A DNA stretch of 35,854 bases from positions 1 to 35,854 of IMG/VR virus record IMGVR_UViG_3300049596_000318; one strand, written 5' to 3'. The notes beneath the pieces are model-generated. The model made no database searches. It was given only the letters and a program-made list of their open reading frames with translations, and was not told the DNA's origin. Source of the DNA: a virus. Position numbers and translations under genes: made by a program. Below are positions 1 to 35,854 of the stretch, piece by piece; within the stretch, counting starts at the first letter, position 1; each line of letters begins with the position of its first letter.

Positions 1-151
1 CCCCCCCCTGTGTCTTGACCCTCAAAAGCCGCCAAATCGCCTTAAATCGAACGCAGCGGCGTTTGGCGAGCCATCCAGAGCAGGCTGCGAACCGCGGTTT
101 GCCGATCCGGCCTCGGTCCTGCTCGGCTTTGATCTGCTCAACGTAGTTCAC
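1..151 (-). CDS. Possible partial gene at the window edge, unknown product
   Basis: A GTG start overlaps the stop of the upstream gene in a GTGA arrangement, the same coupling used by many neighbours, and the frame stays open to base 1 (50 codons). The first 18 or so codons (VNYVEQIKAEQDRGRIGKP) look like real coding sequence; the rest is arginine-rich and less convincing. The frame runs into a run of eight C bases at the window edge. I do not recognise a family. A different reading frame could take over before the edge. Confidence 0.3.
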   Translation of the reverse strand, partial: MNYVEQIKAEQDRGRIGKPRFAACSGWLAKRRCVRFKAIWRLLRVKTQGG

Positions 152-558
152 GGCGCCGCCTCTCGGTCCGGCCGCTCGGCCTCGTCCGTCGCCTGCCGGT
201 AGTCGGTCATAAGCTGAGCAAGCGCCGGGAAGACAAGCCTGACCCGCTCGATCTCGTGGGCCCACTCGTAGTGCAACGCCTGACGTGTTCGCCCGGTCTT
301 GGCCGCCATCTCGCCAAAGCTCTGCCTGACCGCCGAGACATCGCCCGAGCCCAGCCGCAAGGTCACCAAGAACATCGTCGGCGAAAGATCCGCCAGCGTC
401 CCGAGTCGGCGGCATAGGTCCGCAGCGCTCGTCATGCGTAGCTCGTGCAGCTCAACGAGCCGCTCCATGATCTCAGCCGATAGCCGACCCGCGTCCGACC
501 GAGCGCCGTCGTAAGACGCCTCGTAGTTCGCCGCGCGGTCGTATGTCGCCGTAATCAC
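148..558 (-). CDS. Putative helix-turn-helix DNA-binding protein
   Basis: The product is 136 residues. Its C-terminal half holds a segment that reads like a helix-turn-helix (around residues 82-96, EMAAKTGRTRQALHYEW), and the N-terminal part is helical and charged. The GTG start overlaps the stop of the preceding gene as GTGA, so it is probably translationally coupled and part of the operon that follows the helicase. The family is not recognised with certainty; a small phage regulator or a protein acting with the replication genes is an inference from the motif and position. Confidence 0.65.
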   Translation of the reverse strand: MITATYDRAANYEASYDGARSDAGRLSAEIMERLVELHELRMTSAADLCRRLGTLADLSPTMFLVTLRLGSGDVSAVRQSFGEMAAKTGRTRQALHYEWAHEIERVRLVFPALAQLMTDYRQATDEAERPDREAAP

Positions 559-827
559 GTCAGGTCACCGACCGGATTGTGGATCAACTTCCGAAGCTCC
601 GGCGAAATCTCGACCGCGTTGATGCCGTCAATGCCGAGCTGACCGATGCTCTCGCGCTGCTGCAAGATCAGGATCAGCGCCCGAATCTTTTTGATGCGCT
701 CGCCATATTCGCGGGTGATCGTTTTCCTTTGCATCTCCAGCGTAGTGATGGCTCGCGCCGCCCGTGCAGAGAAGCGCAGCGCCTCAAGTTCTCGTTGATC
801 TTGGTCGTGTGTCTGTTGTGTCGTCAT
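555..827 (-). CDS. Small charged, probably coiled-coil protein
   Basis: The product is 90 residues, rich in E, R, K and Q, with heptad-like spacing over most of its length, so a helical coiled coil is likely. There is no signal peptide or membrane segment. The ATG is preceded by an A/C-rich leader (AGGCAACACATG) without a Shine-Dalgarno match, a pattern shared with several other genes here. Its stop overlaps the next GTG start. Function unknown. Confidence 0.6.
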   Translation of the reverse strand: MTTQQTHDQDQRELEALRFSARAARAITTLEMQRKTITREYGERIKKIRALILILQQRESIGQLGIDGINAVEISPELRKLIHNPVGDLT

Positions 828-867
828 GTGTTGCCTATCGCTTTTGACGCATTGCGCTGCGAGTCAA

Positions 868-1026
868 TCACGAACGCGCTTTTTCTAGCTCACGGAGTAG
901 TTGTTTCAGTTTATTTTCAACCGTCTCAAGTTCTGCCGTGCTCGATCGAACCTTGCGTTGCACCTCGGTCCTTAGTTTGAGCCACATTTTCATTTCGTCT
1001 TCGATTTCTTGTTTCGTTTTGTTCAT
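868..1026 (-). CDS. 52-residue coiled-coil protein
   Basis: A short open frame starts with MNKTKQEIEDEMKMW and ends in ELEKARS. It fills the gap between the MORN-like gene and the 90-residue coiled-coil gene. It begins four bases after the preceding stop, is strongly helical, and is dominated by K, E, L and R with hydrophobic residues at coiled-coil spacing. Its gene-like size and fit between neighbours support a real gene. Function unknown; an accessory or scaffold-like small phage protein is possible. Confidence 0.55.
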   Translation of the reverse strand: MNKTKQEIEDEMKMWLKLRTEVQRKVRSSTAELETVENKLKQLLRELEKARS

Positions 1027-1030
1027 GAGT

Positions 1031-1231
1031 TTAAATTTGCGGCGCCACGATCTCGCGGCCGTTGATCCAAAACTGCTCCTCGATGCGCCCGTCGGCGAAG
1101 ACTAGCCGCACCGCTGGCCCGTCGAGCCGGTGAATCTTGCCGTGATGATACCACACGCACGAGCCGTCTGGGTTGGTGACTGCCGGTCCGCCCTCCGCGT
1201 GCAGCCGATTTTGTTCGTCGTAGAGCCTCAT
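1031..1231 (-). CDS. MORN/YwqK-like repeat protein
   Basis: The product is 66 residues and carries two copies of a pattern in which a short G/W/Y-rich strand is followed by a GPA turn (AEGGPAV near residues 12-18 and RLDGPAV near 35-41). This resembles the repeats of MORN-like and YwqK-type proteins. The ATG overlaps the helicase stop as ATGA, so the gene is coupled to dnaB. In bacteria such repeats occur in antitoxin-like or surface proteins; here the role is unknown. The family assignment rests on the repeat pattern only. Confidence 0.6.
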   Translation of the reverse strand: MRLYDEQNRLHAEGGPAVTNPDGSCVWYHHGKIHRLDGPAVRLVFADGRIEEQFWINGREIVAPQI

Positions 1232-2556
1232 AGTTTTTTGTGGAATGAAAAGCTGGGTTTGAAGAACTCGACCACCTTGGCGATGCCGCCCGCTCCGTTT
1301 CGGTTCTTCGCTTGGTCGATGACGACCTGCACCGTCGGCGCGTCAGGAACTGCCATCACGTCAGGGTCAGGATAGAGCAACCAGACCCGATCTGCGTCCT
1401 GCTCGATGGCGCCTGACTCGCGCAAACCCGAGAGCTTCGGCCGGCTGCCGTCCTTCTCCGCGTCCCGGTTAAGCTGCGAGAGCAGAATCACGGCCACGTT
1501 GAAATTCAGCGCCATGAGTTTTATCCGGCGCGACATGAGCGCCACCTGTTGCTCGCGTGGTGCGCGTGAGTCCTCGGCGTGCAGCAGTTGCAGGTAGTCG
1601 ATGACAACCACATGTGGCAAAGCATCCGCGGCCTTCAGCATCGCCACCCGGTCCTCGATGTCCGAGACCGACTTGACCTGACGCACCTCGAAGATGTGCA
1701 GGCGCTTCTCGTCCGCTTTCATCTTCTGCGCCGACGCAATCCACGAGGTCTTAGCCGATTGATACTCGGCCGCGGTGCAGCCTCGCACGATGCCGGCGCT
1801 TCGCCCCAGTCGTTGCTTCGCGAGCCGGCCGACCAAATCCCGCGCCTGCATTTCAAGCGAGACGATCATGGCCTTCCCGCCGCCCCGCACAACGGAATCA
1901 GCCATCTGAATAGCCAGAGCGGTCTTCCCGACGCCCGGCCTGCCTGCAATCACGCAAACCTCGCCGCCTCGGATCTTCCCGAAATACTCGTCGCAATGCG
2001 GCAATCCAGTCCCGACGACCCCGGCCTCCCTGCCGTGGATCTCGTCGTGGATGTATTCGTCCACGATGGCCGAAAGGCTCTTGGTCGCGCCTTGGATCGA
2101 AACCGCCAGCTCGGCCTCATGGATCGCTTTCCGTGCGGCCGACCAGTCCTCTTCCCATTCGCCGCCCTCCCGTGGCGTGACGGCGCCCAGAGCCTGTCCG
2201 AGCTTGGTGACGGCCTTGCGGCGCTTGTTCGCGTCGATGACTTCGATCGTCAGCTGCTTCGCAAAGATCGATGTCGGCTCAAGTGCGGCGATCTCCGCCA
2301 GTTGGCCCATGCTCTCGGCATCGATCGCCGAACCAAAGGCGCGACGGCCGACTTTGAAAACGTGCGTGTCCTTGTCCTCGGTCGCGGTCTGCACCAGAGC
2401 CTGCCAGATAATCCCGAGCATCGGGTCGGCGAAGGTCTCGGCGCTGATGCCGTGGTTGACTGCGCTTGCCACGGTCTGCACGCCGCCGGCCATGCACGCC
2501 GCGATCAGCCGGCGCTCCGCGGGCGATGGATCAGGAGCGGTCGATGATGCTTTCAT
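1228..2556 (-). CDS. dnaB: Replicative DNA helicase, DnaB family
   Basis: This 442-residue protein is a hexameric 5'-3' replicative helicase that would unwind the phage origin and drive the fork. The N-terminal helical domain spans about residues 10-100. The RecA-like motor follows, with Walker A GRPGVGKT at 205-212, an SLEM motif near 233-236, Walker B VVVIDYLQLL near 316-325, the sensor stretch ILLSQLNR at 357-364 and the typical ESGAIEQDAD segment near 380-389. A KNRNGAGG segment near the end matches the arginine-finger region of DnaB proteins. Length is normal for the family. It overlaps the 3' end of the initiator gene by 26 bases, so the pair is one expression unit, comparable to lambda O-P or to initiator-helicase pairs in other phages. 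Confidence 0.97.
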   Translation of the reverse strand: MKASSTAPDPSPAERRLIAACMAGGVQTVASAVNHGISAETFADPMLGIIWQALVQTATEDKDTHVFKVGRRAFGSAIDAESMGQLAEIAALEPTSIFAKQLTIEVIDANKRRKAVTKLGQALGAVTPREGGEWEEDWSAARKAIHEAELAVSIQGATKSLSAIVDEYIHDEIHGREAGVVGTGLPHCDEYFGKIRGGEVCVIAGRPGVGKTALAIQMADSVVRGGGKAMIVSLEMQARDLVGRLAKQRLGRSAGIVRGCTAAEYQSAKTSWIASAQKMKADEKRLHIFEVRQVKSVSDIEDRVAMLKAADALPHVVVIDYLQLLHAEDSRAPREQQVALMSRRIKLMALNFNVAVILLSQLNRDAEKDGSRPKLSGLRESGAIEQDADRVWLLYPDPDVMAVPDAPTVQVVIDQAKNRNGAGGIAKVVEFFKPSFSFHKKL

Positions 2557-3256
2557 GTGCTCGGCTTCCTTTCGCAGCGTCCATCGGTTTTTCGATGCGG
2601 TTCAGCCATGCGACGAATCGGCGCCGGCTCGGCATCTTGCGGTTTACGCCGCACCACGTTTGCATCTTCGAATACTCGCGCCGGACGTCGATGCCTGAGT
2701 ATGCGGGCGACGTCGCAAGCTCCGCGAGCCATTCCGCGTCGGTCTGTTTGGGTTGTTTCTTGGGCTTTTCGGGTTCGTCCAGCAAGTCATCGAAAAGAAT
2801 TGCAGGCGGCGGGGTCACAACCCCGCTACCTTCTTCTTCTGACTTCTGACTTATGACTTCTGACTTCTTGGGCGTTACATCTGCGTTACCTGATTCGTTA
2901 CCGGCTTTGTTACCGTGTTTCTTTCGATAGTTTTGAACGCGTAACCTTGTCTGTTCACGCGTGATAGATTCATTCATCATTCTGCGACATGTAACACTTA
3001 CATTTCCGTTACACTCTCGTATCACGTCTCCGACTTTCATTTCTTCGATCTCACTGAGCGCAGATTGAAAATCGGCTTCGGTCGCTCCCATGATTCTGGC
3101 CCAGCCTCTCGCCGGCAAAGTCGAAGTGCCCCGCGTCGATGAGGCGTGCAGCACGCAAATGATGTCGACCCACGCTCCGCGAGCGGACAGCGAAAGGACT
3201 CGGGTATCAACCAAATAGTCCGATGGGTAAAACTGAAGGAAAGGTAGCTTGCTCAT
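2531..3256 (-). CDS. DUF1376-type replication initiator with DnaT-like C-terminus
   Basis: The 241-residue product starts with a DUF1376-like winged-helix region (residues 1-100; PFLQFYPSDYLVDTRVLSLS is typical) found in phage replication initiators. Next is a low-complexity polar linker (about 112-172), then a C-terminal helical region (about 174-222, with EWLAELATSPAYSGIDV and PSRRRFVAWLNR) that resembles DnaT or helicase-loader tails. It lies directly upstream of dnaB and overlaps it. The linker DNA contains iteron-like repeats, so the gene may host the origin. The ATG sits four bases after the T-run of an intrinsic terminator with no clear ribosome-binding site, suggesting attenuation or an internal promoter. 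Confidence 0.88.
   Translation of the reverse strand: MSKLPFLQFYPSDYLVDTRVLSLSARGAWVDIICVLHASSTRGTSTLPARGWARIMGATEADFQSALSEIEEMKVGDVIRECNGNVSVTCRRMMNESITREQTRLRVQNYRKKHGNKAGNESGNADVTPKKSEVISQKSEEEGSGVVTPPPAILFDDLLDEPEKPKKQPKQTDAEWLAELATSPAYSGIDVRREYSKMQTWCGVNRKMPSRRRFVAWLNRIEKPMDAAKGSRAHESIIDRS
2839..2866. repeat. Tandem 7-bp repeat inside the initiator gene
   Basis: Four back-to-back heptamers lie at 2839-2845, 2846-2852, 2853-2859 and 2860-2866. On the plus strand they read CTGACTT, CTGACTT, ATGACTT and CTGACTT. The period of seven is not a multiple of three, so the repeat cannot be explained by a repeated peptide. It sits in the linker-coding part of the initiator gene, next to the GTTACC array. 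Confidence 0.85.
2874..2914. repeat. GTTACC iteron-like array, candidate phage origin
   Basis: Plus-strand GTTACC occurs at 2885-2890, 2897-2902 and 2909-2914, exactly 12 bp apart, and GTTACA lies at 2874-2879 at an 11-bp offset. Further related words occur at 2941-2946 and 2991-2996 (inverted) and 3008-3013, in a stretch (about 2915-3060) that is visibly richer in A/T than its surroundings. Iterons plus an AT-rich flank inside the initiator gene match the arrangement of lambda ori within gene O. Origin function is inferred. Confidence 0.6.
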
Positions 3257-3326
3257 AAATAAAAAAACCCGACCAGCCTTCGCGGTGAAAATTGGCGCAC
3301 GAAACGCCTCGCGAAAACTGGCCGGG
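3257..3326 (-). terminator. Long intrinsic terminator or attenuator before the initiator gene
   Basis: On the minus strand CCCGGCCAG (3326-3318) pairs with CTGGTCGGG (3276-3268) with one G-U pair. Inside it TTCGCG (315-310 of the 3,000s) pairs with CGCGAA (284-279), and a GGCG/CGCC pair closes the inner loop. Seven T residues follow (3267-3261). Four bases later the initiator ATG begins. It would end the recombination transcript after rusA and could also act as a leader attenuator for the initiator-helicase genes. Confidence 0.8.
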
Positions 3327-3401
3327 AAATTGATCTATGATTCATGTCGTGCAGTAGGCTTTTCACGGCCTGCTTGTTGTTTATCCAATCCGCTCCCAGC
3401 G

Positions 3402-3863
3402 TCAAGCCCCGCTCGGCTCAAATCGCTCCACGCTGAGGTAAACGCCGATGCGCGCGTCGGTGATCGCCCAGAACTTGTGCACGCTTAACTTCGCCACCTG
3501 CGAGTCGTCCCGCCAGATCCGCCCGCCGCGCGTGATGCGGTCGAGCACGAGCTTCGCCAAGTTGTCAGCGTCCGGCTTGGAGACGTGGCAGACCGGCGCG
3601 CTCGCCTTCACGTGTCCGCCCTTGCCATAATGCGACTTCGGCCGGCGGAAGAAGAACGTTAGCTTGCACTCGAACGCTCCGACCGGATCGAGTGCCCCCG
3701 CCGCCGCCTTTAGCTCGCGCTCGATCCCGAGGTCTACCGCCCGCTTCCACGCGTCTGCCACGTCGCTGTCATACATCCGCGCGACGTGTTTCGCGCCCAT
3801 CTTGCGGGCGAAGGCTCGCGCCCTCGGCTGTCCCTTCGGGTCGCCGAAAATGAAGGTGTTCAT
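3402..3863 (-). CDS. rusA: RusA-family Holliday junction resolvase
   Basis: The 153-residue product matches RusA, a homodimeric Mg-dependent endonuclease that cuts four-way DNA junctions. The diagnostic KPDADNL motif is at residues 96-102 (acidic residues D98 and D100), followed by an IWRDDSQVA motif around 116-124 carrying the third acidic position. An FRRPKSHYG segment near 72-80 is typical of the basic DNA-binding strand. Length is close to the family norm of about 120-150. The ATG overlaps the preceding gene's stop (ATGA). It lies in the recombination block and would resolve branched intermediates before packaging. Confidence 0.93.
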   Translation of the reverse strand: MNTFIFGDPKGQPRARAFARKMGAKHVARMYDSDVADAWKRAVDLGIERELKAAAGALDPVGAFECKLTFFFRRPKSHYGKGGHVKASAPVCHVSKPDADNLAKLVLDRITRGGRIWRDDSQVAKLSVHKFWAITDARIGVYLSVERFEPSGA

Positions 3864-4141
3864 TTTTCATCCTCCCATTTGCCAATTGTGCGGAGAAAAG
3901 CCTCGGCGCGTTGGGCGGAGGTTGCAAACACATCTCTCCCGGCGTGCATGTAAACCAGCTCAGTGCGATACCGCTCTCGCTGGACGTTGTTCAGCACCTT
4001 CTCCGCCTCATGGATGGCGTTGAGGTCTTTGAGGTAGTCGGGCATGAACTCCGCGACAAGTTGCGCCAATTCGTCTGAGTATTCGCTACATTTGAAGCCA
4101 CACGCTTTCGCGATGGCTATGCGTTGTCGATGGGGTTTCAT
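3860..4141 (-). CDS. Phage ABA-sandwich-like small protein
   Basis: The 93-residue product has the pattern DYLKDLNAIHEAEK (about residues 35-48) and ends with ATSAQRAEAFLRTIGKW (about 73-89). Both features recur in small phage proteins of the ABA-sandwich type, whose role is unknown. It overlaps both neighbours by four bases (ATGA), so it is tightly coupled to the rusA operon. There is no signal peptide or membrane segment. The family is assigned from memory of its sequence pattern. Confidence 0.7.
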   Translation of the reverse strand: MKPHRQRIAIAKACGFKCSEYSDELAQLVAEFMPDYLKDLNAIHEAEKVLNNVQRERYRTELVYMHAGRDVFATSAQRAEAFLRTIGKWEDEK

Positions 4142-4353
4142 TTCTTCGCTCCCTTCCGCAACCAGACGAGATGGTCCCGCTCGGCCGGCGTGATGCGATG
4201 CAGCGCCAGTCCGAGCCGCCGCGCCCGTGCGTGGACATTGCTCAGCGTCGCGCCTCGCATGACTCGGACGATCTCGCTCGGTGACTGCATTTCGAGCAGC
4301 CGCCGGTCGATTTCATGATTCGTTTTTTGGTGCTGTGATTTTGATCTTACCAT
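4138..4353 (-). CDS. Small basic helix-turn-helix-like protein
   Basis: The 71-residue product contains a likely helix-turn-helix (about residues 23-48, SPSEIVRVMRGATLSNVHAR followed by a basic helix). I chose the ATG at 4353 because AAAGG lies six bases upstream, although this makes the gene overlap the preceding one by 41 bases in another frame. The ATG at 4290 is the alternative. The C-terminus is basic. A DNA-binding role in the recombination region is inferred; I do not recognise the family. Confidence 0.6.
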   Translation of the reverse strand: MVRSKSQHQKTNHEIDRRLLEMQSPSEIVRVMRGATLSNVHARARRLGLALHRITPAERDHLVWLRKGAKK

Positions 4354-4537
4354 AAGGTGCCTTTCGTTTTTTGAACCGCCCGAGGTTGTCTCGGCCGGCC
4401 TGTGTTTTCCGTTCGTAAGCGAGGTAGTCGCTGACCCATTGCTCGTCGCGCCCGCGTCGTTTGCCGAGCGCGTGCCCGACATAAAAGCCAATGCCGGTGC
4501 AGAGCGTGACCGTGAGGATAATCAGGAGTTCGTTCAT
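4313..4537 (-). CDS. Small single-pass membrane protein
   Basis: The 74-residue product begins with a hydrophobic segment (residues 2-22, NELLIILTVTLCTGIGFYVG) that looks like a single transmembrane helix. A charged tail rich in R and K follows, with a GRFKKRKAPYG segment. It probably inserts with the basic tail in the cytoplasm. The ATG overlaps the stop of the preceding gene (ATGA). Such small membrane proteins among early phage genes can be host-takeover or superinfection proteins, but nothing here proves that. Confidence 0.65.
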   Translation of the reverse strand: MNELLIILTVTLCTGIGFYVGHALGKRRGRDEQWVSDYLAYERKTQAGRDNLGRFKKRKAPYGKIKITAPKNES

Positions 4538-4701
4538 GTTTCGCGGGTGATTCCGATGAGAGTCACGATCCACTCGACCTCGGTTTCGAGTTCGTCCGCA
4601 GCGAGCAAAGCCTGCTCGATCGTGCAGCGCTTCACGACGCTGATGGAGTGGCCCGGCGCGCCGAGCGTGATCCGCCAGTTATATTTGAGGTTCGATTTCA
4701 T
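4534..4701 (-). CDS. 55-residue conserved-looking small protein
   Basis: An open frame begins MKSNLKYNWRITLG and ends VTLIGITRET. It overlaps the exonuclease stop by ATGA at one end and the next ATG by ATGA at the other. This seamless double coupling is strong evidence for a real gene. The product is mixed alpha/beta in character with acidic central residues and no membrane segment. Function unknown. Confidence 0.7.
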   Translation of the reverse strand: MKSNLKYNWRITLGAPGHSISVVKRCTIEQALLAADELETEVEWIVTLIGITRET

Positions 4702-5528
4702 TTCGCATACCAGCCCGGCAGTTTCAACTCATGGATCGTCGGCTCGATGTTCGGCCAGTCGTTCGTTTCGAGGCTGCGCTTGAGCCGCACGAGGTCCGCG
4801 ATGTTCTCGTCCTGCCCTCGCGCAATCGCGTCGTCCGAGAGCTTGTAAACCGCGACGCCGTAAGGCTCCACCTTCTCTACGGCAACGTAGAAGATCCGCG
4901 AGACCGGATAGCCCAAGATTTCGTTGATCAACGGCAGATAGAATCCCGCCTGCCGGTGGTAGCCGTAGGAAAACGCAGCCCTCTCGAAGTTGCGGAACGC
5001 GTCGCTGTCGAGGCTCTCGACCGTCTTCACGTCCAGCGCGTAAGGGTGGAAGTCACTGATGTCGCAGCCGCACGGAGCAAACCAGTCGGTCCGACATTGC
5101 AGAGCGCCGAGTGCGTTCGGCTGCAATTTGCGCCAAGTCATTTCCGGCGTTCCTTCCGCGAGTAGCCGCGACGCGATTGGATGCGCCGCCACCGCCTCGC
5201 GCATGGCAACGACCTGCGCCATCTCGTCGGCGTCCAGCAGCGTCTTATCCGCGTGCTGAGCCGAGAACTCCGCGAACTGAATCTTGCCCTCCTTTGTGCG
5301 CCGGTCGCAGTCCGGCCGCAGAATGTAACGCTTGGCGAATTCCTTTTCCTCCAAGATCGCGCAGTGCACCGCCGAGCCGAGTCGGAAAGCGCCGGTCTCT
5401 TCCGGCTGCGCCAGAGTCTTGGCCACGTATTTCTTGAAGTAGAGCGCCGGCCTGCGCCGGTAGCACTCAAGCTTCGAGTGACTGATTGCCGGGTTGGCGT
5501 GGTATTCTTCGATGGTCTCGGCGCTCAT
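4698..5528 (-). CDS. RecE/YqaJ-like PD-(D/E)XK exonuclease
   Basis: The 276-residue product begins with the usual N-terminal HSKLECYRRRPALYFKKY segment (residues 17-34). The PD-(D/E)XK nuclease core has an acidic residue in TPEMTW (E129), D148 in the CRTDW strand and the catalytic LDVKT motif (D166, K168), followed by a helix with QAGFY near 193-197. This matches the phage exonuclease group (DUF3799, RecE and YqaJ relatives), which resects DNA ends to give single strands for annealing. I chose the ATG at 5528 because it overlaps the upstream stop as ATGA; an earlier in-frame start would read through that gene. It pairs functionally with the RecT-like protein two genes upstream. Confidence 0.9.
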   Translation of the reverse strand: MSAETIEEYHANPAISHSKLECYRRRPALYFKKYVAKTLAQPEETGAFRLGSAVHCAILEEKEFAKRYILRPDCDRRTKEGKIQFAEFSAQHADKTLLDADEMAQVVAMREAVAAHPIASRLLAEGTPEMTWRKLQPNALGALQCRTDWFAPCGCDISDFHPYALDVKTVESLDSDAFRNFERAAFSYGYHRQAGFYLPLINEILGYPVSRIFYVAVEKVEPYGVAVYKLSDDAIARGQDENIADLVRLKRSLETNDWPNIEPTIHELKLPGWYAK

Positions 5529-5818
5529 TTGATTTCCTCCAGCCCGAGCTTGCTTTGCAGTGGATCGATCTCGGTCTCTGACTCGTCTTTGAATCGGACC
5601 GACCACGCGATCTTGACGCCGACCTTCGGAGCTTGCGCGAGGCTGTCCCACTCGACGGTGAACGAGGCTTTCGCCTTTGGTTCCGTCTGGTCCTCGTCCT
5701 CGATGAATCCGTCTTGCGCGGCTTTGGCGATCGATCGGAAGTTTGTTTCGAGCAGGCTTCGGAACTGTTCCGTCGCCGCGTTGATGATGGCCTGACCTTT
5801 CGTGTCGTTGTCGTTCAT
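5525..5818 (-). CDS. Conserved-type phage protein between annealase and exonuclease
   Basis: The 97-residue product has a helical N-terminal half and a strand-rich C-terminal half (ASFTVEWDSLAQAPKVGVKI, then WSVRFKDESE). It sits between the RecT-like and exonuclease genes and overlaps the exonuclease ATG by four bases. The leader is A/C-rich (AAAAAACACATG). No known catalytic motif is visible. Its fixed place between the two recombination genes suggests a role linked to them. Confidence 0.65.
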   Translation of the reverse strand: MNDNDTKGQAIINAATEQFRSLLETNFRSIAKAAQDGFIEDEDQTEPKAKASFTVEWDSLAQAPKVGVKIAWSVRFKDESETEIDPLQSKLGLEEIK

Positions 5819-6036
5819 GTGTTTTTTGTTTTGCGTGAGTTCCAGAAATGCGCGCTTCCTTTTTCGATGTCGCGCCGCCCGATGAAGCGGCCGCGACTGT
5901 CCACCGCGATGCCGAGCTTGTTCCGGCTGTAAGTGGTTTCGTCCACGACTTCGCGGCGCTTTGGCTTTGCGATTTCGAGGTGCACGTCTTTGCGACGGGT
6001 TGGAATTCCTGATGTTCTTTCGCGTGGTTTAGTCAT
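5815..6036 (-). CDS. Small basic protein in the recombination operon
   Basis: The 73-residue product is very basic (many R and K), with a strand-like segment LGIAVDSRGRFIGRRDIEKG. The ATG at 6036 shares a base with the stop of the RecT-like gene (TAATG), which decides the start over a much longer upstream reading. Four-base coupling continues to the next gene. Nucleic-acid binding is plausible from charge alone. No family recognised. Confidence 0.65.
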   Translation of the reverse strand: MTKPRERTSGIPTRRKDVHLEIAKPKRREVVDETTYSRNKLGIAVDSRGRFIGRRDIEKGSAHFWNSRKTKNT

Positions 6037-6680
6037 TAGTTGTTGATTGCGTCGCTCAGTCCGCCCGCGAGCTTGTCGGCAAGCGGGGTGACGTTGATCT
6101 CTGCGGGAATGTCCCGCGCTTCCTCGGCCGTGCGCAGTCCCTTGAGAATGTCGCCGAACTGGTCGCGGAGGAGGAAACCGCGTGCCCGGAATTTGCACAT
6201 CCGCTTGGGATAGTCGGTCCATGGCCCGGCCTTGCCCCAGAGCTTCGCTGCCTTGGCGTCGCCCACTGTAAAGGTTTCCGAGGCGGCATCGAATCCGCGG
6301 CGCTGCACCGTCACGGTGAAGCCGTGCGAATCCTTGCCTGGCTCGCCGATCTCGGTCTCCTTGTAGCTCACGAGCTGACCGCTGGAGCGAACCAGAGCAA
6401 GCGCCGCGTCGCCGTAGATCGCCGGGCGACCGTTAATCACGGCCATGTTTTGGAGCGCCGCCATCGGCGTCAGCCCGATCTCAAGACCGAACTGAATCGC
6501 TATCATGACGCTCTCAGGCTTCTCCATGCCCTTCGGCGCCCAGCCGCTCGCGACTACCGCCCGCGCGAAGCGGAAAGCCTCGTCGATGCTCTGCAATTGC
6601 ACGCCGTGTTGGCCGAACTGAATCGGTGCTTTCGTAGCGGTCTCTGCGACCGCGATCTCTGATTTAACGTTAGTATCCAT
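6036..6680 (-). CDS. RecT-like single-strand annealing protein
   Basis: The 214-residue product resembles the RecT-type phage recombinases. It has the early pattern FARAVVASGWAPKGMEKPES (residues 38-57), then IAIQFGLEIGLTPMAALQNM (61-80) and INGRPAIYGDAALALV (82-97), which is characteristic of the group, and a central MCKFRARGFLLRDQFGD stretch near 161-177. It would coat single-stranded DNA made by the nearby exonuclease and anneal homologous strands. Length is a little short for RecT but usual for this phage subgroup. The leader upstream of the ATG is A/C-rich rather than Shine-Dalgarno. Confidence 0.88.
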   Translation of the reverse strand: MDTNVKSEIAVAETATKAPIQFGQHGVQLQSIDEAFRFARAVVASGWAPKGMEKPESVMIAIQFGLEIGLTPMAALQNMAVINGRPAIYGDAALALVRSSGQLVSYKETEIGEPGKDSHGFTVTVQRRGFDAASETFTVGDAKAAKLWGKAGPWTDYPKRMCKFRARGFLLRDQFGDILKGLRTAEEARDIPAEINVTPLADKLAGGLSDAINN

Positions 6681-6709
6681 GTTGTATCGTGTGTGTGTTT
6701 CGTGTGTTG

Positions 6710-6746
6710 CCCTCCGGTCGTCGTTGGCCGGAGGGTTTTCCTTTTC
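6710..6746 (+). terminator. Plus-strand terminator-like hairpin upstream of the RecT-like gene
   Basis: Plus-strand CCCTCCGG (6710-6717) and CCGGAGGG (6728-6735) form an 8-bp stem with a 10-base loop, followed by TTTTCCTTTTC. On the minus strand no T-run follows the hairpin. The terminator signature therefore faces against all the genes, in the 148-base gap 6681-6828. It could stop antisense transcripts, or act as a leader structure for the downstream message. Confidence 0.6.
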
Positions 6747-6828
6747 GGGAAAGTGTTGCTCGCGTATTTTCGCACCGGCACGAGCGCCGTCGGAGGGTTG
6801 GGTTTATGCTCGGAACCGCCGAGAAGTT

Positions 6829-7230
6829 TTAAAACGGCACGTTCTCGCCGTCGTCTGCCGGCTGCGTCGTGAGCACGATTGGCGCGCCGCTCTTGCGCTG
6901 ATGCCAGAGCGTGCGGCACGCGTTTTTAAGCAGCACGTCGGCCTCGCGCGGAGCGAATGGTGTGCCGTCTTTTTTCAACTGCTCTGGTCGGTCGGCTCCA
7001 TACCAGAGGAGCTGTTTGTCGCTGAGTGCTGAGAGCGGCGTCCCGGTGTTTTTGCCGAAGTGAACCTGCACGCTGCCCGCGTCCGCAATTGCAATGGCTG
7101 GCAGTGGCAGAGTGTCCTGCGTCGCGGTTGTTGCGGTTGCGGTTGCTTGCACCGTGCGCGGCTTTGCTTCGAGAGCAGCGCGGATAGCGCGCAGCTCGGT
7201 GAGGAGTTCGGTGTGTTGTTCGGTGGTCAT
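6829..7230 (-). CDS. Recombination-associated protein with SSB-like acidic tail
   Basis: The 133-residue product has an N-terminal helical part, an A/T-rich linker (about 27-42) and a compact domain starting VHFGKNTGTPLSALSDKQLL (about 55-74). That domain resembles the small FGK-x-K/T-G domain found near exonucleases and replication proteins. It ends in DDGENVPF, close to the acidic, proline-phenylalanine tail with which SSB recruits partner enzymes. It overlaps the upstream gene by ATGA and lies just before the RecT-like gene. It is not a full OB-fold SSB as far as I can see. Confidence 0.65.
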   Translation of the reverse strand: MTTEQHTELLTELRAIRAALEAKPRTVQATATATTATQDTLPLPAIAIADAGSVQVHFGKNTGTPLSALSDKQLLWYGADRPEQLKKDGTPFAPREADVLLKNACRTLWHQRKSGAPIVLTTQPADDGENVPF

Positions 7231-7520
7231 AAAGTTGGCGTGCCTTTCATGGCGGCAAGCTTAGCCTGAAGCTCGGCGCGGAGGCGTGACGCTTCGTTGG
7301 CGTTGTGCTCGCGCTCCTGCGACATCTCGGCGGCAACGGTTTTCCACCGCTCCACCTCGGCGCGGAGGCGGCGGCGGTCCGCATCGGCACCAAAGCGCAG
7401 GCGTTCGGTTTCGGTGAGTTCGCGTTCTAGGGTGCGGGCGAACTCAGGCCAAACAATATCCACCCCGTTCATTGGATAGAGTGCCGCGTCCGTGCGCGGC
7501 GTGGCGGTGGGTTGGTTCAT
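7227..7520 (-). CDS. Small coiled-coil protein of the PRTDA type
   Basis: The 97-residue product opens with TPRTDAALYPMNG and continues into FARTLERELTETERLR and a long charged helix. This organisation recurs in many small phage proteins and predicts a coiled coil from about residue 35 to the end. I chose the ATG at 7520, just after the upstream TAA at 7525. Its stop overlaps the next start (ATGA). Function unknown. Confidence 0.65.
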   Translation of the reverse strand: MNQPTATPRTDAALYPMNGVDIVWPEFARTLERELTETERLRFGADADRRRLRAEVERWKTVAAEMSQEREHNANEASRLRAELQAKLAAMKGTPTL

Positions 7521-7524
7521 TTGA

Positions 7525-7770
7525 TTAAGCGCGTGCAAGAGCAACGCCGTTCAGACTGACCCCAAGCACGATTTCTGGCTTGTCCGACTTCGTTGCTATT
7601 TCTAGCGCAAGTCCGCGAGAAATAAGCCACGAGCCATTCGTCACGATGCAGTTGATTGCGCGAGCCTCGCGCAGCGCAATTTCGTATGCGCAAAAGAACT
7701 TTTGAACGCGGAGAATTGGTTTCCCGGCTTCAATTAAAAAGTATGTCAGTGGTCGATATTTTGGTTTCAT
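7525..7770 (-). CDS. Hypothetical 81-residue phage protein
   Basis: The product is mixed alpha/beta, with a helical stretch FFCAYEIALREARAINC (about residues 25-41) and a strand-rich C-terminus. The leader AAACAAAACACATG is A/C-rich without Shine-Dalgarno. It follows the endolysin gene by 22 bases and precedes the PRTDA-type gene by four. No motif I recognise. Confidence 0.6.
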   Translation of the reverse strand: MKPKYRPLTYFLIEAGKPILRVQKFFCAYEIALREARAINCIVTNGSWLISRGLALEIATKSDKPEIVLGVSLNGVALARA

Positions 7771-7792
7771 GTGTTTTGTTTTAGTAGCTGAT

Positions 7793-8173
7793 TCAATTCG
7801 TTAGCGCCTTGACCTTCGCGCCGTAGCCTTTGGTCGCCTGCTTGAGGTGCCCGCGAGGACCGCCGTTGTGCACGCGAGCGAGCGTCTCGACATCGCCCGC
7901 CTTCCACGCCGCGGGCGCGTAGCGCTTGAGGTATGCGGTCGCGACGCGCTTGGAGTAGTCGAGATCGGCCACTCGGCTGTAATCGCCGGCTACGCGTGAA
8001 TCCGCGTGATATGCGCGGTGAATCTGGAGCGGTCCAAGCGCCTTGCCGCCGTCGCCGAGGATCGGACCGGTGCGGCCTGAGGTCTCGACTACGTGCAGAG
8101 CGCGGAAGAAGCTATCAGGTGGCGCCGCGTGCGCCGTTGCGCAGAGCGCGAGGAAGAGGAGCGTGGATTTCAT
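7793..8173 (-). CDS. Exported lysozyme-like endolysin
   Basis: The 126-residue product begins with a signal peptide (MKSTLLFLALCATAHA, cleavage likely after residue 16). It then has a lysozyme/transglycosylase-like core: ALHVVETSGRTG with candidate catalytic E30, GPLQIHRAYH near 47-56, and a C-terminal helix pair with ARVHNGGP near 98-105. It would reach the periplasm through the host Sec system and cut peptidoglycan. It overlaps the preceding gene by ATGA. The signal peptide means it need not depend on holin pores for export. A virion-associated muralytic role is less likely given the position. Confidence 0.78.
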   Translation of the reverse strand: MKSTLLFLALCATAHAAPPDSFFRALHVVETSGRTGPILGDGGKALGPLQIHRAYHADSRVAGDYSRVADLDYSKRVATAYLKRYAPAAWKAGDVETLARVHNGGPRGHLKQATKGYGAKVKALTN

Positions 8174-8334
8174 TTCGAGAGTTTCGCTGCGTTGCGCTTG
8201 GCGGTCTCGACTTGTCGCTTCGTGCAGCCCGCGCCGATAGATTCAGCGAGAGCGATTGCGCGGTCGGCGCGTGCTTGATCAGGTGCGGTGATCGCGAGGA
8301 TCAGCGCCTTGGTGAGTGCTTCGGTGGTGCTCAT
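8170..8334 (-). CDS. 54-residue small helical protein
   Basis: An open frame begins MSTTEALTKALILAITAP and ends KRNAAKLSK. It overlaps the preceding stop (ATGA) and the endolysin ATG (TGA inside AAATGAAA), so it is coupled on both sides. The pattern of an N-terminal EALTKAL helix followed by a second AIALAES helix recurs in tiny phage proteins of unknown function found near lysis or tail genes. Confidence 0.75.
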   Translation of the reverse strand: MSTTEALTKALILAITAPDQARADRAIALAESIGAGCTKRQVETAKRNAAKLSK

Positions 8335-8588
8335 GCGGCACCTCCTGAGACGTAGATCGAGATAGGTCCGTGAGCGTCGCAGACTAAGACGTGGCGCTCG
8401 CCGTCAGAGTAGACGGCAACGTCGCTGGTGCTGGTTGCGCGATAGGCGAGCGGCAAGTCGGTTTCGTCAGCCATGTCGTTGATGTCGCCGTCGGTTTCGC
8501 CGATAGGGTCGAATGAGTAGCGGGTGTCCCCAGCGAGTGCTAGGTTGGCGATTTCGTTTCTACGGGTGATAATTTCTGATGTGGTCAT
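8331..8588 (-). CDS. Hypothetical 85-residue acidic protein
   Basis: The product is acidic in the middle (DPIGETDGDINDMADETDLP) and ends with strand-rich sequence HVLVCDAHGPISIYVSGG. It is the first gene after the tail operon and the 164-base gap, and couples by ATGA to the next small gene. It has no signal peptide and no membrane segment. I do not recognise a family. Confidence 0.6.
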   Translation of the reverse strand: MTTSEIITRRNEIANLALAGDTRYSFDPIGETDGDINDMADETDLPLAYRATSTSDVAVYSDGERHVLVCDAHGPISIYVSGGAA

Positions 8589-8752
8589 TTTTGATTGCGC
8601 GCCTCGGCGTTAAATCGCTTCGGCTGGCATGAGCAAACCCTACACATCCGCCCGACGATGTGAAGTCAAATGTGCGCGAAGTATCGCACGCAATCCGTGC
8701 GCGTTGATAGTTAACGACTTACGTCTGAAGAAAAAACAGACTCAGCGCGGAA
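8589..8752. promoter_or_regulatory. Gene-free gap between tail operon and left gene block
   Basis: This 164-base gap is the longest without a gene. It holds two copies of GTGCGCG (8672-8678 and 8697-8703) flanking CGCACGC (8685-8691). The middle element can pair with either copy, giving two mutually exclusive hairpins. A minus-strand TTGACT at 8669-8664 could be a -35 element, but no good -10 follows. A T6 run on the minus strand lies at 8736-8731 just after the gpJ-like stop without a convincing stem. Promoter or leader function is an inference. Confidence 0.4.
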
Positions 8753-11700
8753 TCACTGCACAAAGTGGATCGTGAAGCGTCGCCCGCCGTCGCTGATGTT
8801 GGAGCCGTCAACGGTCTCGACCTTGAAGACGGTCGCGTTGGTCGTGTTGCCCGCGTTGGCGTAATCGTGCGCGATCAAAAGGTTGTTCGCAGGGTCAACG
8901 CACGACGCCAGCACGTAGTCCTGCACCGTCCCGAGGCTGTGCGTGAAAGTGAAAGTTGTGCTCGCTGCGCCGACGGATGTGAACGTCTCGACGTGCGAGA
9001 AACGATTGATGCCGAGATTTGCGCGAGCGGTGGACGGGCTAGCAACGTCCGAGAGGTTGGACGCTTTTTGAGCTGCGCCGGTGATGCGGGTGTCGTTGCC
9101 TTCAGCGACGGTGCCGGCAGTCGTGCCAGTGTCGAGCGTCGCGGCGTCGCCAAGTTGCCGAGCGTAGAAATTAAACAAATCGCCAGCTGCCGCCCATGCT
9201 CCAGCGGTGCCGCTTCGATTGATTGAGCGGACGCGAAAATATTGAACCGCTGGCGTGCCGATGACCGCTTGCGCGTATTCTTCTCTTGTTAGAAAGGCCC
9301 CACCAACGGCTGCGTCCGCTGCGGCGTCCGTGTCGGTAGTAGTTAACACCCACTGGTAATTCGCAATGTCGCGGTCGCTTGGTTTTGTCCACGTCACGAC
9401 TGCCGTGTAATACTCGTTTCCGAGATGCACCACCGCACCTTTGTCAGCTTGATCGCCAGCGATCCGAGTCAGTCCTGTTAATGTGCTCGGCGGCGTCGTG
9501 TTGCTGGGAGCCGTTTGGCTGAGTAGCGAAGAAACCGGCGACAACGCTCCAGAAAACGAAATCCCTCGCGCTGCAAATTGGTAAGACTCGCCAACCGAAA
9601 GATCGTCGATGCTGACCGCAACGGAAATGACAGACGTAATTTGGTTTCCGATAATGAAATCGCTCGCTCCTGTGCGACGATAAAGCACGTCCAGCGCGAC
9701 CGCGCCGGATGGCAATGGCGGAGCCGTGAGCGAAACGCCCGCAAAGCTCGTGCCGTCAGTCGATTCATAGAACGTCGTGCTGATCAGCGTCGGAGCGTTA
9801 GGCGTAGCCGGCGCAGTCGGGTCAATCGGCCCAGCCGTGATGACCGAAGGTGTGGCCTGCACGTAGCTCGTAAAGCCGCTGACGTTCTCGACTGAATCGT
9901 AAGCGGTCAGCCAGTAGTAATACGTCGTTCCGATGTTTACGTCCGTGTCCACGAACCGCGACGCGCGCACCTCTGCGATCTTGTCCGTGTTCGCGTTGGC
10001 CGGCGTGACTGCCGAGGTGTTCCGATAGATGCCATACTCCGAAAAGTCCGGCTCGGTGTTGTCGTTCCAGTCGAGAGAGACGGCCTTGCCGGTGCCGATG
10101 GCTGCGCTGAGTCCGGTCGGAATGGCGGGTGCGGTTGTGTCTTTCGCAACCGTTATTGAGCCGGCGAGGTAGCTCGTCGAAATCCCAAAATAGCTCTCGC
10201 CGTAAATCCGCACGTTGTAGTTCGTGCCTATCGTAATGTCGGAGCTTATGAAGTCCTCGGTCTGCGCGCCCTCGACCGTGTTCCATGTGAGGTATGTCGT
10301 GCTCGCGCTCGGCTTGTATTCGATAACGACCGAGCCGCCCGACTGGATGAACTCCGCAGCCGGTGGCGTCCACCCGACGCGAATCCGCGGCAGGATCGTG
10401 CCGTCGGCCTGCACCAGCTGAGTCGTGCCGTCTGCTGTGAGCGAAAGGTTGGTCGGCGCGCCGAGCGTGAACGGGTCGGGGAGCGTGGTGTTCGGTGAAT
10501 CCTCGACGAAGATTTCCTCGTCAACGTCCCACGAATAAACCGACGAAGCGGTCTCTCGAAGCGTCATGTCGATAAACACCTGCGGCGGCGTCCCGTCGCT
10601 CGCGAAATTCCACTCCATGACCTCGAAGACCTTCGACGACCAGCCGAGCTTTTCGTTGGTAATCATGACCGTGTCGCCGGCTCGGACCTGCATCGCTTCG
10701 AGGCGGAAGCGTGCGGAGAACGTGATTTCCTCGCGAGCGCGGCGCAGCTCCAGAACGGCGAGCCGTTGAGCGCAGCTGGGCGAGGTCGTGAACGGAAGCA
10801 CAACGTCGCGAAAAAACACGTTGCCGTTGTCCGCGCTGACGTAGGTCGGCGAGCTGATCGTCGGGAAGTCGGTCACCTGCCAGTTGTTCGTCTCCGAAAC
10901 GTAAACGCCTTTGACCGAGTTGACCCGGTCGCGAGCACTCGTCCGCGTCTGCACGTTGAGCGGTCCCACGAAATGCTTCTCGGTCAGCGTCACCGTTGGT
11001 ATGCGGTAGGCTGACGCGTAAGGAACGATGCGGCCGCCCGTGTAGGCGATCAGACCGCCCATCGCGCTGAGGAGCTTGCCGATGTTCTCGTCTGGGCTGG
11101 CGCTCGTAACGATAACGCCGTTGGCCTCGTAGCGGTTCTCGTTGACGACGGGCGAGACGGGCAGGATTTGGACCTGCTCTTCGCAGATCGTCGCGGCGAC
11201 GCCGAACGCGGTGTCGTCAACCTCGGCTGCGGTCATGCCCATGCCCAGCGACGTGTCGGTTAGGTAGTCGCGAAGGCAGAGCGCGGCGTTGGCTGAGTAG
11301 GCGGTGTTTCCCGTGCGCGGATCGAGCACCTTCTTGCCGCGAATCACGGCGCTGATGTTCGGAATGCCGCTCGGGAATTTCTCGGCGTCCCACGTCAGGC
11401 GAACGTAGAGGTAGGCGATGCCGAGCAGGCGATGGTCATCCGTCCATTTTCCATCCGTTAGGTCCTTGGTGTCGAATTTCAAGTCTTCATCGACCGTTTG
11501 ATAAGTCTCGCCGAGATGCTTATTGATGCGCGCCACGCCGTTGTAGAAACCAGTCGGCACGTTGGTATGCACCGGATCGAGTTCAACCAGCTCGTCATTG
11601 AAATAGATTTCATCGATGGCTTGGATCTCGTGGCCGGCGAGCGTGACAACGATGTGCAGGAACTGATTCTTGTCTCCCGTCGTGCTGAGGTAAACAATGG

Positions 11701-11953
11701 TTCCGCTGACCCGGCATCTGCCGTAAACCATCCGGCGCGCCGAAATGGGATTGCGAACCATCTGCGACCGGTCTGTCAGTGAAGCATCCGAGAAGCTCGG
11801 CATTTTCGGCGCGAGCAGTTTCGACGCGGCCATTGAAGCGCCGACAACGGCAACAAATGCAACCGTGTATCCAATCGCGGTGGCAATAGCGCCTGAAGTA
11901 GTAATGCCGGAGACCAATGCAAACTCGGCAATTTTTAATGCGATAGCTTCCAT
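8753..11953 (-). CDS. Central tail-tip protein, lambda gpJ-like, host specificity
   Basis: The 1066-residue product would form the tail tip that contacts the host receptor. After an N-terminal hydrophobic region (about 10-48) come the tail-hub segments typical of gpJ (MVYGRCRVSGTIVYLS about 65-80; LGIAYLYVRLTWD about 177-189). Fibronectin type III-like domains follow at about 499-605, 605-702, 715-812 and 822-930. The C-terminal part (about 980-1066) is strand-rich and probably the variable receptor-binding end. I chose the ATG at 11953 because it lies one base after the upstream TAA. Length is near lambda gpJ (about 1130). It is the last gene of the tail operon. Confidence 0.93.
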   Translation of the reverse strand: MEAIALKIAEFALVSGITTSGAIATAIGYTVAFVAVVGASMAASKLLAPKMPSFSDASLTDRSQMVRNPISARRMVYGRCRVSGTIVYLSTTGDKNQFLHIVVTLAGHEIQAIDEIYFNDELVELDPVHTNVPTGFYNGVARINKHLGETYQTVDEDLKFDTKDLTDGKWTDDHRLLGIAYLYVRLTWDAEKFPSGIPNISAVIRGKKVLDPRTGNTAYSANAALCLRDYLTDTSLGMGMTAAEVDDTAFGVAATICEEQVQILPVSPVVNENRYEANGVIVTSASPDENIGKLLSAMGGLIAYTGGRIVPYASAYRIPTVTLTEKHFVGPLNVQTRTSARDRVNSVKGVYVSETNNWQVTDFPTISSPTYVSADNGNVFFRDVVLPFTTSPSCAQRLAVLELRRAREEITFSARFRLEAMQVRAGDTVMITNEKLGWSSKVFEVMEWNFASDGTPPQVFIDMTLRETASSVYSWDVDEEIFVEDSPNTTLPDPFTLGAPTNLSLTADGTTQLVQADGTILPRIRVGWTPPAAEFIQSGGSVVIEYKPSASTTYLTWNTVEGAQTEDFISSDITIGTNYNVRIYGESYFGISTSYLAGSITVAKDTTAPAIPTGLSAAIGTGKAVSLDWNDNTEPDFSEYGIYRNTSAVTPANANTDKIAEVRASRFVDTDVNIGTTYYYWLTAYDSVENVSGFTSYVQATPSVITAGPIDPTAPATPNAPTLISTTFYESTDGTSFAGVSLTAPPLPSGAVALDVLYRRTGASDFIIGNQITSVISVAVSIDDLSVGESYQFAARGISFSGALSPVSSLLSQTAPSNTTPPSTLTGLTRIAGDQADKGAVVHLGNEYYTAVVTWTKPSDRDIANYQWVLTTTDTDAAADAAVGGAFLTREEYAQAVIGTPAVQYFRVRSINRSGTAGAWAAAGDLFNFYARQLGDAATLDTGTTAGTVAEGNDTRITGAAQKASNLSDVASPSTARANLGINRFSHVETFTSVGAASTTFTFTHSLGTVQDYVLASCVDPANNLLIAHDYANAGNTTNATVFKVETVDGSNISDGGRRFTIHFVQ

Positions 11954-11954
11954 G

Positions 11955-12359
11955 TTAGAATTTCCAAGCGCTCTCGACGCTTTGCAGCGAACCAAATATC
12001 AGTCCGCTTTTCGCGACATAAACCGTAGTCGCTCCGAGACAAATCCCGAGCGTGATCCCGTGTCCGGCTTCCTGCGCCACAATGTCGCCGCGCCCGGCCA
12101 ACTGCGGCGCGACTCGTTGCAGCCCTAGCGCGTCCACCAAAGCCTCGACGCCGCCCGCCTCGTCCAGAAATCGCACCGCGCCAAGTCCTGACACGTAGCG
12201 ACCGCGCCACGCCTTCGCGTAATCCTCGCCGGTGCAGAGCTGGACCCAATCGGCCGCGAAGATGCAGCAATCGTTTACGCCCCACGCGAAAGGCTGCTCG
12301 CGCCGTTGCTCAATAAATTGCGCCAGCAGGTTCGGCCAGTTGTCGCGGCGTGCTGGCAT
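11955..12359 (-). CDS. NlpC/P60-like tail-assembly peptidase, gpK-like
   Basis: The 134-residue product has the WGVNDCCIFAADWVQL segment (about residues 26-41) with a cysteine in the position of the NlpC/P60 catalytic Cys. Downstream are a DYAKAWRGRY stretch and a GHGITLGICLGATTVYV region that may supply the histidine. In lambda the gpK peptidase sits between gpL and gpJ, the same place as here. It probably helps tail-tip assembly or local cell-wall cleavage. I chose the ATG at 12359, two bases after the upstream stop. Confidence 0.82.
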   Translation of the reverse strand: MPARRDNWPNLLAQFIEQRREQPFAWGVNDCCIFAADWVQLCTGEDYAKAWRGRYVSGLGAVRFLDEAGGVEALVDALGLQRVAPQLAGRGDIVAQEAGHGITLGICLGATTVYVAKSGLIFGSLQSVESAWKF

Positions 12360-12361
12360 GG

Positions 12362-13000
12362 TCACATGTAGGACGTGACCTCGGTCTCGCCGCCGCCCTC
12401 GTTGACCGGTGCCGCGAGCTTTGCGTTGCCCCAATAGATTTGTTTTTCTTGGATCGCGTTCACGAATTCCAAGCCAAGATCAGGCGGACTGACCGGGTAA
12501 AGATTCTGCTGCTCTTCGTGCGTGTATCGCGTTTCGCGCGGCCGGCGAAAGTCCACGAGCTTGTTTTCCGCGCTCATGATGATCGTCGCGTTTTGCCCGT
12601 CATCGTTGACCGACATGACGTCCATGCGGCCGGCGAAGATCGTGACCGGCGAGGCGACGATTGCGCCGGTCGCGTCGAGTGCGCCAAATAGCACGGAGCA
12701 CGCTTTGCCTTGGTAGTTCTCCGTGAGCGCAAGCGAGACGTAAGCGCTCGGAATTCCCGAGAGTTGGAAGTTGATTCCACGCGCCGAAAGGTCGGTGGTC
12801 TCTTCGACCGGCGAGATTGTGCCGAGCGTTCCGATGCCTTGGTAGGTCACGGCGCCAACGGTAATCGTCCCGTAACCGCTCCAAAGGCGAACCGGCGTGG
12901 AAAAGGAGAACGACGCGAGCAGGATCGGCGAGAGCTGCGAGGCGCTCACCTCGGTGACCATGTTGGCCGAGAGCGATCGGCCTGCGGTGGTGATGCTCAT
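12362..13000 (-). CDS. Tail-tip protein, gpL/DUF2163-like
   Basis: The 212-residue product is beta-rich. It includes VRLWSGYGTITVGAVTYQG (about residues 37-55), then a VSPVEETTDLSARGINFQLSG-type region (about 62-82, shown only in part), which is typical of the second tail-tip protein of lambda-like phages. Near the end is EFVNAIQEKQIYWG. The ATG overlaps the preceding stop as ATGA, which decides the start. It lies between a distal-tail-like protein and the NlpC/P60-like gene, matching lambda order M-L-K-J. Confidence 0.82.
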   Translation of the reverse strand: MSITTAGRSLSANMVTEVSASQLSPILLASFSFSTPVRLWSGYGTITVGAVTYQGIGTLGTISPVEETTDLSARGINFQLSGIPSAYVSLALTENYQGKACSVLFGALDATGAIVASPVTIFAGRMDVMSVNDDGQNATIIMSAENKLVDFRRPRETRYTHEEQQNLYPVSPPDLGLEFVNAIQEKQIYWGNAKLAAPVNEGGGETEVTSYM

Positions 13001-13602
13001 GACTCGACGTCCTCGATGATCGCAAAGCCCACGCCGTAAATGCTCGCCTCGCCGATGGCCCACTCGGTGCTTGGTGACGCGAGGCGGAAGACGCCTTGAG
13101 CGCGAGCGGCGTTGTTGGGCCTGCCGTAAATAATGTCCGTTCCAGCTGCGTAGCTTTTTCGGAGCGCCGGGAAAACCTCCACGCTCAATGCAGTGTTGAA
13201 TTGAACGACTTTGTAGAGGCTCGTCGAGATTTGCAGCCAGTCGCCGACGGCAAAGTTTCCCGAGCCTCCGGCGTTTGTAAAAGTAAGAGTCGTCCCGTTA
13301 GCGGTCGCCGTAGCAACGTCTAGCGTCCCGGTGATTCCGCCTCGGTTCAGCGGGTTTGCGTAGTCTTGAAAATAGAACGTGCCGCGCTGCGCTTTGAGCA
13401 AGAAGGCGACGATCTCCTCGGCGTCCGCGCGCTTCATCGGTGGACAATCGACTGAGCCGAGCCAGGCTTGACCTGGCCAGTTGTATTGCTGGGTCTGCAA
13501 CGTGAAGGGCGACGTGTTGCGCGAGGTCGCAGAAACGCCCGTAAACGACAAGCGCGAGAGGTTAAACGGACTCGGCGGCGTGAGTGGATAGGTGATGGCC
13601 AT
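12997..13602 (-). CDS. Distal tail protein, gpM-like
   Basis: The 201-residue product has a strand-rich N-terminus (PFTLQTQQYNWPGQAWLG, about residues 32-49) and an ADAEEIVAFLLKAQRGTFYF segment (about 60-79), characteristic of distal tail proteins linking the tube to the tip. Its second half is beta-rich. It starts five bases after the tape-measure stop and overlaps the next gene by ATGA. Assignment rests on position and overall pattern; direct identity with gpM is not claimed. Confidence 0.78.
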   Translation of the reverse strand: MAITYPLTPPSPFNLSRLSFTGVSATSRNTSPFTLQTQQYNWPGQAWLGSVDCPPMKRADAEEIVAFLLKAQRGTFYFQDYANPLNRGGITGTLDVATATANGTTLTFTNAGGSGNFAVGDWLQISTSLYKVVQFNTALSVEVFPALRKSYAAGTDIIYGRPNNAARAQGVFRLASPSTEWAIGEASIYGVGFAIIEDVES

Positions 13603-13607
13603 GAGGA

Positions 13608-15044
13608 TCAGGCGAAGGCTGCACGGTATCCGCCGCCGCGTCGAACCATGTCTGGGATCTCGGCCTTGAGCCGACGCCGCTCTTGTTCGAGGATCGGAGC
13701 GAGTTCAGCCCGCGAGACGCCCGCCGCGATGTTGTAGTTTACCGTGACGCTGCCGCTGCCCGAACCGCTGCCGCCGCCCATCTTGTTGTTCGGAACGATG
13801 GTGCCGCTGGCGTGCGGAACGAACAGCTCCGGGCCTTGCTCGCCGACGACGTAGGGCGAGCCGCCGCTGACGGGTCCGCCCATTGCGCGGCCGGGTATCG
13901 GTGGAGCGCCGAGAAAAGTAGCGATCCCCGAGGCGAGGCGCTGCGTGACCATTTGGTTGAACACCAGCCGCACCAAATCGCGACCGAGCGAGCGAACTAC
14001 CTCGCCGAGCTTTTGCCCGCTGAGGATCGCGTCCTCGAAGCCTTGGGCGATCATGCTGCCAGCGTCGTTGCTCATTTGCGCGAGTTGAGACATTGCAGGA
14101 ATCGTTTTGTTTGCCTCTTCGTTTGCGAGACTGAGGCGCGATGCCATGTCCTCAACATCTCCTGATGCCGCTGAAAATGCTGCGCCGGCCTCGCCGGTCA
14201 GACGAATCAGCGTTTGCTCGTTGATGATCCGCATTTTAAAAAGCCGATCAAGGTTTTCTATTTCAGCGACGTATTTTTCAAGTGGAGTCATGACTGACTC
14301 TCTCATCGACTTTCCTAGTTCTTTATCCGAAATGAGTTGTTCGTTTTTTTGCGCTAAGCGCGCGGCTCGTGTTTTATCAAATAATTCTATGCTTTCCCGA
14401 GCTCTTTCTTGTTCCTTGGCAAAATTATTTTCTAAAACCTTTTCTGTTTCATTCAGAATGTTTACCTCCTGCTGAATTCCCTCAAAAAGAGATTCTGACG
14501 CTTGTTTTTCTAAAGCTTGAGTGATCGCGTTAATTTTGGCTTCAACTTTTTTTAATTCGTCACCGAGTTGAGCGACTCGAAGCTTTTGCTCAGGACGCAA
14601 AGCGGCCGTTATCATGAACGGTGTTCGCGATTTTTTTTCGTCAAACGCAAATCCTGGTTCAGGCTGAACTAAAACCTGACGCCATTTTGCGGTATCTGCA
14701 TACAAATCAATGTTCGCTTGCAGAGCGGATTTTTCTTTTTTAAGCAGATCAAGTTGATCTGTCGGTTTTTGTTTTTCAAAAAACAAATCCTTCTGAGTTT
14801 GTAACTGTCGTTTGAGGATTTCTTGAATTTGCTCTTCGATTTTTTTTACCTCAGCCATCCGGTCTGTAATTTTTGAAACAAGCGCATTTACGATACCGAA
14901 CACTGAACCGAAGCCGAACCCCGTAAGCACGACACGAGAAAGCAATTTTGTGCTTTGAACAAGTCCTTGAAGAGAGTTTTGCGCGCTCGCAAAAGCCTGC
15001 TTCGTCGCATCGACCGCCCGCAGTGTAAATGTTGCCTCAGCCAT
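13608..15044 (-). CDS. Tail tape measure protein
   Basis: The 478-residue product sets tail length and carries the hydrophobic segment that may cross the host membrane (RVVLTGFGFGSVFGIVNAL, about 37-55). A long coiled coil follows (about 63-260). The C-terminal part contains AMGGPVSGGSPYVVGEQGPE (about 393-412) and FVPHASGTIVPN, a motif at the end of many tape measures, then a GSGSGSG stretch. At about 0.15 nm per residue it suggests a tail near 70 nm, a rule of thumb. The central DNA (about 14230-15050) is clearly richer in A/T than the rest. The ATG overlaps the end of the frameshifted chaperone. Confidence 0.93.
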   Translation of the reverse strand: MAEATFTLRAVDATKQAFASAQNSLQGLVQSTKLLSRVVLTGFGFGSVFGIVNALVSKITDRMAEVKKIEEQIQEILKRQLQTQKDLFFEKQKPTDQLDLLKKEKSALQANIDLYADTAKWRQVLVQPEPGFAFDEKKSRTPFMITAALRPEQKLRVAQLGDELKKVEAKINAITQALEKQASESLFEGIQQEVNILNETEKVLENNFAKEQERARESIELFDKTRAARLAQKNEQLISDKELGKSMRESVMTPLEKYVAEIENLDRLFKMRIINEQTLIRLTGEAGAAFSAASGDVEDMASRLSLANEEANKTIPAMSQLAQMSNDAGSMIAQGFEDAILSGQKLGEVVRSLGRDLVRLVFNQMVTQRLASGIATFLGAPPIPGRAMGGPVSGGSPYVVGEQGPELFVPHASGTIVPNNKMGGGSGSGSGSVTVNYNIAAGVSRAELAPILEQERRRLKAEIPDMVRRGGGYRAAFA

Positions 15045-15518
15045 GGTTTTTAAGTTTTCGGTTTTGGTGTTCGATGTAGGCGAGCCAGCCCGTTAGTTCC
15101 TGAGCCGGCATCGCGAGCACCTCGTGGGCAAATTTGTGCAGACGGTCCGCGAGCGCGTAAACGGCGAGGAGGTCTGCCGCCTCCCCGCCGTAGATCAGTT
15201 TTTTAGGTCGTCCACCTTCGGCGCGTCGTCGGCGAGAATGGCGTTGGCGACGCGGCCGACGACGTTGCTGTCCGCCTTGTTCAACAGCGTCGGCTTGTGC
15301 TCAATCGTGAACAGCTTCGCGCCGTGCTCGTCGGTGGCTTTCATGATCAGAATGTCCACCAAAAGCTCCATGTCGTTTTCTTTGCTGCGACGATAGAGCC
15401 GGTTTTTTTCCGAAAGCGTGACCGGCGTTGCGTGCACGACGAGCTTCCACTCCGGCACGTTAATTTTGCGCGTGCCGAGCGATGCGAAGTGTTCTCTGAC
15501 GAGGTCGATTGCGTCCAT
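15037..15518 (-). CDS. Tail assembly chaperone, -1 frameshift product (gpGT-like)
   Basis: Reading shifts back one base at the heptamer A AAA AAC (15204-15198), three codons from the end of the short form. Translation then continues through LIYGGEAADLLAVYALADRL and on to ELTGWLAYIEHQNRKLKNHG before TGA at 15039-15037. The product is about 160 residues. The -1 frame has no start of its own and no stop across about 53 codons, and its ELTGWLAYIE segment resembles the T part of gpGT-type proteins. It overlaps the tape-measure start by eight bases, the position expected for a GT fusion. Both forms guide assembly of the tail tube around the tape measure. Confidence 0.88.
15195..15518 (-). CDS. Tail assembly chaperone, short form (gpG-like)
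   Basis: The 107-residue short form ends at TGA directly after the slippery site (…DDLKN). It is helical and charged, begins MDAIDLVREHFASLG and lies between tail tube and tape measure. Normal termination gives this form; frameshifting gives the long form recorded separately. The ATG has an A/C-rich leader (CACACAACACACATGG) without Shine-Dalgarno. It would be present in assembly but not in the finished tail. Confidence 0.88.
   Translation of the reverse strand: MDAIDLVREHFASLGTRKINVPEWKLVVHATPVTLSEKNRLYRRSKENDMELLVDILIMKATDEHGAKLFTIEHKPTLLNKADSNVVGRVANAILADDAPKVDDLKN
15198..15204 (-). other. Programmed -1 ribosomal frameshift site A AAA AAC
   Basis: The zero frame reads CTA AAA AAC TGA, so the canonical X XXY YYZ heptamer A AAA AAC lies exactly in phase and is followed at once by the stop codon. 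Both tRNAs can re-pair after a one-base slip, and the -1 frame is open to 15037. This mirrors the lambda G-GT site, with a different heptamer. Confidence 0.9.
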
Positions 15519-15546
15519 GTGTGTTGTGTGTGTTTTGCCTGCGAAA

Positions 15547-15933
15547 TTAAGCGGTCAACGTTGAGAGCGTCCCGTTACCTTCGAAGGCAATCGAGCCTTC
15601 TATGATACCGTCAAAGCTAGCACTCACATTAAACTGGGTCACGATGGCGGCGCCGGAATAATAAACGTCGCCGGTGGATGCGCCCTCTGGGTAAAGGTTG
15701 AGCGTGACCGAGCTTCCGATGGTGATCAGCAGCTGGCCGGCGTCGGTCTCGTCCCAGTAGAGGTCACCGCTGACCGAGAACGATTTCATGGATGCGAGCC
15801 GGGTGCGGTAGGTGTCGCCGAGGACGGAGTCCTCGACGGTGTCGGACGAATGGGTGAGACTGTAGTTCCTTAGCTCGCCAATCGTCGTGCTGGACAGTTT
15901 GATGAGGCCTTCGCGGCCGAGTTTGGTTGCCAT
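15547..15933 (-). CDS. Major tail tube protein
   Basis: The 128-residue product is almost all beta strands and turns. Its pattern includes IGELRNYSLTHSSDTVEDS (about 18-36), then SMKSFSVSGDLYWDETDAGQ (about 48-67), and INFQL-type strands near the end, as in siphovirus tube proteins (lambda gpV N-domain). It lies between the tail terminator and the chaperone, the standard place. It lacks the extra C-terminal Ig-like domain of gpV, so it would make a smooth tube of stacked hexamers. Confidence 0.87.
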   Translation of the reverse strand: MATKLGREGLIKLSSTTIGELRNYSLTHSSDTVEDSVLGDTYRTRLASMKSFSVSGDLYWDETDAGQLLITIGSSVTLNLYPEGASTGDVYYSGAAIVTQFNVSASFDGIIEGSIAFEGNGTLSTLTA

Positions 15934-15942
15934 AAAATGAGG

Positions 15943-16374
15943 TTAGTCGGTTGAAAAATAGATGCAGTTGAAAGTGTGCCGAGCCGATCCGAAGCGCCGA
16001 TCTTCGTCTGGCTCAATCGTATATTCCACGCTCGTCAAATGCAGGTCTTGACACTGCCCGCCCAGCGTCACGTCCGCGAGCACGGCCGCTTCGACCGCCG
16101 CGCTGCCGGTGTCGAAAAGGTCATCGATCAGGTAGGTCCCGCTCTCAGCGATGAAGTAGTCCACGACGAGCTGAAGCTGCCGGTATTGCGTGCGGTTACT
16201 CGGCCCGAGCGTGCGCACCTCGATCTGCTCGCTGACCGCGTAAACGGCTGCGGCCGGGAAACTGACGCTCGCAATCGTGTTGTTGCGCCCTCGCAGGATG
16301 TTCGCCGTCGGAACGACGAGAGCGCCCGTGAGCGCGGTGGCGGTGGCGTTGCGGATGTTTGTGCGGGTGCTCAT
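15943..16374 (-). CDS. Tail terminator protein, gpU-like
   Basis: The 143-residue product starts with an alpha helix (STRTNIRNATATALTGAL), then has strand-rich segments including QYRQLQLVVDYFIAESGTYL (about 63-82) and a DDLFDTGSAAVEAAVL helix, a pattern of gpU-type proteins that cap the tail tube. It overlaps the preceding gene by ATGA. It sits between the gp10-like protein and the tube protein, as expected for a Z-U-V order. Confidence 0.8.
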   Translation of the reverse strand: MSTRTNIRNATATALTGALVVPTANILRGRNNTIASVSFPAAAVYAVSEQIEVRTLGPSNRTQYRQLQLVVDYFIAESGTYLIDDLFDTGSAAVEAAVLADVTLGGQCQDLHLTSVEYTIEPDEDRRFGSARHTFNCIYFSTD

Positions 16375-17168
16375 GCTGCGGTTTTGATTGGCATCGCGCC
16401 ACCGACGCGGGTGAAGCCAAGGTTCACGGCGCGATTGGCAAGAACTGCGGCGACTTTCTTCGTAGTCGTTTTGATCCGCGAGTTGATCGCGCCGTCAATC
16501 ATGCGCTGGTAATTTGGAATCTTCACGTTGTGCGCCGTCGCCTTGATGAACGGCTGCGGACCGAAGCTGGATCGCACCGAGCCGAACAGCTTGTTGCCGC
16601 TGGCCTGCGGCTTGAGCTTGTCGCTGAATTTCTTGTAACGCGCACCGGTCACTTTTGCCGACGAGTTCCAGCCCGAGACGGTCCAGCCGACGCGTCCCTC
16701 GATTTCGTTGCGATACTTTTTGAAGTCGCTGCCGAACGCAAGTTGGTCCGGCTTGCCAGTGATTCTCCCGCGAGCGTTTTGTTTGCGCCGATGTTCGAGG
16801 CGCAGCGCGTCTTCGTTTTCCAAAAGTCTCATGCCGTAGTAGTGCGAGAGCTTAGGGTTTCGCAGAAGCGCCCGCAGTTTCTCGACCTGACGGTTGCGCA
16901 CGTAGCGCGCCATCGATGTGTAGAATCCGCCCTTAGTGGCCTTGGCTTGCAAGTCCTGATAGACGAGCGGCTCCGCCAGTCTGGAAAAGTCAGCCCGCAC
17001 CGCGTTCGCGCCCTGCTGCTTGCTCTTCGGCGGCGTGAATTTGACGATGGTTTGGATCGCGTATTTCGCCTCCTCTTTGATGACCAGCCCGAGGTCCACT
17101 TTCGCCGCGTTGGCGAGCTTTGCTAGTTGGAATTCTAGCCGCGAGAAACTGGCCTCGATCTCGATCAT
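16371..17168 (-). CDS. Tail completion/minor tail protein, gpZ or gp10-like
   Basis: The 265-residue product is basic with a helical N-terminus (residues 1-35). It contains IVKFTPPKSKQQGANAVRAD (about 41-60), a region where HK97 gp10-like and gpZ-like proteins have a TP-x-K-x-G motif before a loop, and a basic C-terminus with IPNYQRMIDGAINSRIK. Such proteins join the tail end to the head. It overlaps both the connector gene upstream and gpU-like gene downstream by four bases. Confidence 0.75.
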   Translation of the reverse strand: MIEIEASFSRLEFQLAKLANAAKVDLGLVIKEEAKYAIQTIVKFTPPKSKQQGANAVRADFSRLAEPLVYQDLQAKATKGGFYTSMARYVRNRQVEKLRALLRNPKLSHYYGMRLLENEDALRLEHRRKQNARGRITGKPDQLAFGSDFKKYRNEIEGRVGWTVSGWNSSAKVTGARYKKFSDKLKPQASGNKLFGSVRSSFGPQPFIKATAHNVKIPNYQRMIDGAINSRIKTTTKKVAAVLANRAVNLGFTRVGGAMPIKTAA

Positions 17169-17485
17169 ATCGATTTTTGCACTTCGAGTTCACATCCCGC
17201 GCCCTCGGCGTCGAGCATGACTCGGTCGATGAAATAGGTGATGCCAGCCCGCGAAAGCGTCTGCGTGACCTGCGGCACGGCGCTCACGCTCGTCGTAAGC
17301 AGGAACACGGTGAAGCGCGAGTCGTCCCGGCGTTGGTCCTCGAACTCAGCGAACGCGTTGCGCGAAGATGACCAGACACCCGTGATGCTTGCGCCCTGAT
17401 ACGTGAACGAAATGCCGGCCTGCTCCAAGATCGCGGAGAAGTCGGAATTGATCTGCGTCGGGTCGAAGTCTCGGACGGCGGCCAT
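17165..17485 (-). CDS. Head-tail connector protein (gpFII-like)
   Basis: The 106-residue product reads as a small beta-barrel connector: helical start (DPTQINSDFSAILEQAG), strands around ITGVWSSSRNAFAEFEDQ, a segment RFTVFLLTTSVSAVPQ, then ITYFIDRVMLDAEGAG and ELEVQKSI at the end. Proteins of this pattern bind the head vertex in lambda-like phages. I chose the ATG at 17485 rather than a longer reading because it is 16 bases after the upstream stop. It overlaps the gp10-like gene by four bases. Confidence 0.75.
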   Translation of the reverse strand: MAAVRDFDPTQINSDFSAILEQAGISFTYQGASITGVWSSSRNAFAEFEDQRRDDSRFTVFLLTTSVSAVPQVTQTLSRAGITYFIDRVMLDAEGAGCELEVQKSI

Positions 17486-17501
17486 ACAATTGCGCGAATC
17501 G

Positions 17502-18140
17502 TCAAACCGCGGGAAAGTGCATCGCGTGCAGCGCCGGCCGGTTCGCTTTGAGCCACGGCTCGGCATCGGCCATGCACTTGGCCGCATCGTTGCCGCACGT
17601 CTGAGAGCCGACGTGATGCACGTAGGCCCGGGAAACGAAGTGCCGGCGCTTCATGTCGGCGCATTGCACGTCGTCGGAAAACCAGTTGATCGGCGGGAAA
17701 TCGACCCACGCGTCGCGGTGAATCCATGCGCAAATCGGCGCGATGACCGGCGTCTCGACGATGCTGCGCTCCGACTCGAAACGCAGAAAGTCCAAGCGCC
17801 CGGTGCCGCATCGGATGTTCTGTGCCCCGCGTGCGTAGTCGGACCGCGCTGCGACGTAGCCGACGTTATCGCAATGTTCTTTGATCAGTTGCACGTCCGC
17901 GAGAAGATCGCGCCACGTCGTCGGCGTGAAAACGATGTCGTCGTTGCAGACGACGATCTGGTCGTGCTCCTTGAAAGCGATTCCTGCTGCGTGGTTGTAG
18001 GCTTCGCCGAACGTCGCCCCGACGCCGTGGAAATAGTAGGTGCGGACCTCCCGCGGCACGTAGGCCTTCACCGAAGCCTTGAGCACGTCGAGACACCTTG
18101 CGTTGGTCGTGCAGACGACGATTGCCGGTTCGGGAATCAT
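17502..18140 (-). CDS. Glycosyltransferase-like protein, GT2 type
   Basis: The 212-residue product starts with a Rossmann-like strand (AIVVCTTNARCLDVLKAS) and has the DXD-like motif CNDDIVF (about 65-71) that binds the nucleotide sugar through a metal. Near residue 176 is YVHHVGSQT, a typical late GT2 segment. It lacks membrane helices, so it is probably cytoplasmic and acts on proteins or nucleotide sugars during assembly. The ATG overlaps the preceding glycosyltransferase gene's stop (ATGA). Three such genes sit among the virion genes; the acceptor is unknown. It could instead be a structural relative without activity. Confidence 0.8.
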   Translation of the reverse strand: MIPEPAIVVCTTNARCLDVLKASVKAYVPREVRTYYFHGVGATFGEAYNHAAGIAFKEHDQIVVCNDDIVFTPTTWRDLLADVQLIKEHCDNVGYVAARSDYARGAQNIRCGTGRLDFLRFESERSIVETPVIAPICAWIHRDAWVDFPPINWFSDDVQCADMKRRHFVSRAYVHHVGSQTCGNDAAKCMADAEPWLKANRPALHAMHFPAV

Positions 18141-19522
18141 GCCTTTTTTGCTCCCAGAATTTGCTCGATGTTCTCGGCGTCAATCAGCGTGCAGCCGCTC
18201 GCCAAGATTCGTTCATCCCAGCCGTGCGGCGCCACCATGCCATCCTCAGCGTTGATCTGAATCACGCCCGGCTCGGATGCGCTCGGCTCGCCTACGTCGT
18301 GCAGGAACTGCTTCGCCATCCCCATCGTCTCGGCGTCGTCGGCGCGCACAAGAAAGCGGTGCTCGATCCGTTCCGGCTGCGCCGCCGTTGAGAGCCACGC
18401 GTCGCGGAAGGAAACGGATTTGGTGGAGTTGCCGAGCGTCTTTTGCGTGAGCCGGATCTTCGGTGCGGTGTGCTTGTGAAACACGAGCTGCATCGCAGCC
18501 GCGTCGTCGAGTTGGCCCGCGAGACGGAAAGCACGCGCCGCGAGGTCGTGCCCGGCCCAGCCATACCACTTGACCTCGTGAGTCCACGGCCGGTCCTTCT
18601 CGGTAGGCTCGGGAAGGCTCAGCATCCGAGACGCCCAGAAGCTCGCCCGCTTGCCGTCGTTGCGCTCGAAGCTGAGCAGAATGACCGAGGCGATGGCCTC
18701 GCGGCACCACGGGAAGACGCCGTGCGCCGACATCGCGAACTGGATCGCCTCGCGTCGGGAAGCGACGAGTCGCGCAAGGTTGAGCTGCACCTCGTAACGG
18801 AAACTGTCGTCGAGGTTCGGGAACGAAAGCGCGATCCGGCCGAACTGCTCCGCCGCCGTCTTGTTGCCGGCGCAATAGTGCTCTTGGTGGATATAAAAAT
18901 ACTGGGTCGCAGACTCGGCGACGCTGCGCCCGAGGATCGCCAAGTTTCGTTTGCGGTTGTCCTGTTTAATCGCAATCGGCTGATGATGCCAGACCGGCGT
19001 CGCCCAGTCGAAATGCCGGTCGTTCGGAAGTAGTAGCAGGTTCTCATGCACGTCGTGGTGCCAGACGCGCCCGCTCGCAAATGCGCTGCGCCGCACGATC
19101 CGCTCCCGGTGAAGCTTCTTGCCGGTGCCGCGCACGTCGTAAGGACAACGAACCATGAGCACGTCGTCCGAGAGTTCCGCGAGCCGGTCCCGCAGCTTCT
19201 CGGCCTCCGCAATCACGTCGTCGCAGTCGGCCCAAATTAGCCAGTCGCCGCACGCCTGCGCGAACGCTTGGTTGCGTGCGCGGGCGAACGAATCGACGTG
19301 CTTCCACGCCTGCGCCGTGGCGCCGTTCTTGTATTCGGAGAAGATGAATCCGACCGAGTGATGCAAACACCAGTCGCGCACGATCTGCTCGGTGCTGTCC
19401 GGTTCCTGCGAGCCGATGGCGCGGACGAGTGAGACCTCGTCAATCACGCCGTCGAAGCTGTCGAGCATCGCGCCAATTTGTGCCGCCTCGTTGCCTGCGA
19501 TAACGCAAAGGGAAAGTATCAT
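18137..19522 (-). CDS. Large GT2-family glycosyltransferase
   Basis: The 461-residue product begins MILSLCVIAGNEAAQIGAML, a typical GT2 start. It has the WADCDDV motif (about 98-104) corresponding to the DXD metal/sugar site, and HHDVHENLLL near 173-182, a common GT2 acceptor-side segment. From about residue 215 it is helical and repeat-like, perhaps TPR-type helices for partner binding. The leader is A/C-rich (CACACAACGACGACCATG). It follows the HNH gene's terminator and is coupled to a second glycosyltransferase. It would modify a virion or host glycan; the substrate is unknown. Confidence 0.85.
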   Translation of the reverse strand: MILSLCVIAGNEAAQIGAMLDSFDGVIDEVSLVRAIGSQEPDSTEQIVRDWCLHHSVGFIFSEYKNGATAQAWKHVDSFARARNQAFAQACGDWLIWADCDDVIAEAEKLRDRLAELSDDVLMVRCPYDVRGTGKKLHRERIVRRSAFASGRVWHHDVHENLLLLPNDRHFDWATPVWHHQPIAIKQDNRKRNLAILGRSVAESATQYFYIHQEHYCAGNKTAAEQFGRIALSFPNLDDSFRYEVQLNLARLVASRREAIQFAMSAHGVFPWCREAIASVILLSFERNDGKRASFWASRMLSLPEPTEKDRPWTHEVKWYGWAGHDLAARAFRLAGQLDDAAAMQLVFHKHTAPKIRLTQKTLGNSTKSVSFRDAWLSTAAQPERIEHRFLVRADDAETMGMAKQFLHDVGEPSASEPGVIQINAEDGMVAPHGWDERILASGCTLIDAENIEQILGAKKA

Positions 19523-19570
19523 GGTCGTCGTTGTGTGTGCGTCTGGTCTTGCTGATCGCTCGGACCGGTC

Positions 19571-19605
19571 AAAACAAAAAGCCCCACGCCGTAAAGCGTG
19601 AGGCT
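19571..19605 (-). terminator. Intrinsic terminator after the HNH gene
   Basis: On the minus strand AGCCTCACGC (19605-19596) pairs with GCGTGGGGCT (19589-19580), with a T-G pair that is stable only in minus-strand RNA. TTTTTGTTTTG follows. It lies five bases after the HNH stop and ends that transcript. The next gene begins about 58 bases further on. Confidence 0.85.
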
Positions 19606-19609
19606 GTTG

Positions 19610-20293
19610 TTAGGTCGATTGAATCGCCAAATAAAAATCAATCAGAGGCTCAGGCCAGAGGCTTTGAGGAACCGAGCGAAAGTCTTTGTATTCGCTGGAA
19701 ACCCAAAACGGAGACGAGCTTTTGGATTGATTCACGGGCGCTGGCAAAATCTGCAAATTCTCGTGATGATGCCAGCCGCCGTGCTTGATTGGAATGATGT
19801 GGTCAACGTGGTGCTCGATGCCGGTTTGCTTGGTGAGCACGTCGGCCGCGTTTCTCATTTGCTCTTCAATTGAAAAATTGTGGTCAGCGTGCAGTTGGTT
19901 GCGTTTCAAAGTGCGGCGATGAGACGAATGAAGGGCGCGTCGCGGCTTGTTTTCGTTACCCCACTTAGCTGAGCGAATGTTTGTCTTTCGCTTTCGCATA
20001 TCCGTGTTCTTGTATCGGTTTTTGATGTAGTCCCTGAACTCCGATTGGTATTTTGGGTCGAGCCTTTTCAGCCTCATTTTCTCCCGAGCGTGCGCCAGCC
20101 TTTTTTGAAAAGCTTCAGCGTCGGTCCAGTGTTCGCCATTGACGTATCCGGTCGAGTAACCGCAAAAAACCTTTCCGTCTTCCCTGACATAACCGTGCTT
20201 GTATCGGAGCAGCGGGTTTTCTTTGAGCCATTTATTGAACTCCGCATGGCGCTTTTTCCGCTCGGTAAATGATGCCTTAAACCAAGGGTGCAT
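19610..20293 (-). CDS. HNH endonuclease, probably free-standing homing type
   Basis: The 227-residue product is basic and has the HNH nuclease core HHVDHIIPIKHGGWHHHENL (residues 161-180) followed by QILPAPVNQSKSS, with metal and catalytic histidines and the N residue in place. The N-terminal part (1-120) is a charged helical region probably used for DNA contact. It sits outside the usual virion gene set, between the major capsid gene and glycosyltransferases, and its sequence is richer in A/T than the neighbours, suggesting later acquisition. I chose the ATG at 20293, directly after the T-run of the upstream terminator; the only purine-rich stretch (GAGG) is inside that terminator's stem. 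Confidence 0.85.
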   Translation of the reverse strand: MHPWFKASFTERKKRHAEFNKWLKENPLLRYKHGYVREDGKVFCGYSTGYVNGEHWTDAEAFQKRLAHAREKMRLKRLDPKYQSEFRDYIKNRYKNTDMRKRKTNIRSAKWGNENKPRRALHSSHRRTLKRNQLHADHNFSIEEQMRNAADVLTKQTGIEHHVDHIIPIKHGGWHHHENLQILPAPVNQSKSSSPFWVSSEYKDFRSVPQSLWPEPLIDFYLAIQST

Positions 20294-20323
20294 AAAAAAG
20301 ACCCTCGTTTTACCGAGGGTCTT
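20294..20323 (-). terminator. Intrinsic terminator after the major capsid gene
   Basis: On the minus strand AAGACCCTCG (20323-20314) pairs perfectly over 10 bp with CGAGGGTCTT (20307-20298), with a six-base loop. T residues continue to 20294. The HNH ATG follows directly. The 3' arm contains GAGGG, so folding would hide the only Shine-Dalgarno-like bases for the HNH gene. Confidence 0.88.
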
Positions 20324-20349
20324 GGTTTGTTCAACTATTAAGTGAACTA

Positions 20350-21315
20350 TTATGCGAATTGCGTCGAAATAAGCTGACCGGCGTTCGCATTGACCACCTT
20401 CTCGGCGGTGTATTGCGAGGCGCGGACGATGTTCGACTTGATCGCCTCTTCGCGGTAGGTCGAGACGCCGATGGCTGGACCATATTCGGACCAGTTCAGG
20501 GTGAATCCAGCGCCGCCACCGAAGTAGCCGGCTCCGGCCTGCGTAACCGAGCCGACCCAGATGAAGGTGTTGGCCCACGCATTTGCAGCGGAGAAGGCAA
20601 CGCCCTCGGGTGCTTGGTCGTAGGAAGCGCGACCAATCAGAACCTCGGCGACGCCGAAGACTTCGGCGGCCGCTTGGGTGCTGGCGTTCAGGATCGTGTC
20701 AGTCGAAAGACCGGTGCCGCGAAGGCGGTTCTGGAATTTCGTGCTGGCGCGGATGCGGGTCCAGACCGGGTAAGGAATCACGACCTTGGTGTTCGTGGTC
20801 GATTCGCCCTTGGAAAGCAAACGGTCGAGAGCTTCTTGAACGTCAGCGCCGACATCGAAGGTCGCCAGATTGGCGGTCGTGTAGGCGGTGCCCGAGTTGG
20901 TCGCGGTGAACGTGCCGCTGTCGAAGATTTTGGCAGCGACGCGAAGCTCGTGCGCGAGCAGGAGTTTGCGCTTGGCCAGTTTGGCGGCGATGACTTCGGC
21001 GTCGAAGAAGCGGGCAACGTCGAGGGTGACGGTGTCGTCCACTGCCTCTTCGTAACCGTATTCGAGAGCCGTGTAGGTGTCTTGAACGAAGGCGCGAGTG
21101 CCGCGAGCGTAAGCGCTGTATGGCGAACGGGTCTTCATGTCGCTCTTGAGGAGTTGGCCCTCTTTGAGAACGAACGATGGGTATTGGCCGGCGCGCACGG
21201 GCACGTCGAGGATCGGCATAACGGCGGTGCCGATCAGTCCGGCCTCGAAGTCTTTTGCCTGCTCAACTACGCCGGCGATGTCTGCGCGAAAGATAGCTGC
21301 TGAATTGCTGTACAT
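20350..21315 (-). CDS. Major capsid protein
   Basis: The 321-residue product would form the icosahedral shell. It starts with a polar helical arm, then has SPYSAYARGTRAFVQDTY (about 84-101), a helix-rich spine region around 120-150, VVIPYPVWTRIRASTKFQNR (about 199-218) and a beta-rich C-terminal region ending GQLISTQFA. This agrees with an HK97-fold capsid of the type found beside DUF2190 decoration proteins. It lies directly after the decoration gene and before an intrinsic terminator, which probably lets capsid message end early. The leader is A-rich (AAATAAAACCAAATG). Confidence 0.9.
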   Translation of the reverse strand: MYSNSAAIFRADIAGVVEQAKDFEAGLIGTAVMPILDVPVRAGQYPSFVLKEGQLLKSDMKTRSPYSAYARGTRAFVQDTYTALEYGYEEAVDDTVTLDVARFFDAEVIAAKLAKRKLLLAHELRVAAKIFDSGTFTATNSGTAYTTANLATFDVGADVQEALDRLLSKGESTTNTKVVIPYPVWTRIRASTKFQNRLRGTGLSTDTILNASTQAAAEVFGVAEVLIGRASYDQAPEGVAFSAANAWANTFIWVGSVTQAGAGYFGGGAGFTLNWSEYGPAIGVSTYREEAIKSNIVRASQYTAEKVVNANAGQLISTQFA

Positions 21316-21335
21316 TTGGTTTTATTTTTTAAGGG

Positions 21336-21686
21336 TTAGAGATTCTTTGGCAGCATCTCGATGATGGCCGAAGCGTCAGAGGCGGTGGTGAGAGACTTGC
21401 CCACGGTGATCGTGCCGGTGATGGCGACGGTGCCGTTGGCAGTCGTAAACAAGGTGTCACCGACGGTGACCGGACCGGCGAGCAGGGTGGCCTTGACGGT
21501 GTTGCCGCCGAGGAACTGAACGGTGACGAGGTCGCCGCTTGCAGCGTCGATCGTTGCCACGCCGTCAGGCAGGGAAGCGGTGGCGGAAAGACCCACGCCT
21601 CTATTGCTTGAGATACTTACGAGCCGGAAGGCCGTGATGGCCGAATTAGCGACAAAACTGCCGCTGTTTTGGTAGGAAGTTGCCAT
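21336..21686 (-). CDS. Capsid decoration protein, DUF2190-like
   Basis: The 116-residue product is small, rich in G, A, T and V, and predicted to be all beta. The pattern FVANSAITAFRLVSIS (about 11-26), then VTVQFLGGNTV and GPVTVGDTLFTT is that of DUF2190 or gpD-like cement proteins, which stabilise the expanded capsid. It is placed between scaffold/protease and capsid genes. The leader is A-rich with no Shine-Dalgarno. Confidence 0.88.
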   Translation of the reverse strand: MATSYQNSGSFVANSAITAFRLVSISSNRGVGLSATASLPDGVATIDAASGDLVTVQFLGGNTVKATLLAGPVTVGDTLFTTANGTVAITGTITVGKSLTTASDASAIIEMLPKNL

Positions 21687-21697
21687 GGTAGTTTAGA

Positions 21698-22639
21698 TTA
21701 GAGTTTGACGAGTTCGCCGCCTTGAACGCGCGCACGATAGGCGGCGTAGAGGTCAGCATGGTTTTTGATCGCGAAGGTGATGGCCTCGGATTTGTTGCCC
21801 TTTAGCTCGGTGGCTTTGGCTGCAACTACGTCCTCGAACTTCTGGACCTGCACGACTGGTTTGACTGCTTCGGCCGAGGCAATCGGAGCGGCTGGCGCAC
21901 CGAATGACTTGGCAAATTCTTTGACGGCAGCGAGCGCGGCGGTGTTAGCGGCGAGCTGCACGACTTCGTTCTGCGCGCTCATCGCGGCAGGCTTGTCTTC
22001 TTTCGGAGCGAGAGCTGCTTCGAGCTTCGCGACTTTTTCGTTCATGCCCATCATAGCACTTTGAATCATGCCTTCGATGGCCTTCTTCATTTCGTCGTTC
22101 ATAGGAATTTCGATTTTGATTTCTGCTTCCGGCGACTCGCTGGCGTCGCTCTCAAATTGTTTGAGTTTGCGCGCAAAAAATCCGTTCGGGTTCGCAGCGG
22201 GTTCGCTGACGAGGTCCACCGAGTAGATTTCCGAGCACCGTTGCAAAGTCGTGAGGCTGTCCGTGCTTTTTTCCGACGGACCCGAGAACGCGATCGAGAG
22301 CCCGAACGTGTCGGGAATCCGCTCGGCGATCTCCAAAATGTAAGCGCGATGCGGCGAGGTTTGCAGAAGGTGCAAATCGCCGAGCAGCTTTTCTCCGCTG
22401 ATTCTTAGCGCGTCGATGTAGCCGACGATGTCGCCGGCGCCGCCGCTGTGGTTTAGCTTCACCTTGAGCCCGCCCGCGTATTGCTCGGCGGCGGTCTTCA
22501 CCTGTGCCAGGGTCTTGTCGTCAATCATGACGCCGTGCCCCAGCGCCGGTCCCTTGGTGATCAGCGAGACGCCGCGAATGATACCGGCTTCGGCATCGAT
22601 GACGCCGGCGGAGGCTGAGAAGGTAATGACTTGATCCAT
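21698..22639 (-). CDS. Capsid maturation protease with scaffold tail
   Basis: The 313-residue product begins with a protease-like domain. GLKVKLNHSGGAGDIVGYID (about residues 57-76) supplies a histidine, and DTFGLSIAFSGPSE (about 110-123) supplies a serine, the typical pair for phage prohead proteases. IYSVDLVSEPAANPNGFF (about 138-155) closes the domain. The rest is a charged helical scaffold rich in A, E and K. I prefer the ATG at 22639; a TTG at 22660 in the same frame is an alternative giving 320 residues. It processes the prohead just upstream of the decoration and capsid genes. Confidence 0.82.
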   Translation of the reverse strand: MDQVITFSASAGVIDAEAGIIRGVSLITKGPALGHGVMIDDKTLAQVKTAAEQYAGGLKVKLNHSGGAGDIVGYIDALRISGEKLLGDLHLLQTSPHRAYILEIAERIPDTFGLSIAFSGPSEKSTDSLTTLQRCSEIYSVDLVSEPAANPNGFFARKLKQFESDASESPEAEIKIEIPMNDEMKKAIEGMIQSAMMGMNEKVAKLEAALAPKEDKPAAMSAQNEVVQLAANTAALAAVKEFAKSFGAPAAPIASAEAVKPVVQVQKFEDVVAAKATELKGNKSEAITFAIKNHADLYAAYRARVQGGELVKL

Positions 22640-22666
22640 CGCAACTGCGATGGCCGTCAAAACCGA

Positions 22667-23299
22667 TTAGCGCTTGGTCTTCTTTTTCCTGACCTTCGCA
22701 ACGACCACGGCAGGCTTTTTGCCTTTCGCGCCGATCCACGGAGCGACGGCAAAGACCATTCCAAGCCCGGCCGCGACGCTCGCGAACCGTTCAAACGTGA
22801 GAAGCGCCCGATCCGCGGCGTCCTTGTGCGTGCGCGAAATCGTCAGCTCTTCGTGCAGCGCCTTGTTGATCAGCGCCGTCATCGGCTCGATGACCGCGTA
22901 AAGTTCGGCAGTCATGGCCGGCGAGTTGAGCGTTTCAATTTGCCCGGCGTCGCAGGCTGAACGCGCCTTCTTGAGATAAGCCGCGACGAGCTTGTGCTGC
23001 GCCACGAGTTCCGCCGGGTTGCCAAATTCCGCGAGCAATCGCTCCGCCTCGGCTTGGAGCTTCGCCAGCGAGTCGCAAAACTCCTTCGCGTTGATCAGTC
23101 CCTTGCTTGCCTTTGCCTGACCGTCCACGATAGCCAGCCCGTAAATGTCGAAAAGCGGACTGAGCACGTTGCTCGTCATGTCGAATTCTTTGTCACTCGC
23201 CGCGATGTGCTTCGAGACCGATTTTACTGTCAGCACTCCGACGCCTGCGAAACAAACGACGACCGCGGCGAGCGCCGCCGTGATGACCTTCGGGTTCAT
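22667..23299 (-). CDS. Membrane protein with four-helix-bundle-like domain
   Basis: The 210-residue product has an N-terminal hydrophobic helix (about 5-27, ITAALAAVVVCFAGVGVLTV) and a helical region (about 35-165) similar in design to the periplasmic four-helix bundle of chemoreceptors. A second hydrophobic segment follows (about 171-190), then a lysine/arginine-rich tail. It overlaps the holin gene by ATGA and is in the lysis block. It may be a spanin-like or holin-regulating protein, or a sensor. No catalytic motif seen. Confidence 0.6.
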   Translation of the reverse strand: MNPKVITAALAAVVVCFAGVGVLTVKSVSKHIAASDKEFDMTSNVLSPLFDIYGLAIVDGQAKASKGLINAKEFCDSLAKLQAEAERLLAEFGNPAELVAQHKLVAAYLKKARSACDAGQIETLNSPAMTAELYAVIEPMTALINKALHEELTISRTHKDAADRALLTFERFASVAAGLGMVFAVAPWIGAKGKKPAVVVAKVRKKKTKR

Positions 23300-23622
23300 T
23301 TCTTGAGCAGCTTCGTCGGATTCTTGGAATACTTTTTTGCGAGCGTGGTCAGCCCGTCGATAATCTCAGGCGCGAGCAGCCCGGCGACGCCGTAGGTGAT
23401 CGCCTTCACAAGTGAGCTGACTTCGATTTGCTCAACGATGAACCATGCGAGCGTCGAGACGATGGCCGCCATGATGACGCGCCGCACGCTGTCCCAGATC
23501 GTCCCTTGGATCGGGTTGGCTAGTAGGCGAGCAATCATGCCAGCGCCGCCGATGACCGCAGTCAGCCAGCCCGTTTCTTTCCAGAGCCTAGCGACTTCCA
23601 TCAGGTCTTTGTGGTCGTTCAT
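23296..23622 (-). CDS. Holin-like membrane protein
   Basis: The 108-residue product has hydrophobic segments near residues 18-36 (GWLTAVIGGAGMIARLLA), 48-64 (VIMAAIVSTLAWFIVEQ) and 70-86 (VKAITYGVAGLLAPEII), and a basic C-terminus. This is a usual shape for small holins. It overlaps both neighbours by four bases in a row of membrane proteins. It may act as a holin, or as an antiholin for its neighbour; sequence alone cannot separate these. Confidence 0.75.
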   Translation of the reverse strand: MNDHKDLMEVARLWKETGWLTAVIGGAGMIARLLANPIQGTIWDSVRRVIMAAIVSTLAWFIVEQIEVSSLVKAITYGVAGLLAPEIIDGLTTLAKKYSKNPTKLLKK

Positions 23623-24026
23623 TTTTTTCGCATCTCCATGATTTTTTCAAGTGTGCGACCGCCGAAATAAAACGACATCACAAGCATCCCCCATTGGCCG
23701 AGAAGTTCGACAAACGGATCGCCGATGTCGATGGCCGACCCGTCGAGGATAGCGAGCACCAGATATGCCGTCAGGATATAGGCTAGGGCCATAGGTCTGA
23801 TATTCTTAGAGAGCCACGAGTCGGAAGACATGTCCGCTTCCATGCGTTTCGTGAGATTGTCCTGCTCGACCCGATACGCCTCAAGATCCGCGTTCATCTT
23901 CGCCAGCTCGCCGGACTGCGCCAACTGAGCGAGTTCCAGCTGCGCCTTTGCCTTCGCCTCCGGATCAGGAATCAGCTTGTCGATCAGCTTCGTGCCGATG
24001 CCTAGAATTTGAGCGAGAGGAAACAT
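23619..24026 (-). CDS. Holin, three-transmembrane type
   Basis: The 135-residue product opens with a helix and a charged coiled coil (about 22-65). Two hydrophobic segments lie at about 77-96 (RPMALAYILTAYLVLAILDG) and 107-123 (ELLGQWGMLVMSFYFGG), with a basic end. The SKNIRPMALAYILTAYLVLA pattern before the first helix is typical of the holin family of gene transfer agents and similar phages (Holin_3TMs). It would form membrane lesions to time lysis. Confidence 0.82.
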   Translation of the reverse strand: MFPLAQILGIGTKLIDKLIPDPEAKAKAQLELAQLAQSGELAKMNADLEAYRVEQDNLTKRMEADMSSDSWLSKNIRPMALAYILTAYLVLAILDGSAIDIGDPFVELLGQWGMLVMSFYFGGRTLEKIMEMRKK

Positions 24027-24029
24027 GGG

Positions 24030-24560
24030 TTACACCCTCTTGGGATTCGTCAAACGGCGAAAAAGAAAATACGGGAACCAAATCCATTTCGGCACTTTAG
24101 TTATTTTCACGTTCGTATTTCGGACAAAAGGCACTTCGGCGTCCCATACCTTGACGCGAATCGGCGAGCCGTCCGGTGAAGTGCAGTCGAGTATTGAAAC
24201 GTTCTGCGTCGGAGCGCGGCCCGGCTCCCAATAATTGTCATACTGCCCCAGCTCAATCGTTCCGCTCACGACCGAGCCGTAAAGCGTGAAGCCGTTGATT
24301 GCGCCCTTGATCGTAACCGAGCCATGAACCGTGCAGTTCTGCACCGTGTAATTCGAGCCGCGCACGCAATCAATCGAGTCCTCGCGGCTGGCTGGAATCG
24401 TCAGCCCGCTTATCGTGAGCCCGGCGCAGTTGGAGCACTTCACCAAGTCGTCCCAGTTCTCTGGATCAAGCGGAGCCTGCCACTCAGCCGCGTTCACCGT
24501 CAGCCCGTTGTCCTGCGGCCCAACGTAGCTGCGCCAATTCGTGTCGGAGGTTCCGGCCAT
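24030..24560 (-). CDS. Beta-helix-like surface protein
   Basis: The 176-residue product has short repeated strand turns, for example LTISGLTIPASREDSIDCVR, then YTVQNCTVHGSVTIKGAING, then FTLYGSVVSGTIELGQYDNY. This suggests a right-handed beta helix like those in pectate lyases and phage spikes. The C-terminus is hydrophobic and basic (KWIWFPYFLFRRL). It lies beside the adhesin gene and may be a small spike or fibre-associated protein. No enzyme motif seen. Confidence 0.65.
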   Translation of the reverse strand: MAGTSDTNWRSYVGPQDNGLTVNAAEWQAPLDPENWDDLVKCSNCAGLTISGLTIPASREDSIDCVRGSNYTVQNCTVHGSVTIKGAINGFTLYGSVVSGTIELGQYDNYWEPGRAPTQNVSILDCTSPDGSPIRVKVWDAEVPFVRNTNVKITKVPKWIWFPYFLFRRLTNPKRV

Positions 24561-24561
24561 G

Positions 24562-24702
24562 TTACTCGGCTTTCGGTTCCTTTGGCTTTAAAGCCTCGGC
24601 CAACTTTTCCGCGCACTTGCGTAGCAAATCGTGCTGATCGGCGGGTAATGGAGCCAGACGGCTGCCTGCGTAGAGGTTTTGGAGTGCTTGTTCAGTGCTC
24701 AT
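24562..24702 (-). CDS. 46-residue small protein after the adhesin gene
   Basis: An open frame begins MSTEQALQNLYAGSRLAP and ends AEALKPKEPKAE. Its ATG follows the adhesin TAA by one base and its own TAA precedes the next ATG by one base, so it fills the gap exactly. It is helical. Small proteins of this pattern recur in phage genomes near tail genes; function unknown. Confidence 0.78.
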   Translation of the reverse strand: MSTEQALQNLYAGSRLAPLPADQHDLLRKCAEKLAEALKPKEPKAE

Positions 24703-24703
24703 G

Positions 24704-27700
24704 TTAGTCGTTGGTCGTTTTTGCTGCGAGATAGTAGGTTGTGCCGCCGATCACGATAGTCACGGTGCGGTTGGGCGAGGTCGGACTGACGGTGTTTACG
24801 GTGTTGCCGATACGAAGTTCGCCATTCACGTCGAGCTTTGATCCCGGACTCGCCGTCCCAATGCCGACGTTACCGCTGCTGTCGATACGCATACGCTCGG
24901 TGTTTGAAGTGCTGGTGTGAAACTTAATTCCACCAGACGCAAAATTGGTGTGAATACTTAAAAATCCTGACGCATCATAAGGAATGATGTATCCGGTGTT
25001 GGATGCGGTGGCGTCGGTGATGTAGCCAATTTTTCTGACACCAGAGTCAACCGCGATGTTACCTCCAACAACGTGCAATTTTTCCGCCGAACTCGCAGTC
25101 CCAATACCGACGTTGCCGCTGCTCGTCGCAAAGTTGGCTCCTGTGGTGCTCGACAACGCCCCGATCACGGCAAAATTTCCAGCGGTAAAGGTACCAACAA
25201 CTGAGTTGCCAGCCGCAATGCGAACAGCACCAGTTGACTGATTAAATCCAATAAAGTTCTGACCGTTTGCAGATTGAATATAGCGTTCCGCTGCACCAGA
25301 TGAATAAGTGATGTTGGCCGCAGGAGCAATATCTCCCGTGCTCGACAACGTCGTAAACGCGCCCGTGCTCGGCGTCGTCGCTCCGATGGCCGTCCCGTCA
25401 ATCGTCCCGCCGTTGATGTCCGCGCTATCGGCCACGAGCGAGTCAATGTTGGCCGTGCCGTCGATGTTCAGATTGCGCCACTCGTGGCCCGTTACGCCGA
25501 GGTCATAGGTGTTGTCGGTCGATGGGTTGAGGTCAGACGCCACGCGAGCGTTGAAATTCACCGTGTCCGAGTTACTGCTGCCGAGGGTCGTGTTGTCGTT
25601 TACGGTGAGCGCTGTTGCCGTCAGGCTCGTAATGGTGCCAAGAGATGTCAGCGAGGAAGCCGTAACGCCAGCCGCGAGGGTTGCGCCCGTCAGGGTTCCA
25701 GCCGCTGCGGTGACCGTAATATCAGCCGAACCGTTGAAGCTCACGCCGTTGATATTGCGGGCGGTCTGCAAGATCGTCGCGGTCCCAGCATTGCCCGTAA
25801 TCGTCGTCTGATCGCCGGTATTGCTGCCGCTGACCGACGCCGTGCCGCTGACTGAAAGCGCTGGCGTGCTCGTGCCAGTAAGGGTCACGCCGTTTAGAGA
25901 GGTGGCAGTCGCCGCGCCGAGAGTCGGCGTCACGAGGGTTGGACTGGATGCGAACACCAGCGCGCCGCTTCCCGTTTCATCGCTGACCGCCGCGGCAAGA
26001 TTTGCACTCGATGGCGTCCCGAGGAACGTCGCAACGCCCGAGCCGAGACTCGTCAGCCCGGTGCCGCCGTTCGCGACTGCGACGGGCGAGGTAAGCGAAA
26101 AGACCGAGCCGGTGAGCGTCAGCCCGGTGCCGGCCGTGAACGTGCCTGCGCCCGAGAACTGCGACCACGGCAGAGCGGTCGTGCCGAGCGTGCCGCCGGC
26201 GTTCGCTGTGCAGACGAAACCGCAATCGGCGTTCGTCGTGCCCTGCTCGATAAACGTGAAAGCCGAGGTTAGCGCGTCCCACGTGTTCGCGTCAGTCGTG
26301 CGCGTCCACGATCCCGAGGCGCAGAGATAAATTCCGTTGTTTTGAGAGAGCGATTGGTTCTTCACCAGCACGCGATTGCCCGCGACGATGCTCACGCCGT
26401 CGATTGTCTGCGCGCCGCTCAGCGTAATGTCCGCCGTGGTCGCTGCGACGCACGAGGCTTTTGCGTCGAGTCCTTGCGCGACGGTATCGACATAAAGCTT
26501 GTTTGCGATGTCGGTCGAACCGCTCGGCGTGGTCGCAATCGTGCCGGCCGTCGCGGTGAGATTCGCAATCGTGCCGAGCGAGGTCAGTGAGGATGCAGTG
26601 ACGCCGGCCGCGAGCGTTGTCCCCGAGAGCGTGCCAGCCGCCGCCGTCACAGTAATGGCCGCAGTTCCATCGAAGTTAACGCCGTTGATTGCGCGTGCAG
26701 TCGCCAGAGCGGTCGCGGTCGCTGCGTTGCCCGTCGTGCTTCCACTCGATCCCGTCACGCTGCCCGTGATTGGCGCAGTGACGGTCAGACCCGCGAGAGT
26801 GCCAACACTTGTCAGGCTCGATGCGGTCACGCCTGACGCCAGCGTTGCGCCGGTAAGCGTGCCGGCTGCGGCTGCGACGGTGATCGCTGCCGTGCCGTCG
26901 AAGTTGACTCCGTTGATCGCTCTTGCGGTCTGCAACGCCGTGGCCGTAGCCGCGTTGCCGGTCGTGGATTGGTTGAGAGTCGGGAACGTGCAGTTCGCAA
27001 GGTTGCCGCTCGCAGGAGTCCCGAGAACGGGGGCGGTCATTGTCGGGCTCGTCAGCGTCTTGTTCGTCAGCGTGTCCGTGGTCGCACGTCCCACGAGCGT
27101 GTCGCTTGCGTCGGGAAGAGTGACGACGCGGCCGGCTGTCGAAACGGCGTCAATCAAAGTCACCGCGCTTGCGGCGCTGGACGAACTGCGAAAGCGGATT
27201 CCCTTGTTGAAATCCGTGCCGTCGCTGATCGTGAAAAGTCCGGTGCCCTTCGGCTGCAAATGCACGCCGATATTTGCGCTCGCGCCCTCGGCTAGAACGT
27301 GGAGCGGGTTGCCGACGCCGGTCCCGTTCTTGATTTCCACGTAATCCGTCGCGCTCGCTACGCCGGTCAGTCGCACGACGTCGTTGCCGCCGCCGACGAT
27401 TCCGACCGTGTCCGCTGCCGGGCGATACATGCCGGTGTTCGTGTCGCTGACAAAGAAAAGCGACGGCGCCGCCTCGGTCCCGTCCGTGAGCTCGATCTGT
27501 CCCTCGGTGCCGATAATCGTGATATCGGTCGGCGTCTGCGTAATCGTGATGTTCGCCCCGGCGACGAGGTTCTTGGGAACGTAGAACGAATTTTCGCTAC
27601 CGAGGATTTGCCCCTCGCCCGGCGTTGGGATCAGGTCGGTCAATGAAGTGATGCCACCGCCGCCGCCGCTGTTGCCGCGTGCTGCGTTCAGAGTCCAGTC

Positions 27701-28288
27701 CGCCGCGCTTCGGCTCGGCCGCTCGCGGTTGCCGTCGATGTTCGAGACGAATGAATCGCCGTTGATCGTCACGAGGTCCAGCCGCTGATACGTCTCGTCG
27801 GGCGACCACTTGCCGCGCGGGTTCAGTCCCTTCGGCTCGGCAAATTCTTTGCGCAGTTGATCGATCTCGCCGGCACGCGGAAATCGCGAGAGTTCGTCGG
27901 TCACGATGCTCTTCACTGCGCTCGGCAAAGCCGACGCCGCTTCTGCGATCCGTGCCTCGGCCTGCGCCAACAAGGTAGCGTTCTGCTCGCGCTCGGCCAT
28001 GAGCACCGAGTAGCGCGCCGCCGTCGTGACTTCTAGAGCCTTCCCGAGTTCGTCAACCTTCGCGGTCAGCGCCGCGCTGGATTGCGCGTGCGCGTCCTGT
28101 GCGCGGGCGATGACGAGCTGCTCCAGCTCGCTGCGGATCGCCGGCTCGATCTCTTCGAGGTTGCGCTCGATCTCGGACGACAAATGGTCGCGCAACTGCG
28201 GCAGCGACTCCACCAGCTTTTTTAGCTCGGCGCGCTGGATGATGGCCAACTCAACGAGGTTATCGATTTCGGTCTGGGTGTGGATCAT
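24704..28288 (-). CDS. Long repetitive tail fibre or adhesin
   Basis: The 1194-residue product opens with a coiled coil (about 1-150), then a carbohydrate-module-like stretch GKWSPDETYQRLDLVTINGD (159-178). A long T/A/G/S-rich beta region follows, with three copies of a roughly 60-residue repeat (444-503, 520-579, 832-891; core TARAINGVNFDGTAAITV). The C-terminus has two NVGIGTAS-x-KL motifs (1059-1076, 1140-1157) as in trimeric fibres and spikes. No S74 chaperone domain is visible at the end. It would bind host surface sugars. Its position between portal and protease genes is not the usual place for a fibre. A coiled-coil head or neck fibre is an alternative. Confidence 0.85.
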   Translation of the reverse strand: MIHTQTEIDNLVELAIIQRAELKKLVESLPQLRDHLSSEIERNLEEIEPAIRSELEQLVIARAQDAHAQSSAALTAKVDELGKALEVTTAARYSVLMAEREQNATLLAQAEARIAEAASALPSAVKSIVTDELSRFPRAGEIDQLRKEFAEPKGLNPRGKWSPDETYQRLDLVTINGDSFVSNIDGNRERPSRSAADWTLNAARGNSGGGGGITSLTDLIPTPGEGQILGSENSFYVPKNLVAGANITITQTPTDITIIGTEGQIELTDGTEAAPSLFFVSDTNTGMYRPAADTVGIVGGGNDVVRLTGVASATDYVEIKNGTGVGNPLHVLAEGASANIGVHLQPKGTGLFTISDGTDFNKGIRFRSSSSAASAVTLIDAVSTAGRVVTLPDASDTLVGRATTDTLTNKTLTSPTMTAPVLGTPASGNLANCTFPTLNQSTTGNAATATALQTARAINGVNFDGTAAITVAAAAGTLTGATLASGVTASSLTSVGTLAGLTVTAPITGSVTGSSGSTTGNAATATALATARAINGVNFDGTAAITVTAAAGTLSGTTLAAGVTASSLTSLGTIANLTATAGTIATTPSGSTDIANKLYVDTVAQGLDAKASCVAATTADITLSGAQTIDGVSIVAGNRVLVKNQSLSQNNGIYLCASGSWTRTTDANTWDALTSAFTFIEQGTTNADCGFVCTANAGGTLGTTALPWSQFSGAGTFTAGTGLTLTGSVFSLTSPVAVANGGTGLTSLGSGVATFLGTPSSANLAAAVSDETGSGALVFASSPTLVTPTLGAATATSLNGVTLTGTSTPALSVSGTASVSGSNTGDQTTITGNAGTATILQTARNINGVSFNGSADITVTAAAGTLTGATLAAGVTASSLTSLGTITSLTATALTVNDNTTLGSSNSDTVNFNARVASDLNPSTDNTYDLGVTGHEWRNLNIDGTANIDSLVADSADINGGTIDGTAIGATTPSTGAFTTLSSTGDIAPAANITYSSGAAERYIQSANGQNFIGFNQSTGAVRIAAGNSVVGTFTAGNFAVIGALSSTTGANFATSSGNVGIGTASSAEKLHVVGGNIAVDSGVRKIGYITDATASNTGYIIPYDASGFLSIHTNFASGGIKFHTSTSNTERMRIDSSGNVGIGTASPGSKLDVNGELRIGNTVNTVSPTSPNRTVTIVIGGTTYYLAAKTTND
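25616..25795 (-). repeat. Adhesin internal repeat, copy 3
   Basis: The third copy of the repeat inside the adhesin gene encodes a diverged version, TARNINGVSFNGSADITV followed by AAAGTLTGATLAAGVTASSL. It lies about 760 bases from copy 2, separated by non-repeat sequence. Confidence 0.8.
26552..26731 (-). repeat. Adhesin internal repeat, copy 2
   Basis: The second copy encodes TARAINGVNFDGTAAITV and then AAAGTLSGTTLAAGVTASSL. It is separated from copy 1 by about 48 bases and shares long identical peptide runs with it, suggesting recent duplication. Confidence 0.85.
26780..26959 (-). repeat. Adhesin internal repeat, copy 1
   Basis: The first copy encodes TARAINGVNFDGTAAITV and then AAAGTLTGATLASGVTASSL. 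Copies of this type can expand and contract by recombination, changing fibre length. Confidence 0.85.
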
Positions 28289-28293
28289 GGGAA

Positions 28294-30738
28294 TTATTTT
28301 TTGCGCTTCGGTTTGCTCAGCTCGATGATGCTTTGGTCGCCGGTCACGCTTTGCTTTGTCTCTTGGATCGTCGTCATCTGCTTCGCCCGGTATTTCTGCA
28401 CCGCGTCCAGCCAGTCCTCGGCTGCGAGCGGCGTGTTGCGCGCAAACTGATGCTGCACTTCTGCGGCCGCGACCGAGAGGTCTTTTTTCTCCGCCTGCTT
28501 GTTGAGCCGCTCAACGATGGCTGTGCTCCAAGAATAGCCCTCGTCGCCGCCCCAGCCCATCCAAGCCTGGTATCCCTTGCCTTGCTCGTCCCAGGTCTCG
28601 CCCTGCTTGTCGATTTCGTGCCGGTCGAAAAAGGCTTTCATGCGGCGCACGGTGTCCTCGGACATCGGCCGCTTGTTCATGAGGTCACGCGCCCGGGCGA
28701 TGCCGACGCTCGTCATGCCGCGCTGTGACATCGGCTTCTTCTCGCGGATCTCAAGCGCGCGCCGTGCGTTGTCCGCCATCGCGTCGGTCGGAATATAGGA
28801 GCCGTCGGCGAAGTTGATCGTGACGAGGTTTGAGTCCTCGCTTGCAGACGCGCGCGCGCGCGCAAGCTGGATTCGCTTGTGCATCGCTGCGGCCGAAATC
28901 TTCGTCGGCTGCTTCGGTAGTCCAGCAACAGAACCGGCTACCTTGCTCGCAGATTCCTTTGCCATGCCTGCGGATACCATAAGCGTCTCGGCAGATTCCG
29001 ACGTGAGATTGCCTGCGCGTAAATTTTCGAGAACGGAAAGCACCGCAGCAATCTGCGCGCCGTTGAGAGGCACCAGTTCGGGCGACACACCCGGGAAGGA
29101 TTCGACGCCTGCAATAGCGGCATCGTCCGTTGATTCTACGCCGCTCCCAGAAACCGCGACGCTCGCCGCCTGCGCCTCGGCTGCGCTCGCTCCCACCGCG
29201 TCGCCGGCTGCGGCTGCGGCCGCTGGCGTGCTCGGGAGTGAGGTCGTGGTGAGCCGGATGGCCGTCTCCGGCACGCCGTATTTGACCGCCAACTCCTTCA
29301 CGAAGCCGGCCTCGATTGCGATCTGCTCCAGCCGCGAGAAAGCGTCCGTGCCTTCCTCGGCCGCGATCTCTTGCAGCGACTTTGCGCCCTGCCGGTTCTC
29401 GTTCATGTTCGCCGCTGACTCGCGGCCGACGTCGATTGAGAGCTTGGCTGGAAAGCGCCACTCGCCCTTGGTCGCCCGGCGCAGCGCCTGAACCATAGTC
29501 TCGCCCGCGAGAAGCGGAGGCGGTGCAATCTCGCCGCGTGCGATGGCGTCGAGAATCACGGCGTCCTTGATCGGGTCGAGAACCTTGTCGGTCAGCACGC
29601 CCTGCTTGTTCGTAAATACTCGGTCGGCTGCGGCGAACTCTGCGCGCACGCTCGGTCCCTTGTAGTCCTGCGTGCCGAACAGCACGCCCTCAGGAACGCC
29701 CACGCCCAGCGCGATTTCGTGCATAAGGTGCTGCACAAATCCGGTGAACGCCTGCGACGGCCTCGACGGCATGACTTCCACGCGGTCCGAGTTCTGGAAA
29801 TAGCGAATCATGCCGACCTCGGTCAGCTCGTTCTTTTGCGTCTGGCCGCTCGGTAAGTTCGCCGCAGGGTTTGGCTGGAAAAGGTTGCGCGGGTTCGCGA
29901 CGCCTCGGTCGTTGAAGATTAGCGCCGCCTGCTGCGACGAGAAGCGCACGCCGGCCTTTTCCGCCTGCAAGATTTCGTGCAGCATCCGCGCCGTCTGAAT
30001 CGCGCTGTGCAGGTCGGTGACGCCGCGATATTGATCAACGCGGAACGGATCGAAGTAGTGGCAGAACTGATTCGCAGGGATGTCCTCGGCTCCGAAATAA
30101 ACGCCGTCACGCGTGACTCGGAAAATGCGGTAAGCGACCGGCTGGCCGAAGTCATTCGTGATAATTCCTTGGAAGTAATTGTTTGAGGCGACGGCTGACT
30201 CGTTCGGGTTGCCGATGCGCGTCGCCGGCACGAGCTGCAGCTTGAGTCCCTCGCCGCTGCGCCGAATTACAAAGCCGCAATCGCCGTCAATCGGTCGTTC
30301 CTCGGCTGCGAGCTGCACGAGCTTCTTGAAGCTGTGCCGGTTCGTCACGTCGCAGTTTTTGCACCACGCGTGGAAATAGTCGTCAATCACGCGGTTGTAA
30401 TCGCGGTCCCCGGTCGTCGGGGAATACTCGTGCGGCGTGAGGTAAAGCCCGAACTTGCGCGAGATTTCCCGCGCCTCGGGAAAGTTGTCCACGAGGTCGC
30501 GAGCCTCATACATCATGACCACCCGGTCCCGCTGATTCTGCGAACTCTCGGCCGGCTGCGTGTATTGCTTCGGCGAATACATCCGATTCGTCCGCGCCGC
30601 GTTATACTCGAAAAGCGACTTCGCGACGCGTGCCTCCAGACGCTTGAGCGCCCATGTCGGCGCGATGTTCTCAAGCGCTCGATCGATCCAAGGTTTTTGC
30701 GCGACCAGTTTTGACGCGTCGAAAAAGTCGGTGCTCAT
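28294..30738 (-). CDS. Portal protein (lambda type) with extra C-terminal domain
   Basis: The 814-residue product has a portal core like lambda gpB (about 1-500). Recognisable parts are DRVVMMYEARDLVDNFPEAR (71-90), the HSFKKLVQLAAEERPIDGDC region (135-154), VGVPEGVLFGTQDYKGPSVR (346-365) and FTNKQGVLTDKVLDPIKDAV (375-394). An A/S-rich linker (about 505-550) leads to a helical part with VPLNGAQIAAVLSVLENLRAGNL (about 556-578, shown only here in outline). A module at about 636-742 has TSVGIARARDLMNKRPMSED (676-695) and AWMGWGGDEGYSW (725-737), known in various phage head proteins but unusual on a portal. It forms the packaging vertex and connects to TerL. Confidence 0.9.
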   Translation of the reverse strand: MSTDFFDASKLVAQKPWIDRALENIAPTWALKRLEARVAKSLFEYNAARTNRMYSPKQYTQPAESSQNQRDRVVMMYEARDLVDNFPEAREISRKFGLYLTPHEYSPTTGDRDYNRVIDDYFHAWCKNCDVTNRHSFKKLVQLAAEERPIDGDCGFVIRRSGEGLKLQLVPATRIGNPNESAVASNNYFQGIITNDFGQPVAYRIFRVTRDGVYFGAEDIPANQFCHYFDPFRVDQYRGVTDLHSAIQTARMLHEILQAEKAGVRFSSQQAALIFNDRGVANPRNLFQPNPAANLPSGQTQKNELTEVGMIRYFQNSDRVEVMPSRPSQAFTGFVQHLMHEIALGVGVPEGVLFGTQDYKGPSVRAEFAAADRVFTNKQGVLTDKVLDPIKDAVILDAIARGEIAPPPLLAGETMVQALRRATKGEWRFPAKLSIDVGRESAANMNENRQGAKSLQEIAAEEGTDAFSRLEQIAIEAGFVKELAVKYGVPETAIRLTTTSLPSTPAAAAAAGDAVGASAAEAQAASVAVSGSGVESTDDAAIAGVESFPGVSPELVPLNGAQIAAVLSVLENLRAGNLTSESAETLMVSAGMAKESASKVAGSVAGLPKQPTKISAAAMHKRIQLARARASASEDSNLVTINFADGSYIPTDAMADNARRALEIREKKPMSQRGMTSVGIARARDLMNKRPMSEDTVRRMKAFFDRHEIDKQGETWDEQGKGYQAWMGWGGDEGYSWSTAIVERLNKQAEKKDLSVAAAEVQHQFARNTPLAAEDWLDAVQKYRAKQMTTIQETKQSVTGDQSIIELSKPKRKK

Positions 30739-30744
30739 GTGTGA

Positions 30745-30981
30745 TTAGTTGCCGGTAAAGCTGACGAATGTGGTATCCGTTGACCCTCCGGCCGCGTCGG
30801 TCAATGCGTCCTGTAAGTTGCCGAGCATGTTGTTCAGCGCGTTCAGGTCCGCCCGGCTCACGCTCTTCCCGTTCAGGCTGTAACTTTGGTTAAGGAGCAC
30901 GGCCTGAATCGCGTCAATCGTCTTGGTCTTAAGCGCCGTCAGGGTCGCGGTGTCCAGTCCGAGAAATGGGTTGTCGAGCAT
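30745..30981 (-). CDS. gpW-like head-tail joining protein
   Basis: The 78-residue product has a helix (ATLTALKTKTIDAIQAVLLN, about 12-31), a short hairpin SYSLNGKSVSRADL and a second helix LNALNNMLGNLQDAL. The SYS-NGKSV-TRADL-type pattern is characteristic of gpW, a 68-residue lambda protein that plugs the portal after packaging. It lies between large terminase and portal genes, the lambda A-W-B order. Confidence 0.88.
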   Translation of the reverse strand: MLDNPFLGLDTATLTALKTKTIDAIQAVLLNQSYSLNGKSVSRADLNALNNMLGNLQDALTDAAGGSTDTTFVSFTGN

Positions 30982-31008
30982 ACCACTGCTTGGAACGTCA
31001 AACCGGCG

Positions 31009-32799
31009 TTAGTCCTTCGGCGCTGCGTAGCGAATCACGTTCGCAATCGTCGCCATGCAGAGCAGCATCGCCGAGGTGTCGAGACCGTGATTCGGCGCGT
31101 TGCTCTTCACCTCGCGCCACTCCCAAACGCCGGTGCGAATCTCGACCTTGGACTCGCCTTTGAGGTGTTCGAGGTAGAGCGGGTTGACGTCCTTCGGCAG
31201 CAACCATTTCAAATCGCCCTTGGCCTCGAGCGCGTTCGCGAGCAGGTCCTTGAAATAGTCGCCGGACCAATCGTAATAAAACACGTCGCCGCCCCGGTAG
31301 TCGCTCACGCGTGGCTCACTGAACGGGAAGTTAATGAGCTTGTCGCTTGCCTCGTCTCGCATCGTCCAAGTCTTGCGAGCGTAACCTCGCATCCCGCGCC
31401 AGCCGAAGTCCGCGCAATCGCGGTCAACGTCGGCCGGCCGGTAGCCGCGATCTTGGGCAACGCACGCGTCCTGCACCTTGTAGCGGTGCTGCAACTGCCG
31501 GAGTTGGTCCCGCGTCTCGACGCGCCCGAAATAGAGCTGCCGATAGGTCGGACCGGTCGCCGAGCTGAAAGCGCCGATCTCGACCCACCAGTGGTCCTGC
31601 TGGCGGTCCACGGCCATCAAGCGAATGACTTCGCCGTCGATGCCCTCGCCGTTGGAGAACTGGGCGACGGTGTAGTCGCTGGCCTGCACGAAGAGGTTGA
31701 CGACCTTCTTCTCGACGATCCACGGCCGAGCCTCGCGCTTGGTGCGAAACTCAATCTTCATTTTGTCGTCACCTTGGCGCACGAAATGATTGTCCGCCTC
31801 GCAGAATTCTTCTACAAGCAGCCGCATCGGCCGGCTGACAACGGCCTCAACTCGGAAACTCTGGATCTCCGCCGGCGCCGCGGCGTTCAGCGGAACGAAC
31901 CGCCCGGCCCGCTTCCAGCCGGTCCGCGTCGTGTCGGTGTCCGGTGACTCGTGGCCGCAATGTGGGCAACGGAAGCGGCACGACTCGACCGCCCGCGCAA
32001 CGTCCCACGTCTCGTCATCGCGCTTCGCCGCTGCGTCCCAGACCACGCCGCCGCGAAGCCCGGTCTCCTCGTTCTTGTCCAGCGCGAACGCGATCGGGTG
32101 CACCTTGTGGCACGCCGGGCACTCGGTGCTCCATTCCTGCTGCGTGCCTTGGCGGAAGCTCGTGTCCTCCACGTTGCCGGTCTCCAGGTCCATAATCGGC
32201 GCTTGGCTCGTGTTGTAAATCTTCGAGCGCCCGACTTCCTCGAAGCGCGAGACGCGGGCGACGGCGTGGCCGTAAACCTCCTGCCACTTCGGCAGCCAAA
32301 TCTCGTCATTTATTTTGTAGCGGATGGACTGCGATTGCTGGCTCGAAAGGTTGGCTGGGTTGAGCAGAAAAAAGAAGCCGCCGAAGTAAATCTCGGTCGT
32401 CGTCCGGTGCGGCCCGACTCGCGGAAGCATCGCCGCCACCGGCTTGCAGCTCTCGAAGATCGGGTTGAGCCGTGACTTGGCGTGCCGGTCAATCATCTCG
32501 TCGGTCTGCATCGTCCAGCTGATCGGTCCGGCGTCGTTGCAAATCAGCCACGGCACCCAGATGTCAGCCACGAGCGTGCCGCCGATTTGCACGGCCTTGC
32601 GGAAATGCACGCGGCGGACGAGCGGGTTTTGTAGCGCGTCGAAGATCGGAATCAGCCACGGCGAAATCTTCACGTTGAACGGTCCTGGCGTCGCGTATGA
32701 CTCGGGCAAGATGATGTGCTTGCGCGCCCACTCGTAAATCGGCGAGAGGTCGGGCTGCGGAAGGCGCAGGGTAGCGCAAAGGAGGTCGGAGGCGGTCAA
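31009..32799 (-). CDS. terL: Terminase large subunit, GpA family
   Basis: The 596-residue product packages DNA. The ATPase-like region has HFRKAVQIGGTLVADIWV (about 65-82), where the family has a Walker A, but the GKT is replaced by GGT. The Walker B/catalytic segment is KINDEIWLP (162-170). A zinc-ribbon insert has CPAC (227-230) and CPHC (278-281), as in other GpA proteins. The nuclease part begins LMAVDRQQDHWWVEIG (394-409) with D398, and another acidic residue lies in CVAQDRGY (446-453). Start is TTG; no ATG occurs before residue 97. Lambda-type GpA would cut cos ends, although no cos site is shown here. Confidence 0.92.
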   Translation of the reverse strand: MTASDLLCATLRLPQPDLSPIYEWARKHIILPESYATPGPFNVKISPWLIPIFDALQNPLVRRVHFRKAVQIGGTLVADIWVPWLICNDAGPISWTMQTDEMIDRHAKSRLNPIFESCKPVAAMLPRVGPHRTTTEIYFGGFFFLLNPANLSSQQSQSIRYKINDEIWLPKWQEVYGHAVARVSRFEEVGRSKIYNTSQAPIMDLETGNVEDTSFRQGTQQEWSTECPACHKVHPIAFALDKNEETGLRGGVVWDAAAKRDDETWDVARAVESCRFRCPHCGHESPDTDTTRTGWKRAGRFVPLNAAAPAEIQSFRVEAVVSRPMRLLVEEFCEADNHFVRQGDDKMKIEFRTKREARPWIVEKKVVNLFVQASDYTVAQFSNGEGIDGEVIRLMAVDRQQDHWWVEIGAFSSATGPTYRQLYFGRVETRDQLRQLQHRYKVQDACVAQDRGYRPADVDRDCADFGWRGMRGYARKTWTMRDEASDKLINFPFSEPRVSDYRGGDVFYYDWSGDYFKDLLANALEAKGDLKWLLPKDVNPLYLEHLKGESKVEIRTGVWEWREVKSNAPNHGLDTSAMLLCMATIANVIRYAAPKD

Positions 32800-32803
32800 A
32801 GCG

Positions 32804-32983
32804 TTACCACCATTCCTTGATCCATGCCGTCAACGCAAACGACTGGCTCACGCCCGCCCGTTTGCATAAATCACGGAACAGCGCTGCGACTTCAGGACGG
32901 AGGCGCACCGTCACGGCGACGGGGCGCTGGTCAGGCGAAAGCGGCTTGCGGCCTGCGCCGGGGCGTTTGCCGCCGGGGGTCAT
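32804..32983 (-). CDS. Small basic, ribbon-helix-helix-like DNA-binding protein
   Basis: The 59-residue product begins MTPGGKRPGAGRKPLSPDQR, a basic AT-hook-like stretch common in small phage proteins, followed by a strand VAVTVRLRPE and helices ALFRDLCKRAGVSQSFALTA as in ribbon-helix-helix proteins. The ATG overlaps the preceding stop (ATGA) and has a perfect AAGGAGG seven bases upstream. It may regulate late genes or assist terminase; the function is inferred. Confidence 0.75.
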   Translation of the reverse strand: MTPGGKRPGAGRKPLSPDQRPVAVTVRLRPEVAALFRDLCKRAGVSQSFALTAWIKEWW

Positions 32984-33192
32984 TTCCACACCTCCTTGAT
33001 TCCCGCAAATTTTGATTTCCATCCACTGAGGTCTCCGCCCATCGCTTTTGCGGCAGTGACGTATGCTGGCACGATTTCGCGGTCCACGATCTTGGCCCCG
33101 CGCATGAGCACTTGCACGCGCGTCACGCAGGCGCGCGACCCGTCGGCGTGGTGCTCCCAAATGTCGCGCGCCTCAAGGCGCAGTGCGCTCAC
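32980..33192 (-). CDS. Hypothetical 70-residue protein upstream of terL
   Basis: The product is a mixed alpha/beta protein (VSALRLEARDIWEHHADGSR, then VTRVQVLMRGAKIVDREIV) ending in SGWKSKFAGIKEVWK. A GTG start overlaps the preceding stop as GTGA, and its own stop overlaps the next ATG. This coupling decides the start over longer upstream readings. No known family recognised. Confidence 0.68.
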   Translation of the reverse strand: MSALRLEARDIWEHHADGSRACVTRVQVLMRGAKIVDREIVPAYVTAAKAMGGDLSGWKSKFAGIKEVWK

Positions 33193-33425
33193 GCCGCCAC
33201 CTCCTTGCGGCTGTATTCGTAGAATTTCCCGTCTGTGTGAAGGTCGTATGTGATGCGGTAGCCGTTGCCCGTGCTGGTGGCTTGGACGAGGAAGGGGGCG
33301 CGAGTGCCGAGGATGCCGGCGCGCCAACCTGAGTCTTGGCACTCTTCGACGGCGGCGATGACGGCTTTCTTACTCCAGAATTTCTTGGCTTTGGTTGAGT
33401 TCATGCCCGACATCATGGGAAGCAT
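33189..33425 (-). CDS. Hypothetical 78-residue protein
   Basis: The product begins MLPMMSGMNSTKAKKFWSKK, then has AVIAAVEECQDSGWRAGILG and strands GNGYRITYDLHTDG; it ends EYSRKEVAA. It starts 22 bases after the glycosyltransferase stop. ATGs at 33416, 33413 and 33404 are alternative starts. It couples to the next gene by GTGA. Function unknown. Confidence 0.62.
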   Translation of the reverse strand: MLPMMSGMNSTKAKKFWSKKAVIAAVEECQDSGWRAGILGTRAPFLVQATSTGNGYRITYDLHTDGKFYEYSRKEVAA

Positions 33426-33447
33426 TTGATTGTTTGCAAGCACTATT

Positions 33448-34203
33448 TCAAACAATCCCAACAATCTTCGGACAATCGCTCCGAGCCTCGCAGAGCCGGA
33501 GCACGTCGTCCTCGCTGATTCGGTGATTCTGCACGCCGCATCCCCCGGCGAGGTTCTCCGCGCTTTGCCGGTCGCGACGATCCCGCGTCCGGCGAATGAC
33601 CGCAAACGACGGGTCGGCGTTCGCCCAGTGCGTGCCGGCGAACCAGAGCGCATGGTCAAACGTCCCGCCGCTCTGCCGATGATTGCCGAGGTCGAGGCGA
33701 ATACCGTGACCGGATCGAATCACGATCGGCTTCTGGTAGCCGCGATTTTCGAGCGAGCGATAGTCTGGATCGCCGTGCGTGCGCTGCGGCACCGGCTCAC
33801 GATCAAGATCAAGGTCGGTCTCGGAGTGATGGCGAAAGACGTTTCGCATCCGAGCTTCGACCGCCGTGACGTTACTCGGAACGCTCGCAAGGTAGCTCTG
33901 CGGCCTAGCGTTGTTCCACGGCCAGATGAACTCGTCGGCGTCCACAACAATCTTCCAGTCGAACGGCGTTGGTTCGGCGAGTAGAGCGTTGACCTTGTCG
34001 GCCTTGATGCGGTCGTCCATGCCGGCTGGAAACTCGAAGTCTAGCACGCGGACGTTGTCCGCCGCTTCGAGCACTTCCCGCGTGCGGTCCGTTGACCGCG
34101 AGACGACAGCGAGGATCTCGTCGGCCCATGCGTAGTGCTGCACGAATAGGCGCGAGAGCGTTTCCTCGTTGTAAAAAAAGCAGATGACTTGGACGCGGAT
34201 CAT
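33448..34203 (-). CDS. GT2-family glycosyltransferase between terS and terL
   Basis: The 251-residue product starts IRVQVICFFYNEETLSRLFV, a typical GT2/GT-A opening with the N-E pair, and has VVDADEFIWPW (about 86-96), where D88 and D90 form the DXD metal site. Mid-protein are HRTHGDPDYRS-like polar segments and WFAGTHWANADPSFAVIRR near 186-205. It lies three bases after the terminase small subunit gene, a rare place for a glycosyltransferase. It is cytoplasmic by sequence. It might modify a virion protein, DNA bases or a host glycan; the first is favoured by the other two glycosyltransferases among virion genes. Confidence 0.85.
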   Translation of the reverse strand: MIRVQVICFFYNEETLSRLFVQHYAWADEILAVVSRSTDRTREVLEAADNVRVLDFEFPAGMDDRIKADKVNALLAEPTPFDWKIVVDADEFIWPWNNARPQSYLASVPSNVTAVEARMRNVFRHHSETDLDLDREPVPQRTHGDPDYRSLENRGYQKPIVIRSGHGIRLDLGNHRQSGGTFDHALWFAGTHWANADPSFAVIRRTRDRRDRQSAENLAGGCGVQNHRISEDDVLRLCEARSDCPKIVGIV

Positions 34204-34206
34204 GGG

Positions 34207-34836
34207 TCACTCCCTCGAGCGGTCCAGCGCCTCTGCCTCGAAGGTCGCAATGTTCGCGTTCACGACCTCGCGGATCTCCGACAAGATCGCGGCGCCCTCG
34301 ACGTTCAACTCCGCCGCGTTCATGCCGACGCCGCGCGGTCCGAGTTCAATCGTCAGCTTGAGCCGCAGCAGCAGGTCCAGCTTTTGGCCGAGCGTCACGA
34401 GCATCGCTTCGACCACTTCGCGGTCAATCACGTCGCCGGCCTCGCGCTCGTTCTTCGACCGGGCGAGGCGGATTTGCTCGCGCATGAGTTCGGCTTTGAG
34501 GTCGGCGAGATTCTTTGTCGCCGTGTCCCTGCCGATTAAGTGCTCGGCGCAGAACGCTTGCCACGCGGTCAGGTTCTCGCGCTTGCCGTCCTCATGTTTC
34601 TTCGGCGCGTCTGGGAAGCGGTTGCGAACGTCGTAAATTCCCTGCCGCGACATCCCCAGCTCCTTCGCCAGCGCGCTTAGGTCTTTGACCCAGCCGCCGG
34701 TCTGCTCGGCTTGAAACTCGTTGAGCGCCTTGCGCTCCGAGGTCGTCAGCGTCTTGCCGGCCTTAAGCTTGACCGCGATGTTTTGGACGTTGCGGCGCGC
34801 GAGGATTTCGCTCGGTGATTGCGCGGCGTCGCTCAC
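34207..34836 (-). CDS. terS: Terminase small subunit, Nu1-like
   Basis: The 209-residue product has an N-terminal helical part and a helix-turn-helix (LSALAKELGMSRQGIYDVRN, about 53-72) for recognising the packaging site. A long helical C-terminal part (about 95-200) would oligomerise and bind TerL, in the manner of lambda Nu1. It lies upstream of terL but is separated by a glycosyltransferase and three small genes. GTG start, overlapping the methyltransferase stop as GTGA. Assignment rests on motif and order; a related DNA-binding protein is the alternative. Confidence 0.75.
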   Translation of the reverse strand: MSDAAQSPSEILARRNVQNIAVKLKAGKTLTTSERKALNEFQAEQTGGWVKDLSALAKELGMSRQGIYDVRNRFPDAPKKHEDGKRENLTAWQAFCAEHLIGRDTATKNLADLKAELMREQIRLARSKNEREAGDVIDREVVEAMLVTLGQKLDLLLRLKLTIELGPRGVGMNAAELNVEGAAILSEIREVVNANIATFEAEALDRSRE

Positions 34837-35854
34837 AACTTCTTTGGAGCCTTTCCGGTTGCGTCGGACCAGCGCTGCAGCGCGACCGCGACGTAGTTCG
34901 GACTGATTTCAATCGCTCGCGCTTTGCGACCAAGCTGCTCGCATGCGATGATGGTTGTGCCACTTCCGCTGAATGGTTCGTAAACCACGTCGTCTGATTT
35001 CGTGTGATTGCCGATTGCGAAAACCCACATCTCGACCGGCTTCATAGTCGGATGCTCTCGCGAGGCTTTTGGTCTGTTGAAGTCCCAGACCGTTGTCCTT
35101 GTGCGGTTGCTGTTCTTCAGCCGGTCGCCGGGTTTCCATCCAAAAAGAATCGGCTCATGTTTGTAATGATACTCGGAATGCCCCATGACCATTGAATCCT
35201 TGTTCCATACCAATACCTGCCGGAGGTATCCACGCGCCTTCCAGTCGTTGAAGAAGACCCCGTGCAACGGTCCCGCCGGGACCGTTGCAATCCAATAAGC
35301 CCCGGCGCGAGAAACGCCATCTGCTGCGTCAAACCATTGCGCGCACATCTTCGCTAAGGTTTCCTCGTCCACGTCGTCGTTCTCGACCTTGAGCGCGTCC
35401 TTGGTTTTGCCGACGTAAGCAACGCCGTAAGGTGGGTCTGTAATTACCATGTCAGCAAGCCCCTCCCCCATCACTCGACGCGCATCATCTAGCTTTGAGG
35501 AATCGCCGCAAAGCAGCCGGTGCTCGCCCAATTCCCAGAGTTGGCCCGGCTCAACACCCCACTTTGCTCGCAACTCGTCAGCCTTGTCGATCTGCGGCTC
35601 GGCATCGATCTCGGAATCCCCGACAAGATCGGATGAAATCTTTGCCAGCTCCTGCTCGGTAAATCCTAAGTCCTCAAGGTCTTGGCCTGCGTCAAGAAGC
35701 GATTTGAGAACGCCGTCAAGGGTATCCTCCCACTCCGCCAGCTCCGCCGTGCGGTTGTCGGCGATGGCGAACGCCGTGGCCTCAACGCCCACGAGTTCGG
35801 TCCGCACGATCTGGATTTCTGTCCAGCCGAGTTCCTGCGCCGCGGTCAACGTGC
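34833..35854 (-). CDS. DNA methyltransferase with ParB-like N-terminus, partial
   Basis: The visible part is about 339 codons. The first residues (TLTAAQELGWTEIQI) match the end of a ParB-like nuclease domain, so the gene begins outside the window; the TTG at 35849 is not the true start. From about residue 100 the protein is an amino-methyltransferase: DPPYGVAYVG (about 138-147) is the catalytic DPPY motif, and EPFSGSGTTIIACEQLGRKA (about 292-311) is the AdoMet-binding FxGxGT motif. The order DPPY before FSGSGTT indicates a beta-type enzyme that methylates adenine N6 or cytosine N4. It would protect phage DNA or mark it for packaging. It couples to terS by GTGA. Confidence 0.92.
   Translation of the reverse strand, partial: TLTAAQELGWTEIQIVRTELVGVEATAFAIADNRTAELAEWEDTLDGVLKSLLDAGQDLEDLGFTEQELAKISSDLVGDSEIDAEPQIDKADELRAKWGVEPGQLWELGEHRLLCGDSSKLDDARRVMGEGLADMVITDPPYGVAYVGKTKDALKVENDDVDEETLAKMCAQWFDAADGVSRAGAYWIATVPAGPLHGVFFNDWKARGYLRQVLVWNKDSMVMGHSEYHYKHEPILFGWKPGDRLKNSNRTRTTVWDFNRPKASREHPTMKPVEMWVFAIGNHTKSDDVVYEPFSGSGTTIIACEQLGRKARAIEISPNYVAVALQRWSDATGKAPKKL

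Follow-up and report, generated by a model that had tools for sequence, protein, structure and literature searches.

The DNA analysed here (the window, which is the whole stretch of 35,854 bases of an IMG/VR virus record) is highly likely to hold a lambda-O-like intragenic replication origin, located within a minus-strand gene whose 241-aa product would be the phage initiator (Table 1). An array of short GTAAC cores, followed by a tandem tract, was found in the segment of this gene that encodes the linker of the protein. The array, selection acting on it at the level of the DNA, its coupling to the N-terminal domain, the exchange of domain and repeats as a cassette and the predicted fold of the protein were all computed in this work. 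As the DNA-binding half of the gene and the matching repeats move together between related phages, this is very likely the point at which replication starts. A preliminary description of the window had proposed an origin at this location by comparison with lambda gene O, and sequence comparisons lend support to that reading through cassette exchange, a nearly diagonal table of motifs against modules, conservation of the cores and their concerted change.

Genome setting and the putative initiator

Genes of the window with structural roles include those for terminase, portal, major head, tape-measure and tail-fibre proteins. Among these is a gene (18137-19522) that matches a PHROG beta-1,4-glycosyltransferase family (8.4e-15) and whose product, judging from this match, possibly modifies the virion or host surface. 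The contig opens with a run of eight C (positions 1-8), possibly an assembly edge. A replication and recombination block is located on the minus strand near the left end of the window, and contains genes for RusA and for exonuclease VIII-like and RecT-like proteins along with the initiator gene, with dnaB being the next gene directly downstream of the latter.

The 241-aa protein is laid out as a DUF1376-like N-terminal domain, a disordered linker and a helical C-terminal domain. It matches the 'primosomal protein' family PHROG 9327 (E=1.5e-5). The label DUF1376 (PF07120), given to it in the preliminary description, is weak for this protein alone (E=0.045; 14.6 bits against a curated Pfam cut-off of 30.1) and rests on its homologues, 11 of the 21 aligned with it matching the domain (E<=0.01). 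A Pfam scan of the protein to E=10 returned the weak DUF1376 match and two chance-level matches only, with no match to the lambda O family or to the RepA_N domain, and a search of solved structures by sequence gave no matches.

AlphaFold2 predicts a winged-helix fold for the N-terminal domain (block-mean pLDDT of 85-96 over residues 11-110), disorder in the linker (about residues 126-159) and a three-helix module towards the C-terminus. In Foldseek, the model had its top matches among DNA-binding proteins of the winged-helix type, plasmid RepA and a Rep-DUE complex being two of them, with no match below E=1e-3. The C-terminal three-helix module is retained when the N-terminal cassette is swapped, and it is probably the module that would contact the helicase.

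Table 1. Coordinates of the candidate origin and of neighbouring features in the window
Feature	Position	Strand	Basis or remark
DnaB-type replicative helicase gene	1228-2556	-	Pfam DnaB_C 2.6e-49; PHROG 19 2.9e-61
Putative replication initiator gene, 241 aa	2531-3256	-	ORF; PHROG 9327; homologues match DUF1376
C-terminal three-helix module, residues 173-222	2591-2740	-	AlphaFold2; common to cassette types A, B and C
Exchangeable candidate origin cassette (N-terminal domain, iteron array and tandem tract)	2694-3256	-	BLASTN
Purine-rich tandem tract, candidate DNA-unwinding tract	2820-2870	-	Holds the 7-bp repeats (2836-2868)
Main array of likely iterons, GTAAC cores	2909-2913, 2897-2901, 2885-2889, 2874-2878 (span 2874-2913)	-	
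N-terminal winged-helix domain, residues 1-115	2912-3256	-	AlphaFold2, Foldseek; predicted origin-binding domain
Inverted core copy	2941-2945	+	
Inverted core copy	2991-2995	+	
Outlying GTAAC copy	3008-3012	-	
RusA gene	3402-3863	-	In replication and recombination block

The GTAAC array

The linker segment reads GGTAAC-6-GGTAAC-6-GGTAAC-5-TGTAAC on the sense (minus) strand, followed by the tract AAGAAGTCAGAAGTCATAAGTCAGAAGTCAGAAG, with the array being situated between the DNA-binding and C-terminal domains of the initiator gene. Three of the cores (2909, 2897 and 2885; GTTACC on the plus strand) are spaced at exactly 12 bp, as had been described, and a fourth at 2874 (GTTAC on the plus strand), which had been overlooked, lies 11 bp from its neighbour in a different reading frame. 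The extra copies mentioned in the same description were recovered at 2941 and 2991 (inverted) and at 3008. The initiator gene thus holds seven of the 31 GTAAC/GTTAC sites of the window in 2% of its length. In shuffles that preserve the protein, resampled codons gave seven cores in none of 20,000 trials and the observed spacing with a probability of 1e-4, while P was 0.00095 for the number of cores and 0.00075 for their spacing when the gene's own codons were permuted. An A/T-richer flank was also borne out, since linker positions 2870-3020 are 56% A+T compared to a window mean of 40%, and the best 100-bp stretch of the linker ranks in the top 0.9% of the window for A+T.

It had been considered that the 12-bp array could be protein-driven. 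Comparison with relatives establishes instead, at the level of sequence, that it is DNA-driven. Relative to L012, a homologue with a 77% identical N-terminal domain, 34 of the 35 bases of the seven GTAAC cores are kept, compared to 74% in the rest of the region and 23 of 40 (58%) in the non-core linker. The positions of the cores are the same in L012-L016 although the amino acids differ, with Gly115, Gly119 and Gly123 being replaced by Arg, Cys or Ser through first-base changes that leave the GT and the core unchanged, and one core being out of frame. Conservation at synonymous positions, which the preliminary description had singled out, is also evident: third positions of codons unchanged with respect to L012 are kept in 7/7 cases in the cores against 45/86 elsewhere. 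The array is likely an iteron set, to which the initiator would bind.

A more distant homologue (L245, 42% identity) carries GTGAC-type units with matching 12/12/11 spacing. It was the sole relative of the N-terminal domain obtained from a scan of a genome collection, where it is found on a contig of a 'Ca. Kuenenia stuttgartiensis' MAG (DYIT01000016.1), which we take to be either prophage DNA or phage DNA that was misbinned.

Another DUF1376 subfamily, represented by 26 distinct linkers, possesses the repeat variants GTAACG, GTCACG, GTAACC, GTAATG and GAAACG. Comparable copies agree with each other within most phages of this subfamily despite occurring in two reading frames, and the base changes are silent in one frame and amino-acid-changing in the other. 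Re-pairing of the two frames across phages gave P=1.4e-4 for nine distinct combinations, which are not fully independent by descent and which involve several separate shifts. Unit R3, which differs consistently, was excluded from this test of concertedness, as were L301-L309 and L324, which have other or no recognisable arrays. Identical letter changes in two frames are the hallmark of binding sites that evolve as a set.

A DNA-first search for four GTAAC copies spaced by 12 bp was rejected as unspecific, because tail-fibre peptide repeats yield identical DNA. The irregular, mixed-frame GTAAC arrays are those that fall in initiators.

The tandem tract

The tandem 7-bp repeats of the preliminary description were found at 2836-2868 in 4.7 copies with 92% matches (consensus CTTCTGA on the plus strand, TCAGAAG in the sense direction), and with a TRF score of 59 they are the top tandem repeat of the window. 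Their 7-bp periodicity exceeds that obtained on permutation of the gene's own codons (P=5e-5). The repeats are not specific, however, as three copies of GAAGTCA occur in 51 viral contigs, where about 11 distinct initiator linkers are represented and the rest are unrelated genes or intergenic DNA. Given its presence in many unrelated contexts, the 7-bp repeat was rejected as a specific binding site, and the tract is read as an analogue of the lambda A+T region. The repeat would then be a common microsatellite that probably has a role as a strand-asymmetric unwinding tract. The heptamer GAAGTCA (TCAGAAG) was also noted as a recurrent microsatellite of uncultured viruses, present in structural genes, intergenic DNA and initiators (L074-L124).

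For purine/pyrimidine strand asymmetry, the tract ranks among the top 0.06% of 42-bp windows; its A+T content is only about 50%, though it is strand-asymmetric and tandem. Across 59 initiators, some of which had been located by their tract or by their GTAAC array, the best tandem tract of 4-8 bp falls in nt 300-520 in 57 cases (about 15 expected), and the dnaB-anchored, protein-anchored and cultured sets among them were chosen independently of tract and array. These tracts mostly exceed codon permutation, with units that vary among initiators (GAAGTCA, CAGAAGC, GGATAA, GGAAA, TCATCT, GAAGAGA). Purine asymmetry by itself reached no significance for most genes under codon permutation, and tandem repetition is the better measure.

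Exchange of the N-terminal domain together with its repeats

In L019, L021, L024 and L028, the DNA of both flanks is 82-94% identical to the window, with no BLASTN match between about 2694 and 3252. In L021, L024 and L028 homology ends at ~3252-3261 and restarts at ~2692-2693, the break running from the ATG to just past the tandem tract. The upstream break occurs slightly before the gene in L019 and L046, and in other types the whole gene is replaced. Different N-terminal domains are present in relatives whose helicases are 90-99% identical, and several of the modules exchanged in this way have PHROG matches to 'replication initiation' or 'primosomal' families.

Each cassette type has an array of its own. 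It is GTAAC at 12/11 bp in the window, AGCATAACCCA at 11 bp in type B, ACGCGTG at 11 bp in type C, GGTTCAACCGC at 11 bp in type D, GGGTATCCAAA at 11 bp in a further cassette and others, so that the arrays of most other types have an 11-bp period, which is not a multiple of 3. A table of motifs by module is nearly diagonal, with motifs nearly confined to their own module type. Its exceptions are stray single copies of ACGCGT or GTAAC, two ACGCGT in the window gene and three GTAAC in L054, while L064 is one module using GTTAC independently. From this table and from the joint exchange, the repeats are specific to their cognate N-terminal domain. In a chain test, 3-6 copies were recovered in most initiators and only two in L056; the best chain in L042, L045 and L047 was the tandem tract, and dnaB control genes gave no chain of more than two copies. 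The arrays of the L042, L045, L047 and L056 cassettes are palindromic, short or masked by a simple tract.

Two further observations were made on these modules. The initiator module of L064 (5349-5600; MAGDWIKVEENMPDKPEV) contains 12 GTAAC/GTTAC cores, many of them as palindromic pairs, in two clusters. The C-terminal modules are also exchanged, at least four unrelated ones being identified (window 2531-3256; L011-L017, L030, L054-L069), and N-terminal cassette and C-terminal module therefore combine freely.

We infer binding, melting, helicase recruitment and actual initiation at the linker from these data. The N-terminal winged-helix domain would bind GTAAC cores placed approximately one helical turn apart in its own gene, the bound array would distort the DNA and thereby open the strand-asymmetric tandem repeats beside it, and the helical module at the C-terminus would recruit DnaB helicase, the product of the following gene. 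Because the predicted binding domain, its sites and the unwinding tract adjoin one another, phages can trade them as a single self-contained unit, and the window very probably carries one example of this widespread kind of cassette.

Cultured relatives and GC skew

A DUF1376-type gene with linker repeats and a tandem tract is present in the cultured Pseudanabaena phage Pam1 and in the cultured phages Pkon1, PfDIW6, AH02, Lbo-JY16 and IME-Ap7. In the Pseudomonas phages PfDIW6 and AH02, this gene is located between genes of the cII/Cro region and a DnaC-like loader gene, which is the position of O-P in lambda.

GC skew, named in the preliminary description as a means of checking the origin, gave a mixed result. 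The cumulative minimum of the window is at 6605 and not at ~2900, 3.7 kb from the linker, and this speaks in part against the origin, since a minimum elsewhere had been named as a refuting result. In the circular genome of Paracoccus phage Pkon1, 139 bp separate the minimum from the midpoint of the initiator gene, and over 17 genomes, which are not fully independent and are mostly linear contigs handled as circles, it lies within 5.2 kb of the initiator in 14 and at a distance of more than 12 kb in the other three (KS P=3e-5 for clustering near the initiator gene). Skew is weak support, because linear contigs were handled as circles and gene orientation switches nearby.

Alternative explanations

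The GTAAC sites could be bound by the initiator and yet act as an operator for autoregulation or as another regulatory site, with replication starting elsewhere. The skew minimum of the window at 6605 would fit this, and binding sites by themselves do not make an origin. The sites are, however, ~250-380 nt into the coding region and not at the start codon, a strand-asymmetric tandem tract accompanies them in the manner of lambda (PMC5043065), and the skew minimum clusters near the initiator over the 17 genomes, with their incomplete independence and the nearby orientation switches, which makes a purely regulatory role improbable.

It is highly improbable that the repeats arose as a by-product when Gly-Asn-x-x coding and replication slippage shaped a disordered linker of low complexity, with no role as DNA. 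Disorder is indeed predicted for the linker, tail-fibre peptide repeats (VTGN, VTPP) commonly contain GTAAC at 12-bp spacing and the 7-bp unit is found in unrelated genes, but a by-product is difficult to reconcile with core letters that are kept while amino acids vary, with an out-of-frame core, with identical base changes in copies where the coding consequences are opposite, with an array beyond protein-preserving shuffles and with the 11-bp period of most other arrays. Even less credence is given to the linker repeats as recombination boundaries that promote module exchange and are not an origin. Cassette exchange does stop near the linker, but exchanging partners should then share the boundary, whereas the arrays differ by cassette type and travel with the N-terminal domain, and the DNA common to partners is outside the arrays.

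Comparison with known origins and implications

Lambda and Stx phages carry 4-6 iterons and an A+T tract midway along gene O (PMC7466680, PMC5043065), the A+T region of lambda having nearly all purines on one strand (PMC5043065). The proposed origin of the window resembles that of lambda in separating the DNA-binding part of the initiator gene from the C-terminal part, and in consisting of a small iteron array followed by a strand-asymmetric tract (PMC7466680, PMC5043065), here of only about 50% A+T. It differs in its 5-6-bp cores at 11-12 bp, which are shorter and more tightly spaced than the 19-bp inverted repeats that O dimers bind in lambda, in having dnaB and not a P-type loader beside the initiator, and in a protein that has no Pfam match to the O-type initiator family.

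In the RepA_N plasmid pSK41, the four Rep boxes bound by a winged-helix N-terminal domain lie within rep itself (PMC5703833). In pSK41 and pPR9 the origin encodes the linker and the C-terminal domain contacts the replisome, and pPR9 is a natural swap of ~500 bp, joining a phage-like N-terminal domain and origin to the same C-terminal domain, which replicates (PMC5703833). The winged-helix N-terminal domain, the candidate sites inside the initiator gene and the natural replacement of N-terminal domain and probable origin are features that the window shares with these; unlike it, these are plasmids, their C-terminal domain binds DnaG primase, and the window protein is without a RepA_N match. An origin within the rep gene is also known in several other plasmids (PMC3155836). 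The window origin would thus work like those of lambda and the RepA_N plasmids, although its initiator belongs to neither family at the sequence level. A similar genomic setting is found for DUF1376 proteins, of which Rac prophage YdaU is one; it is annotated as 'primosomal protein I' and is matched by a DUF1376-type initiator. An origin or binding site for DUF1376 was not found in the literature searched, mostly without subscription papers, which is not proof of novelty.

We consider it reasonably probable that such origins are portable cassettes, in which a winged-helix domain (DUF1376 or one of several unrelated N-terminal domains), iterons spaced by a helical turn and a tandem unwinding tract are all encoded by one stretch and swapped as a unit onto shared C-terminal domains and helicases. 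If so, origin specificity would evolve via cassette exchange and concerted change of all iterons, DUF1376 would be an origin-binding domain, and the origins of many uncultured phages would be readable from sequence alone. This offers a candidate function for a widespread phage domain of unknown function, and places a probable origin in a phage without a cultured host. The corresponding sequence rule asks for an array specific to the module, mostly with 11-12-bp spacing, and for a strand-asymmetric tandem tract in the linker of the initiator, and it is valid in nearly all relatives examined, including the six cultured phages. Natural cassette swaps and concerted iteron changes also make the long-standing question of initiator-origin co-evolution directly testable.

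GTAAC arrays were also identified in the linkers of replication-protein families seemingly unrelated to DUF1376 (L129, L160, L173, L186, L211 and L225), which suggests repeated adoption of the same short motif.
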